DNA of 60,730 nt. Origin: Bacillota bacterium. Its GTDB lineage: Bacteria > Bacillota > Limnochordia > Darwinibacteriales > Darwinibacteriaceae. The stretch's first letter is position 1; each line of letters begins with the position of its first letter. The stretch is from positions 1 to 60,730 of the forward strand of contig DURQ01000005.1 in assembly GCA_012840725.1 (NCBI GenBank). Reading direction: 5' to 3'. The position numbers and the translations under genes are program-made. Below the pieces are notes generated by a model. That model saw only the letters and a program-made list of their open reading frames with translations. It had not been told where the DNA came from and searched no databases. Positions 1 through 60,730 of the stretch are shown here, piece after piece.

Positions 1-317
1 GGTTTGAGGAGGTATTCAGCCACCTGGAGGCCGATCGCCTTCTGGGCATAGGCGAATTCTCCGTAGCCACTAATGATGGCAATCTGCGTCTTCTCACCAT
101 CCAACTCCCGAACCCTCTCGATAAGCCCCAGACCATCCATTACCGGCATGCGGATATCTACGAACATGATGTCGTAGGGCCTCTCGCTATGCTTCTCCAA
201 GGCCTGCTGTCCGTTTATGGCCTCATCAACCTCACAGACATCTGCATGGGAGCGGACGATGCGCGACAGGATGCGCCGTTGCCATGGTTCGTCATCGACT
301 ACTAATATGCGAAGCAA
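1..317 (-). CDS. YesN/AraC-type response regulator, receiver domain (cut by window edge)
   Basis: The first ~105 residues of a two-component response regulator are present; the rest lies beyond position 1. The start is a TTG at 317-315, nine bases after GGGAGG; no ATG fits. Receiver landmarks are all visible: the acidic pair in ILVVDDEP, the phospho-acceptor Asp in FVDIRMPVMDG, the Ser in IISGYGEF and the invariant Lys in EYLLK. The ISGYGEF...A..AI...EYLLK pattern is typical of YesN-type regulators, which usually add an AraC helix-turn-helix C-terminally; that part cannot be seen here. It follows the GH127/ABC genes on the same strand, so it may control their expression in response to an extracellular sugar, with a partner histidine kinase expected outside the window. 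Confidence 0.88.
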   Translation of the reverse strand, partial: MLRILVVDDEPWQRRILSRIVRSHADVCEVDEAINGQQALEKHSERPYDIMFVDIRMPVMDGLGLIERVRELDGEKTQIAIISGYGEFAYAQKAIGLQVAEYLLK

Positions 318-417
318 CTTCCCAGACCTCCCGCATAACCGATGTGCGTCCACCACCGTCAGCCAGCGGCAAGAACCAACTTCGCCTTTTGGGCTTGGAA
401 ACCCTCCACCTTCCGAA

Positions 418-457
418 AAACCGCTCAAGACCACCGGCTGTCAGTCTGGAGCGGTTT
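418..457 (-). terminator. Hairpin with T-run after the GH127 gene
   Basis: Nine-base arms AAACCGCTC/GAGCGGTTT enclose a 22-base loop. Read leftwards, the 3' arm runs into TTTTTC, so it is a plausible intrinsic terminator (or attenuator) between the GH127 gene and the response regulator. A second short hairpin (GTCCGGCTG/CAGCCGGAC) lies at 486-505. Confidence 0.5.
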
Positions 458-523
458 GTTCGGCTGTTCCTATATCCGTGCTGTAGTCCGGCTGCCAGCC
501 GGACTGGCCGGCGTTTGTCCTGT

Positions 524-2338
524 TTACTTCCTGATCAGTGGGAAATATACGGCGTATTGCTCGTCCTCTATGCAGTGCAGCGGCAGGAAGTAGATGTTCT
601 TCCGCTGACCGCGGGTTTTGTACCCTGCCCTCCAGCATTCACAGGACAGTTCGTTATGGGGAACGAGCAGCTCTTCTGGAGGTATCTCCCGAACATCCAG
701 CGCCACTTCTCCGTCGCACAACCCGGCGAGCACAACTGGACCATCCATAAAGGCCACCATGTCTGGATCGTCGGGCATCGACACGCAGGTGAGACGTTTC
801 TCAAAGGAGAGTTCGATGACGTCGTTTTCCCATTCTTTTTCCAAGGCGATGAGGCCTTGTTTTATGTTCGGCTGCTGCGGTTGTCCATTGACAGTCACTC
901 TTGGGGTACCGATTGCCCACCACGGCACGCGCAGCTGCAGAGAAAAGCGTGCTGGCTTTTCGCATGTCACCGTGAGTTTTGTCTGAAGGTTCTGTGGACG
1001 AGCGTGCGGCTTCGTGGTCACGTTATACTGCTGCCTGATCTCCACCCGAGTACCGCCGAGTTCACAGGTTGCTTGGGAAGGCAGGTACTGGCTGACACGC
1101 AGTGCATTGTCTGTTTCGTACTGATAAATGGCGGGTGCCAGCGATGCTGGTGCCTGGACCAACGTGCCGTGACAGCACCAGAAGTCATGGGTTGGGGTGC
1201 CCCACTTCTTCTGATTCCCTGCTTCCAGAGGCAGGTAATATGCTACCATACCTGTGTGCGGGTGCTCCTGTGCAAGAAGTCCGTTGTACAGGTTGCGCTC
1301 CCAATAATCGGCGTACTGTGTATCGCCAGTCCAGCGGTAGAGAATATGGGCCAGCCGCATCATGTTGTACACAGTGCAGTGCTCTTGATTGTGCTTGCCG
1401 AGCCGAGCCGCTTGCTTGAGGGGCGGTGTCCAAGCCTCCCCATTGGTCTGGCCTCCAGTGACGTAGAAACCGCGGTCGGTGACGGCGCTCTTCCAATATG
1501 CTTTCACCACATCGCGCCAGCGCTTTTCACCAGTGACTTCCCAAGCGCGGGCAGCACCTATGATTTCGGGGATCGTGGTATTGGCATGGAGGTTTGTAAG
1601 CACATCCTCCCCCCGAAGAAGGGGATCAAAGAGGCGGCTGCGCCAATACCTGTTCATGAGCTGAAGGTGGCTTTCATCTCTGGTCTGACCGTAGAGGTTC
1701 GCCCAGATTTCCAACATTCCACCCGTTTCGAAGTCAAGCACATCGGCGAATTCCTCATCGGTGAACCTGTCTGTCCAACGCTTGAACCAGCGCGCAGCGT
1801 TGATGAGGATGTCCAGAGCTTGCTCGTTCCCACCATAGGCGAACATGTCCCACAATCCCATGAGTGTCTTGTGGATTGCGTACTGGGGGGCCCAGACGAT
1901 CTCGCCGCGACCGATCCATTCCAGGTACTTCTCAGGTATGGCAAAGACCCATTCGCCGCCGTTCCTCTGCTGGCATCTGGCCAGTTCCTGCACGATGGCG
2001 TCGGCTTTGCCCTTTAGCTCCAGGTCACCAGTTTGGGCGTAGAGCTGCGCCGCTCCAGAGAGCCAATGCCCGAGAAAATGGCCGCGCAATTGAGATGTCG
2101 GTGACTCCCAGCCCCAGTGAATGTCGTCGAGCTGTCTTCTGTGTTCGTTCCAAAGACCTGCCTCAAGCAGATGATTCCTCACAAGGTTCTCGCTGCTGAG
2201 CGAGAGCATATACCGGCGGATCTGCTTCATACGGTTGGCGATACCGCCTGTCGCTTCGTAAGTCGTCTGCATGAAAAAAGTCTTTTCAGGCAGAATCCTC
2301 ACATTGCCCCACTCAACTTCTTTCAGTGTATGTGTCAT
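524..2338 (-). CDS. GH127-family beta-L-arabinofuranosidase-like glycoside hydrolase (DUF1680)
   Basis: A 604-residue protein with the all-alpha (alpha/alpha)6 barrel of the DUF1680/GH127 family. Characterised members remove beta-L-arabinofuranose from arabino-oligosaccharides using a zinc-bound cysteine nucleophile. The expected zinc/catalytic set is visible: Glu319 and Cys321 in QEHCTVYNMMRL, and the Cys388-Cys389 pair in DFWCCHGT. No signal peptide is seen, so it should act in the cytoplasm on imported sugars. The ATG at 2338 follows GGAAGGGG. The gene is 34 bases downstream of an ABC permease gene and is the last enzyme gene of the transporter operon, which points to use of arabinofuranosyl oligosaccharides. 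Substrate is inferred from family only; related families GH146/GH137-like activities cannot be excluded. Confidence 0.85.
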   Translation of the reverse strand: MTHTLKEVEWGNVRILPEKTFFMQTTYEATGGIANRMKQIRRYMLSLSSENLVRNHLLEAGLWNEHRRQLDDIHWGWESPTSQLRGHFLGHWLSGAAQLYAQTGDLELKGKADAIVQELARCQQRNGGEWVFAIPEKYLEWIGRGEIVWAPQYAIHKTLMGLWDMFAYGGNEQALDILINAARWFKRWTDRFTDEEFADVLDFETGGMLEIWANLYGQTRDESHLQLMNRYWRSRLFDPLLRGEDVLTNLHANTTIPEIIGAARAWEVTGEKRWRDVVKAYWKSAVTDRGFYVTGGQTNGEAWTPPLKQAARLGKHNQEHCTVYNMMRLAHILYRWTGDTQYADYWERNLYNGLLAQEHPHTGMVAYYLPLEAGNQKKWGTPTHDFWCCHGTLVQAPASLAPAIYQYETDNALRVSQYLPSQATCELGGTRVEIRQQYNVTTKPHARPQNLQTKLTVTCEKPARFSLQLRVPWWAIGTPRVTVNGQPQQPNIKQGLIALEKEWENDVIELSFEKRLTCVSMPDDPDMVAFMDGPVVLAGLCDGEVALDVREIPPEELLVPHNELSCECWRAGYKTRGQRKNIYFLPLHCIEDEQYAVYFPLIRK

Positions 2339-2371
2339 TCTCGCACCCCTTCCAGATCTGCTCCTACCATA

Positions 2372-3214
2372 TCACCCTTTGAGTCCAGAAATGGCGATGC
2401 CTCGCGTGAAGAACTTCTGACCCAACAGGAACAAGATGACCGGTGGCACTAAGACAATAGTTGCTGCGGCCATGAGAAGCTCCCACTGTGCGGTATAGTA
2501 GCCGATGAACATCTGCAGTCCCAGGGCCAGAGTAAAGAACCGCTCGCGGTTGACGTAGATAAGTGGGCCCAAGAAGTCATTCCAAACACCCAGGAACTGG
2601 AACAGCGACACAACGATCAGGGGAGTTTTCGAGAGCGGCAAGATGATTTGGGCATAAATCCGTGGATAACTTGCACCATCGACCAGTGCCGCCTCATCCA
2701 GCGAGAGCGGTATGCCTCGCATGAACTGCCTCAGCAGGAAGATGTTGAAGGCCCCGCCTCCAAACCAAGCAGGAACGATCAGCGGCAGGTAGCTGTTGGG
2801 CGGCACCACGGCCCGCCACCCCAAGAAGGTGGGGATCAAGGTGACCGCGCCGGGCAGCATCATGCCGGACATGAGCAGGGCGAAGAAGAACTCCCTTCCA
2901 CGCCAACGCAGCCTGGCGAAGCTGAAAGCGCAGATAGAGCTGGAAAGCACGGTGCCCAACAGGTTGAACACGACGATCTTCATGGTGTTTAGAAAATACC
3001 GCCCAAAAGGGATGGTGGTAAGGGCTTTGGTGTAATTGGACCACCGCGGAGGATTGGGGATCCATACGGGAGGGATCAGGAAGATTTCGCCAGCCGACAT
3101 GAGCGAACTCCGCACCATCCAGAACAAGGGGAGCAGGTACATCAAAGATACGGCAATCACCGCAATGTACAGTGCAGTTCTTCCAGCACCTCTCCGGAGC
3201 CTGTACGCCTTCAT
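2372..3214 (-). CDS. CUT1 sugar ABC transporter permease (MalG/LacG type)
   Basis: A 280-residue inner-membrane permease with about six hydrophobic segments. The first (residues ~13-35) is followed by the periplasmic stretch SAGEIFLIPPVW typical of MalG-type subunits. The cytoplasmic EAA loop that docks on the ATPase is clear at EAALVDGASYPRIYAQIILP. The ATG overlaps the stop of the upstream permease (ATGA), implying translational coupling. No ATPase gene is present in this operon; CUT1 systems in Bacillota commonly share one MsmX/MalK-type ATPase encoded elsewhere. Confidence 0.92.
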   Translation of the reverse strand: MKAYRLRRGAGRTALYIAVIAVSLMYLLPLFWMVRSSLMSAGEIFLIPPVWIPNPPRWSNYTKALTTIPFGRYFLNTMKIVVFNLLGTVLSSSICAFSFARLRWRGREFFFALLMSGMMLPGAVTLIPTFLGWRAVVPPNSYLPLIVPAWFGGGAFNIFLLRQFMRGIPLSLDEAALVDGASYPRIYAQIILPLSKTPLIVVSLFQFLGVWNDFLGPLIYVNRERFFTLALGLQMFIGYYTAQWELLMAAATIVLVPPVILFLLGQKFFTRGIAISGLKG

Positions 3215-4131
3215 TGACGATCCCCCTCATAGTACACCCAACCCGAAGTGCGAAACACGACCAGTGTTAAGAGCAAGACGATTACAAAGAGGACCCAGGC
3301 CAAGGCGCAGGCCACGGCCATGCGTTGATTGGTGAAAGCCTCCCGGTACAAGTATACAGAGTAGAACAGCGAAGCATTGTTGGGTCCGCCCTCGGTCATA
3401 ATGTAGGCCTGGGTAAATGTCTGAAATCCATTGATCAGCCCCATGATCAGGTTGAAGAAAATTGTTGGCGACATCATGGGTATCGTGATGTGGAACAGTT
3501 TGTAGATTGGGCCGCCGCCATCGACATCAGCCGCTTCATAATACTGCTCCGGTATGTTCTCGAGACCGGCCAGGAAGATCAGCATTGTGCTTCCCATGGT
3601 CCAGATGTTCATCATGGCCAGAGTCGGTACCACCGTTGTTTCGCTGTAGATGAACTGGCTGGTGGGCAGGTGCAGGGCCCGCAGGATCTCGTTGAAAAGG
3701 CCGATATCTGGGTTCAAAAGCCACAGGAAGATCGTGGCTACGGCCACCGCCGGCACAATGGATGGCATAGTTACGATGACCCTGACCAGACCCCGTCCTT
3801 TGAACTTCTGTTTGAGCAAGAGTGCCATCAAGAACGAAGAAACGATGGTTATGGGAACAGAAAGAGCAACATAATACAGCGTTACGCCCAGTGACTTGTA
3901 GAAGAACGGATCCGCACCTGAGAACAGGCGCTTGTAGTTTGCCAATCCGACAAACTTGTACACGTTGGTCACAGAGTAGTCGGTAAAGGAGAGCCAGAGG
4001 CTTGCCAGCAGCGGCCCCAGGGTGAAGATGAAGAAGCCGAGGATCGCGGGTGCAGCCATAAGATACCCGTATGCCTCTTCTTTCCTCATCAGCCTCGGCC
4101 TCCAGAGAGGAAAGCGCTTGACTGTGTTCAT
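3211..4131 (-). CDS. CUT1 sugar ABC transporter permease (MalF/UgpA type)
   Basis: A ~306-residue permease with six predicted membrane segments, the first in GYLMAAPAILGFFIFTLGPL. The EAA loop reads EAADVDGGGPIYKLFHITIP. I chose the ATG at 4131, seven bases after AAGGAG; a GTG nine bases upstream would overlap the ribosome-binding site. It sits between the binding-protein gene and the MalG-type permease and should form the heterodimeric channel with the latter. The sugar is inferred from the downstream GH127 gene. Confidence 0.92.
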   Translation of the reverse strand: MNTVKRFPLWRPRLMRKEEAYGYLMAAPAILGFFIFTLGPLLASLWLSFTDYSVTNVYKFVGLANYKRLFSGADPFFYKSLGVTLYYVALSVPITIVSSFLMALLLKQKFKGRGLVRVIVTMPSIVPAVAVATIFLWLLNPDIGLFNEILRALHLPTSQFIYSETTVVPTLAMMNIWTMGSTMLIFLAGLENIPEQYYEAADVDGGGPIYKLFHITIPMMSPTIFFNLIMGLINGFQTFTQAYIMTEGGPNNASLFYSVYLYREAFTNQRMAVACALAWVLFVIVLLLTLVVFRTSGWVYYEGDRQ

Positions 4132-4154
4132 AGCCGTCACTCCTTAAAAACGGG

Positions 4155-4186
4155 CGCCCGGGTGGGGGAGGAGAGAGACCCGGGCG
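4155..4186 (-). other. Intercistronic GC hairpin between binding protein and permease
   Basis: Perfect nine-base arms CGCCCGGGT/ACCCGGGCG with a 14-base purine-rich loop lie in the gap between the binding-protein stop (4249) and the first permease start (4131). There is no T-run, so it is more likely an mRNA-stabilising or partial-attenuation element than a full terminator. The other two ABC operons in the window have an equivalent hairpin. Confidence 0.6.
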
Positions 4187-4248
4187 GAACATATGCCAGA
4201 GTCTCTCTCGGGGTGGAAAGCCGGGCGCTCATTTCATCGCTTTGGGAC

Positions 4249-5589
4249 CTAGCGGATGCTTCCCTCCAATAAGGGTTCCAGCTGAGGCATGATTTCTGTG
4301 ATCACTTGGTCGACTGTCTTCTTGCCTGCCCAGACCTGATCCAGGGCGGGGAACAAGATGTTGTTGATGTCGCCAAAGTTCTTTACATACACCTCACCTG
4401 TAACTTCGCTGTCGTACACTATTGGATCTACCAGCACGTCTCTGTAGCCGGGAACCCTCGCTCTGCTTTCAGAAGCCCACAATGCGATCTTGTCTTCGTC
4501 AACATAGTAAGCCTTCTTATTGGGCATCCACAGCCCGTCACGGAACAGCTCCGTGGACTCTTCAACGCTGGTGATGTGCTGCAGCAGCTGCCATGCAGCT
4601 TCTGGATGCTTGCTCGAGGAGAAGATGACTCCAAGGGCGCCGCTGTAGACAGCCGTTGTGCTGGTCATCTTCGGAAGTTGAGCGATGCCGTATTCGAGCT
4701 CTTCAATGGGGGCAAAGTCATTGCAGACCCACTGTCCATCGATCACCATCGCGTAGCGGCGAGACTGCAGGGAAACGGCCGGAGCGGGCATGCTCTGAGC
4801 AGCCGTTGGTGTTGGCATGACATGGTGAACATGCATCAGATCGGCGATCTTCTGGAACACTTCGTTAAAGGCGGGTGTGCCAATACCCGTCTCGTCGCTC
4901 ATACCCGGGAAGTACTGAGTACCGTTTCGCAGCAACAGCGCCTCAAACGGCCCGGACCACAGGTTCATGTACACGCCATACTGACGGATACTCTTAGGAT
5001 CGAAGTTCGGATCAAGAGCGTTGCGGCCGCTGCGATCGATAGTGAGCCGCTTGGCGATCTCCACGAACTCATCCCATGTCCAGGCATCTTCAGGCTTCGT
5101 CGGGACGTTGTCTATCCCGGCCTCCTCAAACGCTGCCTTGCTGTAGAAGATAGCAAACGACTCCAGGTTGTTCATCACACCCACAATGGAATCGCCATAG
5201 CGGAAAATGGCTCCATCGATGAAGTCCTCTTCCTTAACGGAAGGATCTGACTCAAAGAGTTCTTTGATGTCTACCAGGTGGCCATCTCTGAACCACTTGT
5301 AGGCCGTGGGGGGACCCAAATAGCCAACATCGGGGGCATCATTTGCGGCGATCATCGTGAGCAACTTCGTTTCATAATCTGTGGGGATGATCATCGGTTC
5401 AACTTCGATTCCGGTCTTCTCCGTAAAGGACTTGATCGCAGCCTCGATCACTGCCTTTTCGTAGGTCGAGCCCCAATACGTGAAGGTCAGCTTGATGTCG
5501 CTTTTCTGAGCGAACACTACTGCGGGAACTGCTGCAGCCACCATCAAGGCAACAAGCAGAAGTCCCAGAATGGGTCTACGCAACTTCAT
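4249..5589 (-). CDS. Extracellular sugar-binding protein, family 1 (CUT1 ABC transporter)
   Basis: A 446-residue solute-binding protein that captures an oligosaccharide and hands it to the two permeases downstream. Residues 1-27 are a Sec signal peptide (basic start, long hydrophobic core, cleavage after VFA). No lipobox Cys is present, which is unusual for a monoderm Gram-positive. The mature part starts KLTFTYWG and carries the family-1 patterns FTEKTGIEVEP and a C-terminal DQVWAGKKTVDQVI segment. The ATG follows AAGGGGTG. It is the first gene of the GH127 operon. The hairpin at 4155-4186 follows it. Confidence 0.92.
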   Translation of the reverse strand: MKLRRPILGLLLVALMVAAAVPAVVFAQKSDIKLTFTYWGSTYEKAVIEAAIKSFTEKTGIEVEPMIIPTDYETKLLTMIAANDAPDVGYLGPPTAYKWFRDGHLVDIKELFESDPSVKEEDFIDGAIFRYGDSIVGVMNNLESFAIFYSKAAFEEAGIDNVPTKPEDAWTWDEFVEIAKRLTIDRSGRNALDPNFDPKSIRQYGVYMNLWSGPFEALLLRNGTQYFPGMSDETGIGTPAFNEVFQKIADLMHVHHVMPTPTAAQSMPAPAVSLQSRRYAMVIDGQWVCNDFAPIEELEYGIAQLPKMTSTTAVYSGALGVIFSSSKHPEAAWQLLQHITSVEESTELFRDGLWMPNKKAYYVDEDKIALWASESRARVPGYRDVLVDPIVYDSEVTGEVYVKNFGDINNILFPALDQVWAGKKTVDQVITEIMPQLEPLLEGSIR

Positions 5590-5615
5590 ATAGGCACCCC
5601 TTCCGAATGTTTTTC

Positions 5616-5659
5616 CCGGCGCTACGACGCCGGTTCTCTTATGTTAATTGTATATTAAC
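5616..5659 (-). promoter_or_regulatory. Leader and possible operator of the GH127 transport operon
   Basis: Two inverted repeats lie just upstream of the binding-protein start. One is a GC hairpin, CCGGCG/CGCCGG (5616-5633). The other is an AT-rich palindrome, GTTAAT-N5-ATTAAC (5643-5659), that overlaps a TACAAT-like -10 element. The AT-rich site could be bound by the YesN-type regulator encoded at the end of the operon. I see no convincing -35 element. Confidence 0.35.
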
Positions 5660-5735
5660 TATCCTGTTATCCGAAGGTAGAATGTTTTATGAAATGGTAG
5701 ATTATGATACGACGAATCGCGGCACAAACAGAACA

Positions 5736-5777
5736 AGCAGCCCAAAACCCCTTTTACATCGGAGTTTTTGGGCTGCT
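5736..5777 (-). terminator. Intrinsic terminator downstream of the DUF2225 gene
   Basis: Twelve-base arms AGCAGCCCAAAA/TTTTGGGCTGCT around an 18-base loop, AT-rich at the inner end. It lies ~70 bases after the DUF2225 stop. It separates that gene from the promoter of the GH127 operon. Confidence 0.55.
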
Positions 5778-5846
5778 TCTGCTTTTTGGCAACGGATAAC
5801 CCAGGGACACTACACCCTCTCAGGCAACACAACCACCTTCAGATCG

Positions 5847-6941
5847 TCATTGCGACTCGCCCCTGAGGTCCTGGATGCGGTCGGCGGCAGCCCGTTTCAG
5901 CCGGGTATCTCCCCCAGACATGGTGGCAGCCGCGTGGAAGTTACGGAAGGCCTCTCCCTGGCGTCCGAGGCGCAGATCCAGCTCACCGAGGATCAAGTGC
6001 AGGCGCTGGTCGCCGGCGGCAGTGTGCGCGGTCGTAGCCATGGTTTTGGCGAAGTAATCCCTGGCCCGCTCCGCGGCCTTGAGCGCCAGATCCCCAGCCT
6101 GCAGATCCTCGTAGATCCAGACAAGCCGCAGCCAGAGATTGGCCCACAGATCCGGCGGAGCCCCAATAACCTCGTATGTTCTCATGGCCAAGTAGTAGGC
6201 AGTGATCGCCTCTTGGATCGCCCTGGGTACGCTGAACTCGAAGGTGCCTGTGGGCGGTTCGGCCTCGACTGCCTCCTGCCACTTGCGGACGGCGCGCTCG
6301 GCGACCCTGCCAAACAGCCTCTCCGGATAGGCAAACCAGCACTTGGGACAGACCCAGAGGTAGAAGTAGTTCGGCTCGAAATTGCGGTACACCGTGCGGA
6401 AATCGGGCTTCTGCTCTGCAAGCTGCAGGCGGGAGACCCTGGTCCGCATGGCGCTGAACTTCGTCCCGCAAGCCGGGCACTCCGCTTCTACCGCGAAGAG
6501 CAGGTCGCCGTACTCCACCGGCACCGTGCCTGAAAACACGGGATGACCATCGGGAAGGATCTGGCGGGCAGCCTGTGCCTCAACCTTTTCCTCCAGCCTG
6601 CCCTGGAAAAAAGTGAGCTCCTCAGTCTCTGGAACCTGCAGGGCAAGCTCCCGCAGGAGGGACAGCACAACGGCAGGCTGCTTGGCTGCAATCTCCCGGC
6701 TGTTCTCTTTGGTGATGACCAGCGCGGTCACTTCACTGGAACAAAGGGCGGTGTAGGTATGGGCTTTCTCCTGGAAAAAAGCCACCGCGCCCAGAAAGGC
6801 CCCTGGTCCCAGATTCAGCCGTTCTTCTCCTCGAACAACCAAGACCTTTCCATCGAGAAGGAAGTACGCCGCCACAGCCGGATCGCCGGAGGAGAATAGG
6901 GCCGTACCCCTGGCAAAGCTCCGAATGTTGTTCGCCGTCAC
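5847..6941 (-). CDS. cNMP-binding domain fused to a DUF2225 zinc-ribbon/helical protein
   Basis: A 364-residue cytosolic protein of unknown role. Residues ~5-110 form a cyclic-nucleotide-binding (CRP/PKA-type) beta barrel: FSSGDPAVAAYFLLDGKVLV and the glycine-rich LGPGAFLGAVAFF, equivalent to the phosphate-binding cassette. From ~140 on it matches DUF2225, with two CxxC pairs (Cys155/158 in ECPACGTKF, Cys198/201 in VCPKCWFAYP) likely to bind zinc, then TPR-like helices to the C-terminus. The GTG start at 6941 has GGATGAGG upstream. There is no DNA-binding helix-turn-helix, so it is not a CRP-type transcription factor. It lies after korB on the same strand but 115 bases away, so it may be separately expressed. 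Confidence 0.75.
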   Translation of the reverse strand: MTANNIRSFARGTALFSSGDPAVAAYFLLDGKVLVVRGEERLNLGPGAFLGAVAFFQEKAHTYTALCSSEVTALVITKENSREIAAKQPAVVLSLLRELALQVPETEELTFFQGRLEEKVEAQAARQILPDGHPVFSGTVPVEYGDLLFAVEAECPACGTKFSAMRTRVSRLQLAEQKPDFRTVYRNFEPNYFYLWVCPKCWFAYPERLFGRVAERAVRKWQEAVEAEPPTGTFEFSVPRAIQEAITAYYLAMRTYEVIGAPPDLWANLWLRLVWIYEDLQAGDLALKAAERARDYFAKTMATTAHTAAGDQRLHLILGELDLRLGRQGEAFRNFHAAATMSGGDTRLKRAAADRIQDLRGESQ

Positions 6942-7055
6942 TTACCTCATCCTTTTCAGCGTCTTGTCGTGACAGTGATTCTACACCAACTCTGAGAAAC
7001 CCTCTGCAAAGGAAAGCGGAGGATCTGCTGACCCCCCGCTCCTTTTTTGTGTTTC

Positions 7056-7922
7056 CTACCCTATACGAAACTCGCTGAGTATTTCTTCCACTGCCCCAGG
7101 ATCCAGTTCCTGCCTGACCAGGGGTACGTCTAGAATGTCGCTGTAGTGATCCGCCAAAGTCGGCCGCTTCACCTGGTAGAAGATGCCGATGGGGATGCGC
7201 TCCCCCCACTCCCAGCTCTTTTTCCAGGCCGCCTGGCGGTCGGTGCGGTCATAGGCCTCTTCCTGGTCCAGGTCGTACACCCGGTCGCGGTACCACTGGT
7301 AGGTGTTGATTCTGTTGAAGGTCACACACGGCTGCAGCACATCCACCAAGGCAAAGCCTTCATGCTGGATCGCCGCTTGGATGATCCGCGCCAGATGCTC
7401 CTGGTCGCCAGCATAGCCCCGAGCGACAAAACCAGCATTGAGGGTCATGGCCGTCGCCAGGGGGTTGAACGGTTCGTTGTAGACCCCGAGGGGCGTTGTC
7501 CCGGTAACCATCCCCGGATCGCTCCGAGGCGAGGCCTGCCCCTTGGTCAAGCCGAAGACCTGGTTGTCGTGGACGATGTAAGTGATGTTGACATTCTTGC
7601 GGATGGCGTGGAGGAAGTGGTTGCCGCCTTCAGCGTAACCGTCACCATCGCCACCGACTGCAATCACGGTCAAGTCTCCGTTGGCCAGTTTGGCTCCTGT
7701 TGCAGTGGGAAGCGTGCGCCCATGCAGGGTGTTGAGCACGTTTCCGCTCACGTAATGGGGGAGCTTGCCCGCCTGGCCGATCCCGGAGACAAACAGCACC
7801 TGGCTGGGGTCAAGCCCCAGGCCATTTAGGGCTTTAGCCACCGCCCGGACAATCCCGAAGTTGCCGCAGCCGGGACACCAGGCTGTTTCCTGACGCACTT
7901 CAAACCTCTGATCAACTGCCAT
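7056..7922 (-). CDS. korB: 2-oxoacid:ferredoxin oxidoreductase, beta subunit
   Basis: The 288-residue thiamine-pyrophosphate-binding subunit of a 2-oxoglutarate (or related 2-oxoacid) ferredoxin oxidoreductase. The N-terminal WCPGCGNFGI supplies cluster-type cysteines. The TPP/Mg site reads GGDGDGYAEGGNH with a downstream DNQVFGLTKGQ. I chose the ATG at 7922, eight bases after GGAGG, over an upstream in-frame start at 7964 that lacks a site. It overlaps the korA stop by 11 bases, so the subunits are translationally coupled. The complex makes acyl-CoA, CO2 and reduced ferredoxin in the cytoplasm and is oxygen-sensitive. Exact 2-oxoacid specificity cannot be read from the sequence. Confidence 0.92.
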   Translation of the reverse strand: MAVDQRFEVRQETAWCPGCGNFGIVRAVAKALNGLGLDPSQVLFVSGIGQAGKLPHYVSGNVLNTLHGRTLPTATGAKLANGDLTVIAVGGDGDGYAEGGNHFLHAIRKNVNITYIVHDNQVFGLTKGQASPRSDPGMVTGTTPLGVYNEPFNPLATAMTLNAGFVARGYAGDQEHLARIIQAAIQHEGFALVDVLQPCVTFNRINTYQWYRDRVYDLDQEEAYDRTDRQAAWKKSWEWGERIPIGIFYQVKRPTLADHYSDILDVPLVRQELDPGAVEEILSEFRIG

Positions 7923-9642
7923 GGCATACACCTCCCGGAAGCCTGTCCAAAATGAACTTGGCATTCATGGGCCTTCCGTCATAGCGCCTGATGCTGCCAT
8001 CAGGTTTCCAGGCGAAACGGGAAGCAATGAGATCTTCAAGCTGGCCCGAGTAATTCGCCTCCACGATGAACTTGCGGGCCGGTTTCTGGAGCAGCGCCGC
8101 CAAGCTCTTGGGCAGTGGGAAGACCTGGGGCAGGTGCACTCCCTGCGCCCGGCAGCCTTGGCTGTTCAGAATCTCCACAGCCTCAGCCACAGCCCCTTTG
8201 GTGGAACCAAAGCCGATCAGCATGAGCTCCGGTTCGTCGGCGCCGCAGAGGACAGGATCAAGGGCGTTCTCTTCCACCAGCCTCTGCTTGGCCATCCGCT
8301 TTTCCATCATCCTGCGGCGGGTCTCCGCGTCTTCTATCAGGTGGCCGTCTTCCCCGTGCTCATCTCCGGCAGTCACCACAAGGCCATCTCCAAACCCTGG
8401 ATAGAGCCGGGGCGAAATGCCGTCATCGGTGCAGCGGTAGCGCAGGTAGTCCGGCCCGGCCTCTGCGCAAGAGACCACCCTACCGCGCTTGATTTCGATC
8501 CTGCTGAGATCGAATGGCGGCACGGTAACATAGGAATCCGCAAGGTGCTGATCGCTTAAGACCACCACCGGCATCTGGTACTCTTCTGCCAAGTTGAAAG
8601 CATGGGCCATGAGGTAGAAGGCTTCTTCCACATCGCCCGGAGCCAAGACAGCTCGAGGGAAGTCGCCAAAGGACATGGCCACAGCGCAGCGCAGGTCTCC
8701 CTGCTCCGTTCGGGTGGGCAGGCCCGTACTCGGGCCGGGGCGCATGGCATCGATAACCACTATCGGGATCTCTGCAGAGCCGGCGAAGCTCAGAGCCTCG
8801 GTCATCAAGGCGAAGCCTCCGCCAGAGGTAGCAGTCATGGCCCGCACTCCCGCAAAACTAGCGCCGATAGCCATGTTGATCGCCGCAATCTCATCCTCGG
8901 CCTGCTCCATGATCACCCTGGCGATTCTGCCGTGTTCAGAAATGAACTCGGTCACGCCCGTAGACGGAGTCATGGGGTAGGCACTCATGAACTTCACCCC
9001 GGCGGCCAGGGCACCGAGGGGCAGGGCGTCGTTGCCCCTCAGCACTAACCGGGGCTCGCTGCCTTGAGGCTTGGCGGGTACAGCTCGCTCTCTTGTAAGC
9101 TCGCGCACGCGGGCGAAACCAGCGGAAGCGACGCTCTGGTTCCCCTGTACTATGGCCTCGCCTTTTTCGGCAAACATCAAGGCCAGAGTCTCATGGAGAA
9201 CGGCGATTTCTTCGCTGAGAAGCGCCCACACTGCTCCCGCCGCGACAGAGTTAGCCATGATCTTGGGCTGTCCCAGTTCCTCGGCGATGCGGGCGAAGGG
9301 CAGACCGATACAGTTGGGCTTTTCTACTAGTGTTTTTGCGTCTTGACCTAAAACATCTGGATCGTAGATAACCACACCGCCCGGTTTCACTTCGCCTAGT
9401 TCCCGAGTGATCGTGGCTTCATCGAGGGCAACTAACACGTCAAGGTCGTTCTCCCAGGAGGCCACCGGCCGATCCGCTAAACGGATTTGGATGAAATTGT
9501 GACCGCCGCGGATGCGGGATTCGTAATCCTGATGGGCGAACAGATGCCAGCCTTCCTGTGTGGCGGCCCTGATCAGGATCGTACCGATGGACACCAGACC
9601 CTGCCCAGCTTGTCCTCCAATCTTGATGTTTAGGGTCTGCAT
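7912..9642 (-). CDS. korA: 2-oxoacid:ferredoxin oxidoreductase, fused gamma-alpha subunit
   Basis: A 576-residue fusion of the gamma domain (residues ~1-180, GGQAGQGLVSIGTI for nucleotide/CoA handling and YESRIRGGHNF) and the alpha domain (from ~200, GNDALPLGALAAGVKFMSAY followed by PMTPSTGV). This fused order is normal for KorA-type enzymes. It partners the downstream KorB. It starts 16 bases after the rubrerythrin stop and is almost certainly in the same transcript, an arrangement that pairs an oxygen-labile enzyme with a peroxide-scavenging protein. Confidence 0.93.
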   Translation of the reverse strand: MQTLNIKIGGQAGQGLVSIGTILIRAATQEGWHLFAHQDYESRIRGGHNFIQIRLADRPVASWENDLDVLVALDEATITRELGEVKPGGVVIYDPDVLGQDAKTLVEKPNCIGLPFARIAEELGQPKIMANSVAAGAVWALLSEEIAVLHETLALMFAEKGEAIVQGNQSVASAGFARVRELTRERAVPAKPQGSEPRLVLRGNDALPLGALAAGVKFMSAYPMTPSTGVTEFISEHGRIARVIMEQAEDEIAAINMAIGASFAGVRAMTATSGGGFALMTEALSFAGSAEIPIVVIDAMRPGPSTGLPTRTEQGDLRCAVAMSFGDFPRAVLAPGDVEEAFYLMAHAFNLAEEYQMPVVVLSDQHLADSYVTVPPFDLSRIEIKRGRVVSCAEAGPDYLRYRCTDDGISPRLYPGFGDGLVVTAGDEHGEDGHLIEDAETRRRMMEKRMAKQRLVEENALDPVLCGADEPELMLIGFGSTKGAVAEAVEILNSQGCRAQGVHLPQVFPLPKSLAALLQKPARKFIVEANYSGQLEDLIASRFAWKPDGSIRRYDGRPMNAKFILDRLPGGVCHGS

Positions 9643-9657
9643 TTTCAGCCTCCCTGC

Positions 9658-10161
9658 TTAAAAAGCACGCAGCTGGCTCTGTTTTGCTCCACAAACGGGG
9701 CACTTCTCCGGAGCATCGCCTTCATGCGTCCAGCCGCAGATCTCGCAAACGTAGACCGTGCCGAGCTCGATGTCCTTCTCCTCCATGACAACCTGTTTGG
9801 CGTCGCGGTACATATCGGCATGGATCTTTTCAGCTTCCAGGGCGTAATGGGTCGAGCGGACAGCGCCCTTCTCCTGCTGCAGCTCGGCTACAACTTTGTA
9901 GGCAGGATACATCTCTTCGATTTCATACGTCTCGCCCTCATAGGCAGACTGGAGGTTAGCGACGGAATCATTGATGCCGCCCAGCTCCTTCAGGTGGTTG
10001 CGAGCATGTACGAGCTCAGCGTAGGCAATGGCCTTGAACAGCTTGGCCACATTGGGGTAGCCCTCTTTTTCCGCGATGGCGCTGAAGATCTGGTACTTCA
10101 TGTGCGCCATGCTTTCCCCAGCAAACGCATCTCTCAGGTTCTTCTCGGTCATGATTCTCAT
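9658..10161 (-). CDS. rbr: Rubrerythrin
   Basis: A 167-residue peroxide-reducing di-iron protein. The N-terminal four-helix part has the ferritin-like ligands (Glu in AFAGESMAHMKY, Glu/His in AYAELVHARNHL, a second ExxH in ALEAEKIHADMY). The C-terminal rubredoxin domain has both iron-binding Cys pairs (YVCEICGWTHEG and EKCPVCGAKQ). The ATG at 10161 follows AGGAGGG; an in-frame ATG three codons later is less well spaced. First gene of the rbr-korA-korB operon, with a promoter and PerR-like box immediately upstream. Confidence 0.95.
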   Translation of the reverse strand: MRIMTEKNLRDAFAGESMAHMKYQIFSAIAEKEGYPNVAKLFKAIAYAELVHARNHLKELGGINDSVANLQSAYEGETYEIEEMYPAYKVVAELQQEKGAVRSTHYALEAEKIHADMYRDAKQVVMEEKDIELGTVYVCEICGWTHEGDAPEKCPVCGAKQSQLRAF

Positions 10162-10186
10162 CTGGAAAGTCCCTCCTAACTGGTAT

Positions 10187-10226
10187 TGCTAATGATTACT
10201 ATACCATGCTGGCCTTTTACTGGCAA
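10187..10226 (-). promoter_or_regulatory. rbr promoter with overlapping PerR/Fur-like box
   Basis: On the minus strand, TTGCCA (10226-10221) and TATAGT (10203-10198) are separated by 17 bases, a good sigma-A promoter. Overlapping the -10 is TAGTAATCATTAGCA (10201-10187), which matches 11 of the 14 defined positions of the PerR consensus TTATAATNATTATAA. Peroxide de-repression of rbr-kor is the natural reading. A Fur-type regulator is the main alternative. Confidence 0.55.
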
Positions 10227-10300
10227 TACACTGTTGCTATACATTCGTAACAAGCCAACTACTAGATGCAGGGCGGAAACACTTGTTTTGGGCAGTTTGT

Positions 10301-10329
10301 TGTGGGTAACCTGTGCATAATGTGGATAA
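10301..10329 (-). other. Three tandem DnaA boxes
   Basis: Reading leftwards from 10329 are TTATCCACA (perfect consensus), TTATGCACA (fits TTATNCACA) and, after two bases, TTACCCACA (one mismatch), all in the same orientation within 29 bases. They begin two bases after the stop codon of the 226-residue gene and lie ~95 bases upstream of the rbr -10. No dnaA/dnaN genes or AT-rich unwinding region are nearby, so this is not an obvious replication origin. Confidence 0.65.
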
Positions 10330-11010
10330 CTAACTTACTTGATGAAGTAATTCTCTCCCGCGCCGGCCGATTTCCCTGATCAGGCCGGCCTGCTTCAGAG
10401 TGTAGGTCACCCGCCGCGCCTTGAAGACGGGCACCTTCAGAGCGCAGGCCAGCTCACTGTTGGTGAACTCGGCAGGCAGGCCCTCGGGCAGCAGGTCAAG
10501 GTAGTCCTGGGCGGAGTGGAAAGCCCTCGTCTCCACCACTTCTACCAAGACCCGATCGACTATGCTCACCCCCCTTCTGCGCCAACTGCCCTGGCCGTCG
10601 GCACAGCGAATCTCTTCCTCGACTACCAGGGCAGCTTCTATGGTCAAATTGGGATGCAGCAAGAGATGCGGAATGCTCACCAGTTCCGCAAACAGATCGT
10701 AGATATCCCCCCGCTTTGGGGACTTCCTCCGGCTCAGCACCTCTCCGGTCTCCGGGGCTACTTTGGTGATCCGGCGTTCCACACCGATCGGATACACCAG
10801 CTGCAGCTTGTAACCTTGGAGAAGGCTCTCCAACTTACTGCGGATGGCCGCAAAGTTCCTGGTCTGGATCTCCACCAAGCGCTCGGGCTGGATGAGATCT
10901 ATCCAGTAACCCTCCACGCAGCCCTCGCAGATATCCCCGGGCTGGCGGTAGTATTCCTTTAAACCGGCATGCAGAGAGCCTTCATTATGGGTGCCGATCA
11001 ACGCACTCAA
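10330..11010 (-). CDS. Uncharacterised protein: nuclease-like N-terminus plus C-terminal winged helix
   Basis: A 226-residue protein I cannot name. The first ~90 residues have a pattern seen in PD-(D/E)xK-fold nucleases: a Glu in an N-terminal helix (HNEGSLHAGLKEYY, Glu10), an Asp on a strand (GYWIDLIQ, Asp38) and E-x-Q on the next strand (RLVEIQTRNF, Glu47/Gln49). A middle charged segment (RRKSPKRGDIYDLF) follows. The last ~60 residues resemble a winged helix (FTNSELACALKVPVFKARRV plus TYTLKQAGLI). There is no signal or membrane segment. It overlaps the permease stop by four bases, so the two are co-translated. Nuclease fold is an inference; DNA or RNA binding is plausible. Confidence 0.6.
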   Translation of the reverse strand: MSALIGTHNEGSLHAGLKEYYRQPGDICEGCVEGYWIDLIQPERLVEIQTRNFAAIRSKLESLLQGYKLQLVYPIGVERRITKVAPETGEVLSRRKSPKRGDIYDLFAELVSIPHLLLHPNLTIEAALVVEEEIRCADGQGSWRRRGVSIVDRVLVEVVETRAFHSAQDYLDLLPEGLPAEFTNSELACALKVPVFKARRVTYTLKQAGLIREIGRRGRELLHQVS

Positions 11011-12344
11011 CTCCAGAGGAGCCAGATCAAGATGTAACCGGTGGTGACAGCAGCCAAGGTAAAGGGAACACCCATGCGCATGAACTGGCCGGCGCTCACT
11101 TCATGGCCCTCCTTGCGAAGCAGGCCGATACCGGTGATGTTGGCTGAGGCACCGATAGGAGTCAGGTTGCCTCCCAGAGTCGCCCCGCACAGCAGGCCGA
11201 AGTAGAGCAGGTTCGGTTCCACGCCCATGATGGCTGCAACCCCGCCGACTACGGGCAGCATGGTAGCCACATAGGGAATATTGTCCACGAAAGCGGAGAT
11301 CAACACGGACATCCAGACGATGAGGGTATAGACAACAAACACGTTACCCTGCCCGGTGCGGGCGATAAAAGCGGCAAACCTTTCGATAACGCCAGCCTGC
11401 GTCAGTCCACCGACCACAACAAAGAGGCCCATGAGCAGCAGCAGGGTGAAAAGGTCGATGTCCTTGATGGCCTTCATGCTCTGCTCCAGGGTGCCTCCCC
11501 GAGCAAGATCCCTGATCAGGCCAACAACGAAGAGAGCGACACAGATCAAGCCGTTTGTGATCGCGGGCTTCTCTGGGATAAAGGAAGCCAGGATCAGAAG
11601 CACGATCATAAGTACAAGAAGGAAACCAGGGAAACGGTCCTCCACTGGAGTGCGCTCTTGGGGCTGCACCGCGCCGGTCATGGAACGCAGGGTAAAGTAG
11701 AGGATAACCGTCGCGGCTATGGCACCGAGCTGCACGATCCAGAACATGCCCGGCCTGCCCTGAATCCAGAAGAAATCCAGAAAATCCAGGTTAGCGTAAC
11801 CGCCCAGCAGGATGGAGGTAGCGTCGCCTACCAAAGTGGCCGCACCCTGCAGGTTAGAGGCAATGGCCACGGCGATAACACTTGGCACTGGCGAGATACC
11901 CTGCTTTTTGGAGATGCTGATGGCCACGGGCGCCACGATCAGAACCGTCGCCACGTTATCCACGAAGGCAGAAATGATACCGGAGAACAGCGATAGAGCC
12001 ACGACTGCCCAGCGCACAGTCGGGGTTTTTTCCAGAATCAGATCGGCCAACAAGGCCGGCATGCGTGACTCGATGAAGAGTGAAACGATCCCCATCGTTC
12101 CGGCGATCATCAAAATAACGTTCCAATCAATGAATCCAAAAACCGTGTTCAGCGGGACGATGCCGACGGCGACGAATATTCCTGCAGACACCAGCGCTAT
12201 GTACGGTCTGTACCGAGGAAGCAGCAGAAGCAAGATGTATGTGATAGCGAACAGTGCGATGGCCAACGTCTGCAAAGCGATAACTTCCTTTCCAGTCTTG
12301 TATTCCCTTTTTGGTCCTTTCTGTTGGTTCTCCTTTCGGGGCAC
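11007..12344 (-). CDS. ArsB/NhaD/SLC13-superfamily ion permease
   Basis: A ~445-residue inner-membrane transporter with 10-12 hydrophobic segments of the ion-transporter superfamily (ArsB, NhaD, CitMHS). The two inverted-repeat halves each carry the family hairpin motif: SAFVDNVATVLIVAPV in the first half and SAFVDNIPYVATMLPV in the second, and each is followed by a GNL/SNL loop (IASNLQGAATLVGDAT; LGGNLTPIGASANI). The annotated GTG at 12344 has a poorly spaced site; a TTG at 12275 (residue 24, right before the first membrane span) follows AGGAAG by eight bases and may be the true start. Substrate (Na+, arsenite or an organic anion) is not evident; no ars genes are nearby. Confidence 0.82.
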   Translation of the reverse strand: MPRKENQQKGPKREYKTGKEVIALQTLAIALFAITYILLLLLPRYRPYIALVSAGIFVAVGIVPLNTVFGFIDWNVILMIAGTMGIVSLFIESRMPALLADLILEKTPTVRWAVVALSLFSGIISAFVDNVATVLIVAPVAISISKKQGISPVPSVIAVAIASNLQGAATLVGDATSILLGGYANLDFLDFFWIQGRPGMFWIVQLGAIAATVILYFTLRSMTGAVQPQERTPVEDRFPGFLLVLMIVLLILASFIPEKPAITNGLICVALFVVGLIRDLARGGTLEQSMKAIKDIDLFTLLLLMGLFVVVGGLTQAGVIERFAAFIARTGQGNVFVVYTLIVWMSVLISAFVDNIPYVATMLPVVGGVAAIMGVEPNLLYFGLLCGATLGGNLTPIGASANITGIGLLRKEGHEVSAGQFMRMGVPFTLAAVTTGYILIWLLWS

Positions 12345-12422
12345 GATTCCTGCTTTGAAGGGATATGGCAGTGCGGAGCGTAATTAGGGCAGAGAACACG
12401 CTGATACGGAGGTGCAGGAATT

Positions 12423-13580
12423 ATGCAAGATGCAGATGGAAAAGTGCTGCGCTTCGGCATGGTAGGCGGAGGAGTGGGATCCTTTATCGGTCATGTGCAC
12501 CGCAAGGGGGCGGAGTTCGACGACCAAGCTAAGCTGGTGGCTGGCTGTTTCTCCAGCAATTTCGAACGTACCCTGAACACCGGAGCCCAGCTGGGGTTGG
12601 ACCGTTCACGGCTCTACCGCGACCATTTGGAAATGGCCGAAAAAGAGGCGGCTCGAGAAGACGGTATTGACTACGTGATCATCTGTACTCCGAACTACGC
12701 CCATTATGCCGCGGCCAAGGCCTTTCTCCAACAGGGGATCAACGTCGTCTGCGACAAACCGCTCACCGTAACGGTCGAAGAAGCGGAAGAACTCGCTCGG
12801 CTGGCCGATGAGAAGGGGCTGCTCTTCGGCGTAACCTACGCCTACTCCCAGTGCCCCGCAGTGAAACATGCCCAGCAGATGGTGAGAAACGGCGATCTTG
12901 GCGACATCCAGGTAGTAGTGGCTGAGTATCCCATGGGTTCGCTGGCTGCTCCTGTGGAACTTGAGGGCAAGATGCCCTGGCGCATGGATCCCCAGTACAC
13001 GGGCATATCCAACTGCGTTGGTGATATCGGCACACACGTCGAACACACTGTTTCATACATCACCGGGCTGGAGATCAGTGAGCTCTGCGCCCGCCTTGAC
13101 AACTTCGGCGGGAAGAACCGCGCCCTGGATACCAACGCCCACATCCTGCTCAAGTACAAGTTTGGGGCGGTGGGCAACTACTGGTGTTCCCAGGTGGCCA
13201 TCGGCTATGACAACCCCCTGCGGGTGCGTGTCTTCGGCAGCAAGGCCGCTATCGAATGGTGCCAGGAGATTCCCAACTACCTGATCGTGCGGAAATTAGG
13301 CGAACCTCCGCAGCTCCTTGCTCGGGGCCATTCCTACCTCTATCCAGAAGCGGGACAGATGACCCGCCTTGCCGCTGGCCATTCGGAGGGTTACTACGAG
13401 ATGTTCGCCAACTTCTATGCGAAGTTCAACAGCGCCCTCCTCAAACGCAAACAAGGCCTGCCGCTGACGGAGGAAGATCTAGACTTCCCCGATGTGAAGG
13501 CCGGCCTGCGGGGCGTCAAATTCGTCAGCCGCTGTGTAGAGAGTTCCAAGCAAGGTTCTGTCTGGCTGAAATTCGACTAG
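12423..13580 (+). CDS. Gfo/Idh/MocA-family NAD(P)-dependent oxidoreductase (copy 1)
   Basis: A 385-residue sugar/cyclitol dehydrogenase-type protein. The Rossmann motif GMVGGGVGSFIGHVH (residues ~13-27) binds NAD(P). The active-site Lys is in CDKPLTVTVEEAEEL, and the C-terminal half shows CVGDIGTHVEHTVSYITGLE, which contains the usual catalytic Asp/His. The ATG follows GGAGGTG. The gene starts the rightward cluster 12.4-17 kb and closely resembles the copy at 14797-15975. The family oxidises or reduces inositols, glucosides or aminosugars; the particular substrate is unknown. Confidence 0.9.
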   Translation: MQDADGKVLRFGMVGGGVGSFIGHVHRKGAEFDDQAKLVAGCFSSNFERTLNTGAQLGLDRSRLYRDHLEMAEKEAAREDGIDYVIICTPNYAHYAAAKAFLQQGINVVCDKPLTVTVEEAEELARLADEKGLLFGVTYAYSQCPAVKHAQQMVRNGDLGDIQVVVAEYPMGSLAAPVELEGKMPWRMDPQYTGISNCVGDIGTHVEHTVSYITGLEISELCARLDNFGGKNRALDTNAHILLKYKFGAVGNYWCSQVAIGYDNPLRVRVFGSKAAIEWCQEIPNYLIVRKLGEPPQLLARGHSYLYPEAGQMTRLAAGHSEGYYEMFANFYAKFNSALLKRKQGLPLTEEDLDFPDVKAGLRGVKFVSRCVESSKQGSVWLKFD

Positions 13581-13592
13581 GAGTTGACACAG

Positions 13593-14675
13593 GTGAAAAA
13601 GAGACAAAAAGGTTCCCGAAAAGCCAGAACGGTGAAGATCGCCCTCTTGGTGCTGCTCGCGGTCGCGGTGGTTTTTGCCGGCATGTCCATGGCCGGCATG
13701 AAGCTGATCCTCGACTCCGAGTTTGGACGTTTTGACCGTCCAGATCCAGCGACCACGGTAGAGATGCACCACAGCGACTTAACCGAGAACTACCCCCTGG
13801 AGCTGGTCAGTTTCCTTTCAGGGAAGAACCGCCTCCAGGGTTACCTCTACCCCACCGCAGACAGCCCCGGGCTCGTGGTAGTGGCTCACGGGCTGGGCGG
13901 CGGTGCGGACAGCTATCTGCCCCAGATCAGGTACTTTCTAGACAAGGGCTGGAGTGTGTTCGCCTATGATGCCACCGCCTGCTACGATAGCGAAGGCGAA
14001 GCAGTTCGGGGGTTCCCCCAAGGAATCCTTGATCTCCATGCCGCCCTGCGGTTTGTGGAAAGCAGACCTGATCTGGCGGAGCTTCCCGTCGTGATCTTTG
14101 GCCACAGCTGGGGAGGCTACTCCGCGGCCAATGTTCTCCATTATGATCACGATATCGCGGGCATCGTTGCTGTCGCTGCGCCAAGCTCAGCAGCGGAGAT
14201 GATCGTAGAGCAGGGGCGTCAGATGATGGGCTGGCTCATGGACACCCAGCGCCCCTTTGTCTGGCTGTATCAGGTCATGCTCTTCGGGAAGGCGGCGCTG
14301 CTCGACGGGGAAGCTGCTCTGAACAAGGCAGGTGTTCCCGCGCTGATCGTCCACGGCACAGGAGATAAGGTCGTGTTCTTTGACGGGAGCGGCATCATAA
14401 GCAAGAAAGACCGGATCATCAACCCCAAGGTGCAGTTCCTGGCCATCGATGAGGAAGGACGCAATGGGCATAACAGCATCCTCCTTTCCCGGGAGGCCAT
14501 CGCTTACGCCAGCGACCGCAACGCCGAGCTGCGCGCCCTGTCCGAACAGTATGGAGGCGAAATTCCCTACGAGGTGCAGCGGGAGTTCTTTGCCAAGATA
14601 GATAAGGAGCAGGCCAATGAGCTTAACCTGGAGCTCATGGAGACCATCCACAACTTCTTCCTGAGCTGCCTGTAG
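13593..14675 (+). CDS. Membrane-anchored alpha/beta hydrolase
   Basis: A ~360-residue serine hydrolase. A basic N-terminus and one membrane span (residues ~14-35) anchor it, with the catalytic domain outside. The oxyanion region is VVVAHGLGGGADS, the nucleophile elbow is FGHSWGGYSA, the Asp region is VHGTGDKVVF and the His is in GRNGHNSILL. I chose the GTG at 13593, nine bases after AGGAG; the in-frame TTG at 13584 would sit on the ribosome-binding site. It is 12 bases after the first Gfo/Idh gene, so co-transcribed. Esterase/acyl hydrolase activity is likely, substrate unknown. Confidence 0.85.
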   Translation: MKKRQKGSRKARTVKIALLVLLAVAVVFAGMSMAGMKLILDSEFGRFDRPDPATTVEMHHSDLTENYPLELVSFLSGKNRLQGYLYPTADSPGLVVVAHGLGGGADSYLPQIRYFLDKGWSVFAYDATACYDSEGEAVRGFPQGILDLHAALRFVESRPDLAELPVVIFGHSWGGYSAANVLHYDHDIAGIVAVAAPSSAAEMIVEQGRQMMGWLMDTQRPFVWLYQVMLFGKAALLDGEAALNKAGVPALIVHGTGDKVVFFDGSGIISKKDRIINPKVQFLAIDEEGRNGHNSILLSREAIAYASDRNAELRALSEQYGGEIPYEVQREFFAKIDKEQANELNLELMETIHNFFLSCL

Positions 14676-14796
14676 AACGCAAGGGCCAGGTGGTGCGACC
14701 GCCGGGCCTTTCGGCACTTAAAACAGCACGGGAAAGGGTTTTCTTTACATTTTGCCTAATATGTTAGCGATCACTAATCGGCATGGAGGTGCAGAT

Positions 14797-15975
14797 ATGA
14801 TCGAGGGAAAAGGGACTAAGACCAAGAGTGGCATGCTCCGTTTCGGCATGGTGGGCGGGGGTACCGGCAGCTTTATTGCCGATGTGCACCGCAAGGCAGC
14901 GCTCTTTGACGGCCAAGCAGAGCTGGCAGCAGGATGCTTCTCCTCCCGGTATGAGCGCACGCTGGAAACTGGAGAGAAATTGGGATTGGACCCGGAACGC
15001 TTGTATCGCGACTTTAACGAAATGGCTCAAAAAGAAGCAGCCCGCCCAGATGGCATCGACTTCGTCATCATTGCCACGCCCAATCATGCCCACTATCCGG
15101 CAGCAAAGGCCTTCCTCCAGAGCGGCATTCACGTGGCCTGCGACAAGCCCCTCACCCTGCGCGTCGAAGAAGCGGAGGAGCTTGCCCAGCTTGCAGAGGA
15201 GAAGGGCCTTTTGTTCTGTGTGACCTACGCCTATTCCCAGTACCCTGTCGTTAAGCATGCGCAGCAGATGGTGAAAAACGGCGACATCGGGGACATCCAT
15301 GTAGTTGTCGCCGAGTACCCCCAGGGCTGGCTGGCGACAGCAGTGGAGCAGGAGGGGAACAAGCAGGCCGCCTGGCGGACGGACCCTGAGAAAACCGGCA
15401 TTTCCAACTGCGTGGGGGATATCGGATCCCACATCGAGAACACGGTATCCTACATCACCGGTCTGGAAATTGACGAGCTCTGCGCCCGGCTGGACGTTTT
15501 TGGCGGTGAGGGGCGCAGCCTGGACACGAACGCCCACATCCTAGTCAAGTACAAAAATGGTGCCGTGGGCAACTACTGGTGCTCCCAGGTGGCCATCGGC
15601 TATGACAACGCCCTCACCGTGCGCATCTTCGGCACCAAGGGTACGATCGAGTGGCGCCAGGAGGATCCGAACTACCTTAAGGTTGTCAAACTGGGCGAGC
15701 CGATCCAGATCCTCTCCCGGGGCAACCCCTACTTCTACCCCGAGGCAGCCCAGATGTCCCGAATCCCTTCGGGGCATCCGGAAGGCTTCTATGAAGCCTT
15801 TGCCAACACCTACCGGAAATTCACCAATGCCCTGCTCAAGCTGGAACAGGGACTCGAACTGACCGAAGACGATCTGGACTTCCCCACTGTGAAGGCTGGC
15901 CTGCAGGGAGTGAAGTTTGTCCACAAATGCGTGGAGAGCTCGAAGAAGGGCTCGGTATGGGTCAAGTTCGATTGA
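14797..15975 (+). CDS. Gfo/Idh/MocA-family NAD(P)-dependent oxidoreductase (copy 2)
   Basis: A 392-residue paralogue of the 12423-13580 gene, nearly collinear from GMVGGGTGSFIADVH to the C-terminal ESSKKGSVWVKFD (ESSKQGSVWLKFD in copy 1). Active-site Lys is in CDKPLTLRVEEAEEL; the ISNCVGDIGSHIENTVSYI block is kept. The start is the ATG at 14797 after GGAGGTG; the longer open frame from 14752 has no ribosome site. A 121-base gap with AT-rich sequence separates it from the hydrolase, so it may have its own promoter. It leads directly into a TIM-barrel isomerase gene, suggesting successive steps on one sugar. Confidence 0.9.
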   Translation: MIEGKGTKTKSGMLRFGMVGGGTGSFIADVHRKAALFDGQAELAAGCFSSRYERTLETGEKLGLDPERLYRDFNEMAQKEAARPDGIDFVIIATPNHAHYPAAKAFLQSGIHVACDKPLTLRVEEAEELAQLAEEKGLLFCVTYAYSQYPVVKHAQQMVKNGDIGDIHVVVAEYPQGWLATAVEQEGNKQAAWRTDPEKTGISNCVGDIGSHIENTVSYITGLEIDELCARLDVFGGEGRSLDTNAHILVKYKNGAVGNYWCSQVAIGYDNALTVRIFGTKGTIEWRQEDPNYLKVVKLGEPIQILSRGNPYFYPEAAQMSRIPSGHPEGFYEAFANTYRKFTNALLKLEQGLELTEDDLDFPTVKAGLQGVKFVHKCVESSKKGSVWVKFD

Positions 15976-15991
15976 GAAGGAGGAGAGCAAG

Positions 15992-16981
15992 ATGTCCAAA
16001 CCCGTAACCATCTTTACAGGCCAGTGGGCCGACCTCACCTTCGAAGAAGTCTGCAAGTTGATGAGCGAGTTGGGCTATGACGGACTGGAAATCGCCTGCT
16101 GGGGAGATCACCTCGATCCCAAAAGGGCCGCTGAGGACCATGCCTATGTAGAAGACCGGCTGAGAACTCTGGAGCGCTACGGCCTGAAGTGCTGGGCCAT
16201 CGGTTCCCACCTGATCGGGCAGTGCGTGGGAGATAACTGGGATCCCAGGCTGGACACCTTTGCACCTGACCACGTGAAGGGGCAGCCTGAGAAAATCCGG
16301 GAGTGGGCTGTTGAGGAGATGAAGTACGTGGCCCGGGCCGCAAAGAACCTGGGCTGCAGGGTGGTCACAGGCTTTACCGGTTCTCCCATCTGGGCTTACT
16401 GGTACTCCTTCCCGCCCACACCGGAGGAGATGATTGAGGAAGGCTTCAACAAGATCGTAGAGCTGTGGACTCCCATTTTTGATGAGTTTGACAAGCAGGG
16501 AGTTCTCTTCGCCTTGGAGGTCCATCCAACGGAAATCGCCTTTGACCTCTACACCACAGAGAAGCTGTTTAAGCACTTCAACTACCGTAGGACCCTGGGA
16601 CTCAACTTCGATCCCAGCCACCTGCTCTGGCAGGGAGTGCAGCCCCATCTCTTCATCCGGGAGTTCGCCGACCGCATCTACCACGTGCACATGAAAGATG
16701 TGGCCGTAACGCTTGACGGCAGGGCAGGGATTCTCGGTTCGTTCATCAACTTCGGCGATCCCCGCCGCGGCTGGAACTTCCGCTCTCTCGGCCATGGTGA
16801 TGTGAACTTCGAGGAGATCATCCGCGAGCTGAATGCCATCGGTTACGAAGGCCCGCTTTCGGTCGAGTGGGAAGACAGCGGCATGGACCGGGTGTTCGGC
16901 GCCCAGGAGTCGCTGGAATTCGTGCGCCGCATCAACTTTTCCCCCTCCACCAGGGCCTTTGACGAGTCGTTGAAGAAGTAA
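15992..16981 (+). CDS. Sugar phosphate isomerase/epimerase (xylose isomerase-like TIM barrel)
   Basis: A 329-residue AP-endonuclease-2/xylose-isomerase-like barrel. Candidate metal ligands are visible in order: Glu in FALEVHPTEIAFD, Asp/His in GLNFDPSHLLWQ, His in RIYHVHMKDV and Glu in GPLSVEWEDSGMDR. The ATG follows AAGGAGGAGAGCAAG. It begins 16 bases after the second Gfo/Idh gene. IolE/IolI-, hydroxypyruvate- and ketose-epimerase members share this fold, and pairing with Gfo/Idh enzymes is common in cyclitol or keto-sugar catabolism; the exact reaction is not determined. Confidence 0.85.
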   Translation: MSKPVTIFTGQWADLTFEEVCKLMSELGYDGLEIACWGDHLDPKRAAEDHAYVEDRLRTLERYGLKCWAIGSHLIGQCVGDNWDPRLDTFAPDHVKGQPEKIREWAVEEMKYVARAAKNLGCRVVTGFTGSPIWAYWYSFPPTPEEMIEEGFNKIVELWTPIFDEFDKQGVLFALEVHPTEIAFDLYTTEKLFKHFNYRRTLGLNFDPSHLLWQGVQPHLFIREFADRIYHVHMKDVAVTLDGRAGILGSFINFGDPRRGWNFRSLGHGDVNFEEIIRELNAIGYEGPLSVEWEDSGMDRVFGAQESLEFVRRINFSPSTRAFDESLKK

Positions 16982-17021
16982 GAGCGGCTGATGATTGTCC
17001 GTTGACTTGCATAAATAAGAA

Positions 17022-17047
17022 AAGGGCTGGGATTGGTCCCAGCCCTT
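17022..17047. terminator. Bidirectional terminator between isomerase and xylB
   Basis: A perfect 11-base-pair stem (AAGGGCTGGGA/TCCCAGCCCTT) with a 4-base loop lies between two convergent genes. Rightwards it runs into CTTTG; leftwards into TTTTCTTATTT, so it should stop both transcripts. Confidence 0.8.
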
Positions 17048-17061
17048 CTTTGTTACCAGTC

Positions 17062-18561
17062 TTAAGCGAAGGTCACCAGCCGGTCGAAGGACGGCTTGAG
17101 CGCCGGATAGAGCGCCCTGTACACCTGGTAGAGCTCGGTGTAGACCTTGCGCCATTCTTGATCCGGCTCCACAGAGCGCACCACCTTGATGATGCTGTCC
17201 GAAGCCTCCCGGACGCTGCCGAAGACACCTGTGCCTACACCGGCGAGAATTGCCGCACCCAGTGCCGGGCCTTCGTCGATGTTGATCTCGTCCAAGGCGA
17301 GGCCGGTGGCGCTGGCGATGATCTTCTTCCAGAGCGGAGATCTGGCGCCTCCACCCAGTGCCCGCAGGGATGTGCCGTTCCAGCCGGCCTTCCGCAGAAG
17401 TTCTACGGAGTCGCAGAAGGCAAAGGCCACGCCTTCCATGACGGCCCGGATCATGTCACCTTGGTCATGGGTGGCGCTCAACCCGACAAAGCTGGCCCTG
17501 GCGTTGCCATCGCCGTGGGGAGTGCGCTCCCCTGTCAGGTAGGGCAGGAAGACCAGGCCGCGGCTGCCCGGCGGCACTGGATCGGCTGCCTTGGTCATCA
17601 CATCATAGGGCACTTCCTCCAGGCCCAAGCGGCTGCGCAGCCAGCTCAGTGACAAGCCGGCAGAGAGGGTGACACCCATCATGTAGAACTCTCCGGGCAC
17701 GCAGCTGTTGAACATGTGCACCGTGCCTTCAGTGATCAGCCTGGGTTCGGTCAGGTGGGCAAGGATCACGCCGCTGGTACCGAGACTGACCATGCCCCGC
17801 CCAGCGATGACCACGCCGGAGCCCACTGCTCCGCAGGCATTGTCTGCACCGCCGCCCACGATCGGGGTACCAGGCTTGAGACCTGTGGCTTCGGCCGCCT
17901 CGGCAGTAACCCTGCCGCCGACTTCAGATGAACCGATGATCGGCGGGAGGATCTCCGGGGAGATGTCCAGCTTTTCAAGGATGGGATTGGACCAGACCCG
18001 CTGACGTACGTTCATCATCAGCATGCCCGCGGCATCGGATACTTCCATGGCTATTTCGCCCGTTAAGCGGAAGCGTACATAGTCTTTGGGCAGGACCAGC
18101 CAGCGCAGCTTGGCGTAGTTCTCCGGTTCGTTCTGCTTGAGCCAAACCACCTTGGGAAGGGTGAACCCCTCCAAGGCGGGATTGCACACTTCCTCCTTCA
18201 GCACATCACTGCCAACGGTCGATTCGATGAAGCGGCACTGAGCAGTCGTGCGCACGTCGTTCCAGAGGATGGCCGGCCGGATCACCTTGTACTGCTCATC
18301 AAGGAAGACTGAGCTGTGCATCTGCCCAGATAGGCCCAGACCGGCTACGTCCTCGCCGGAAACCGAGTACTTGGTCAGAACTCCGCGCACCGCATCTGCA
18401 GAAGCCTTCCACATATCTTCAGGGTTCTGTTCGATCCAGCCCGGCTGCGGCGAGAAGAAGGGGTATTCCACGGTGTAGCTGCCCACCACGTTTCCTTCAC
18501 TGGTGACGAGGAGGGCTTTCACCGCCGATGTGCCAACATCCAACCCAATGAGGTATTTCAT
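17062..18561 (-). CDS. xylB: Xylulokinase
   Basis: A 499-residue FGGY-family kinase phosphorylating D-xylulose to xylulose 5-phosphate with ATP. The N-terminal ATPase phosphate-1 motif is GLDVGTSAVKALLV. The substrate region has LGLSGQMHSSVFLD. The second ATPase motif is GGGADNACGAVGSG, and the adenosine site is ALGGGARSPLWKKIIAS. Length fits XylB. It follows xylA by 29 bases on the same strand and ends the lacI-xylA-xylB operon at the bidirectional terminator. Confidence 0.94.
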   Translation of the reverse strand: MKYLIGLDVGTSAVKALLVTSEGNVVGSYTVEYPFFSPQPGWIEQNPEDMWKASADAVRGVLTKYSVSGEDVAGLGLSGQMHSSVFLDEQYKVIRPAILWNDVRTTAQCRFIESTVGSDVLKEEVCNPALEGFTLPKVVWLKQNEPENYAKLRWLVLPKDYVRFRLTGEIAMEVSDAAGMLMMNVRQRVWSNPILEKLDISPEILPPIIGSSEVGGRVTAEAAEATGLKPGTPIVGGGADNACGAVGSGVVIAGRGMVSLGTSGVILAHLTEPRLITEGTVHMFNSCVPGEFYMMGVTLSAGLSLSWLRSRLGLEEVPYDVMTKAADPVPPGSRGLVFLPYLTGERTPHGDGNARASFVGLSATHDQGDMIRAVMEGVAFAFCDSVELLRKAGWNGTSLRALGGGARSPLWKKIIASATGLALDEINIDEGPALGAAILAGVGTGVFGSVREASDSIIKVVRSVEPDQEWRKVYTELYQVYRALYPALKPSFDRLVTFA

Positions 18562-18590
18562 GGTCGCAACCCGCCTTTACACGTGCTCAA

Positions 18591-19910
18591 TTAGTCAGCA
18601 AACATGTACTTGTTGAGGATGGTCTCCAGCAGTTCCTGACGTCCAGAGGTGAGCTTGGGCTGCTGGTTGGCCATGGCGTACTCGGCGAGTTCCTTGAAGC
18701 CCACTTCGCCCTTGACGATCTTCTCGCCGATGCCCGTCTTGTAGCTGCTGTAGCGCTGAGCGACGAAGTCTTCCAGTTCCCCGGACTCGAGCAGGCGGTT
18801 GGCGATGATCAGTCCGTGGGCAAAGGAGTCCATACCGGCGATATGAGCGTAGAACAGGTCGATAGGCTCGAAGGAACCTCTGCGAACCTTGGCGTCGAAG
18901 TTGAGTCCGCCGGGGGCGAGGCCGCCGTTGAGCAGGATCTCATACATGGCCAGGGTGGTGGTGTAGATGTTGGTCGGGAACTGGTCGGTATCCCAGCCCA
19001 GGAGATCGTCGCCCTGGTTGGCATCTACGCTGCCCAGGAACCCATTGACGCGGGCGAGGCGAAGCTCATGCTGGAAGGTGTGCCCTGCCAGGGTGGCGTG
19101 GTTGGCCTCGATGTTGACCTTGAAGTACGGATCCAGACCATAGGTCTTGAGGAAGCCGATCACCGTCGCTACGTCGAAGTCGTACTGGTGCTTGGTGGGT
19201 TCCTTCGGCTTTGGCTCGATCAGGAACTGGCCGGTGAAGCCGATCTCCTTGGCGTAATCCACCGCCATGTGCAGGAAGCGGGCCAGGTTATCCAGCTCGA
19301 GTTTCAGATCGGTGTTGAGCAGAGTCTCGTAGCCTTCGCGGCCGCCCCAGAACACATAGTTCTGGCCGCCGAGGTCCTTGGTGATCTCCATGGTCTTCTT
19401 GACCCTGGCTGCCGCATAGGCGAAGACATCGGCGTTAGGCGACGTGGCTGCACCGTGCATGAAGCGGGGATGGGAGAACAGGTTGGTCGTGCCCCAAAGG
19501 AGCTTAATACCGGTGGCCTTCATCAAATCCTTGAACAGGGCAGCGATCTCATCGAGGTTCTTGAAGGTTTCCTCGAGAGTCTCGCCTTCGGGAGCGATGT
19601 CCACATCGTGGAAGCAGAAGAAGGGAATCTGCATCTTGGACATAAACTCAAATGCAGCTTCCGCCTTGGCCTTGGCGATGTCCATGGGCTTGGTCAGGTT
19701 CTCCCAGGGACGAACAGCCGTGCCCGATCCAAACATGTCAACGCCGACTGCGCAGAGGGTGTGCCAGTAGGCCATGGAAAAACGCAGATGCTCTTCCATG
19801 GTCTTGCCGCCGATCACCCGCTGCGGATCGTAGTAGCGGAAGGCCAAGGGATTGCTGCTGCCCTTTCCTTCATACAAAACCTTGCTTACTTCAGGAAAAT
19901 ACTTGTTCAT
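18591..19910 (-). CDS. xylA: Xylose isomerase
   Basis: A 439-residue class II xylose isomerase interconverting D-xylose and D-xylulose. Typical blocks are present: [13 protein letters not shown] (catalytic His), [33 protein letters not shown], the metal-site stretch [15 protein letters not shown], and [20 protein letters not shown]. The ATG follows GGAGGAAG. It lies 24 bases after the LacI-family gene, indicating one transcript with the regulator first. The enzyme needs two divalent metals and works in the cytoplasm. Confidence 0.96.
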
Positions 19911-19934
19911 ACTCTTCCTCCTCCATCTAAGGAA

Positions 19935-21017
19935 TTAAGATCTACTACCTGCATATGCTGTGGAGTCCCGTACAATAAGTTGGGGTTCCAAGTTAGTGTG
20001 GGTTGCTTGAGGCGACTCGCTCTCAATCTGGTGAAGCACCGCATCAGCTCCCAGCTTACCCATGAGGTCTACTGGCTGTCTCACTGTTGTCAGTCTGGGC
20101 ACCACCACCTGGCACAGTTCTGTATCGTCGTAGCCAATCAGCGACACATCCTGCGGGATCCGCAGCCCCGCTTCCTGCAGGGCCTGCATGACACCGACGG
20201 CCATGTGATCATTGGCACAAAAAACAGCTGTGGGCCGGGGTTCCAGCTGCAGAAACTCCCTGGCTGCCCGCCAGCCTGATTCGCGCTTCCAGTCGCCGTA
20301 GTAGAGCAGGCTGGGATTCCAGTCCAGCCCTGCCTCGCGAGCGGCATGCTGGAATCCAAGACGGCGCTCAATCGCGTTGAGGTCCTTCTCCGGCCCGCTC
20401 AGATGGGCGATGGTGCGGTGGCCCAGCTCCACAAGATGCCGAACGGCCTTGCGGGCCCCGAGTTCGTTGTCAATTTTCACAGAGCTGATGCTCTCTGCAA
20501 CCTTGGCATTGAGCACCACAAAGGGAAACTGCCTTTCTTCCACGATCTGCAGGAAGCTGTAGTCGATGTCATCTTGAACGACGAGCAGCATGCCATCGAG
20601 GGATCGTTCCTGGATCACGGAAGAGATGACTCCCTGTTTGGTGACCTGTTCCACGCTCACTACTTCCAGGTTGAACCGGTAGCCGCGCTGGGAGAGTTCC
20701 TCGCTCACCGCTTGGAGGATGGGATGGTAGAACATCCAGCTCGAGGGCAGTGTCCAGTTGCACTGCTTCTCGCTGCCTCCCAAGATGTAGAGGCCGATCA
20801 TGTCCGACTTCCCGCGGGAAAGGCGCGCTCCGAAGTAGTTGGGGCGGTAGCCAAATTCGTCTGCCGCTTCAAGCACCCGCCGCTTCGTCTCTTCAGCCAC
20901 CAGGGGGCTGTTGTTCAAGGCCAGCGATACAGTGGCCTTGGAGAGGTTGAGGTGCCGCGCGATGTCATCGATGGTGACCCTGTGCTTTTTGGAGCGCCTG
21001 GAACGATTACCCGCCAA
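19935..21017 (-). CDS. LacI-family transcriptional regulator of the xyl genes
   Basis: A 360-residue repressor. The helix-turn-helix at residues ~12-35 reads VTIDDIARHLNLSKATVSLA and is followed by the hinge helix (NNSPLVAEETKRRVLEAADE). The rest is a periplasmic-binding-protein-like effector domain (GYDDTELCQVVVPRLTTVRQP). The start is a TTG at 21017, seven bases after GGAGG. First gene of lacI-xylA-xylB. Most Bacillota control xylose genes with the ROK protein XylR, so a LacI-type regulator here is a variant. Operators of shared sequence lie upstream of it and of the M24 gene. The effector is likely a pentose or pentoside. Confidence 0.9.
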   Translation of the reverse strand: MAGNRSRRSKKHRVTIDDIARHLNLSKATVSLALNNSPLVAEETKRRVLEAADEFGYRPNYFGARLSRGKSDMIGLYILGGSEKQCNWTLPSSWMFYHPILQAVSEELSQRGYRFNLEVVSVEQVTKQGVISSVIQERSLDGMLLVVQDDIDYSFLQIVEERQFPFVVLNAKVAESISSVKIDNELGARKAVRHLVELGHRTIAHLSGPEKDLNAIERRLGFQHAAREAGLDWNPSLLYYGDWKRESGWRAAREFLQLEPRPTAVFCANDHMAVGVMQALQEAGLRIPQDVSLIGYDDTELCQVVVPRLTTVRQPVDLMGKLGADAVLHQIESESPQATHTNLEPQLIVRDSTAYAGSRS

Positions 21018-21097
21018 ATGACTTCCTCCACAATTCGAAATCCAGCCAGCAAACTATCCTTTGACATTCTGTCCGGAAATTCCTTCCCAAACTGTAC

Positions 21098-21111
21098 CAA
21101 AACGGTTCAAA
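21098..21111. promoter_or_regulatory. Candidate LacI-type operator upstream of lacI-xylAB
   Basis: CAAAACGGTTCAAA lies ~80 bases upstream of the LacI-family start. It differs at two positions from TAAACCGGTTCAAA, found upstream of the M24 gene. The shared pattern AAAMCGGTTYAAA is palindromic around CG, as expected for a LacI-family dimer. Autoregulation is the simplest reading. Confidence 0.5.
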
Positions 21112-21163
21112 ACCCCGAACCGGCCTGCTCCTCCCCCCTTTGGCCCAGCATGCTCCTCGCCGC

Positions 21164-22567
21164 CTACTTCTTCAGACTCAGCACCTTGGTTGGGCTGAGC
21201 ATGAAGGGCGTAACCTGACCCTGCATGTCGCAGAGGGGAAGGACATCTTCGTGCAGCTTGTAGCCAAGATCCTCCATGGCAGCGCGCCTTTTCTGGATCC
21301 TCTCCCAAACCGCCGGATACTTCCCGGCCAGCTCGGCCCGGAGGTCGGCATCGGCCACGACCAAACCGTCTTCTGTGTGCACGCCAGGGTAGGGAGGAGT
21401 TGCTGGGACGATGATGTCGCACTGGATCATGGTTCCCGAGGCCAGGACATCCTTAGAGCCTGGCACGAATGGAGCGTTGATCCACTCCTCGTCCCGGATC
21501 AGGTGGCCCGCGTTGAGGGCGATCCCAAAGAACGGGTCTTCCATGTACTCACGCACTGCCTCGTAGACGTCTCCGCAGTTTGCGCCCACATGGAGGGCAC
21601 CGTACCAGCGCAGCAGCATGTCGAAGTAGGGTACGAAAACCTTCTCCAGGGCATCTGCGATCTCCGGTGGAAACTCCTCAGCGCTGTGTACAGCAATACC
21701 CGTACGGGCGATGTTGGCGCCCCATACTCCCATGGCGACGCTCAGGGGATCGCCGAGGCGCAGCTGCCTGTTGGTTGGGCTGTTCAGCGCCAGGTTGACG
21801 TTTTCTCCGAAGCTGACGACGATGTGGCAGGACAGGGGGATGCTTCCATCATAGCCAAGCTTGCCCGAGATTTCTGCCTCGCTGACGCCCGGATTCAGCG
21901 CTGAGAGAGCAGCACACATGCCTGCATACACCATCTGGTTGATCATCTCGTTCCGGGCTATTTCATCCACCGTAAGCGGAATCCTCAGGCCGGTGCTTGA
22001 GTCTGTGAACCAGCGGGTGACATCCCTGATATTCTCCCTGCCCACAACCTCGGCCAGGACAGCCACGAGGTAGTAGGGAACGTCAGTGGCCAGTCCTGCC
22101 TTCGCAAAGGCAGGGGTCTGCCTGTACTTCGTGCCGGCGAGTCCCACTCTGCTGCCCACACTGAGGCCGCAGTCAGCGAGGATCTCCGGGAGCGTGCGCC
22201 CGCTGCTGGGCTGCCCCTGCAGGCTGAACTCATCATAGAGTTCCACGTCAACCCCTTGGGCGATGGCCGCATAGTACTGCCCTTCCAGGCCTACCAGCAA
22301 CCGGGGCCTGCCAGTGAGCCCCACAATGACCAGGCTTTCCTCAAAGCGGGGATCATAGCCCGTCAACCAGCGGGTGTTGGCGAAATGCTCCCGGTCGCCG
22401 TAGACCAGTACATGGGAAAGGCCCTCTCTGTCCATCAAAGCCCGCAGGCTTGCGAGGCGCTGAGCGTAGGTTTCGCCGGGAATCTGCGGCAGGTCGTGGG
22501 TTACTTCAGGTTCTGGCCACGCAAGCTCAACCACCTCAACATCGCCCGGCCTCAGTCGTTCTCTCAC
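21164..22567 (-). CDS. M24 (pita-bread) family protein with degenerate metal site
   Basis: A 467-residue protein with an N-terminal creatinase-type domain (residues ~30-180) and a C-terminal pita-bread domain as in Xaa-Pro peptidases. The five metal ligands are only partly kept. The first Asp is Ala278 (SVAMGVWG), the second is Asn285 (ANIARTG), His355 remains (NAGHLI), the first Glu is replaced by Asp384 (IQCDIIV), and the last Glu399 remains (HTEDGLVV). It is therefore unlikely to be a normal dimetal aminopeptidase; creatinase-like metal-free hydrolysis or a binding role is possible. The GTG start at 22567 follows GGGGAG by nine bases. Two LacI-type operators lie upstream, so it probably belongs to the xylose regulon. 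Confidence 0.78.
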   Translation of the reverse strand: MRERLRPGDVEVVELAWPEPEVTHDLPQIPGETYAQRLASLRALMDREGLSHVLVYGDREHFANTRWLTGYDPRFEESLVIVGLTGRPRLLVGLEGQYYAAIAQGVDVELYDEFSLQGQPSSGRTLPEILADCGLSVGSRVGLAGTKYRQTPAFAKAGLATDVPYYLVAVLAEVVGRENIRDVTRWFTDSSTGLRIPLTVDEIARNEMINQMVYAGMCAALSALNPGVSEAEISGKLGYDGSIPLSCHIVVSFGENVNLALNSPTNRQLRLGDPLSVAMGVWGANIARTGIAVHSAEEFPPEIADALEKVFVPYFDMLLRWYGALHVGANCGDVYEAVREYMEDPFFGIALNAGHLIRDEEWINAPFVPGSKDVLASGTMIQCDIIVPATPPYPGVHTEDGLVVADADLRAELAGKYPAVWERIQKRRAAMEDLGYKLHEDVLPLCDMQGQVTPFMLSPTKVLSLKK

Positions 22568-22585
22568 GTCAGGATCTCCCCTTTC

Positions 22586-22676
22586 TAAACCGGTTCAAAT
22601 GGTGAGACAAAAACAGCCGCCTGCGGCGGATTCTCGGACCACCGCAGCACACCGGATGCCTCTAAACCGGTTTAAA
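22586..22676. promoter_or_regulatory. Two LacI-type operators upstream of the M24 gene
   Basis: TAAACCGGTTCAAA (22586-22599) and TAAACCGGTTTAAA (22663-22676) lie 77 bases apart (about seven helical turns) in the promoter region of the M24 gene. The second contains the perfect palindrome TAAACCGGTTTA. Both resemble the site before the lacI gene. The spacing would allow looping by a tetramer or cooperative binding. Confidence 0.6.
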
Positions 22677-22776
22677 CGGTACGTAATGTGATCATTTGAC
22701 AACTTCATTCAGTATCCTTCTCTGCTGCATTACCTTTTTGCCGTTTTTTTCAAAAAGCGAGATCCGGGCGGAGCCT

Positions 22777-23454
22777 CTAGCCAGAGCTGGCCCGGCGGCA
22801 AGCCCGCACGAAGCGCTTTGTGATTTCCAGAGGCCTGGTGATGGCACTCCCCACAACCACGGCCCAACAGCCCATTTTAAGGGCTCTTTCAGCCTGCTCG
22901 GGATACCAGAACCCGCCTTCAGCGATCACGGGCACACCAAGCTTGAGCATTTCTGCCAGCAGTTCGAAATCGGGCTCGAGGCCCAGATCGTTCGCTTTGA
23001 CGCCAAAGGTTGAGGCGAGGATATCCACGCCGATTTCTGCCGCCTTTTGGGCATCCTCGGCCGTGGCGCAGTCAGCCATCACGGGTACCCCGAGCTCTCG
23101 GCGGATGCGGGGAAGGAGTTCGTGTAAAGGCTCGCCGAAGGGCCTGTTCTGGCGTACATCCACCGCCACTATATCCGCCCCGGCCTCCACCAGATCCCGG
23201 GCCAGGCTGAAGGAAGGCGTGATGACCAGCTCCCCTTCCGTGCTGGTCACTTTCTCGATACCGATCACAGGCAGGCCGGTGATCTGCTTGATCACCTCCA
23301 CCTCATGCCTGCCGTTGGTGCGGATGCCCGCCGCGCCTCCCTTTTGAGCAGCTCTGGCCATTGCCGCCATAAACATGGGGCCGTGCAGGGGTTCATCTTC
23401 CAGAGCTTGGCAGGATACGATCAGTCCCTGATGGATAGCGCGCAGTACGTTCAC
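22777..23454 (-). CDS. nanE: N-acylglucosamine-6-phosphate 2-epimerase (NanE type)
   Basis: A 225-residue TIM-barrel protein converting N-acetylmannosamine 6-phosphate to N-acetylglucosamine 6-phosphate. Family blocks: IVSCQALEDEPLHGP at the start, GGAAGIRTNG, GIEKVTST (catalytic Lys), ADIVAVDVRQNRPFGE, MADCATAEDAQKAAE, and VIAEGGFWYPEQAERAL with VVGSAITRP for phosphate binding. The GTG start at 23454 follows GGAAGGAAG. No nanA or other sialic acid genes are in the window, so it may serve ManNAc or amino-sugar recycling. It is divergent from the RpiR regulator, which could control it. Confidence 0.9.
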   Translation of the reverse strand: MNVLRAIHQGLIVSCQALEDEPLHGPMFMAAMARAAQKGGAAGIRTNGRHEVEVIKQITGLPVIGIEKVTSTEGELVITPSFSLARDLVEAGADIVAVDVRQNRPFGEPLHELLPRIRRELGVPVMADCATAEDAQKAAEIGVDILASTFGVKANDLGLEPDFELLAEMLKLGVPVIAEGGFWYPEQAERALKMGCWAVVVGSAITRPLEITKRFVRACRRASSG

Positions 23455-23652
23455 GTTATTCTTCCTTCCCTCGGGCCGTGTGCGAGGAAGCCCAAGTTAA
23501 CTCTGGCCAGGCTGGCTTTGAGGTCGAGGCCTGCCGAGCGCCTTTCTTGCTTTATGAATTCGAGATCTACAAGCAAATTCCTGGTTCCCGTTCGGAGGAG
23601 GAGGAATCACCCCAGCGGTGGAGAAATTGTTAAGAAATGATAAGGAGGGATT

Positions 23653-24522
23653 GTGGTGGCCAAAGAACCCTTAATCGGCTCGGGCGGGCTGGCCCTGATC
23701 CGCAGCGCCTATCCCAACCTCACTCCCACGGAAAAACGGGTGGCAGATTACTGCCTGCAGCATCCAGAAGAGACGATGTACCTTTCAGTCACCCAGCTCG
23801 GCGAAAGATGCGGCGTGGGCGAATCTACAATTATCCGTTTTTCACAGGCTGTTGGCTTCACCGGTTACCAGGCCCTCAAGCTGAGTCTCGCCATCGAACT
23901 GGCCGGCAAACAGCAGCGAGAACCGATGGGTACCCTTCCCTCCGATGCTTCCATGGAGACCCTTATTGAGAGAGTTACGGCCATGAACGTCAGCGCCCTC
24001 CAGGACACCTCCAGGATGGTGCATCCCAGGACCCTGGAAAAGGCTGCCGATGCCATCATCAAGGCCAAGCGGCTGTTCTTCGTAGGTGTAGGCGCTTCGG
24101 GAATCACGGCCAAAGATGCCCAGAGCCGGTTTCTCCGCATCGGGATGCTTGCTTTCTGCCTGTCTGACGCCCACCATCAGCTGATGGTCATGGCTCACTT
24201 AACCAAGCAGGACGTCTGCGTCGCCTTTTCCCATTCAGGCAGCACAAAAGATGCAGTGGACTGCGTGCGCCTGGCCAAGCAGAACGGCGCCTTTACCATT
24301 GCGGTCACCGATGCGTTCAAGTCGCCCATCACCGAACACGCTGATATCGTGCTGCTCACCAGCTCAGCTGAAGACCCCCTCCAGGGTGGGTCCCTCCGCT
24401 CCAAGCTGGCGCAGGTACACATGGTCGATCTCCTCTTCGCTGGCGTTGCCCACCGCCTCGGCAGAGAAGTGGTCGACCTCCAGAAGAAGACCGCTCTCTC
24501 TGTGGTGGACCGGCTCTATTAG
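23653..24522 (+). CDS. RpiR/MurR-family regulator with SIS domain
   Basis: A 289-residue sugar-phosphate-responsive regulator. Residues ~1-80 are the RpiR helix-turn-helix domain (LTPTEKRVADYCLQHPEE; LGERCGVGESTIIRFSQAVG). Residues ~115-260 form a SIS sugar-phosphate-binding domain (RLFFVGVGASGITAKDAQ; VCVAFSHSGSTKDAVDCV). Two adjacent GTG codons could start it; the second (23656) is better spaced from AGGAGG. Divergently oriented to nanE with a 198-base gap between the starts, which fits control of N-acetylmannosamine metabolism, as RpiR proteins often regulate amino-sugar genes. Confidence 0.88.
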   Translation: MVAKEPLIGSGGLALIRSAYPNLTPTEKRVADYCLQHPEETMYLSVTQLGERCGVGESTIIRFSQAVGFTGYQALKLSLAIELAGKQQREPMGTLPSDASMETLIERVTAMNVSALQDTSRMVHPRTLEKAADAIIKAKRLFFVGVGASGITAKDAQSRFLRIGMLAFCLSDAHHQLMVMAHLTKQDVCVAFSHSGSTKDAVDCVRLAKQNGAFTIAVTDAFKSPITEHADIVLLTSSAEDPLQGGSLRSKLAQVHMVDLLFAGVAHRLGREVVDLQKKTALSVVDRLY

Positions 24523-24536
24523 CCGTCGAGAAGCGG

Positions 24537-24565
24537 TTGACATCGGGTGCCGGCGTTGGTACAAT
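24537..24565 (+). promoter_or_regulatory. leuS promoter
   Basis: TTGACA (24537-24542) and TACAAT (24560-24565) with an exact 17-base spacer, the best sigma-A promoter in the window. Transcription would start near 24572 and produce the T-box leader. Confidence 0.8.
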
Positions 24566-24594
24566 GAGGCTGATATGCAAAAGCCGTGAACAGG

Positions 24595-24808
24595 AGTAGT
24601 ATGGAGGTGCCCAGAGAGCTGCTGGCCGGTGCGAAGCAGCGCAAATTCCTTCAGAACTCGCCTGGGAGCTGCTGGTGCGAAATGTAGTGCCAGCCGGTCA
24701 TGCCGTTACCATGGGAGAGTGGATCGCTCGGTCTTCTGTCGCGCGATCAATTAGAGTGGTACCGCGGAAATCTTTCGTCTCTAAGGAGAGGGAAGGTTTT
24801 TTCTTTTT
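24595..24808 (+). promoter_or_regulatory. T-box riboswitch (leucine) upstream of leuS
   Basis: The canonical T-box AGAGTGGTACCGCGG is at 24753-24767. Stem I has the AGAGAG bulge (24613-24618) and a GGTGCGAAG-type distal part. On its 3' side GAACTCGCC places CTC (24657-24659), a leucine codon, in the specifier loop. The base after TGG in the antiterminator bulge is T, pairing with the A discriminator of tRNA-Leu. The terminator (24770-24808) has a GTCTCT/GGAGAG-type stem followed by TTTTTTCTTTTT. Uncharged tRNA-Leu should stabilise the antiterminator and switch leuS on. Confidence 0.92.
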
Positions 24809-24839
24809 ATCAGCACAGGATAGGATTGGAGGAAGCAGG

Positions 24840-27251
24840 ATGGCCCGTTACAACTTCCGAGCCGTGGAAAAGAAATGGCAGGAGATCTGGGAAAACGAGC
24901 AGATCTTCAGAACCAGCAGTGACTTCAGTAAACCCAAGTATTACGCCCTCGTAGAGTTTCCCTACCCATCCGGGGAAGGGCTGCATGTCGGGCATCCCAG
25001 GCCGTATACCGCCCTGGATGTCCTGGCCCGCAAGCGCCGCATGGAAGGCTTCAATGTCCTCTTCCCAATGGGCTGGGATGCCTTCGGCCTGCCCACGGAA
25101 AACTTCGCCATTCAGACTAAGATCCACCCGGCGGTGATCACCGAGCGGAACATCAACCGCTTCCGGCAGCAGCTGCAGTCCTTGGGGTTTTCCTTCGACT
25201 GGTCCCGGGAGGTCAATACCACCGACCCCAATTACTTCAAATGGACCCAGTGGATCTTCCTCAAGCTGTTTGAGAAAGGCCTCGCCTACAAAAAGGAGAT
25301 GCCCATCAACTGGTGCCCGCGCTGCAAGATCGGCTTGGCCAATGAGGAAGTTGTGGATGGCGCCTGCGAGCGCTGCGGCCACGAAGTTGAGACCAGGGTT
25401 AAGAATCAGTGGATGCTGCGCATCACCGCTTACGCCGAGCGCTTGATCAACGACCTGGAAATGGTCGATTACATCGAGCGGGTCAAGGTGCAGCAGCGCA
25501 ACTGGATCGGCCGTTCCGAAGGTGCGGAAGTGCTGTTCAAAATCAAGGACACAGAGGAAAACCTGACCGTCTTCACTACCAGGCCGGACACTCTGTTCGG
25601 AGCTACCTACATGGTGATCTCGCCAGAACACCCTGTCCTCCAGAAACTGAGGGACCGCATCACGAATATGCCGGAGATCGAGGCCTACCAGGAACAGGCC
25701 CGGAAGAAGTCTGAGTTCGAGCGCGCCCAGCTTGTTCGAGAGAAGACGGGCGTGCGGGTTGAGGGGCTCAGCGCGATCAACCCGGCCACCAACGCGGAGA
25801 TCCCCATCTGGGCTTCCGACTACGTACTCATGACCTACGGCACGGGAGCCATCATGGCTGTTCCCGGCCACGATGAGAGGGACTGGGAGTTCGCCAAGAA
25901 GTTCGGCCTGCCCATCGTGGAAGTTGTGGCGGGCGGCGATGTTGAGAAAGAAGCCTACACCGACACTGAAAAGGGGACTATGGTCAACTCCGGCTTCCTC
26001 AACGGCCTGGATGTACCCACAGCAAAAAAGAAGATCACGGCCTGGCTCCAGGAGAGGGGCCTCGGAGTTCCCAAGGTGAACTACAAACTGCGGGACTGGG
26101 TCTTCTCGCGGCAGCGTTATTGGGGCGAACCCATCCCCCTGGTCTACTGCGAGAAATGCGGCTGGGTGCCTGTGCCCGAAAGTGAACTGCCGGTGCGCCT
26201 GCCCCAGGTGGCCAACTACGAGCCGACCGATACGGGTGAGTCGCCGCTGGCGAAGATCCGGCACTGGGTGGAGACTACCTGCCCCAAGTGCGGAGGCTAT
26301 GCCGAGCGGGAAACCGACACCATGCCCCAATGGGCCGGGTCGTCCTGGTACTTCCTGCGTTACTGCGATCCCCACAATGATCAGGAACTGGCCAGCCGGG
26401 AAGCCCTCGAATACTGGCTGCCCGTGGATTGGTACAACGGCGGTATGGAGCACACCACCCTGCACCTGCTCTACTCCCGCTTCTGGCACAAGTTCTTGTA
26501 CGATCTCGGCATCGTGCCGACGCCAGAGCCCTACGCCAAGCGCACCTCCCACGGGATGATCCTTGGCGAGAACAACGAGAAGATGTCCAAGTCCCGGGGC
26601 AACGTGGTCAACCCCGATGAGGTAGTGGAAGAATACGGAGCAGATACCCTGCGCCTCTACGAAATGTTCATCGGTGACTTCGAGAAGGCGGTTCCCTGGA
26701 GCACCGAGGGAGTGAAAGGCTGCAAGCGCTTCCTGGATCGGGTCTGGAAGATGATGGACATGGTCATTCCCGGTGCAGAGTACCGGCCCGAGCTGGAAGC
26801 CAAGGTACACCAGACCATAAAGAAAGTCAGCCAGGATTACGAGAATCTGAAGTTTAACACAGCCATCGCCGCCCTGATGACCCTGGTGAACGAAGTATAC
26901 CGCCTGGAGTCCATCAACGAAGCGGAGATGAAGACGGTCCTCCTCCTCCTGAACCCAGTTGCGCCACATATCACCGAGGAGATCTGGGAGAAACTCGGCT
27001 TTGAAGGCATGCTCAATGAGCAGCGCTGGCCCGTTTGGGATGAAGCGAAGACCGTGGAACAGACTGTAGAGATCGGAGTGCAGGTTAACGGCAAGCTGCG
27101 GGCCACGATCACCGTGAACCTGGACGACCCGCAGGAAGCTGCTCGGGAGAAGGCCCTGTCCGCTGAAGCAGTCAAGCGAGCCCTGGACGGCAAGACCATT
27201 GTCAAGGAAGTATACGTGCCCGGGCGGATTTACAATATCGTGGTAAAGTGA
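24840..27251 (+). CDS. leuS: Leucyl-tRNA synthetase
   Basis: An 803-residue class I synthetase charging tRNA-Leu. The HIGH-type motif is in [18 protein letters not shown]; the KMSKS motif is exact ([18 protein letters not shown]). The editing domain insert has the characteristic [13 protein letters not shown] and [14 protein letters not shown]. Zinc-type cysteines are at [12 protein letters not shown]. The start is the ATG at 24840 after GGAGGAAGCAGG; the longer open frame to 24675 runs through the T-box and is not coding. Controlled by the T-box leader. Confidence 0.97.
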
Positions 27252-27292
27252 TCAAGAAGCAAGAAACAAGAGGCAAGAAGCAGGAATTAAAG

Positions 27293-27331
27293 AAGCGGCT
27301 GCAGCTCGGAAAGAGCTGGGGCCGCTTTTTT
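27293..27331. terminator. Bidirectional terminator between leuS and the HD hydrolase gene
   Basis: AAGCGGC/GCCGCTT and CAGCTC/GAGCTG form a long stem followed by TTTTTT on the plus strand. It abuts the stop codon of the convergent HD gene at 27330, so it ends leuS and probably also the leftward ten-gene operon. Confidence 0.75.
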
Positions 27332-27926
27332 ACTCCTTCAGATACCCTTGGTCAATTGCCTTCTGGATGGTCTGCGCCACAAGTTCTTCCAGGACGGGTG
27401 AAATCTCTCCCACGGGTGCCATGCGCTCCCGCACCTTCTGGGAAGGGACGCTGTGGATGCGCCAGGTGCCTCCCTCGGTGAAATAGTTGAGCAGGAAAGG
27501 CTGGAGGCGGTCCAGGCATGCTGCGAATTTCGCTTCAGCCGTCTCCCTGGCTTCGAACTCTTCCCACAGCCCCTTCAGTTCCTCTGCCTGATCCGGGGGA
27601 AGAAGGCCGTAAAGCCGCTCAGCAGCCGCTTCTTCCCTCTCCTCCTTGCCAACGCCTGCCGCGGGATCATAACAGAAGGCATCCCCCGCGTCGATCTCCA
27701 CCAGGTCGTGGAGGAGCACCATCTTCACCACCTTGAGCAGATCCACGGGCTCCGGTAGGTACTCCTGCAGCAGCACTGCCATGACCGCCAGGTGCCAGGA
27801 ATGCTCCGTGTCGTTTTCCCGGCGGGAGCGGTCTGCCACCAGGTTCTGGCGGTAGATGTGCTTCAGCTTGTCAATCTCCATGATAAAACCAATCTGCTGG
27901 GCTAAGCGTTTCTGCAGCTGCTCCAT
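27330..27926 (-). CDS. HD-domain metal-dependent phosphohydrolase (YfbR/YfdR-like)
   Basis: A 198-residue cytosolic HD hydrolase. The metal-binding residues are all there: His in NDTEHSWHLAVMA, the His-Asp pair in MVLLHDLVEIDAGD, and the following Glu/Asp typical of the YfbR/HDDC2 group. Those relatives are 5'-nucleotidases acting on deoxynucleoside monophosphates. It starts ten bases after the AAC(3)-like gene and is the last gene of the MATE-ggt-sel run. Its role there is unknown; nucleotidase activity is inferred. Confidence 0.8.
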   Translation of the reverse strand: MEQLQKRLAQQIGFIMEIDKLKHIYRQNLVADRSRRENDTEHSWHLAVMAVLLQEYLPEPVDLLKVVKMVLLHDLVEIDAGDAFCYDPAAGVGKEEREEAAAERLYGLLPPDQAEELKGLWEEFEARETAEAKFAACLDRLQPFLLNYFTEGGTWRIHSVPSQKVRERMAPVGEISPVLEELVAQTIQKAIDQGYLKE

Positions 27927-27935
27927 GCTTCTCTC

Positions 27936-28718
27936 CTATCTTTTGGCATACCATTCTTTGGGAACTGGCCTGCGGTCCAGGAACAGGTCCGGATCCCGGC
28001 GCAGGAACTCCAGGGTCAGATCGACCATGGGCGCGACCTGCACGAGCACACTTTCCGCTGCGCCGATCCGGCCGCGCACGGCGATCCCTAGAGCCAAGAG
28101 CGGCTCTTCGAGCTTGTCATAGTTGTCCGAAACGTGAACTGGGGAGCTGTGGCGGCGCATGGGGCGTTCCAGGAGGCGCCCATCGGGAGTACGGATCTTC
28201 AGAAGCTGGTGATGATCGGCGATGCGGCGGGGCACACCCGCCCACTCCTCCACACCGTGGATGAGGGTGTTGCGCGACAGGGGAACGCCCAAGAAAAGAA
28301 CCTTCGCCCGCCGATCATAGAGCTTGTCGTAGCAGCCTCCCCGCGGGCAGGGCGTGTCGAAGTTCTCCTCGCCCGCGATGAACTCTGCGGCTCCTTTCCC
28401 CCAGGCCGCGACGGAGTGGGTGGGGTGCCATGAGCGCAGTACCCCTGGGCGTTTCCGGAAAATGTTCGTCAGCACTCCCACGCAGGATGGCTCGTTTTCC
28501 ACGTCAAACACGCTGTAATCGGCGTTGATCTGTTCCCAGGTATGGGTGGGCAGAACGAGCAGGCCCTCTGCCAGGTATTCGCAGAAGGCATCGAGCACCG
28601 TGTCCGCTCCCCCCTCAACGGGCCCTAGGGCCTTCATGGACGAGTGGACGAGCAGCGTGTCGCTGGGAAGCACGCCGATCCTCGCTATGTCTCGTTTCAA
28701 ATCATCCTTGCTGAACAT
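27936..28718 (-). CDS. AAC(3)-family N-acetyltransferase-like protein
   Basis: A 260-residue member of the aminoglycoside 3-N-acetyltransferase/YokD fold family. Conserved blocks: TLLVHSSMKALGPVEGG near the start (acetyl-CoA side), VLPTHTWE, RSWHPTHSVAAWGKGA with the catalytic-type His, FDTPCPRGGCYDKL, and RNTLIHGVEEWAGVP. Most chromosomal members act on metabolites other than aminoglycosides, so resistance should not be assumed. It lies between a TIM-barrel isomerase gene (11-base gap) and the HD hydrolase gene (10-base gap), suggesting a biosynthetic or detoxifying acetyl transfer in that operon. Confidence 0.82.
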   Translation of the reverse strand: MFSKDDLKRDIARIGVLPSDTLLVHSSMKALGPVEGGADTVLDAFCEYLAEGLLVLPTHTWEQINADYSVFDVENEPSCVGVLTNIFRKRPGVLRSWHPTHSVAAWGKGAAEFIAGEENFDTPCPRGGCYDKLYDRRAKVLFLGVPLSRNTLIHGVEEWAGVPRRIADHHQLLKIRTPDGRLLERPMRRHSSPVHVSDNYDKLEEPLLALGIAVRGRIGAAESVLVQVAPMVDLTLEFLRRDPDLFLDRRPVPKEWYAKR

Positions 28719-28728
28719 AGCCTACTCC

Positions 28729-29541
28729 TTACGAAAACTGACGGAGGTAATCTGCGAAGCGCTCGGGACTCTCCGGGTAGAATTCGAAGGTGATAACTCC
28801 TTCGTAGCCGTGCTGCTGCAGGGCCTTGATCACGTGCAGGTAGTCTATGGTGCCCTGTCCCAAGGGCAGGTGCTCATCGACGAAACCGTGGTTATCGTGG
28901 AGGTGAACGTGGCGAATCGTCTCGAAGTTATCGTGCACAAACCTTACGGGATCCCAGCCGGAAACGACGGCATGGCCCACATCGAGGGTAGCCTGGACGT
29001 TCGGACAGCCTACCTTCTCCAGGAGTTCCCGCATTTCCCGCGGGCTGCGGTAGAGCTCGTGGGGGTAGACCAGGTTCTCCAGGCAGATAGGGATTTCCGG
29101 GGCAAAACCGGCCAGCTCCCGGAGGGCTTCCAGCAGGAGCTGTTCCTGATGGATCAGCTCGTCCTGAACTGCAGGTGACTCCGTGTCCTGGGACCACCTG
29201 CCGCCGGGCATGGCCAAAATGCCTGGTGAAGCATGCACGGCCACGGCGGAAGCTCCGATTTCCAACGCGAATTCCAGGGCGGCTTTCACATCATCGATAG
29301 AAGCCTGCCGGATCCGGCGGTTGATGCTTCCCAAGTTGATATCCGTTATCGGCGCATGCAGGGTAAAGCTGGCCGGCAGTTCTTCCTGGATGCGCTTTAT
29401 GTTTTCCCTGTACCGTTTGAACTCGACCGGATCGTAATGGGACTGTCCTCCGATTATCTCGAAACCATCCAGTCCGGCCTTGAGGGCCCGCCGAGCGTAC
29501 TCTAGATCGTGCTGCGGTTTAAACCAACCATGATACTTCAT
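28729..29541 (-). CDS. Sugar phosphate isomerase/epimerase-like TIM barrel (copy A)
   Basis: A 270-residue AP-endonuclease-2-type barrel. Metal-ligand candidates: Glu in CLENLVYPHELYRS, Asp/His in ATLDVGHAVVSG, His pair in HVHLHDNHGFVDEH, and Glu in VITFEFYPE. The N-terminus MKYHGWFKPQHDLEYARRAL is almost the same as in the neighbouring copy at 29556-30353, so they arose by tandem duplication. The ATG follows AAAGGGAA. It is 14 bases downstream of its paralogue. Substrate is unknown. Confidence 0.85.
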   Translation of the reverse strand: MKYHGWFKPQHDLEYARRALKAGLDGFEIIGGQSHYDPVEFKRYRENIKRIQEELPASFTLHAPITDINLGSINRRIRQASIDDVKAALEFALEIGASAVAVHASPGILAMPGGRWSQDTESPAVQDELIHQEQLLLEALRELAGFAPEIPICLENLVYPHELYRSPREMRELLEKVGCPNVQATLDVGHAVVSGWDPVRFVHDNFETIRHVHLHDNHGFVDEHLPLGQGTIDYLHVIKALQQHGYEGVITFEFYPESPERFADYLRQFS

Positions 29542-29555
29542 CGCTTGTTCCCTTT

Positions 29556-30353
29556 CTAATACAGATAGGCGGCATAGTCTTCGGGGTTTTCCAGCTCAAA
29601 CTCGAAAGTGATCACGCCCTGGTAATCCAGCTGCTTCAGGGACTGGATTACGCCCACATAGTCGATGGTGCCCTTCCCCGGGGGCAGGTGTTCATCCGCT
29701 GAGCCGTGGTTGTCATGCAGGTGAACGTGGAGAATTTCATCTGAGAGCAGCTGGACGAAGTCTCTCGGGTTATACCCGCAGACGGCGGCATGGCCCACAT
29801 CCAGGGTGATGCCCACGTTGGAGCGGTCCACCCTGCGCACAAGTTCCCGCATTTCTTCCGGACTGCGGTAAAGCTCATGGGGATAGATCAGGTTCTCCAG
29901 GCAGAGCAGGAGATCGGGAGCGAAGTCCGCAAGGTCCTGAACAGCCCGCACCGCAAGCTCCCGCTGGGCAAGAAGTCCGCTGCTCGGGCGGGGGTGTTCC
30001 CGCACCCAGCTCCCCTCGGTCATCCCCATGATACCAGGGGCGGTGTGGACAGCCACAGCTGAAGCCCCGACTTCCCGGGCAAACTCCAGCGCATCTCTGA
30101 CTTCCTCCAGGCAGACCTGCCTGATCCGGGAGTTGATACTCCCCAAGTTGATGTCCATGAACGGTGCATGCACCGTCAACCCGGCGTTCAGCTCTGCCTT
30201 AAGTCGCTTGGCCTTTTCCCTGTACTCCCTGGCTTCCTCCTCAGGGAACTGCCGCAGCCACCCGAAGAGTTCAAACCCGTCCAGGCCGGCCTTGATCGCT
30301 CTTTCTGCAAAGTCCCAGTCGTGCTGCGGCCCAAACCAACAGTGGTACCTCAC
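29556..30353 (-). CDS. Sugar phosphate isomerase/epimerase-like TIM barrel (copy B)
   Basis: A 265-residue paralogue of the 28729-29541 product, with the same landmarks: HAPFMDINLGSINSRIRQV, CLENLIYPHELYRSPEEM, ITLDVGHAAVCG, HVHLHDNHGSADEHLPPG and VITFEFELE. It starts with GTG at 30353 after GGAGG. The gene begins 15 bases after yedF. Retention of two full copies suggests two related substrates or a heteromer. Confidence 0.85.
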   Translation of the reverse strand: MRYHCWFGPQHDWDFAERAIKAGLDGFELFGWLRQFPEEEAREYREKAKRLKAELNAGLTVHAPFMDINLGSINSRIRQVCLEEVRDALEFAREVGASAVAVHTAPGIMGMTEGSWVREHPRPSSGLLAQRELAVRAVQDLADFAPDLLLCLENLIYPHELYRSPEEMRELVRRVDRSNVGITLDVGHAAVCGYNPRDFVQLLSDEILHVHLHDNHGSADEHLPPGKGTIDYVGVIQSLKQLDYQGVITFEFELENPEDYAAYLY

Positions 30354-30368
30354 GGTCCTGCCTCCTCT

Positions 30369-30956
30369 CTAGGGGCGCACAATGCGGCCAGCGGCCAGCT
30401 GGCTGGCCAAAATCTCGTACATGTTCGTCACACTGCCCACACCGAGCTTGTCGGCGAGGTTGAAGAAGTTAAGGCAGGTGCCGCAGCTGAGGATCTCCAC
30501 TCCCCGCTCGGCCAGCCTGCACAGGTCGGCCAAGGTTTCCGCGCCTTCCACCGCGAGCTTCACTCCCGAGTTGTAGAGCAGCACCTTTCGGGGAGGTTCT
30601 TCCAGCTCAGCCAGGGCATAGATGAAGGAGCGCATCAGCAGCCGCCCAAGCTCGGGATCGCCCGCACCCATCTGATCGCTGGAAAGGACTACAACGGTAC
30701 TGCCCGCCGCGCTGGGCTCTGCTTTTTCGGACACCTCCCCGCTGACGGTGATCACGATAGAGTGGCGATCTTCGCTGCCGGGCTGCAGCTCGTAGCTGAG
30801 GCCAAGCTGCTTGGCCATCTTCTCCAGGTTCTGCAGGGAGGTTAGATTGTCCACGATCACCTCAAGCTGCCCCTCGTGCATTTCCCTCAGGGCCTTTTTG
30901 GTTTCCAGCACCGGCAGGGGGCAGCGCAGGCCGGTGGCGTCAAGTGTTCTTTTCAC
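30369..30956 (-). CDS. yedF: Sulfurtransferase-like selenium metabolism protein YedF
   Basis: A 195-residue two-domain protein. Residues 1-75 are a TusA domain with the CPxP motif ([18 protein letters not shown]). Residues ~90-195 are a DsrE/F-like domain ending in a conserved Cys ([12 protein letters not shown]). This architecture is found beside selD in selenium-using bacteria and may carry sulfur or selenium as a persulfide/perselenide. The GTG start overlaps the selD stop (GTGA), so translation is coupled. The AAGGAG site lies inside selD. Confidence 0.9.
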
Positions 30957-31978
30957 AGCACAACGATCTCCTTTTCTTCCTGCTCCACGATTTCCCCAAC
31001 GATCCCGCAGGCAAGGCCCGTACTCTGCAGTTCCGCCAAAAGATCGCCCGCGGCCGCTTTGGGCAGGCTCACCAGGAGGCCGCCCGAGGTTTGGGGATCG
31101 AAGAGCACCTCTTCCAAGCTGAAGTCAACTGCGGGGCCGAACTGTACCTGTCCTTCGAGGTAGTTGCGGTTGCGCTGGGCAGCGCCGGTGATGAGAAACT
31201 CTGAGGCATAGGCGAGGGCTTCGGGGATGACAGGTACTTCACTGCCGAAGATGACGGCAGAGCATTCCCCGCCCAGCATCTCATGGAGGTGGCCTAGAAA
31301 GCCAAAGCCGGTCACATCGGTGCAGGCATGCACCGGATACTTTTTGAGCGCTTCCGCGGCATACTTGTTGAGCATAGACATGGAGGCGATGGCCTGCTGA
31401 ACCGCCCGCTCAGAAGCTTCGCCCACGCGGTGTGCGGCGCAGATGATCCCCACGCCCAATGGCTTGGTTAGAACAAGCATGTCGCCTACCGCACAGCCCC
31501 GGTTAGTGTATATTCTCTCAGGATGCACCACTCCCGTCACCGAGAGCCCGTACTTCACTTCTGTGTCAATTATGGTATGGCCGCCAGCCAGGATCGCTCC
31601 CGCTTCCCGCACCTTGGCGCTGCCTCCCTCCAGGATCTTAGCCAAGATCCCGGTATCCATTTTCTCCGGGAAGCAGACGATATTCAGCGCCGTCTTCGGC
31701 TCGCCCCCCATAGCCCAGATGTCGCTCAGCGCGTTGGCCGCAGCGATCTCGCCGAATATGTAGGGGTCATCCACCATGGGCGGGAAGAAGTCCAGGGTGT
31801 GCACTAAGGCCAGATCAGGGGTGAGCCGGTAGATGGCTGCATCGTCTGAGCGGTCAAAGCCTACCAGAAGATCAGGGTCCTGCACCTTGGGCAGCCCTCC
31901 GAGGATATCTGCGAGGACCTCCGGTCCCATTTTCGCGGTTCAACCTCCGCCGGCACAGAAAGCCATCTTCTCAGCCAT
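30953..31978 (-). CDS. selD: Selenide, water dikinase containing selenocysteine (UGA at 31942-31940)
   Basis: SelD makes selenophosphate from selenide and ATP. The frame from 31930 alone would miss the active site. Reading upstream in frame from the ATG at 31978, eight bases after a GAGGGAGGTG site, gives [12 protein letters not shown], then UGA, then TAKMGPEVL. The UGA (codon 13) falls where other SelD proteins have catalytic Cys or Sec, with the catalytic Lys16 three residues on, as in E. coli SelD (Cys17/Lys20). The full protein is 341 residues. Later blocks fit: [66 protein letters not shown] candidate SECIS hairpin follows the UGA. It overlaps DUF3343 and yedF. Confidence 0.93.
31914..31942 (-). 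promoter_or_regulatory. selD in-frame UGA and candidate bacterial SECIS hairpin
   Basis: The UGA is at 31942-31940. Eleven bases later GGGACC/GGTCCT (31928-31914) forms a six-pair stem around a GGA triloop, placing the loop ~18 bases after UGA, within the range seen for bacterial SECIS elements read by SelB. The small loop is unlike the fdhF GGUC loop, so the fold needs testing. Confidence 0.55.
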
Positions 31979-32216
31979 CCGCCTCACCTCCCTCGAGTTC
32001 CACCACTAGATCGTAGCCCAGTCCCAATTCTTCAGCCATCTCCAGGAGCGATTCCCTGTCCTCCGGCTCGGCAAGCCAGGCTAAGCCGCAGTGAGCGCTG
32101 ATCGCCACCGGCATGGGGATTAAGCGCCCGGGCATATTCCTTTCCCGGCAGGCCCGTTCCCAGGCCAGCGCCTGGGTCGTGGTCTGGAAGGCGATCACAA
32201 GGCCGCGTTCAGTCAT
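31971..32216 (-). CDS. DUF3343 putative Se/S carrier-like protein
   Basis: An 81-residue protein matching DUF3343, a family frequently beside selD and yedF. A single conserved Cys lies in AISAHCGLAWLA, which could carry selenium or sulfur. I chose the ATG at 32216, preceded by GGAGGGGAAAAGG; the longer frame from 32243 starts with TTG inside the upstream gene. It overlaps the class V aminotransferase stop by eight bases and the selD start by eight bases. Function is inferred from context only. Confidence 0.85.
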   Translation of the reverse strand: MTERGLVIAFQTTTQALAWERACRERNMPGRLIPMPVAISAHCGLAWLAEPEDRESLLEMAEELGLGYDLVVELEGGEADG

Positions 32217-33363
32217 CCTTTTCCCCTCCACAGACCTGGACAATGCTCTTCAGGGCTTCCACTGCTTCGGCCAGCTCTTCTTTGGTGTTCACGTGCGCGA
32301 AGCTGAAGCGCACAGCCCCGTGCTGCGCTGTGCCGAGGGCCTCATGGAGCAGGGGCGCGCAGTGCCCCCCTGATCGCGTGCAGATACCCCGCTCAGCCAG
32401 GAGCCTGCTCACCAGGCTGGAGTCCACTCCCTCTATGTTCAAAGTCACAATGGGCAGCCGTTCCGCCGCCTGGAAATCACCGTAGACTTGTACGCAAGGC
32501 ACTTCCTGCACCTGCTTGTAGAAGAAACTGGTGAGTTCCCCTTCCACCCGGCGGATACTGTCCAGTCCGAGCTTGTTAACATAAGCAATCCCCGCCGCCA
32601 GCCCGGCGATCCCAGGCGTGTTCAGGGTCCCCGCTTCCAGTGCTTCCGGCATCTCGCCCGGGTGCTGGCGGGAAAAGGTCTGCACGCCGCTGCCGCCCAC
32701 CTTGAGCGGCCGCAGGCTTAGGCCCGGCCGCACATAGATCCCGCCTACGCCCTGAGGACCGTAAAGGGCTTTGTGACCCGTAAAGCAGAGGATGTCGATG
32801 GGCTGGTCGGCAAGGTTGTATGGGTACCAGCCTGCAGTTTGGGCTGCATCGAGGATCAGGATGAGATCGTGCTCGCGACAGAACTCCAACACCCAGGCCA
32901 GATCGAGAAGATTGCCTGTCAGGTTGGATCCATGGGAAAGAACCACAGCCCTGGTGGCGGGCCGCAGTGCCCTGCGCATGGCATCGAGATCCACGATCCC
33001 GTGCCGGTCGGCTGGCATGATCGTCAGATCCACACCCCGGCGCTCCAGGAGAAAAAGCGGCCTGAGCACCGAATTGTGCTCCTGGGCTGTGGTGATCACG
33101 TGGTCACCTGGTTCAAGCAGGCCGAACAGCGCCAAGTTGAGGCTCTCCGTGGCATTTGCCGTAAAGGCGATGCGGCTGGGGTCACCGCACCCGAAGAACT
33201 CAGCCGCCGCCTGCCGCGCCGCAAACACTAGCCGGCTGGCAGCCAGGCTCAGCTCGTGGGCGCCCCGCCCGCTGCTGCCCGCCCCGATCAGAGCTTCGGT
33301 AACGGCCTGCACAACCTCTGGCGGTTTGGGATATGAAGTGGCAGCCTGGTCCAGGTAGATCAT
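32209..33363 (-). CDS. Class V aminotransferase, cysteine desulfurase/selenocysteine lyase-like
   Basis: A 384-residue PLP enzyme. The PLP Lys is in CFTGHKALYGPQG; the Asp/Gln contacts lie in LILDAAQTAGWYP; the active-site Cys is in TRSGGHCAPLLHEALGT. The N-terminus MIYLDQAATSYPKPP is typical of the cysteine desulfurase-like family found next to selD. It likely delivers sulfur or selenium (as selenide) to DUF3343/YedF/SelD. The ATG follows AAGGAG by eight bases. The gene is 25 bases after ggt. Confidence 0.88.
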   Translation of the reverse strand: MIYLDQAATSYPKPPEVVQAVTEALIGAGSSGRGAHELSLAASRLVFAARQAAAEFFGCGDPSRIAFTANATESLNLALFGLLEPGDHVITTAQEHNSVLRPLFLLERRGVDLTIMPADRHGIVDLDAMRRALRPATRAVVLSHGSNLTGNLLDLAWVLEFCREHDLILILDAAQTAGWYPYNLADQPIDILCFTGHKALYGPQGVGGIYVRPGLSLRPLKVGGSGVQTFSRQHPGEMPEALEAGTLNTPGIAGLAAGIAYVNKLGLDSIRRVEGELTSFFYKQVQEVPCVQVYGDFQAAERLPIVTLNIEGVDSSLVSRLLAERGICTRSGGHCAPLLHEALGTAQHGAVRFSFAHVNTKEELAEAVEALKSIVQVCGGEKDD

Positions 33364-33388
33364 GGATAGTTCTCCTTCTGCATCGATC

Positions 33389-35005
33389 CTACCATACCGC
33401 CGCGGTCCCGTCCACCCGGCTCTCCGTGCCGCCTACGAGCACCTCGCCGCTGCGCAGGATGATCTGGCCCCTCCCGTAGAAGGCGTTTTCGCCTGTAACT
33501 GTCACCTCATGCCCCCAGGCCGCGAGCTGCCGGGCAGCGTCCGCCGGTACGGTCTGTTCCAGGTTCACCTCGTTCCCCCGGATCCACTGGAAACGGGGCG
33601 CATCCAGAGCCGCTTGGGGATTGTGGCCGAAGCACGCCAGGTTAACGATCACCTGCACATGTCCCTGGGGCTGCATGAAACCGCCCATAACTCCGAAGGG
33701 CCCGAGAGGTTGGCCATCTTTTGTCAAGAAGCCGGGGATGATCGTATGATACGGCCGTTTGCCAGGAGCAAGGCAGTTGGGATGCTGGGGATCGAGGGAG
33801 AAATTGTGCCCCCTGTTGTGCAGGGCTATGCCCGTCCCCGCGACCACAAGGCCGGAGCCGAAGCCCATGTAGTTGCTCTGGATGAAGGAAACCATGTTCC
33901 CCTCGCTGTCGGCCGTGCAGAGGTAAACGGTACCGCCCTGGATCTCTGGCGAAGGCGGAGGCAGTACAGCCTCCTCCCGGATAAGCGCCCGCTTTTCTTC
34001 GGCCCACTCTTCAGATAGGAGGTGATCCAGGGAAGCCCGCATGAACTTGGGATCAGCCACCTGCTGCTGCGCCTCGGTTAGGGCCAGCTTCAAAGCCTCG
34101 ATCTGCAGGTGGTAGCTGCGTGCGGAGTGCTTGTCTTGAGCTTCCAGGTCAAAGCCTCTCAGAATATTCAGTGCGAGCAGAGCAGCGATACCCTGGCCGT
34201 TGGGTGGAATCTCCCACACTTCCAGCCCTTTAAACTGAGTTCCGATGGGCTGCACCCATTCCGGCTGGAAAGCAGCTAAGTCTTCAGCCCTCAGGAAGCC
34301 TCCGTGCTCCCGGGCAAAGGCGTCGATGCGCTCGGCAAGTTCACCGCGGTAGAAAGCCTCGGCATTGCTTTCGGCGATGAGGCGCAGAGTCCGGGCGTGA
34401 TCGGGCAGGCGCATAACTTCCCCAGGTTGGGGAGCCCGCCCCTCAGGAGCGAAGGTGCGGAACCAAGGCTGAAAAGCGTCATCCTTAAGATTCCGGCTGT
34501 AGATCTCAAACGCCCGCTGCCACTGACGGCTGAGGACGGCTGAGACAGGATAGCCATTTTCGGCGTAATCTACTGCGGGCGCGAAAACGTCACTCAAGGG
34601 CAGCCTGCCGAAGCGTTCAGAAAGGGCTGCCCAGCCCGCAGGCGCGCCTGGAACATTTACCGGCACAAAGCCGTAGCGGGGGATTTCCTTCAGGCCTAGC
34701 ACCGCCAGGGATTCCAGGCTGAGACGGCGCGGTGCGGGGCCGCTTGCGTTCAGCCCGTAGAGTTTTCCCTCAAAGGCTACCAGGGCAAAGGCGTCGCCGC
34801 CGATACCGTTCGCAGTGGGTTCGCACACCGTAAGGCAGGCGGCGGCAGCTAGGGCGGCGTCTACGGCGTTGCCTCCCTTTTTCAGCATCTCCAGCCCGGC
34901 CTGCGCGGCGAAAGCGTTTGATGTGGCAACCATGCCCCGGCGGGCATAAAAGGGATAGCGCTGCGTTGGATAGGATATTTCAAGCCCATGTATGTTCAGA
35001 TTCAC
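33389..35005 (-). CDS. ggt: Gamma-glutamyltransferase-family protein
   Basis: A 538-residue Ntn-hydrolase precursor. The autocleavage/nucleophile Thr is in QGGTVYLCTADSEGNMVSF, where the small subunit would begin (~residue 355). The large-subunit signatures GGNAVDAALAAAACL and ANGIGGDAFALV are present. There is no signal peptide, so it is probably cytoplasmic, unlike the classical periplasmic GGT. It starts with GTG overlapping the MATE stop (GTGTGA), preceded by GGGAGG. In this operon it could process glutathione-like or gamma-glutamyl compounds, perhaps as a sulfur or selenium source; that link is inference. Confidence 0.88.
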   Translation of the reverse strand: MNLNIHGLEISYPTQRYPFYARRGMVATSNAFAAQAGLEMLKKGGNAVDAALAAAACLTVCEPTANGIGGDAFALVAFEGKLYGLNASGPAPRRLSLESLAVLGLKEIPRYGFVPVNVPGAPAGWAALSERFGRLPLSDVFAPAVDYAENGYPVSAVLSRQWQRAFEIYSRNLKDDAFQPWFRTFAPEGRAPQPGEVMRLPDHARTLRLIAESNAEAFYRGELAERIDAFAREHGGFLRAEDLAAFQPEWVQPIGTQFKGLEVWEIPPNGQGIAALLALNILRGFDLEAQDKHSARSYHLQIEALKLALTEAQQQVADPKFMRASLDHLLSEEWAEEKRALIREEAVLPPPSPEIQGGTVYLCTADSEGNMVSFIQSNYMGFGSGLVVAGTGIALHNRGHNFSLDPQHPNCLAPGKRPYHTIIPGFLTKDGQPLGPFGVMGGFMQPQGHVQVIVNLACFGHNPQAALDAPRFQWIRGNEVNLEQTVPADAARQLAAWGHEVTVTGENAFYGRGQIILRSGEVLVGGTESRVDGTAAVW

Positions 35006-36396
35006 ACTGTTCCCTCCCGTGCCGCGCTTTCGGCGCGCAGACTGAGCATTTCGGGATCATCGTTCATAAAGCGCAGGTACCAGGCGCTCAAGATGACCCC
35101 TTTCAAAGTAGCTGTGATGCTGATGATCCACCACACGGCATTGAGCCCAAGGCCTATGGCGGAGGCGATCAGGGATGCCGGGATCCGGAGGGCGTTCATC
35201 GCGATCCCCACGATCGAAGGCGGAGAAGTGCGGCCCAAACCGATGAAGGCCCCGGCGGTCAGGATCTCCACGCACATGGGCAGCTGGCAGAAACCCTGGA
35301 TGCGCAGGTAATTGGCACCGATGGCGATGGCCTCTGGCTCATGCAGGAAGATGGAGATGAGGAGCCTGGGCGCAAAGATCAGAGCTGCACCGGTCACCAC
35401 GCCGATGACCGAGACAATCCCTAAACCCACAAAGTACCCGCGGTAGACTCTCTGGCCGTTGCGGGCTCCGTAGTTCTGGCCGGTGAAGGCACTCATGGAC
35501 GTCTGGAAGCCGTTCGCGGTCATCCAGGAAATTGACTCAACCTGGGAGCCTACCCTCTGCACTGCGATGGCCACGGGACCCCAGGCGGAGATGATGCGGG
35601 CGATCACCATACTGATCAGAGTGAACAGGGCGCTCTGCAGCGACATGGGCAATCCCATGGTAACCATGCGCCGCAGGTACTGCCAATCCGGCTTGGAGAA
35701 AAACCTCAGACCCGAGAAGAGTTCGGGGCGCCGGCGGGTCTCCACGATAAAGACGGTGGTGGCCAGGATCTGTGCGAGCACCGTAGCCAAGGCGGCACCG
35801 GCCACTCCCATCCGGGGGATGGGCCCGAGGCCGAAGATGAGAAGGGGGTCGAGGATGATGTTGCTCAACAGCCCCAGCGCGTTGATGCGGAATGGAGTGG
35901 TGCTGTCGCCTGAGCCGTTGAAGATGGCAGTGAAGACGGGGTTAACGGCAAAAAACGGCAGGCCCACACAGATGATGGCCAGGTACGTGCTGGCCATTCC
36001 CTGGATCTCCTCTCCCAGCCGGTAGAAGCGCAGAAGCGGATCCCGCAGTGCGAACAGGCCGGCTGCATAGAGGACTATGAGGGCGAGGATGAGCTGAATG
36101 CTGTGGCGGATGGCTTTGGCAACGCCTTCCTTGTCCTGCCTGCCGACGGACTGGGCCACGCCGACTTCCGCACCGATTCTGGGGATGAGGATGAAAGCAT
36201 TGGCCAGCCAGGTGAAAAAGCCAGAAGTGCCGATAGCCGCCACTGCTCCGCTTCCCAACCGGCCCACCCAGATCATGTCGATCAAACCGTAGGCCATCTG
36301 CACGAAAGATGTGGCGATGGTGGGCAGTGCCAGTTTGAGCAGTGCGTGAAAGATGCTGCCTTCAGTCAAGGGAATTGATCTGCTGCTTCTTGTCAT
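35002..36396 (-). CDS. MATE-family multidrug/metabolite exporter
   Basis: A ~464-residue inner-membrane antiporter with 12 predicted spans. MATE blocks: LPTIATSFVQMAYGLIDMIW near the N-terminus, the ARIGAEVGVAQSVGR-like PRIGAEVGVAQSVG loop, and in the second half MTANGFQTSMSAFTGQNYGA. I prefer the ATG at 36396, after GAGGATCGGAC, to the ATG at 36414. It is the first gene of the ten-gene leftward run and probably exports a metabolite or drug using Na+ or H+. Confidence 0.9.
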   Translation of the reverse strand: MTRSSRSIPLTEGSIFHALLKLALPTIATSFVQMAYGLIDMIWVGRLGSGAVAAIGTSGFFTWLANAFILIPRIGAEVGVAQSVGRQDKEGVAKAIRHSIQLILALIVLYAAGLFALRDPLLRFYRLGEEIQGMASTYLAIICVGLPFFAVNPVFTAIFNGSGDSTTPFRINALGLLSNIILDPLLIFGLGPIPRMGVAGAALATVLAQILATTVFIVETRRRPELFSGLRFFSKPDWQYLRRMVTMGLPMSLQSALFTLISMVIARIISAWGPVAIAVQRVGSQVESISWMTANGFQTSMSAFTGQNYGARNGQRVYRGYFVGLGIVSVIGVVTGAALIFAPRLLISIFLHEPEAIAIGANYLRIQGFCQLPMCVEILTAGAFIGLGRTSPPSIVGIAMNALRIPASLIASAIGLGLNAVWWIISITATLKGVILSAWYLRFMNDDPEMLSLRAESAAREGTV

Positions 36397-36484
36397 GTCC
36401 GATCCTCGTTCCATTGGAGAGTTGCCTGCCCACAGTTATTCTCCAGACCCGCGGTCAATCCTGCCCTCGGCGGGATATAGAAAA

Positions 36485-36508
36485 GGCCGGGAGGAAGCCT
36501 CCCAGCCC
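36485..36508 (-). terminator. Terminator after the lipoprotein gene
   Basis: GGCTGGGAGG/CCTCCCGGCC (one mismatch) with a TTC-type loop, followed leftwards by CTTTTC. It lies 18 bases after the lipoprotein stop and separates it from the MATE operon promoter. Confidence 0.65.
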
Positions 36509-36525
36509 TAACCCACTTTCTTTCC

Positions 36526-37203
36526 TTACTCCCAGTATTCCAAGACCCCTAAGAACACATACCCTTCTTCGTAGGCGTAGTCTCTGGCCACATCGCCCAG
36601 CTTGATATCAACCGTATCCCGCCGTGCCAGCTCCCAGAGTTCCTCATAATGGACCGGCGTACCGTTGACGTAGAGCCCTTGGAAATAGACGGGGATTGAT
36701 TCGCGCAGATCGTTATGCAGCTTGACGTTGAAACTGAATTCGTGGATGCTCAAGGTGAAAAAGGTTTCCTCGGCCAAGGAGGCAAACATGGCGTCGATCC
36801 TTTCGCCATTGAGCATAAGCCCAAAGGCGATCAGCCCGTCTTCCATGGGCATGACCAGAAACGCCATGGTCTCGTCAGCCCATTTTTCCGTCAGCCAGGT
36901 GTCGAAGTGCAAGACAGGCACCTTCAGATCGGCGATGACTTTGGAGGAATAATCACCATCGCCTTTCCGGAAGTTCTCAACTTCCCAGAAGTTCTGCTCC
37001 AAAAGGGACTTCAGCGTAGGCTCGTACTCCTCACCCGGTGACTCGATGTACACCGTACCGCCCGTCAAGAGGTATTCCTCTTCTCCGTTGGCTACGTCAA
37101 GGATATCCAAGACGTACAGATCGTTGTAGAACTCACCAGCACATCCGGTAAGCAGCAGAAGGGCACCCAACAAGGCCAACAGGGCAAGTCTCTTCGATTG
37201 CAT
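36526..37203 (-). CDS. Predicted lipoprotein of unknown function
   Basis: A 225-residue secreted protein. Residues 1-21 are a lipoprotein signal (MQSKRLALLALLGALLLLTG then Cys21), so it should be lipid-anchored at the outer face of the membrane. The mature part is acidic, with no motif I recognise; it alternates beta-type and charged stretches (VKLHNDLRESIPVYFQGLYV). The ATG follows GGGGGATTGCC. It lies 88 bases after the MalG-like gene on the same strand and may be a late part of that operon or a separate unit; an intrinsic terminator follows. Confidence 0.8.
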   Translation of the reverse strand: MQSKRLALLALLGALLLLTGCAGEFYNDLYVLDILDVANGEEEYLLTGGTVYIESPGEEYEPTLKSLLEQNFWEVENFRKGDGDYSSKVIADLKVPVLHFDTWLTEKWADETMAFLVMPMEDGLIAFGLMLNGERIDAMFASLAEETFFTLSIHEFSFNVKLHNDLRESIPVYFQGLYVNGTPVHYEELWELARRDTVDIKLGDVARDYAYEEGYVFLGVLEYWE

Positions 37204-37290
37204 GGCAATCCCCCTTAAGGTCTAGTGTATGCAACTTCTGCGCAGGGGGTTAGTTTCCTGCCATTGCCAGTAAGTTATTTCCAGCACAAA

Positions 37291-38148
37291 TCAGCCCTTC
37301 ACCGCACCGCTGGTCAGCCCGGTAACTAGGTTCTTCTGGAGGAGCGTAAACAGGATCACAATCGGCAGAGCGCCCAGCACTGAGGCTGCCGCAAACACTC
37401 CCCAACGGCTTGCGTACTGGTCTTGGATGAAGAACTGCAGCCCCACAGCCAGAGTGTACTTCTCCGTAGAGGTGATCAGGATGCTTGCCAGGATGAACTC
37501 GGAGTAGGTGCCGATGAACTGCAGCAGGAAGACCACAGCCAGGATCGGCCGGGCGAGGGGCAGGATGATCATGAAGAAGGCCTGGAAGGGCGAAGCCCCG
37601 TCGATCATGGCCGACTCTTCCAGCGAACTGGGTATGGTGTCGAAATAGCCTTTCATCAACCAGGCGTTAACCCCCATGGCTCCGCCAAGATAGACCATGA
37701 TCAAACCGGCATGGGTGTTGATGCCGAGAGCCGGGATAATGCGGCCGATGCTCAGCACCAGAAGGTAGATGGAAACCGCCGCCAGCATCTGCGGAAAGAC
37801 CTGGATGAGCAGGGAGGCGAACAAACCTGTACGGCGCCCCCTAAAGCGGAAACGAGAAAAGGCATAGGCGGCAAAGGCGGTCATGACCACCACGAGAGTG
37901 GAGGTGATCAGGCCGATCACCACCGAGTTCCTGATCCAGCCCGCGATGGGATACTGCTCGCTGGTGAACACTTCCCGGTAGTTGTCCAGGCTGGGGTTAC
38001 GGGGTATCAGGCTCTGCCCCACCAGCGTGTTCGCGGGGTTGAAGGAAGCTGAAAGCACCCAGAGGATCGGAAACAACGCGAAGGCCACAAAGATCAGCAG
38101 AACAGCGTGGCGCCAGATAGAACCGAAAAGGGTGTGTCTCCTATACAT
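37291..38148 (-). CDS. Maltodextrin-type ABC permease (MalG-like)
   Basis: A 285-residue permease. Features: LFPILWVLSASFNPANTL (span plus periplasmic start), FRFRGRRTGLFASLLIQVFP, EAA loop EESAMIDGASPFQAFFMIILP, and a C-terminus VTGLTSGAVKG like that of MalG proteins. It overlaps the MalF-like gene by eight bases. It pairs with that subunit; no ATPase gene is linked. Substrate specificity (maltose/maltodextrin or related alpha-glucan) is inferred from similarity. Confidence 0.9.
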   Translation of the reverse strand: MYRRHTLFGSIWRHAVLLIFVAFALFPILWVLSASFNPANTLVGQSLIPRNPSLDNYREVFTSEQYPIAGWIRNSVVIGLITSTLVVVMTAFAAYAFSRFRFRGRRTGLFASLLIQVFPQMLAAVSIYLLVLSIGRIIPALGINTHAGLIMVYLGGAMGVNAWLMKGYFDTIPSSLEESAMIDGASPFQAFFMIILPLARPILAVVFLLQFIGTYSEFILASILITSTEKYTLAVGLQFFIQDQYASRWGVFAAASVLGALPIVILFTLLQKNLVTGLTSGAVKG

Positions 38149-39658
38149 TCTTGCGCACCTCCTCCAGTTCGCCGGTGAAGCGGAAGTTGAGGAAGGTAAT
38201 GGCTCCCGTGATCAAAAAGATGACCAGGGTAACAGCGGAGGCCAGGCCGTAGTCCACACCCCGCCCGCTCTCAAAGGCCAGGCGGTAGGTGTAGGATATG
38301 AGGATATCGGTATGGCCCGCCGGAGTCTGGGCATTGACGATGGGCGGCCGGCCCCGGGTCAGAAGGTAGATCACGGAGAAGTTGTTGAAGTTAAAAGAGA
38401 AAGATGCGATAAGCAGCGGCGCAACGCTCACCATGAGCAGGGGCAGGGTGATATGTGAAAACTGCTGCCAGGGCGAAGCGCCGTCCACCACTGCGGCCTC
38501 GTACATCTCGTTGTCGATACTCTGCAGGGCTCCCAGGCAGACGATCATCATGTAAGGGAAGCCAAGCCAGAGGTTGAGGATAACCAGCGCCACCTTCGCC
38601 CAGAAGGGATCCTGGAGCCAGGGCACTCCCGAACCGATGGTCGCCTTGAGGATGCGGTTGATCACCCCTAGTTCGGTATGGAAGAGCCCGCGCCAGATCA
38701 GTGCGGAAATGAACGCGGGTACGGCGTAAGGCAGGATGAGAATCCCCCGGTAGAACTTGCGCAGGCGCAGGTATGGATCGTTGAGCAGCAGGGCCAAAAA
38801 CAGCCCCACAGCAAAGGTGCAGCCCACGCTGAGCAGCGCCCATTCCACGGTCCAGAGGAAGACTCGGAAGAAGGGCCCCGTCACCTGCGGGTTGGCGAAC
38901 AGCTTGCGGAAATTCCCAAGGCCGATCACCTCCCGGAAACCGGGCGTGAGGCGCGTTCCGTCGGGGGCCTGGAAGTAACCGAGCACCGGCGTGTAGACGA
39001 TGCCGCTCTCCAGATCGGTCAGCTCATCGCGCTCTGGCGAATACTGGTACTGCGGGCGGTAGACGCCGAAGGAGTAGATGTTGCGCATCTGCAGGTAGCT
39101 GACCTCATCCAGGGCAAAGGAGAGAGCGGAAAGCTCGTTCGTCGCCCGCACCACCTCGGCTCTGGCGAGCTCGCTGAACCCCGCCAGGCGGGCCGAAGCC
39201 TCCTCCTCGGTGACTGCCTCCAGCTTTCCTTCATAGCCCAGAAGGAGGCTGCCCTGGGGATCGGCGAAGAGAAACCAGAGCTGACCCGTGCTGTCGCGGA
39301 ATACCCGGTAGCTGTAGTTTCCGGCGTCGGCGTCCAGGATACGTCGGTCCTGCAGCTGGGCGATGACCTGTTCTTTGCTGAGAATATTGCCGGTCCCGTA
39401 GTTGGTTAACGAGACGTACACTGTGTAGAGGATGGGGTAGACGACCAGCAGGATCATGAAAAAGGAAGCCGGAAGCAGATAACGGTAGGGATAAGCCTTC
39501 TCCGAGATAAAGACATAGTTGATCAGGGCCGCCCCCACGAGCAGCAGAAGCAGGATCCAGTAGGCCTGGATGCCATAGAGGAACAGCGCAGTCCAGATGA
39601 AAACCACATTCAAGATGCCCAGCAGAACTACCTTAATGAGCTTGCCCAATTCCATCAC
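38141..39658 (-). CDS. Maltodextrin-type ABC permease (MalF-like, with large extracytoplasmic insert)
   Basis: A 505-residue permease, much longer than ordinary CUT1 MalF homologues (~300) and close to E. coli MalF (514). Three N-terminal spans (residues ~10-105) precede a ~140-residue hydrophilic insert (from SLTNYGTGNILSKEQV to FREVIGLGNF), corresponding to the P2 domain that contacts the binding protein. The C-terminal part has the EAA loop EAAVVDGASPWQQFSHITLP. It lies downstream of the MalE-like gene after a strong hairpin and overlaps the MalG-like gene. Confidence 0.9.
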   Translation of the reverse strand: MMELGKLIKVVLLGILNVVFIWTALFLYGIQAYWILLLLLVGAALINYVFISEKAYPYRYLLPASFFMILLVVYPILYTVYVSLTNYGTGNILSKEQVIAQLQDRRILDADAGNYSYRVFRDSTGQLWFLFADPQGSLLLGYEGKLEAVTEEEASARLAGFSELARAEVVRATNELSALSFALDEVSYLQMRNIYSFGVYRPQYQYSPERDELTDLESGIVYTPVLGYFQAPDGTRLTPGFREVIGLGNFRKLFANPQVTGPFFRVFLWTVEWALLSVGCTFAVGLFLALLLNDPYLRLRKFYRGILILPYAVPAFISALIWRGLFHTELGVINRILKATIGSGVPWLQDPFWAKVALVILNLWLGFPYMMIVCLGALQSIDNEMYEAAVVDGASPWQQFSHITLPLLMVSVAPLLIASFSFNFNNFSVIYLLTRGRPPIVNAQTPAGHTDILISYTYRLAFESGRGVDYGLASAVTLVIFLITGAITFLNFRFTGELEEVRKNV

Positions 39659-39683
39659 TCATTTCTTGCTCGTGCTTCTGAGA

Positions 39684-39716
39684 AGATTCCCCTTGGAGGA
39701 CCTCCAAGGGGAATCT
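39684..39716 (-). other. Perfect intercistronic hairpin between malE-like and malF-like genes
   Basis: A 33-base near-perfect palindrome (AGATTCCCCTTGGAG and its complement with a 3-base loop). It lies 14 bases after the binding-protein stop. With no T-run it should protect the upstream mRNA or partly attenuate, raising binding protein over permease, as known for the E. coli malE-malF gap. Confidence 0.7.
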
Positions 39717-39730
39717 CTGCCTAGTATCAG

Positions 39731-40930
39731 TTACATGCTTTCCTGGATGGTCTGTACGATTACCTGCACAGCGTTCTGGATAGCTGCCCGAGGCGTGGAC
39801 TGCTGGTTGATCACCAGCTCGATGGCATCGCTCCAGGCCGTCCAGACCGAGTTCATGGCGGGGATAGCCGGCATCGGCGTGGCTTCTGCCGCGGCAGCCA
39901 TTACGCCAGCCATATCGGGATCCTCATTGATGATCTCCGCTGCAGGCAGGAACGCGGTGGGACGGGGATCGCCTTCGTAAATGGCCAGCATGGTCTCTTT
40001 TGTGGCCACAAACTCGTTCAAGAAGATGTTAGCAAGCATCTTGTTCTCGCTGAAAGCGCTGATCATGAAGCCCTGTGCGCCGAGGAAAGGCTTGCCGAAC
40101 TGCCCTTTGTAGGAAGGAATCTGGGCAAAGCCGTAGTTCACACTGGCAGCACGCACGTCACCAAAGGCCCAGGGGCCGGTCATCATGGTGGCGGCCTGGC
40201 CGTTCTGGAACAGGCTCATCATGGTGTCGTACGGGGTGGCCCTGGCGATCACGCCTTCATTGAGCAGCTTCTCGAAGTACTCAAAACCTTCAATGGCACC
40301 TTCGTTAGCGAGGCCCACATCCAGCGGGTTCAGAACGCCCTCTGCGTCAGTGCCGAAGACGTAGCCGCCCAGCATGCTGAAGAAGGGGAAGGTGTGGTAA
40401 GGATCGGGCTGAGGCAGCACCAAACCGTAGATGCCCTTGGGCGCCAGCTCGTTCTTGGTCAGCTCAACCAGTTCTTCGAAGCTGGCCACGCCATCTTCGC
40501 CTACCAGGTCTTTGTTGTAGAACAGGCCGATGGATTCAATGGCGTAGGGAATCCCGTAGTACTTTCCGCCCCAAGTGAAGGCGTCCAGACCGGACTGGAG
40601 GAAGAGCGACGGGTCTTCAATGTCGATGGGCTCAATCAGGCCATCGGTAACCAGCTGTCCGAGCCAGTCGTGGGCACCCACAATGATGTCGGGGCCTTCA
40701 CCGGTCGGGGCAACGATTGCCATGTTGTCACGGATATCTCCGAAGGGCAGCTCCTGGATCTTCACAGAAATACCGTACTCGAGCACAAACGTCCTCGCCA
40801 CTTCAGTCAAAACAGGAGCTCTCTCCGTATCGGTCCAGATGAGCAGCTCTCCAGGTACAGAAGCTGCAGCCGGAAGGCTAAGGGCCAACATTAAAACAAG
40901 CATTAAACACAGCACAGCTGTCCTTTTCAT
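39731..40930 (-). CDS. Maltose/maltodextrin-binding protein (MalE-like)
   Basis: A 399-residue family-1 binding protein. I chose the ATG at 40930 after GGAGGTG, which gives a signal peptide KRTAVLCLMLVLMLALSLPA ending at AAA-S; the longer frame upstream would put extra residues before it. There is no lipobox. Mature landmarks are LLIWTDTERAPVLTEVARTF, PFGDIRDNMAIVAPTGEGPD, VGAHDWLGQLV, YGIPYAIESIGLFYNKDLV and MTGPWAFGDV, as in MalE/CycB proteins. First gene of the maltodextrin-type operon; a cre-like operator lies upstream. Confidence 0.92.
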   Translation of the reverse strand: MKRTAVLCLMLVLMLALSLPAAASVPGELLIWTDTERAPVLTEVARTFVLEYGISVKIQELPFGDIRDNMAIVAPTGEGPDIIVGAHDWLGQLVTDGLIEPIDIEDPSLFLQSGLDAFTWGGKYYGIPYAIESIGLFYNKDLVGEDGVASFEELVELTKNELAPKGIYGLVLPQPDPYHTFPFFSMLGGYVFGTDAEGVLNPLDVGLANEGAIEGFEYFEKLLNEGVIARATPYDTMMSLFQNGQAATMMTGPWAFGDVRAASVNYGFAQIPSYKGQFGKPFLGAQGFMISAFSENKMLANIFLNEFVATKETMLAIYEGDPRPTAFLPAAEIINEDPDMAGVMAAAAEATPMPAIPAMNSVWTAWSDAIELVINQQSTPRAAIQNAVQVIVQTIQESM

Positions 40931-40998
40931 AATTGGCACCTCCGTTTGTTTTTCTCCTTTGGACAACGCAGCGATAATGAAGCCACCACCCCCAACAG

Positions 40999-41012
40999 TG
41001 ATAACGTTTGCA
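40999..41012. promoter_or_regulatory. cre/LacI-type operator upstream of the malE-like gene
   Basis: TGATAACGTTTGCA, 69 bases upstream of the MalE-like start, matches the CcpA cre consensus TGWNANCGNTNWCA at all but one defined position. CcpA (catabolite repression) or a MalR-type LacI protein could bind. I found no clear -10/-35 pair beside it. Confidence 0.45.
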
Positions 41013-41113
41013 CTACTGCCAACATAAACAGGAGGGAAGAATCCCCATAACCTTAAGATTCTCTAAACAAGCGGCTCCTCCTTCTTTTGAGGCGAATTTT
41101 CCCGACTGAAAAG

Positions 41114-41133
41114 AAAGGGCCAGTGACCCCTTT
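41114..41133 (-). terminator. Possible terminator after the ICMT-like gene
   Basis: AAAGGG/CCCTTT with an eight-base loop, followed leftwards by CTTTTC. It lies ~50 bases beyond the ICMT-like stop. The stem is short. Confidence 0.4.
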
Positions 41134-41185
41134 TTGCTGGGCTTCGGCCCACAGGACAGCCGCCTTTTCACCACTCACCCGCGCC

Positions 41186-41857
41186 TCACCACACAAAGGG
41201 GATCAACCGGTAACGTACTCTTTGGGCGTACGTGCTGTAGCCCGGAAGCTTCTCCAAGAGCATTGTGTCCTCGAGACTGGTCCGGGTGACGATAAGAGCG
41301 GCGATCAAGAGTGCGAGCACATAGACCCAAACCGTCTGGAAGACCAGACAGATCCCCAAGCAGGACAGGAGAACGGATGCGTAGGTGGGATGCCTCACCA
41401 CCCCGTAAACTCCCGCCTGGACCACAAACTGCCCGCGCTCTGCCTGGAGGCGGGCTGTGGACTCAAGGAAGGGGTTTACCCGCACCGCAGCCACAGCCAG
41501 GGCCGAAGAAGCCACAACAAAGAACATGCCGGCCCAGAAGACGTTCTCAGCCAATGCTGTCCCAAATCCGAAGCCAGCCGCCAAGTGGATCACAAAGAAG
41601 TGGAGAAGCCAGTAAAGCCCCAAAAGCCACTTATCCCAAACGGGGGAGTCGGTCACTACTTTACCCCGCTCTGCCAGGACATCGGGGTTGATCCGGTAGA
41701 TGTACACCCAGCCTAAGGCGGCAAGCACTAAGTTTGTACCGAAGTACACCCAAACATGGTAGTCAGCGGAAAACCGTGACCCGATAAGAAACAGAACAAG
41801 CCCTAACAGGCGCTGCAGCAGCAGACGAAATCCGTAAGACACCGCTCGTGCGTTCAT
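41186..41857 (-). CDS. Isoprenylcysteine carboxyl methyltransferase-family membrane protein
   Basis: A 223-residue protein with five or six membrane spans. The C-terminal half carries the PEMT/ICMT signature: GVYGVVRHPTYASVLLS (SAM-binding RHPxY) and LEDTMLLEKLPGYSTYAQRV ending RYRLIPFVW. Bacterial members are putative methyltransferases of unknown substrate; prenylated proteins are not expected here. The nearest GGAGG is 14 bases from the ATG, so translation may be weak or the start may differ. No linked partner genes. Confidence 0.8.
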   Translation of the reverse strand: MNARAVSYGFRLLLQRLLGLVLFLIGSRFSADYHVWVYFGTNLVLAALGWVYIYRINPDVLAERGKVVTDSPVWDKWLLGLYWLLHFFVIHLAAGFGFGTALAENVFWAGMFFVVASSALAVAAVRVNPFLESTARLQAERGQFVVQAGVYGVVRHPTYASVLLSCLGICLVFQTVWVYVLALLIAALIVTRTSLEDTMLLEKLPGYSTYAQRVRYRLIPFVW

Positions 41858-42001
41858 TGGCCTTGGCTAGTCCTCCTTGAGATGTCAGATTTCTGTTTGT
41901 TTGTTCCGCATCATGTGTCCAATGCCCTTTTGCTTCCAGTTGAAAAACAGAGCTTCTCCTCGCTTTTTTCAACTGCGGAAGGAAGGATGAACCCAGACAG
42001 C

Positions 42002-42036
42002 AAAAAGGGGCCTTTAGCTGTGAAAGGCGCCCTTTT
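42002..42036 (-). terminator. Terminator after the VWA-domain gene
   Basis: AAAAGGG-CGCCTTT pairs with AAAGGC-CCCTTTTT around a short loop, and the 3' arm is a T-run leftwards. A second, very strong hairpin without T-run (GAGACCCCAGG/CCTGGGGTCTC, 42046-42071) lies between it and the VWA stop. Confidence 0.65.
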
Positions 42037-42074
42037 CCTGAGTCTGAGACCCCAGGAAGACCTGGGGTCTCAAC

Positions 42075-42719
42075 CTATCTGCCCCGCTTACGCTGTTGGT
42101 AGTCGGCGTCAATTTGCCGTTTCCAGTTAGTGCTCACCCTGCCGCTCCTTCTGTAATCGGCGACTGCCTCGCTCATCGCGGCGAAGTTGAGGGTGACCCC
42201 TTGGTGGTCGGCGTGGAAGCTCTGGGCCCGGCTGGCGTCGATCCCGTAACGGGAGGCAACCGAAATGGCATCCATATTCGCTCCCAAGAAGATGAACTCC
42301 CAGCCGCGCTGCTTCTGCGCCTCCACCAGCTCCCGCACTCTCTGCACAGAGAACTCCACGCTGCTGTTTTCCTCGCCGTCGGTGATCACCACAAACAGCA
42401 CTTTTGCGTCCTTCTTTTCTCCCTGGGCTTGCTGCTGCCGGTCAGCCACACGCTGGATGGTCAGGCCCATAGCATCCAGCAGGGCGGTGGAGCCGCCCGC
42501 CTGGTACTCCCTGCGGGTCAGGGGCCGCACCTGCGACAGGTCCACTTGATCGTGCAGCACCGAATACTCGTGGTCAAAGAGGACCGTTGTCACAAGGCAC
42601 TTGCCCTCCACTTCCCTCTGCTTCTCCAGCAGAGCATTGTAGCCGCCGATGGTGTCGTCCTCAAGACCGCCCATGGACCCGCTTTTGTCCAGAACAGAGA
42701 CCAACTCGGTGAGATTCAC
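42075..42719 (-). CDS. Von Willebrand factor A-domain protein
   Basis: A ~214-residue single VWA domain. The MIDAS metal site is intact: LDKSGSMGG, the Thr region GGSTALLDAMG and the Asp in VITDGEENSSVEF. No signal peptide or membrane span, so it is cytosolic. I prefer the GTG at 42719, eight bases after GGGAGG, to the ATG at 42752, which lacks a site. Such stand-alone VWA proteins resemble TerY-like proteins; the partner is not evident, and no MoxR ATPase is nearby. Confidence 0.8.
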   Translation of the reverse strand: MNLTELVSVLDKSGSMGGLEDDTIGGYNALLEKQREVEGKCLVTTVLFDHEYSVLHDQVDLSQVRPLTRREYQAGGSTALLDAMGLTIQRVADRQQQAQGEKKDAKVLFVVITDGEENSSVEFSVQRVRELVEAQKQRGWEFIFLGANMDAISVASRYGIDASRAQSFHADHQGVTLNFAAMSEAVADYRRSGRVSTNWKRQIDADYQQRKRGR

Positions 42720-42869
42720 TGCTGTACCCTCCCTGAGCTCTTTTGCTTTCATGGTACCAGCGGCAGAGAGATCCTTGGTCGCCCCTCAGGCGACAAATGG
42801 TGGCGCGCTCACAGTCAACCCCTGTATAATGATCCTAAAGATGGATCAAACTCTCCAGGGGGAATCGGC

Positions 42870-43328
42870 ATGAAGACAGCTATCGTCTATTACTCCGGAC
42901 ACCGGGGAAACACAAAGAAGCTGCTGGATGCCATCGCCAAACAGGGCGATGTAACCCTGTTTGAAGCAGCCAACAGCCAAGATGTTGATCTTGCGGCCTA
43001 CGATCTGATCGGTTTTGCCTCTGGCACCTATTTCGGCAGGTTTCACCGCAGCGTAGTCAAGTGCGCGGAGAAGAACCTGCCCCGGGGGAAAAAGGTGTTC
43101 TTCATCTACACATACGGCGCCAGTAAGCCAAACATCAAGAAACTCGAACAGATCGCCAAATCGCGGGATGCCCAGATGATGGGCGAGTACGGGTGCCGCG
43201 GCTTCGACACCTTTGGGCCCTTCAAACTGTTCGGCGGCATCGCCAAGGGCCATCCCACGGCGGAGGAAATCGCCGGGGCGGCGAAGTTCTTCCAAGACCT
43301 GGCGGCCAAGTCCGCCAAGGGCCGGTAA
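42870..43328 (+). CDS. Flavodoxin
   Basis: A 152-residue FMN-binding electron carrier. The FMN phosphate loop is YYSGHRGNTKKLL (residues 7-19); other parts are LIGFASGTYFGRFH and VFFIYTYGASKPN. The start is the ATG at 42870 after GGGGGA; a long open frame upstream to 42096 is antisense to the VWA gene and has no coding features. It resembles the short flavodoxin-like proteins of anaerobes. It converges on the membrane-protein gene with a two-base gap. Confidence 0.88.
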   Translation: MKTAIVYYSGHRGNTKKLLDAIAKQGDVTLFEAANSQDVDLAAYDLIGFASGTYFGRFHRSVVKCAEKNLPRGKKVFFIYTYGASKPNIKKLEQIAKSRDAQMMGEYGCRGFDTFGPFKLFGGIAKGHPTAEEIAGAAKFFQDLAAKSAKGR

Positions 43329-43330
43329 CA

Positions 43331-43789
43331 CTACCAAAGCGGGAAGTTCTCCAGCGTTACAGCGAAATGGAAGACGAGGAAGACCAGGCTGAGGACGCTG
43401 ATCAGGCGGATCCGCTGGGCCAGCCCGGCAAGGAAGAAAGCGATAGGGGGCAGAACGACCATCGCGTAGATGAGGGCATTGTGCTGTATCCCGATGTAAT
43501 AGAGCACCCATCCCAACCAGCAAAGGGCAATGGCCGCCAGGCTGAGCTTAGCCGTGAATCTCCCGAAGACAGGGGCTCCCTCCTGCCGCGGAACCAGGAA
43601 CACGAGGAAGATCACGATGGAGATACCCAGAATGTGCTCGCCGTACTCGAGAACGGGCACGGTGGATGAGTTCGCGGTCAAGACGTTCTGAGCGGGTGGA
43701 AACAAGACCCAGAAAACATTGGGCAGCAGCTGCAGCGCCGCCACCATGAACCCGAACTTGGAGAAACCGATCCTCACATTCCTCAGCAC
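43331..43789 (-). CDS. Small multi-pass membrane protein of unknown function
   Basis: A 152-residue protein with about five hydrophobic segments (for example GFMVAALQLLPNVFWVLF, ILGISIVIFLVFLV, LSLAAIALCWLGWVLYYIG). I do not recognise a family; the pattern resembles DUF-type membrane proteins. The GTG start overlaps the stop of the macro-domain gene by seven bases (GTGCTGA), so its translation probably depends on that gene. A link to ADP-ribose biology is only contextual. Confidence 0.7.
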   Translation of the reverse strand: MLRNVRIGFSKFGFMVAALQLLPNVFWVLFPPAQNVLTANSSTVPVLEYGEHILGISIVIFLVFLVPRQEGAPVFGRFTAKLSLAAIALCWLGWVLYYIGIQHNALIYAMVVLPPIAFFLAGLAQRIRLISVLSLVFLVFHFAVTLENFPLW

Positions 43790-44772
43790 TCCTTTTCCCC
43801 CTTCCCCACACTGCCAAGGAGCGGCAGGCCGTAGCTGAACAGGACTTCGTTGATGGCGTAAACATCGTACATTCCATGGATGATGAAGTACTGGACTATC
43901 ACATCGAACATCTGGCTGGGCGAGAGGGCGTACCCGGCTTTCTTGAGCAGGATTTCGGTTTCTTCCAGGGAAAGCTCCAGGGCGATGGCTAGGGCGAGCA
44001 CCGTGCGCTTGCTGGGCACATAGTCCCGGTTGCTGCGGATCTTGGAAAAGTGGCGGCGGTCCAGGTTAGCCCGCTTGTACACTTCCACATCGGTCCTACC
44101 TTTCGCATCGATCAGCCGGAACAGGGCTTCGGCGAAAGACTCTTCCAGATCCGCGAGGAGGCTGTCTACGGTGCGAACGGGAACATAGGAGTAGAGCGCC
44201 TGATGGGACTCCGCCCGTTCTTCCAAGAGCTCGGCATGGCGCCCTTCCCTCTCCTCGGCCGCATAACTGGCCAGGCCAGCCAGGAGCTCTTCTTCGATCT
44301 CAACGGCCTGCCGGTTCAGCACAGCCAAGTAGATCTCCAGATCGTGTTCGGCCAGGAAATCACGGATGGCCGCGGTGGCAATGTCCAGGGCTTCCCTCTT
44401 GGGGTAGCCGTAGATGCCGCTTGATATGAGCGGAAAAGCGATGCTGGTGCATCCCTGCTGCAGAGCCAGGCGCAGGCTGTTCAGGTAGCTCGCCCGCAGC
44501 AGATCAGCCTCGCCTTCTGATCCACCCTGGTACACAGGTCCCGCGGTGTGGATGACGTACTTGGCAGGCAGGGCGAACCCTGGAGTGATCACCGCTTCGC
44601 CCACGGCAATGGGGGCCAGAGGCCGGCAGGCCTTCTCCATTTCCTGGGCTCCTGCCGCCCGGAAGATCGCTCCGCACACTCCCCCGCCCATGACTAGACC
44701 CGGGTTGGCCGCATTGACAATAGCGTCCACCCGCATTGTGGTAATATCTTCCTGGACGATGCTGAAGGGCAT
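43783..44772 (-). CDS. Macro-domain ADP-ribose hydrolase-like protein with C-terminal helical (HTH-like) domain
   Basis: A 329-residue protein. Residues 1-170 are a macro domain: the binding loop VDAIVNAANPGLVMGGGVCG, VIHTAGPVY and the second loop FPLISSGIYGYPKREAL are intact, as in O-acetyl-ADP-ribose deacetylases/de-ADP-ribosylases. After a ~60-residue charged linker, a C-terminal domain (DLDRRHFSKIRSN-like NLDRRHFSKIRSNRDYVPSK, then TVLALAIALELSLEETEILL, KKAGYALSPSQ) looks like a helix-turn-helix-type bundle. The start is the ATG at 44772 after GAGGAAG; the frame continues upstream without support. Followed by a coupled membrane-protein gene. Confidence 0.88.
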   Translation of the reverse strand: MPFSIVQEDITTMRVDAIVNAANPGLVMGGGVCGAIFRAAGAQEMEKACRPLAPIAVGEAVITPGFALPAKYVIHTAGPVYQGGSEGEADLLRASYLNSLRLALQQGCTSIAFPLISSGIYGYPKREALDIATAAIRDFLAEHDLEIYLAVLNRQAVEIEEELLAGLASYAAEEREGRHAELLEERAESHQALYSYVPVRTVDSLLADLEESFAEALFRLIDAKGRTDVEVYKRANLDRRHFSKIRSNRDYVPSKRTVLALAIALELSLEETEILLKKAGYALSPSQMFDVIVQYFIIHGMYDVYAINEVLFSYGLPLLGSVGKGEKEC

Positions 44773-44895
44773 GGCACTTCCTCCTCTCCGTCTCAGGAGT
44801 CCTATTCTTCCCCAGCCCCGCCAATACCTCCCAGCAGTTCCCAGGGGGAGAGCCCAGACCGAGCACGAAGATCGACTGCGGAAGGAGTGAACGCG

Positions 44896-45543
44896 ATGGC
44901 TGTGCAGAGACTGCTTGCCCTCGTTCTCGCAATGTTCGCCCTGCTGGCTGTGGGCTGCCTCATGCCAACAGGACAGCACCCCGTGGAACTGGAGATCAAA
45001 GACGCCCCGGGAGGCCTGATCGCAAGGCCCCTCAGGCCCCGGGGGTCGAAAGACATCCGCTTTATCATGCTCCACGCGATGAGCGATGCCGCAGCAAACC
45101 CGGATGATCCCTTCCAGCTCGACCGCATCCAGTACATTTTCGAGAGCTACGAGGTGGAAGCCCACTACGTCATCGACCGTGAGGGGCAGATCTTCCGCTT
45201 TGTCGCAGATAACCGCACGGCCCGCCATGCCGGACGCGGCTCCTGGAACGGCGATCCGGAGCTGACCAACAACATGAACCGTTACGCCATCGGCATCGAA
45301 CTGATGGGTATAGGCAGCTCGGCAGAAATGGAGCCGGTAATCGGCGCAGCAGCAGATGCCCTGGTCCGCTCCGAAGATCGGGGTTACACCCAGGCCCAGT
45401 ACCTGGCCTTGAACATGCTCCTAGGTTACCTGATGAACCGCTACAGCGTCCCGCCGGAGAACATCCTTACCCACAAGGATTACGATCCCCAGCGCAAGTG
45501 GGACCCGGGAGAACTCTTCGATTGGGACAAACTGAGCTTGTGA
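44896..45543 (+). CDS. N-acetylmuramoyl-L-alanine amidase (Amidase_2), predicted lipoprotein
   Basis: A 215-residue zinc amidase that cuts the lactyl-amide bond of peptidoglycan or muropeptides. The signal (residues 1-20) ends in LLAVGC, a lipobox. Zinc ligands: His in FIMLHAMSD, His in HKDYDPQRKWDPG or ARHAGRGSW, and the C-terminal Asp in KWDPG; Glu in GIELMG is the usual catalytic helper. The ATG at 44896 follows GAAGGAG; the GTG at 44887 is too close to it. Divergent from the macro-domain gene. It may recycle or remodel the wall with the dipeptidase at 56.4 kb. Confidence 0.86.
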   Translation: MAVQRLLALVLAMFALLAVGCLMPTGQHPVELEIKDAPGGLIARPLRPRGSKDIRFIMLHAMSDAAANPDDPFQLDRIQYIFESYEVEAHYVIDREGQIFRFVADNRTARHAGRGSWNGDPELTNNMNRYAIGIELMGIGSSAEMEPVIGAAADALVRSEDRGYTQAQYLALNMLLGYLMNRYSVPPENILTHKDYDPQRKWDPGELFDWDKLSL

Positions 45544-45566
45544 CCGGCGGCTTGCTGCGGCTGACT

Positions 45567-46589
45567 TCAGCGCTTCACCCGGCCGGAACGATCGCCTCTA
45601 GCCAGGGCCTGGACTTCCGCGAGGCTGACATGGTTGAAGTCGCCCGGGATGGTCTGCTTGAGGCATGATGCCGCGGCCCCGAACTCCACCGCTTCCTGGA
45701 GGCTCATGCCGGTGAGCCGCGCGTAAATCAGAGCACCGGCAAAGGCATCTCCCCCGCCGACGCGGTCTACGATGTGGATGTCATAGGGTGTGGACTGCAC
45801 GAACTCGTTTCCGTCATACAGCACAACCTGCCAGCCGTTGTCAGAGGCGCTGCGGCTGATGCGGAGGTGGCTTCCCACCAGCTCCAAGCCGAACCGGTCG
45901 ATCAGCTGCTGGGCTACATCTTTGAACCCCTCCACGTTGATACTTCCCCCTGTGATATCCGAACCGCTCTTGATCCCGAAGACCATCTCGGCGTCTTCCT
46001 CATTGGCAATGCAGACATCAACGTACTCCATGATCTGGGACATGACTTCGCCGGCGCGTTCCCTGCTCCACAGCTTGGCCCGGTAGTTCAGATCGCAGCT
46101 CACCTTTACCCCATGCGCCTTTGCCGCCTGCACAGCCTGGAGGGAAATCGCTGCCGCGCCCTCGCTCAGAGCTGGAGTGATGCCGGTGATGTGGAACCAA
46201 TCTGCACCGCTGAAGATGTTGTCCCAGTCGAAGTCCTCAGGGCTTGCTTCGGCGATGGCTGAATGGGCCCGGTCATAGATAACCAGCGATGGACGCTGGC
46301 TGGCTCCGTTTTCGCAGAAGTAGATTCCGAGCCGGTCTCCCCCGCGGGCGATGTAGTCAGTGCGCACACCATAGCGCCGCAGGGCATTCAGGGCGGCCTG
46401 CCCAACGGGATTGCCCGGCAGTTTGGTGACGTAGTACGAGTCCAGGCCGAAATTGGCCAGGGTTACCGCGACATTGGCTTCTCCGCCTCCGTAAATCGCT
46501 TCGAAACTCTCCGCCTGCACAATGCGTTTGCAGTCCGGAGGAGTCAGGCGGAGCATGATCTCCCCGAAAGTCACGACTTTTCTGCTCAT
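45567..46589 (-). CDS. kdgK: 2-dehydro-3-deoxygluconokinase (PfkB family)
   Basis: A 340-residue ribokinase-family enzyme phosphorylating 2-keto-3-deoxygluconate to KDPG. N-terminal MSRKVVTFGEIMLRLTPPD, GGGEANVAVTLANFGLDSYYV, and the catalytic DRVGGGDAFAGALIYA (anion hole and Asp base) are present. Start chosen at the ATG at 46589 after GGAGGATAAC; a longer frame to 46745 covers a hairpin. Length and motifs fit KdgK. No KDPG aldolase is in the window. Its 5' region holds a small ORF and hairpin. Confidence 0.87.
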   Translation of the reverse strand: MSRKVVTFGEIMLRLTPPDCKRIVQAESFEAIYGGGEANVAVTLANFGLDSYYVTKLPGNPVGQAALNALRRYGVRTDYIARGGDRLGIYFCENGASQRPSLVIYDRAHSAIAEASPEDFDWDNIFSGADWFHITGITPALSEGAAAISLQAVQAAKAHGVKVSCDLNYRAKLWSRERAGEVMSQIMEYVDVCIANEEDAEMVFGIKSGSDITGGSINVEGFKDVAQQLIDRFGLELVGSHLRISRSASDNGWQVVLYDGNEFVQSTPYDIHIVDRVGGGDAFAGALIYARLTGMSLQEAVEFGAAASCLKQTIPGDFNHVSLAEVQALARGDRSGRVKR

Positions 46590-46693
46590 GTTATCCTCCT
46601 TCCCCGCTGCAGCTAGGGTCAGCGGCAGCAGCCCGATTCGGTTCACTGACGTTGATCCTTCGCTTGATCCTCCAAAACCCCTTTTTGAGAGAA

Positions 46694-46722
46694 AAACACC
46701 GCCCCGCAAGTGAGCGGTGTTT
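46694..46722 (-). terminator. Terminator between mcp/small ORF and kdgK
   Basis: AAACACCGC/GCGGTGTTT with an 11-base loop, followed leftwards by TTTCTC. It is 20 bases beyond a small ORF stop, ~200 bases after mcp, and 105 bases before kdgK. It can end the cheW-mcp transcript or act as an attenuator for kdgK. Confidence 0.75.
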
Positions 46723-46741
46723 GGATCCATTGTGTCCGCGA

Positions 46742-46831
46742 TCAACCGTTGGCTTGAGGAACGCTGATCCAGTGGACCTTACTCTCAGATCCCTTTACGA
46801 TCGTATGGTTATGGTACGTTTCGCCAGCCAT
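46742..46831 (-). CDS. Possible 29-residue small protein
   Basis: A short frame in the 330-base gap between mcp and kdgK. It has ATG at 46831, GGAGG nine bases before it, codes for a His-rich peptide beginning MAGETYHNHTIVKGSESKVH, and is followed 20 bases on by an intrinsic terminator. I recognise no family. The rest of the gap has no gene that I can support. It may be a real small protein, a leader peptide or chance. Confidence 0.35.
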   Translation of the reverse strand: MAGETYHNHTIVKGSESKVHWISVPQANG

Positions 46832-46919
46832 ACATAAAGGCCTCCGCATCTCCCGGCAAGGAAGTTGCGCAGGCCGTCATCTCGCTTTTGGGCTAGGGGA
46901 CGCCCCCTCTGCAGCGTGC

Positions 46920-48497
46920 TCAGACCTGAAACCGCCGCATCTGCGAGTCCAGTGTCTCCGCTGCACGGGCCACTTCCGCTGCAGATGCCGCCATCTGCTC
47001 TGCAGAGGCAGATTGCTGTTCGGTAGTTGCTCCCATCTCCTCGGCACCTGCCGCCAGCTCTTCACTAGTGGCCGCTACATCGGCAATCCCTCTCGACAGG
47101 GACTCAATGGCACTTGCTATATCCCCGAACATGGAGCCGGTATGGGCCACAACCTCCATACCCGCCCGCACTTTTTGGGTTCCTTCTCCTGCCCGGTCCA
47201 CCGAAGAATGGACGGCTTCCCTAATGCGCTGGATCAACTGGGTGATCTCACCAGCTGCCTTGGCAGACTGCTCGGCGAGCTGGCGTACTTCTTCAGCCAC
47301 AACTGCGAAACCGCGGCCTTGCTCGCCTGCTCTGGCCGCTTCAATGGCCGCGTTGAGGGCCAGGAGATTAGTCTGGTCGGCGATACCGGTGATCAGGGAC
47401 ACAATCTTCCCGATCTCCTCCGAGTGGTGTCCCAGGGCTTTGATCTCCGTGGCCAGAGCCGAAACCACTTCGTTGATTTCATTCATGGACGTGACAGTGC
47501 GTTCAATATCGGTGGAGCCGTTCGTGGCCAGTTCATTGGACTTAGCGGCCAAGATGGACATTTCCTGAGTGTTCTGGCTCAGGCGGTCCACGGCACTGGC
47601 GAACTCATTGGCGCTGCCGGCCAATTCTTCCACCGAAGCACTGGTCTCCTGTGCTCCGGATGCCATTTGCTCTGCGGAAGAGCGCACAATCCCCACGGAC
47701 TCCCGGACGGATCGGACCAATTCGCGCAGATCCGCTTTCATTCTATTCATCGCCTCAGTCAGGCGGCCGATTTCATCCTTACTCTTGTAATCCACATCGG
47801 CAACGGCCAGGTTGCCGTCGGCAATCTCATTGGTCAAGGCCAAAAGCTTGGCTGCGGGCCTGGTGATGGACTTGGTAATAAGAAAAGTGGCCAGCACGGC
47901 TGTTGCGCACGCCAACACCATCAAACCGACAACAGTGGAGGTAGCGGACGAAGCACTGCGTTGAGCTTCCTGGTTGAAGTTCTCAGCCCGCAGCATCGCA
48001 TCCCGCACCACCTCCTGGATGGCGCGTTCTACAAGCTGGATTTGGGCAGTGCCCTCGTTCCTGCTGATCTGTGCCGCGTTCTCTTCTAGACCGAGATCCA
48101 GGAAACGGAACACTTCATCGCGAATGGGCTCCCAATCGTTAAAGGCTTTGAGGGCAGCATCAATTAACGCCGGATCACCCAAAAACCTTTCGTAGAGCGT
48201 GTTAAAATCAGCCAGGACCTTATCGTTCAGTTCGTTCACTTTGCTGATGTGACCCTTGCGGGCAGTTGAATCAGTGGTCAAGATTAGGTCTTTCATCTCC
48301 CGGGACATGGCCGTGACCCTGGCTTGAGCCTGCAGGGCTGTGGCGGTTGCTGTGTAAGAATAGTGAAACATGGTGTCCGTGTTGGATGCGATACGGTTCA
48401 TGTACAGAATGGCGAAACCCGTAACCACAGAGCCCACCACAAGCACGAGGGCAAAACCTAAGATGAGTTTCTTCGCTAGCGTTAGATTGCGGAACAT
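46920..48497 (-). CDS. Methyl-accepting chemotaxis protein
   Basis: A 525-residue inner-membrane chemoreceptor. TM1 is residues ~9-32 ([20 protein letters not shown]); an extracytoplasmic four-helix sensor follows to ~185; TM2 is [20 protein letters not shown]; then HAMP (from [20 protein letters not shown]), and a signalling hairpin with the highly conserved [20 protein letters not shown] and [20 protein letters not shown]. The ATG follows GGAGAG. It overlaps the cheW stop by 16 bases, so receptor and coupling protein are produced together, under the c-di-GMP riboswitch upstream. Confidence 0.95.
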
Positions 48498-48982
48498 GTT
48501 GCTCTCTCCTTAGCGGCGTCTTCGAGTTGTCTAGTTTCCTGAGTTGTCAGTAGTTGTACTGTGTTGACAATGGGAATCAAGCGACCTTCCAGTTTGCAGA
48601 TGGAATCGATCACATTAGCATGCAGCCCCTGAATTGCATCCAAACTTTCCACAGACGGTCGAGAAATGTTCAGCACCTCTGAAACAGTGTCCACCAAAAA
48701 CCCGACCATGCCATCCTCCACTTCCACTAGGAGAATTCTCTGCTTGTCCCGATCAACTACTGCGCCGTCTCCCATGGCGAATCTGGCTTTGAGGTCGATC
48801 ACGGGCAGGATACTGCCCCGCACGTTGATGATCCCCACCATAGAAGGAGGCATATCGGGAAGCGAGACCAGTTTGGCAACTGCGATGATCTCCCTGACCA
48901 CAGCTATAGGTATGGCAAACTCCGTTCCACCAACAGAGAACACCACCACCTGAAACTCCTGCGACTTCTGCCGTTCGTCCAT
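48482..48982 (-). CDS. cheW: Chemotaxis coupling protein CheW
   Basis: A 166-residue CheW. It links chemoreceptors to the kinase CheA in the cytoplasm. Typical pieces: [20 protein letters not shown] at the start, [20 protein letters not shown] in the middle, and [14 protein letters not shown] with a C-terminal [13 protein letters not shown]. The ATG follows GGGAGGTGAACAGAG. No cheA is in the window. It lies ~60 bases after a degraded HD-GYP tail and ~300 bases after the c-di-GMP aptamer. Confidence 0.94.
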
Positions 48983-49042
48983 CTCTGTTCACCTCCCCCC
49001 TGAATCCACCCAGATACAGCCGGGCGGGTCTTCGACTGCCAA

Positions 49043-49192
49043 TCATCTGGACACAGCCACGTCAAGGCGAACTGTGGACATGAAGATGTCCACAATATCT
49101 TGGTTAAACTGCGTCCCGGCATGCTCTTCCAGATAGGCGAGGCAAGCGGACATACTCAACGCTCGGCGGTAAGTGACAAGAGCAATCCACAT
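49043..49192 (-). pseudogene. C-terminal remnant of an HD-GYP c-di-GMP phosphodiesterase
   Basis: A 49-codon frame (ATG at 49192, stop at 49043) encodes YRRALSMSACLAYLEEHAG, then TQFNQDIVDIFM. This matches the extreme C-terminus of HD-GYP proteins, where RPYRKALS...AL..L...AGTQFDP..V..F is conserved. The catalytic HD and GYP motifs are absent, and the upstream DALTSDRPY-type segment is shortened to IALVTYRR. It lies directly after the riboswitch terminator, so it appears to be what is left of the gene first controlled by that riboswitch. Confidence 0.7.
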
Positions 49193-49218
49193 CCCACGTC
49201 ATAATTGCAAACAAAAAA

Positions 49219-49249
49219 AGAGCCCGCTTCCGACATAAGGAATGGCTCT
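49219..49249 (-). terminator. Expression-platform terminator of the c-di-GMP riboswitch
   Basis: AGAGCC-ATTCC pairs with GGAAG-C-GGGCTCT and runs into TTTTTTTG leftwards, ~40 bases after the aptamer. It is the natural on/off element for the downstream genes. Confidence 0.75.
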
Positions 49250-49283
49250 TCCAACGCCAAACAAAGGTGTCTGGGACACCACT

Positions 49284-49377
49284 GCGAAGAGCAACTCGGC
49301 CGTCATGGCTGCTGAGCAGCTTTAGACCCGTAGCTTTGCGTCCGCTCCTTTCGGAACGTTTGCCTTTTTTCTTCCCC
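49284..49377 (-). promoter_or_regulatory. Cyclic-di-GMP-I (GEMM-I) riboswitch aptamer
   Basis: Read leftwards: a P1 arm GGGGAAGA, then GGCAAACG, the GAAA tetraloop hairpin (TTCCGAAAGGAGC), the core GGACGCAAAGCTACGGGTCT, the P3 hairpin AGCTGC-TCA-GCAGC, then CATGACGGCCGAGTTGC and the closing TCTTC. These match the GEMM-I consensus: GCAAAC, the GAAA loop and its receptor, GACGCAAAGC, CGGGTCTAA, ATGA and the GCCGAGTTGC end. It binds c-di-GMP and should control transcription of cheW-mcp through the terminator at 49219-49249. Confidence 0.92.
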
Positions 49378-49395
49378 GATTTCCTGTTCCGGCAT

Positions 49396-49424
49396 ATTAT
49401 TGCACCGTATCCGAATAAAGTCAA
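49396..49424 (-). promoter_or_regulatory. Promoter of the c-di-GMP riboswitch/cheW-mcp transcript
   Basis: TTGACT (49424-49419) and AATAAT (49401-49396) with a 17-base spacer. Transcription would begin near 49389, about ten bases before the aptamer. The stretch 49425-49600 shows no gene. Confidence 0.7.
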
Positions 49425-49601
49425 TGGGGTACGCTTTTTTATTTTCCATCACCTGGACAACCAACTCACAAATGTGCCTTCCCAAAGGTTCTATCCGTAA
49501 TGCATCCGCTGGAACCGTATGCCCGCTCCGAATTCGTTAATTGACACGGGCAGACTTCTGTTGGCGGGCGAAAAGGTACGCGCCATGTGCGGCGCACCGC
49601 G

Positions 49602-49630
49602 AAAAAACCCCAGGCCTGCGGCCTGAGGTT
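49602..49630 (-). terminator. Terminator after dps
   Basis: CCTCAGGCC/GGCCTGGGG with a 3-base loop, followed by TTTTTTCG leftwards. It lies ~35 bases after the dps stop. Confidence 0.8.
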
Positions 49631-49661
49631 GAAGAAGGTGACTAAGCGCTGCGAGAGGTGC

Positions 49662-50129
49662 TTACTTCAGGTAAGCCTCCAGCATCCAGACGGTCTTTTC
49701 GTATGCGGACAGAGAGCCAATCATCAGATCAGCAGTGGCTTCATCGCCAATCTCCTGGGCAGCCTTAATACCCTCCCGCAGTCCGGCGATGAGGTAAGCA
49801 TAGTCTGCCAAGAGCTCTTCAACGACCTTCCTGCCCCGGATCGGTGCGCTCTCGGCTTCCTTGATCTTGGCCTTCTTTAGGTACTCGGCCAGAGTGGCGC
49901 TGGGACGATGGCCGATCATGAGCATGCGCTCGGCGACGGCATCGATTTCCTCGGCTACTGCATCGTACTGCTTCTCAAGTTCAGCGTGGAGGGTGAAGAA
50001 CTCAGGCCCTTCGATATTCCAGTGGTAGTTGTGCAGCTTGGTGTAAAGGACGTGGAGATCAGCCAGATGCTGATCCAGATGTTCGGCAACCTTTTTCGTC
50101 TGCTCATTTGACAAGCCAATGCGGTTCAT
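49662..50129 (-). CDS. dps: Dps-family ferritin-like protein
   Basis: A 155-residue DNA-protection/iron-storage protein forming dodecamers. The ferroxidase-centre residues are visible: His in KLHNYHWNIEGPEF and the Asp/Glu of QYDAVAEEIDAVAERMLMIG. Basic N-terminal residues are few (MNRIGLSNEQTKKVAEHLD), so DNA binding may be weak. The ATG follows GGGAGG. Its promoter is overlapped by a perfect Fur/PerR-type palindrome; a second palindrome lies in the 5' untranslated region. Confidence 0.93.
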   Translation of the reverse strand: MNRIGLSNEQTKKVAEHLDQHLADLHVLYTKLHNYHWNIEGPEFFTLHAELEKQYDAVAEEIDAVAERMLMIGHRPSATLAEYLKKAKIKEAESAPIRGRKVVEELLADYAYLIAGLREGIKAAQEIGDEATADLMIGSLSAYEKTVWMLEAYLK

Positions 50130-50159
50130 GGAAAAACCTCCCGTAACCTAATATTGTAG

Positions 50160-50177
50160 TTAGGAACACGTTCCTAA
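50160..50177. promoter_or_regulatory. Second palindrome in the dps leader
   Basis: TTAGGAA-N4-TTCCTAA, 31 bases upstream of the dps start and just after the expected transcription start. Its sequence is unlike the Fur/PerR box nearby, so it would be read by a different regulator (TetR-, MarR- or Rrf2-like). Confidence 0.45.
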
Positions 50178-50191
50178 ACTGGAATTCTGTC

Positions 50192-50223
50192 TTAATGATA
50201 ACCTTTATCATTAAAGATGTCAA
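50192..50223 (-). promoter_or_regulatory. dps promoter with embedded Fur/PerR box
   Basis: TTGACA (50223-50218) and TATCAT (50200-50195) are 17 bases apart. Filling the spacer and -10 is a perfect inverted repeat TTAATGATAA-N3-TTATCATTAA (50192-50214), close to Fur and PerR box consensus (NATWATNATWATN). Repression lifted by peroxide or iron loss is expected. Confidence 0.72.
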
Positions 50224-50326
50224 GGGCTTAATTGCCAGGCGGAGCAAGAATATCCCATCGATTGTCGAAATATGTACTGGACGGTGCAGACTAGTGCGAG
50301 AACCAATTTTCCAGGAGGTGCAGCGC

Positions 50327-50872
50327 ATGACGCTTGAGAGAACCAGCGCCGCTGTGGATGTGTTTTCGGCCATCAGGGAGCGGCGGAGTATCCGGAGGTA
50401 CACAGGAGAGCCCATCACCGACGAGCAGCTGAACGCCATCCTTCAGGCAGGCCTCTGCGCCCCCACTGCCAACAACAAGAGGCCGTACCATTTCGTGGTG
50501 ATCCAAGATAGGGCGAGGTTGGAGAGGTTGGCTGAGGGTAAGCCGTACGCACGGATGCTTGCCTCCGCGGCCTGCGGCATCGCGATCTGCGGCGATCAGA
50601 AAGTGGAAGAACGCCTGGAGCATCTCCATGCCGACTGCTTCGCAGCAACCCAAAACATCCTCCTCGCCATCCATGCCCTGGGCCTGGGCGGAGTCTGGCT
50701 GGGCGTTTCCAAGGACTCGGAATGGTACCGGCTGATCAGAGAGGTTTTGGAGCTGCCGGACCACATTGAACCAGCCGCGGTAGTATCCCTGGGGCACCCC
50801 GCCGAGCAGCGGCCCACTCCCAACACTTGGGACGAAAGCAAGATCCATTACGACAAGTGGACAGGTGCGTGA
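50327..50872 (+). CDS. Nitroreductase-family FMN oxidoreductase
   Basis: A 181-residue flavoprotein. FMN contacts: RERRSIRRYTGEPI near the start, GLCAPTANNKRPYHFVV, and GGVWLGVSKDSEWYRLI with VVSLGHPAE at the C-terminal side. The ATG at 50327 follows GGAGGTG; the frame back to 50195 overlaps the Fur-type box. It is divergent from dps across a ~200-base control region, so both may respond to the same stress signal. Substrate (nitro compound, quinone or other) unknown. Confidence 0.88.
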   Translation: MTLERTSAAVDVFSAIRERRSIRRYTGEPITDEQLNAILQAGLCAPTANNKRPYHFVVIQDRARLERLAEGKPYARMLASAACGIAICGDQKVEERLEHLHADCFAATQNILLAIHALGLGGVWLGVSKDSEWYRLIREVLELPDHIEPAAVVSLGHPAEQRPTPNTWDESKIHYDKWTGA

Positions 50873-50935
50873 GCGCCAGCACCCGGGCCGCCAAAACTTA
50901 GCATAGCCCCCGAGCCTCCATTCCATGCAAAGCAT

Positions 50936-50980
50936 AAGAGCCCCGCTTCCACAGATGCGTTCTGCGGAAACGGAGCTCTT
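50936..50980. terminator. Bidirectional terminator after the nitroreductase gene
   Basis: AAGAGCCCCG-CTTCC pairs with GGAAA-CGGAGCTCTT (minor mismatches) around a CAG/CTG-closed loop. It runs into CTTTTCGTT on the plus strand. It lies between two convergent genes. Confidence 0.65.
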
Positions 50981-50997
50981 CTTTTCGTTCTTCAGTT

Positions 50998-51861
50998 TTA
51001 CCCCTTGGTGGCCGAAGTCAGCCCCTCCTTGCTCACGAAGTACTTGGACAGTGTCAAGAAGAGGACGATCATGGGCAGGCTGGCCAAAACGGCGACAGCC
51101 ATCATAATTCCCTCGTCGCTGTGTGTCTCCGCCATGTACCTGGTGATGTACAGCGGAATGGTCTTCATCTCATCGCTCTGCACCACAAGGAGCGGCCAGA
51201 GCAGGCTGTCCCACTGGGAACGGAAAGCCAGGATAGCCAGGGTAGCGATGGCCGGCCCCGAGCTGGGCAGGACGATGCTGCTGAAGATGCGGATTTCGCC
51301 TGCACCGTCGATGCGCGCGGCATCGAGGATCTCGTCGGGGAAGGTGATCAAGTACTGGCGCATCAGGAAGACTCCAAAGGCGTTGGCCAGGAAAGGCAGG
51401 ATCAAACCGGCGTAGGTGTCCTGCAGGCCCATACGCATCACCACCATGTATAACGGAATCATGATGGCCTCAAAGGGAATCATCATGGTGGCCATGATCA
51501 GCATAAAGACCAGATTCCGGCCTTTAAACTTGAACTTAGCCAGGCCGTAGCCGGTGATCGCTGACAGCACCACCGTAAAGAAAGCTACGCTGCCCGCGAC
51601 GATCAGGGAGTTGAGGGCATTGCGGAAGAAGATGAAGTCGTCTTCCGGGCCCTTGATCCCATTCCAGAAGTTAGGCCAGTAAAAGCCTTTGGGGATCCAC
51701 GGATAGGGCAGGCGCAGGATGTCCCTAGCCGGCATGGCCGAAGCCGTGAACATGAAGGCTAAGGGGATCAAAACCAGCACGCAGGCGGCGATAAGGACAA
51801 ACCACATAAAGCCCGTGGAAACATGGCCCAAGTACCAAGAACGCGTCTTTTTCGTGTGCAT
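50998..51861 (-). CDS. CUT1 sugar ABC transporter permease (MalG type, third operon)
   Basis: A 287-residue permease with six spans: YLGHVSTGFMWFVLIAACVL at the N-terminus, periplasmic SAMPARDILRLPYPWIPKGF, and EAA-loop-type LDAARIDGAGEIRIFSSIVL. The C-terminus KEGLTSATKG is usual for the subfamily. It is 27 bases after the MalF-type gene. The sugar is unknown; no glycosidase lies in this operon. Confidence 0.92.
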   Translation of the reverse strand: MHTKKTRSWYLGHVSTGFMWFVLIAACVLVLIPLAFMFTASAMPARDILRLPYPWIPKGFYWPNFWNGIKGPEDDFIFFRNALNSLIVAGSVAFFTVVLSAITGYGLAKFKFKGRNLVFMLIMATMMIPFEAIMIPLYMVVMRMGLQDTYAGLILPFLANAFGVFLMRQYLITFPDEILDAARIDGAGEIRIFSSIVLPSSGPAIATLAILAFRSQWDSLLWPLLVVQSDEMKTIPLYITRYMAETHSDEGIMMAVAVLASLPMIVLFLTLSKYFVSKEGLTSATKG

Positions 51862-51888
51862 AACAACCCTCCTGTCCTCTTGCGGCGC

Positions 51889-52800
51889 CTACATGAAAGT
51901 GACTTCCTCGGTTCGGGAGAGCCTGAGCTGCAGCCAGGTGAATACGAGCATGACCAAAAAGAGCAGGATGCTCATGGCCGTAGCTCTGCCGATCCGATAG
52001 TCCTTGATCGCGGTGTTGTAGATGTTCAGGGTGATCACGTTGATCGGACGCGTAGGCGCTCCGGACGTGGAAAACAGATACTGGGTGCTGAAGGTCTTCA
52101 AGCACTGGATCATGGTCATGACCGAAACCAGCAGCGTCGTTGGCTTGAGCAGCGGGAAGGTGATCCGCCAGAACAGCTGCCAGCGGTTGGCTCCGTCGAT
52201 GAGCGCGGCTTCAGTTAGGCTGTAGGGGATGGCGCCAATACCGGCGACAAAAAGGACGGTAAAATAGCCGATATACTTCCAGAAGTAGACGATGATCGTG
52301 GATAGGCGCAGCATAAAGGTATCAGACAGCCACTTGTAGTTCACACCTGAAGTTCCGAGCAGGGCGTTCATTCCCTGGTTGGCCAGGCCGCGGGGGTCGA
52401 AGATCAGCAGCCAGATCAGGGCAGCTACCACCGAGGAAAGCACTGCCGGTGCGTACAGCGATAGCTGGAAGAAACGGCGGAAACGGGGGATAGACATGAT
52501 GCAGACCGCCAGCAACAGGCTGAACAATACCAGTGGGATGAAGGTTCCCAAAGTAAAGATGGCAGTGTTCTGCACTGACAGCCAGAAATCCTTAGACCTG
52601 AAAAGATAAGTGTAGTTGTCCCAGCCTACAAAACGAGGGGGCCTCAAAGACAGGAGGTTCCTGTTGTAGAAGCTCTCATAAAAGGCGTTGATGATCGGGT
52701 AGAAACTGAAGGCAGAGAAAAAGACAAGGGCGGGCAGGACAAAGAGCCACCCCCACATCGCCTTTTTCCTCTCCATGCTGAATCCTCGTCTGCGGCGCAT
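51889..52800 (-). CDS. CUT1 sugar ABC transporter permease (MalF type, third operon)
   Basis: A ~303-residue permease. First span WGWLFVLPALVFFSAFSFYP; EAA loop EAALIDGANRWQLFWRITFP. The start is the ATG at 52800, six bases after GGAGGG; the longer frame uses a TTG at 52818 without a site. Between binding-protein and MalG-type genes, it forms the membrane channel with the latter. Confidence 0.92.
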   Translation of the reverse strand: MRRRRGFSMERKKAMWGWLFVLPALVFFSAFSFYPIINAFYESFYNRNLLSLRPPRFVGWDNYTYLFRSKDFWLSVQNTAIFTLGTFIPLVLFSLLLAVCIMSIPRFRRFFQLSLYAPAVLSSVVAALIWLLIFDPRGLANQGMNALLGTSGVNYKWLSDTFMLRLSTIIVYFWKYIGYFTVLFVAGIGAIPYSLTEAALIDGANRWQLFWRITFPLLKPTTLLVSVMTMIQCLKTFSTQYLFSTSGAPTRPINVITLNIYNTAIKDYRIGRATAMSILLFLVMLVFTWLQLRLSRTEEVTFM

Positions 52801-52827
52801 GATTTCCCTCCGAAACAAAGTAGTGAA

Positions 52828-52852
52828 GAAGCCCGAGACCAGCCCGGGCTTC
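52828..52852 (-). other. Intercistronic hairpin, third ABC operon
   Basis: GAAGCCCG/CGGGCTTC arms around a nine-base loop, 20 bases after the binding-protein stop (52872) and 28 bases before the permease ATG. No T-run. Same position and likely role as the hairpins at 4155-4186 and 39684-39716. Confidence 0.6.
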
Positions 52853-52871
52853 TCAACAGCTTGCGGCTAGA

Positions 52872-54152
52872 TTAATACGTATCGTCCAGCACTTCCTGGA
52901 TCTTCTCGCGCAGGATGTCCAAGGCCTCGCGGGTATCCATGTTCTCCAGCATGACGCTCTCCACGGCTTCCTTGATGAAGCGCTCGAACTGGTAGCCGTT
53001 CTCATGCAGGAAGACGATGTGCCCTCTCTCCATATCGTTCATGAACACATCCATGTAGGGCAGTTCCATGAACCTTGGGTCTTCGAGCAGGTCGTTGCGG
53101 GGCTGGATGATGTTGACGACTTCCAGGTACTCCCACGGATGGTCGAGCATGTAAGCGGCGAGCTTCCATGCCCAGTACTGCTTCTCCTGAGAAGCCTGGG
53201 CATTCACCATCAGATAGTGGCCGTAGTAGGAGCAGGCAACATCCTGAACGGCGTTTTCAAACACCGGGTAAGGAACAACGCGCCATTCGCCGCTCTCGAA
53301 GAACTCCTCGTTGTCGATGCGCAGACGTCCCTGCTGGTAGAAACCGGACAGGCACATGGCGATGTCGTTGTTGTCATAGTCCCAAACCTTGCGGGCAGCG
53401 GTGTAGGTCGGGCTGCCGAGATTGCGTCCATGAGGGCCGAACTCCCGGAACCACTCGAGCACCTGGATCCAAGCCTCGTCATTGACGATCGCGGTCTTGC
53501 CATCCTCGCTGAGCAGGGCGCCGCCGAGCTGCTCGACCATGGGCAGCATAGCTACAAGGTAATAAGGATAGCGGAAGTCAAAACCGCGGCGGATGATGAT
53601 GTCGCCTTCGCGGATGACCAGCTTCTCGGAGATCTCGATCATTTCTTCCCATGTCTTGGGATAGTCCACATCGGGATCAAGCCCGGCATCGCGGAAGATC
53701 CGGTCGTTAATGTAAATGGACCAGTTGGTGAGTTCGAGAGGCAGGCCGTAGATCTCGCCATCCAGGGTAACGGGATCAAAGGTGCCCGGCAGGTAGTTGG
53801 CGATGAGTTCTTCGGCATTGGCATAGCCCGCAGCTTCGTAGTTCACCGGGGCCACACGGCCGTGGATGACATAGCCGTACTCCTGCTCAATCGGCAGGTT
53901 GAACAGGTCAGGAGCGTTCTGAGCGGAGAAAGCAGTGAGCACGAGATCGCCCATCTTGGCCGCTTCGTAAACTACCCTCTTCACGGTCACGTTGGGATAC
54001 AGCTTCTGGAATTCCTCAATGTAGCGGTTCTCTATCTCTGTGCGGTTGTCGTCGGTGTGTGTCCAGTAAACTATTTCAATGTTTTGAGCACTGGCCAGGC
54101 TGGTGAAGACCAAGGACAGCAGAACAAACATCAGTACAAAGGCTTTCTTCAA
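52872..54152 (-). CDS. Extracellular sugar-binding protein, family 1 (third operon)
   Basis: A ~426-residue binding protein. The best start is the TTG at 54152 with AAGGAG eight bases upstream; this places the signal peptide KKAFVLMFVLLSLVFTSLAS at the very N-terminus, cleaved near SLASA-Q. No lipobox Cys. Mature landmarks: IVYWTHTDDNRTEIENRYIE, ALDILREKIQEVLDDTY at the C-terminus. First gene of the operon with two permeases. Substrate unknown. Confidence 0.9.
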   Translation of the reverse strand: MKKAFVLMFVLLSLVFTSLASAQNIEIVYWTHTDDNRTEIENRYIEEFQKLYPNVTVKRVVYEAAKMGDLVLTAFSAQNAPDLFNLPIEQEYGYVIHGRVAPVNYEAAGYANAEELIANYLPGTFDPVTLDGEIYGLPLELTNWSIYINDRIFRDAGLDPDVDYPKTWEEMIEISEKLVIREGDIIIRRGFDFRYPYYLVAMLPMVEQLGGALLSEDGKTAIVNDEAWIQVLEWFREFGPHGRNLGSPTYTAARKVWDYDNNDIAMCLSGFYQQGRLRIDNEEFFESGEWRVVPYPVFENAVQDVACSYYGHYLMVNAQASQEKQYWAWKLAAYMLDHPWEYLEVVNIIQPRNDLLEDPRFMELPYMDVFMNDMERGHIVFLHENGYQFERFIKEAVESVMLENMDTREALDILREKIQEVLDDTY

Positions 54153-54346
54153 GTCAGTTTCTCCTTTCTCGTGACGAATTGAGGCGCTGCACAAGTCCTA
54201 CTTGTTCCTCTTTATTCCCCCTTTACGCCCAGCGCGGCGTTTACGTTTTAAAAAATGAACATGAGCAGAACATACTTCTCCAACAAAATTGGGATTCCTT
54301 CCTTAACACCTTATGTCAGGAGTTAGTCAATTTTGGAAAAAATTGA

Positions 54347-54364
54347 GACACCTGTTAAGGTGTC
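54347..54364 (-). terminator. Terminator overlapping the DUF1540 stop codon
   Basis: GACACC/GGTGTC with a six-base loop that contains the TAA stop of the DUF1540 gene. It is followed leftwards by TCAATTTTTTCC. Confidence 0.7.
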
Positions 54365-54573
54365 CCCTTGTCACGGAATGTCTTGCAGCAGGTGGCTTCA
54401 CACGATCCCACTGATGTCTCCCCAAATTGATCCACGATGCTCTGCGTATCTGGATAGTCATAGCTCTCTGGAAGGCTAGCCCCGATTTCATCACTTGTGA
54501 TCAAGATGCTCTTGGCGGTACAGTAATTGTCGTCCCACCACTGGCAGTTCTGAACAGTGCAGTGGACTTCCAT
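54355..54573 (-). CDS. DUF1540-domain small cysteine-rich protein
   Basis: A 72-residue protein with six Cys: CTVQNCQWWDDNYCTAKSIL in the first half and CEATCCKTF at the end, the DUF1540 pattern. It probably binds a metal (zinc or iron); the role is unknown, though relatives are common in anaerobic Bacillota. It stands alone with its own terminator. Acidic middle part (GETS, DEIG). No signal peptide. Confidence 0.85.
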   Translation of the reverse strand: MEVHCTVQNCQWWDDNYCTAKSILITSDEIGASLPESYDYPDTQSIVDQFGETSVGSCEATCCKTFRDKGTP

Positions 54574-54663
54574 CTTCAGCCTCCTTCGGGTTTTCGTCTC
54601 CCTTAGGGTTCCAGATCTCCGGAAGACTTATACCCAGGCGGGGAAGCCCCCAAGCGCGAAAAA

Positions 54664-54686
54664 GGTGCAGCCGAGATGGCTGCACC
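54664..54686 (-). terminator. Strong terminator with no clear gene before it
   Basis: GGTGCAGCC/GGCTGCACC, perfect nine-base stem with a five-base loop, followed leftwards by TTTTTCGCG. The gap 54574-55043 otherwise holds only the frame at 54700-54834 and the phosphatase terminator. It suggests a small RNA or a decayed gene between 54690 and ~54900. Confidence 0.7.
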
Positions 54687-54699
54687 GCGCAGAGAAAAC

Positions 54700-54834
54700 C
54701 TAATCCTTGATCGTGACAAAGTGGCGCAAGTCCTGGCTCTGTTCTGTTCCGGAAATAGCGTATCTCTGACTGCGTAGTGTGCTGCGTGCGTGGGTGTCTG
54801 TGTGCAGCGGATCAACTGCAGACCCTGCTGCGGT
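54700..54834 (-). other. Open frame, possible tail of a decayed gene
   Basis: A 44-codon open stretch ends at TAG (54702-54700), 14 bases before the terminator at 54664-54686. It ends in SQDLRHFVTIKD and has no start codon or ribosome site. I cannot assign it; an sRNA is the main alternative. Confidence 0.2.
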
Positions 54835-54920
54835 TCATGACGTTACCTCGGATCCGAGTACTAGTGCATGTCAGCGCGGATCAGGAACCCTCTGCAAAGC
54901 TGACTTCAAGGAGGCCTTAA

Positions 54921-54953
54921 AACAGGCAGCACCCTTGCGGGCAACTGCCTGTT
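54921..54953 (-). terminator. Terminator after alkaline phosphatase
   Basis: AACAGGCAG/CTGCCTGTT perfect stem with a 15-base loop, then TTAAGG leftwards. It lies ~90 bases beyond the phosphatase stop. Confidence 0.6.
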
Positions 54954-55043
54954 CCTCACTTCCACTTCGCTCTCTGTGAATCCTGCCTCGCCCAGAAAGT
55001 TTCAAGCTCCTTAACCAACCGTTAGCAAGCGGTCTGCTGCCGC

Positions 55044-56183
55044 CTACTGTCCTTCCTTCGCAGCGGGGAAATCGCCGATGCCCATGAGTTCGGCGATGCG
55101 CACCGGAATCTCGGTGATCTGCAGGGTCCCAGTGAACCGCTCGGCGCCGGGACCGAAGGCGTAGATGGGCACCATGCTGCCTGTGTGGGCTGTAGCTGCC
55201 CAGCCGTGGGTGACCCCTTCCCCGGACGGATTGCCGCCGGTAATGGCCAAGCCTCCCGTTTCGTGGTCGGCGGTGACCACTACCAAGGTTCCCGGGTTGG
55301 CCCGGGCGAAGTCTAGAGCCAACCCTACCACCTGGTCAAACATGAGCATCTCGCCGATGAGTTCCTTTATGCTGTTGGTGTGCCCGGCCCGGTCGATGCG
55401 GGAGCCTTCTATCAAGAGGAAGAATCCCTGCGGCTCCTGGCTTACCACCTGCAGAGCCCGCTCCGCCATCTCCAGTAGTGATGGCTCGGTGGGGAGGCGC
55501 GTAATGTCAAAACTCATATCTCCCCCAATAAACAATCCGATCAGCTTCAGGTCAGGAGTGATCTCCATATCAAGGAGCCCAGCCCGGTCAGCCACGAAGG
55601 TATACCCTTGCTCCAAGGCCTGCAGGATCAAGGCATTAGACTTGGGCTTTTTCGTAAAGGGGTTTATTCCGAAAGCATCTCCGCCGCCCCCTAAGAGCAC
55701 ATCGACCTCGGCAGCCAGGATGGCCGCGGCAATTTCCCGTTCGAAAGCCCGGTGGTCAGCGTTGACCAAAAAAGCCGCCAACGTGGCATCGGTCAGGCTC
55801 ACGGTGGCCACTACGCCCGTTTTCTTCCCCATCTCCTTGGCCCGCAGGAGGATGCTCTGCACGGGAGTTCCGTCGGGGAGGACACCCAAGCGGCCAGTTT
55901 CCGTGCGAAAACCGGTGGCCAGGGCGGTGGCGGCTGCCGCCGAATCCGTAATTATGTTGTTAGCAGCGAAGTTGATGGACAAACCGGTATAGGGCATGGT
56001 GTCCAAGTTGAGCTGCGAATAGGCTCCCTGCGCCAGGCTGAGCCTCGCCGCAGTGATCTGGCCAAACCCCATGCCGTCCCCGATGAGCAGGATTACGTTC
56101 TTCACCGCCCCTTCGGCCAAGGCTCCTCCAGGCAGCAGCAATGCTAGGACCAGGGCGATCACAAGCCGGCGTACGCTCTTCAC
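55044..56183 (-). CDS. Alkaline phosphatase (PhoA family), secreted
   Basis: A ~379-residue secreted phosphomonoesterase. Residues ~1-24 form a signal peptide (VRRLVIALVLALLLPGGALA). Metal and catalytic residues: Asp in LLIGDGMGFGQ, the Ser nucleophile in IITDSAAAATALATGFRT, His/Asp in LLIEGSRIDRAGH and Asp-His in VVVTADHETGGLA. I prefer the GTG at 56183 (nine bases after AAGGAA) to one at 56192. Smaller than E. coli PhoA, like B. subtilis PhoA/PhoB. No Pho box was identified. Divergent from the dipeptidase-deaminase gene. Confidence 0.92.
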   Translation of the reverse strand: MKSVRRLVIALVLALLLPGGALAEGAVKNVILLIGDGMGFGQITAARLSLAQGAYSQLNLDTMPYTGLSINFAANNIITDSAAAATALATGFRTETGRLGVLPDGTPVQSILLRAKEMGKKTGVVATVSLTDATLAAFLVNADHRAFEREIAAAILAAEVDVLLGGGGDAFGINPFTKKPKSNALILQALEQGYTFVADRAGLLDMEITPDLKLIGLFIGGDMSFDITRLPTEPSLLEMAERALQVVSQEPQGFFLLIEGSRIDRAGHTNSIKELIGEMLMFDQVVGLALDFARANPGTLVVVTADHETGGLAITGGNPSGEGVTHGWAATAHTGSMVPIYAFGPGAERFTGTLQITEIPVRIAELMGIGDFPAAKEGQ

Positions 56184-56390
56184 TCCAGCCACTTCCTTCC
56201 CAACGGTAGTTCACTCAGTCTTCATCTTTGACAGCGATTGGGGAAAACCTGCTCTGGGCGCAGTTTCGAAAAAGTAACTCCAAAAGAAACCCTAACCAGG
56301 CAGGAAATACCATTTCTGTTCAGAAAAGGAAATGTAAACATTTCGCCAATCGGTGACAGGTCACAAAACTGTGAAAGTGGGGTGCAGATC

Positions 56391-57569
56391 ATGAAGAGAA
56401 ACGTTTCCGTTGTCCTGGTCGTTCTGCTGGTCGCGCTGTTGTCACTGCCGGTGCTCGGATTTGAGCTGCCAGAGGGGTTTGTGTATGTCACTGACGTAAT
56501 CCCCACGGTCCAGCTGGAAATCCGCTACTTCACGGACTATAACTTCGTAGGAACGCGCATCAGCGGCTACAACGCTCCAACCGCCATCCTCACCAAAGAA
56601 GCGGCGGAAGCCCTGAAGAAGGCTGCGGAGATCTTGGATGAACAGGGGTACTACATCAAGATCTATGACGCCTACCGCCCGCTGCGTGCCGTGGAGCATT
56701 TCGTGTTCTGGGGTGCGGATCTTGCTGATCAGAAGATGAAAGAGGACTTTTACCCCAATGTGGACAAGTCCCTCCTCTTTGAACAGCGCTACATCGCTCT
56801 CAGATCGGGCCATTCCCGGGGAAGCACAGTCGATCTGACCATCGTCTACAAGGACACCCTTGAAGAAGTGGATATGGGCAGTCCCTTTGACTTCCTCGAT
56901 GAGAGCTCCCATCACGGCACAGATCAGATCACTCCTGAACAGGCTGCCAACCGCGCCATCCTGCGGGATGCCATGGTCGCGGCAGGCTTTGAACCCTATC
57001 CTGAAGAGTGGTGGCATTACAAACTGGAAAATGAACCCTACACCGACAAGTACTTCGACTTCCCGGTGGACCTTTCCGAAGACCGGCGCTGGCAGAGCTT
57101 CCTCGATGAAGCCCTGAAGAAGTCCGTGGCCAGGGCCCGCCAGACCATGAACGAGAATATCGGAGGCCCGTTTGGCGCTGCCATCTTCGACTCGGAGGGC
57201 AACATCATCGTGGTAGCTTCCAACAGCGTTCTGCGGGATCACGATCCCACCGCCCACGCGGAAGTCAACGCCATACGGGAAGCCGGACGCGTCTTGGGGA
57301 CGCATGATCTTTCGGGTTACACCCTCTATGCCACGGGCTATCCCTGCCCCATGTGCCTGGGTGCCATCATCTGGTCCAACATCACCCACGTAATCTACGG
57401 TGCCAGGCCGGAGGATGCGGAGGCCATAGGTTTCCGCGATGACTTCATCTATCGCTTCATCGAAGGGGGCAGGGCAGACAGTTCAGTTCTCCTGATCGAG
57501 GAATACGGGCGCGACGAATGCGTAAAGCTCTTTGAGGAATACGCGGAGAACCAGAAACAGCTTTACTAG
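56391..57569 (+). CDS. Secreted D-Ala-D-Ala dipeptidase (VanX/DdpX) fused to a nucleobase/nucleoside deaminase
   Basis: A 392-residue two-domain protein. Residues 1-23 form a signal peptide (SVVLVVLLVALLSLPVLG). Residues ~25-225 are a VanX-type D,D-dipeptidase: DAYRP, the zinc motif SGHSRGSTVD (His141, Asp148) and EEWWH (Glu206, His209). Residues ~235-392 are a cytidine/guanine-deaminase-like domain: HAEVNAI (His289, Glu291) and PCPMC (Cys319, Cys322), with FGAAIFDSEGN before it. All zinc ligands of both domains are present in one frame. Start ATG 56391 after GGGGTG. The deaminase most resembles GuaD/TadA-like proteins, normally cytosolic. Followed 33 bases on by two membrane acyltransferase genes. 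Confidence 0.9.
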   Translation: MKRNVSVVLVVLLVALLSLPVLGFELPEGFVYVTDVIPTVQLEIRYFTDYNFVGTRISGYNAPTAILTKEAAEALKKAAEILDEQGYYIKIYDAYRPLRAVEHFVFWGADLADQKMKEDFYPNVDKSLLFEQRYIALRSGHSRGSTVDLTIVYKDTLEEVDMGSPFDFLDESSHHGTDQITPEQAANRAILRDAMVAAGFEPYPEEWWHYKLENEPYTDKYFDFPVDLSEDRRWQSFLDEALKKSVARARQTMNENIGGPFGAAIFDSEGNIIVVASNSVLRDHDPTAHAEVNAIREAGRVLGTHDLSGYTLYATGYPCPMCLGAIIWSNITHVIYGARPEDAEAIGFRDDFIYRFIEGGRADSSVLLIEEYGRDECVKLFEEYAENQKQLY

Positions 57570-57602
57570 CAAGGCAGCCAAAAAACACAGGAGGAAACAT
57601 CG

Positions 57603-58712
57603 ATGGACCACGCAGGCCTTTTCGCGGACAGCCCCGTCAACCGCGGCCGCCAGCTTGAGCTCGACGTGGTAAGAGGGTTGGCCATCCTTTTCATGCTGCT
57701 GGTACATGTGCACGAGGCTTTCGCTGCTTATCCCTTTGCGCCAACCTGGGGGACCCGGCTGATCAGGTTCCTGGGCGGCCCGCCCGCGGCTCCGGTGTTT
57801 ATGTTTGCGCTGGGGGTCGGCGTGGTCTACTCGAGGAGAAGCACCGTGAAGGCCTTGGCTCTGAGGGGCCTTCGCCTCTTCGTCCTGGCGTACGCTCTGA
57901 ACTTCGTCCGAGACTCACTGAGCCTCTGCGCTGCGTATCTCCTGACAGGCGAGGCGGAGAACCTGGAAGATGCGGTGACGTACTTTTTTGCCATAGACAT
58001 CTTGGCCTTCGCCGGGCTGGCATGCCTGTTCTTCGCTGCAGCGATCAAACTGCGTTTCCGGACCGTCCACTACATCGCCGCGGCCCTGCTCTGCGCGGCG
58101 GCCAACCTCCCCCTGTCCAGAATTACCTTTGAATCGCCGGCTTTGTACAGAGTTACAGACCTGATTTGGGGAACCAGTGAATACACCTGGTTCCCCTTCC
58201 TGACCTGGATACCCTTCCCCATCGCTGGGTATCTGTTTGGGCAGCTGCTGCTGCGCTGCCGCGACAAGCAGCGCTTTTACAAGGACTGCCTTTGGATCTC
58301 TATCCCAGCGCTCCTGGCATTCGTCATCTTCGCCCGGCTTCAGGACATTGATATCGGATGGGTGGATGGTTTCTGGGAACGCTCGTACTTCCAGCACACC
58401 CTCATGGGCAATCTGATCTTGCTGAATATGGTGATCGCCTGGATCAGTGTGTTCTTCTTCCTTACTCCTCAGCTCCCTGATTTTGTCCGGAACTCGCTCT
58501 GCCGCTGGAGCAGGAACATCACGGAGATGTACGTGATCCACTGGCTGATCCTGGGGTTCACCTGGGTCATCCTCCAAGGCCCCTTTGAGCTGTCCTGGAT
58601 CGTGGTGTACTTCCTGTTCCTGGTACCAGTCACAGACTGGCTGGCCTGCAGGTATCTGCTCCTGAAAGCTAAGCTGCTCCCCCCCAAGACCGCCGGGGGT
58701 GCTGCAGCTTAA
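57603..58712 (+). CDS. HGSNAT/DUF1624-like multi-pass membrane acyltransferase (copy 1)
   Basis: A 369-residue membrane protein with about ten spans. The N-terminus RQLELDVVRGLAILFMLLVH is the signature of heparan-alpha-glucosaminide acetyltransferase-like and related acyltransferase-3 proteins, with Arg/Asp/His for acyl transfer. A second block is VFMFALGVGVVYSR. Such proteins move an acyl group across the membrane onto sugars or amino sugars. The ATG follows AGGAGG. It lies 33 bases after the dipeptidase-deaminase gene and 31 bases before its paralogue. Confidence 0.78.
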   Translation: MDHAGLFADSPVNRGRQLELDVVRGLAILFMLLVHVHEAFAAYPFAPTWGTRLIRFLGGPPAAPVFMFALGVGVVYSRRSTVKALALRGLRLFVLAYALNFVRDSLSLCAAYLLTGEAENLEDAVTYFFAIDILAFAGLACLFFAAAIKLRFRTVHYIAAALLCAAANLPLSRITFESPALYRVTDLIWGTSEYTWFPFLTWIPFPIAGYLFGQLLLRCRDKQRFYKDCLWISIPALLAFVIFARLQDIDIGWVDGFWERSYFQHTLMGNLILLNMVIAWISVFFFLTPQLPDFVRNSLCRWSRNITEMYVIHWLILGFTWVILQGPFELSWIVVYFLFLVPVTDWLACRYLLLKAKLLPPKTAGGAAA

Positions 58713-58743
58713 GCAGATAAACCTATCCAAAGGGAGGATACCC

Positions 58744-59853
58744 ATGGAGAAACCGAAACTTCTTGCCGACAGCCCGGTCAACCGCGGCAGGCAGCTGGAG
58801 CTGGATGTAATCAAGGGACTGGCTATCCTGTTCATGCTGCTTGTCCACAGCATGCAGACCTTTTCCTTCGCCGAGTGGGAACCGAACTTCGCCAACCGCC
58901 TCATAGTCTTCCTCGGCAGCCCGCCAGCAGCGCCCGTGTTCATGTTTGCCCTGGGCGTAGGAGTCGTCTATTCAAGGAAGAACACCCCAGGAAGACTCGC
59001 CCGCCGCGGCCTGAGTATTCTGTTGCTGGGTTTCGTCTTCGCCTTCTTCCGAGACTACCTGAGCATGTGTGCTCTGTACCTGAGGACGGGCGATGCAGCC
59101 TTCTTGGAAGCAGGAGTGGACTATCTATTTGGGGTGGACATACTGCCCTTCGCTGGCCTGGCCTTTCTCTTCTTTGCGCTTGCAGCAAAACTGAGGTTTG
59201 AAAGCGTCCACTACGCGGCTGCTTCCTTTGCCTGTGCCGCGCTCAACCTCCTGCTCGCGGGAACCACCCCGTCCTCGCCTGTCCTGGTCAGGCTGGCCGG
59301 CTTGTTCTGGGGAACCCATGAGTCCTCCTGGTTCCCCTTCCTGAGCTGGATCCCTTATCCCATCTTGGGCTACCTCTTCGGCCAGCTGCTCCTGCGCTGC
59401 CAGGATAAGAAGCGCCTTTACCAGATCTGCCTGATGGTTTCTCTCCCAGCGCTCCTCGCCTGCTGGCTTCTCTTCAGGCACTACGGCATCAGCTTCGGCT
59501 GGGAAGTCCATGAAGTGGCATCCGACTATTTCCACCACAATCTCCTGGGCAGCCTGTTCATGTCGGCTTTTGTCCTGGCCTGGACCAGCGCCTTCTACTT
59601 CCTTACTGCCCTCATGCCAGAAAGCATCGTCAAGGCCCTGTCCCGCTTGAGCAAGAACATCACGGAAATCTACGTGATCCACTGGCTGATCCTGGCCTGC
59701 ACCGCAGTCTTCATCCGGCCGCAGCTTCCGCTGCCCTTAATCCTGCTGATCTTCGCAATCCTGGTGGTCCTCAGCGACTGGCTGGCCGGCAGGTACCTGA
59801 CTCTGAAAGCAAGAATCTTCCCGGCGAAGCCCGCCGGGCGGGCTGCCGCCTAA
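58744..59853 (+). CDS. HGSNAT/DUF1624-like multi-pass membrane acyltransferase (copy 2)
   Basis: A 369-residue tandem paralogue of the preceding gene, the same length and sharing SPVNRGRQLELDV, VFMFALGVGVVYSR, FPFLSWIPYPILGYLFGQLL (FPFLTWIPFPIAGYLFGQLL in copy 1) and a C-terminal A(K)PAGRAAA-type tail. The ATG at 58744 follows GGGAGGATACCC; the frame from 58699 is longer but unsupported. The gene ends four bases into the convergent UPF0173 gene. Whether the two act together or on different substrates is unknown. Confidence 0.78.
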   Translation: MEKPKLLADSPVNRGRQLELDVIKGLAILFMLLVHSMQTFSFAEWEPNFANRLIVFLGSPPAAPVFMFALGVGVVYSRKNTPGRLARRGLSILLLGFVFAFFRDYLSMCALYLRTGDAAFLEAGVDYLFGVDILPFAGLAFLFFALAAKLRFESVHYAAASFACAALNLLLAGTTPSSPVLVRLAGLFWGTHESSWFPFLSWIPYPILGYLFGQLLLRCQDKKRLYQICLMVSLPALLACWLLFRHYGISFGWEVHEVASDYFHHNLLGSLFMSAFVLAWTSAFYFLTALMPESIVKALSRLSKNITEIYVIHWLILACTAVFIRPQLPLPLILLIFAILVVLSDWLAGRYLTLKARIFPAKPAGRAAA

Positions 59854-60515
59854 AGTTCGAAGCTCTGCCCCGGTTCCAGTATGACCACCCGGCAGAGATC
59901 GAGCTCTTCAACTGATCTCTTGAACTTGACGGGGTCCTGCTTGATCGCGGGGAAGGTGTTGAAATGCATGGGGATGGCCAGCTTCGGCCGGATCATGTCC
60001 ACAGCCTTCACCGCATCGGCAGGCCCCATCGTGTAGAAATCGCCGATGGGCAGGAGAGCTGCATCCAGCTCTTCCCCCTTGAGCAGCTGCATGTCGGCAA
60101 AGAGCCCCGTATCGCCTGCATGGTAAACCTTTCGGCCCTCCATCTCCACTACAAAACCGCAGGCCAACCCGCCAGGCACCCCGCTTCCGTGCTGGGCGGG
60201 GACCAGCTTCACACTGCCGAATGAGGTCTGCATCGTACCTCCAATGTTGCCCGCCAGCGTCTTCAGGCCTTCCCCGCTGAACAGCTCCCGAGACACTTCC
60301 ACGGTCGAGCAGAGCACGGCCCCGGTCCGCTTAGCGATACTCACCGCATCCCCCACATGATCATGGTGACCGTGGCTGACCAGGATGAAGTCGGCCTCAA
60401 CTCGATCGGCCTCCGCCCCCGCCAAGGGGTTCCCAGTCAAATAGGGATCGATCAGCACCTTAGTCTGGGAGTGTTCCAGAAGAAAACAGGCATGTCCCAA
60501 GAACGTGATCTTCAT
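59850..60515 (-). CDS. UPF0173 metallo-beta-lactamase-fold hydrolase
   Basis: A ~221-residue cytosolic metal-dependent hydrolase of the UPF0173 group. Metal motif VSHGHHDHVGDAV (HxHxDH), His in VPAQHGSG, Asp in KVYHAGDTGLFADM and His in AIPMHFNTFPA. The ATG at 60515 (residue 4 of the longest frame) is better spaced from AAGGGA than the first ATG at 60524. Substrate unknown for the family. Convergent with the acyltransferase gene, overlapping by four bases at the stops. Confidence 0.88.
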   Translation of the reverse strand: MKITFLGHACFLLEHSQTKVLIDPYLTGNPLAGAEADRVEADFILVSHGHHDHVGDAVSIAKRTGAVLCSTVEVSRELFSGEGLKTLAGNIGGTMQTSFGSVKLVPAQHGSGVPGGLACGFVVEMEGRKVYHAGDTGLFADMQLLKGEELDAALLPIGDFYTMGPADAVKAVDMIRPKLAIPMHFNTFPAIKQDPVKFKRSVEELDLCRVVILEPGQSFEL

Positions 60516-60730
60516 GCAGCTCATCCCTTCTCACTTGCTTGCTCCGGCCTGCACCGGGCGCTTTGGCTTTTTTCTAATATTTCTCTATCCCGCGGCCTTA
60601 ACCTTTTTTCGGTGCCTAGGGCTGAAGCATTTGAGACAAAGGAGGAAATCGACAGCCATCGCCAGAAAAGTAGCAAGAAACGGAGGACGGAGCAGAGGAC
60701 TGTCTACCTAGATCCAGAGGAGGTTAAGAA
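60516..60730 (+). other. Right edge: upstream region of a gene beyond the window
   Basis: No gene is supported here. The last bases read GAGGAGGTTAAGAA, a strong ribosome-binding site, so a rightward gene likely starts just past 60730. AT-rich TTTTTTCTAATATTTCTCTAT (60569-60589) could hold part of its promoter or that of UPF0173. Confidence 0.4.

Follow-up and report, generated by a model that had tools for sequence, protein, structure and literature searches.

A c-di-GMP-I riboswitch predicted to act as an OFF switch for a cheW-chemoreceptor operon in an uncultured Bacillota family

Organization of the cheW-mcp locus

The window, i.e., the whole stretch of 60,730 nt analyzed here, is one contig (C30) of a 2.06-Mb genome in 103 contigs, which is approximately 84% complete. 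All elements of the locus (promoter, aptamer, terminator, cheW, and mcp) reside on the minus strand, which the initial annotation had left unstated. The cheW gene (48482..48982) is preceded by the SD sequence GGGGGGAGGTG and encodes 166 residues with a CheW domain (PF01584, 2.3e-33, 115.2 bits against a cut-off of 23.5 bits). The 525-residue product of mcp (46920..48497) shows the Pfam domains of a chemotaxis receptor, a sensory 4HB_MCP_1 domain, a HAMP domain, and the MCPsignal domain (PF00015), and its named close relatives come from uncultured Bacillota MAGs. Pfam thus confirms both of the genes that had been proposed to follow with overlapping frames, and the overlap comprises 16 bp. A gap of 230 bp separates the terminator from cheW, the first intact gene after it.

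The genome encodes flagellins, 11 MCP-domain matches, and three CheW-domain proteins. Apart from the window CheW, these are the 171-residue and 664-residue frames located together on contig C24, the longer of which is presumably CheA-like, judging from its size and position. The CheW of the window may thus be an additional, riboswitch-controlled coupling protein next to a main chemotaxis locus. A search for a plasmid origin found none. Elsewhere in the window, an ORF on the minus strand (43783-45228) carries a macro domain (PF01661) and a long C-terminal part that is helix-turn-helix-like in look. Its N-terminal stretch largely overlaps an amidase gene on the opposite strand, and the true start therefore probably lies later.

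A cmscan search with all Rfam families placed a c-di-GMP-I (GEMM-I) aptamer at 49374-49287 (score 80.1 bits, cut-off 35 bits, E-value 3.6e-14). The match covers the RF01051 covariance model at full length (1-87/87) and is the best-scoring of the four c-di-GMP-I riboswitches in its genome. The GEMM-I core, which the initial annotation had read from the letters and had staked on such a scan, is therefore upheld. The hairpin with the GAAA tetraloop (CGUUCC-GAAA-GGAGCG), the P3 hairpin, and the 3' GCCGAGUUGC are likewise present as described, and the window shares the tetraloop on P2 with five related leaders. The other Rfam match in the window is an ordinary T-box leader (24577-24785, plus strand, 126 bits) before an apparent leucyl-tRNA synthetase gene (frame 24675-27251).

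Promoter, terminator and alternative folds of the leader

The consensus scan found a sigma-A-type promoter at 49396..49424 (TTGACT-17-AATAAT, its -10 element being preceded by TG), upstream of the aptamer and with the 17-base spacing claimed for it. The orthologous leaders of three sister genomes (L046, L043, and L039) carry a promoter at the same position (TTGATT/TTGACA-17-AACAAT/AATAAT), ending 20-21 nt upstream of the aptamer, and a similar promoter precedes the paralogous leader L035. The intrinsic terminator (49213..49251) consists of a hairpin and the seven Ts that had been claimed (49219-49213), the T-run being located just outside the interval 49219-49424 originally quoted. The promoter/terminator consensus scan missed this terminator. 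The hairpin that it called terminator-like (49280-49266, GGTGTCCCAGACACC) is an accessory hairpin in the interval between aptamer and terminator, lying inside the antiterminator described below, and was rejected as a terminator.

RNAfold predicted for the full leader, up to the end of the T-run, the aptamer with a 5-bp P1 (GAAGA:UCUUC, 5' strand at 49370..49374) together with the terminator. For the leader lacking the last 22 nt, and hence the 3' arm of the terminator, it predicted a 7-bp antiterminator between GCUCUUC (49292-49286) and GAAGAGC (49251-49245). All seven bases of GCUCUUC form the 5' strand of the antiterminator, the last five being also the 3' strand of P1, and GAAGAGC overlaps the 5' arm of the terminator. 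The two folds, P1 with terminator and antiterminator, are mutually exclusive, an exclusivity that is unclear in L039.

The antiterminator duplex of the window has a predicted energy of -15.3 kcal/mol, matched by one of 200 shuffles. The duplex reached p ≤ 0.015 in L034, L035, L043, and L046 as well and was weak in L039 (p = 0.42). RNAalifold found it unprompted in an alignment of six leaders, with a compensatory change from C-G to U-A in L034; this covariation is thin, and the agreement is not independent, because the six leaders are related and homologous. P1 comprises only 5 bp and is no better than shuffles of the same composition (p = 0.35), suggesting that its formation rests on stabilization by the ligand. 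The antiterminator was not chosen in the truncated fold of L034. The minimum-energy folds of the full L046 and L043 leaders kept it over P1 and terminator, which would be expected for the ligand-free ON state and is also a sign of a close balance. An antiterminator common to the riboswitches of the whole family was considered and rejected, as only 9 of the 36 loci with a called terminator reached p ≤ 0.05. Five of these nine belong to the window's own type, which points to a type-specific platform.

The initial annotation left open whether the switch turns expression on or off; the folds predict OFF. At low c-di-GMP, GCUCUUC at the 3' end of the aptamer would pair with GAAGAGC, the terminator would be blocked, and cheW-mcp would be made. 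At high c-di-GMP, the ligand would hold P1 (GAAGA:UCUUC), thereby leaving GAAGAGC free for the terminator, and the terminated leader would not supply the extra coupling protein and chemoreceptor. Since the antiterminator competes for bases with P1 as well as with the terminator, a ligand-stabilized P1 would mean termination. We therefore consider it likely that the leader is a c-di-GMP-I riboswitch acting by transcription attenuation as an OFF switch for the cheW-mcp operon. Clostridioides difficile has seven functional class I switches, each of them OFF, the same direction as predicted here (PMC6366702). The class I riboswitch Bc1 before mcpE in Bacillus thuringiensis showed no response to c-di-GMP in vivo, which counts against our reading (PMC11218506).

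The same RNA might instead work as an ON switch, with the ligand favoring read-through, as reported for the class I riboswitch Bc2 of B. thuringiensis; ON switches of class I are known (PMC6366702). The weak P1 and the close balance in the L046 and L043 folds would suit such a switch. We nevertheless find it unlikely, because P1 and the antiterminator share 49290-49286, so that a stabilized P1 must disfavor the antiterminator and the geometry is that of an OFF switch. It is also quite unlikely that c-di-GMP is nearly irrelevant to a real aptamer, either because cheW-mcp is transcribed mainly from its own promoter past the terminator or because the switch is locked, as Bc1-mcpE appears to be locked OFF in vivo (PMC11218506). 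The 230 bp between terminator and cheW, partly a pseudogene remnant, hold two weak sigma-A-like matches of 8 of 12 positions (49179 and 49042). However, the good promoter is the one at 49424, conserved in position, and the stretch between terminator and cheW contains no sigma-A-like match of at least 9/12 on the minus strand; nor is there a SigD-like match of 9/12 in the last 244 bp upstream of cheW.

As for the ligand, the contact bases G20, A47, and C92 are all present in the cmscan alignment of the window aptamer, at what we take to be positions 20, 47, and 92 of the Vc2 numbering. In this placement, which is our own, position 20 is the G preceding the G21-C22 pair. Some members of GEMM-I are selective for cGAMP (PMC8835794, PMC6456294), and the window RNA could in principle bind such another cyclic dinucleotide in place of c-di-GMP. 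In GEMM-Ib RNAs, selectivity for cGAMP goes with A20, and the A20G exchange leads to c-di-GMP (PMC6456294), whereas the window has G20, the letter of the c-di-GMP type. Together with the nine GGDEF and four HD_5 domains above the cut-off in the genome, this makes cGAMP as the ligand very improbable. Judging from its sequence, the window leader is a genuine c-di-GMP-I riboswitch, with c-di-GMP as the predicted ligand.

An HD-GYP gene remnant and related operons

What is left of an HD-GYP (HD_5) gene lies in the gap between terminator and cheW (49043..49179), where alignment to L046 identified it; the intact orthologs match PF13487. The start region TTG-TCA-CT (49179-49171) is joined out of frame to a C-terminal part, which extends from an ATG at 49153 to a stop ending at 49043 (36 residues, MSACLAYLEEHAGTQFNQDIVDIFMSTVRLDVAVSR). 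Translation from the start codon reaches a stop after seven codons, and the C-terminal part could give at most a 36-residue peptide without catalytic residues. Between the promoter and the cheW start, 434 of the 475 bases aligned with L046 are identical, and the HD-GYP gene lacks approximately 430 bp. The HD and GYP motifs are missing and the frames disagree at the junction, so the window copy does not qualify as a phosphodiesterase. The lost part does not turn up as a separate copy among the HD_5 matches of the approximately 84%-complete genome. An assembly or sequencing error might lie behind the deletion in the window or the frameshift in L046. The elements that the initial annotation named in the leader are all present; the expression platform and this remnant had escaped it.

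The sister genomes contain the order riboswitch-HD-GYP-cheW-mcp, with the HD-GYP frame open in L043 and L039 and frameshifted in L046; the L039 mcp gene is split in the assembly. All three orthologous operons have kept the riboswitch and cheW-mcp. In the window genome, the same type of riboswitch precedes an intact HD-GYP gene on contig C48 (L034) and, directly, another 4HB-type mcp on contig C41 (L035). The HD-GYP products match PF13487 with 97.0 (L043), 79.9 (L039), and 68.2 bits (L034), and their HDIGK and GYP motifs are visible. These arrangements suggest an ancestral operon with a phosphodiesterase-type HD-GYP gene in first place, followed by cheW-mcp; in the window, a large internal deletion would have broken this HD-GYP gene. 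The simplest reading of the three loci in this genome may be one module that was duplicated and suffered different losses.

The arrangement riboswitch-cheW-mcp also occurs in L054 (genome G007) and in L098, the MCP of which has 53% identity; L097 has cheW-mcp without the riboswitch on the stretch read. Among 61 riboswitch loci read in the genome and its relatives, the first gene is HD-GYP in six (leaving out one more distal multidomain match); five loci have cheW and 16 have an MCP gene within 1.3 kb. HD-GYP genes behind the riboswitch are not confined to the genus, since L052 belongs to a different genus of the family and L089 to a different family of the order. The initial annotation had tied receptor supply directly to c-di-GMP. 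The aptamer is real and the riboswitch-cheW-mcp arrangement recurs in relatives; that the riboswitch controls the operon is what we infer.

Other riboswitch loci show different platforms. At L037 (600-1184, plus strand) and likewise in L041, L045, L047, L063, L074, L076, L077, L080, L081, and L084, a c-di-GMP-I aptamer ends directly at the SD sequence (GGAGG) of a gene for a 163-164-residue secreted protein, which in L037 has curlin repeats (PF07012, 64.6 bits). Leaders of this type have no fitting terminator, and the predicted fold of L063 pairs the SD sequence in an extended P1. At these loci, c-di-GMP probably acts on the translation of a curli-like amyloid. Further families of the same order have c-di-GMP-I matches next to genes with curlin repeats (G024:C36:5645-5874, a tandem pair with the first match below the cut-off, and G025:C208:1633-1723), which extends the curlin link beyond the genus. 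Another type of riboswitch, whose terminator is compact, stands before a FapA-family gene in L036 on contig C21 (PF20250 and PF03961) and in L038, L040, L042, L044, L048, L050, L060, L065, L069, L071, L075, and L085. In several genomes, this gene is followed by a small anti-sigma-factor-antagonist-like gene and a histidine-kinase-type ATPase-like gene, as judged by eye. Paired c-di-GMP-I aptamers with starts approximately 130-220 nt apart occur in several related genomes (G025:C29, G040:C13, G044:C201, G046:C289, G059:C86, and G036:C133).

Possible feedback and comparison with known systems

We tentatively propose, as a possibility we hold with less than even confidence, that an OFF riboswitch represses HD-GYP, cheW, and the chemoreceptor together, so that rising c-di-GMP would lower its own breakdown in an RNA-based positive feedback. 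In the window genome, duplication and loss would have split this module into riboswitch-HD-GYP on C48, riboswitch-mcp on C41, and riboswitch-cheW-mcp on C30. In C. difficile, the expression of one phosphodiesterase gene falls 5-fold at high c-di-GMP (PMC6200980), which makes such feedback plausible. If true, it could render the step from motile to sessile life switch-like. The locus offers a clean link from riboswitch to chemoreceptor in an uncultured Bacillota family, with the exact bases predicted to switch, and several genomes contribute related loci in which the riboswitch is followed by an HD-GYP gene.

Chemoreceptor genes with a class I riboswitch in front have been described before, from B. 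anthracis (PMC6366702) and as Bc1-mcpE (PMC11218506), and the window adds another case of this arrangement. The least ordinary feature is the phosphodiesterase as a target of control, which is reportedly rare; the titles and abstracts listed in literature searches showed no described riboswitch-HD-GYP pair, which is not proof of absence. The HD-GYP phosphodiesterases (HD_5, PF13487) of orthologs L043 and L039 and paralog L034 carry both motifs behind the same riboswitch, whereas the window copy has neither. Bc1 of the Bacillus cereus group likewise combines a class I aptamer, intrinsic termination, and a chemoreceptor gene (PMC11218506). However, Bc1 has two terminators, exerts dual control of transcription and translation, and is locked in vivo, whereas the window leader has a single terminator and a clear antiterminator, and its first intact gene is cheW. 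Cd1 before the flgB operon of C. difficile, likened here by its description, also joins a class I aptamer to a terminator, and c-di-GMP turns the motility genes off (PMC6366702). Cd1 controls an early flagellar operon, whereas the window switch is followed by coupling-protein and receptor genes and, in the presumed ancestral operon, by an HD-GYP gene as well.
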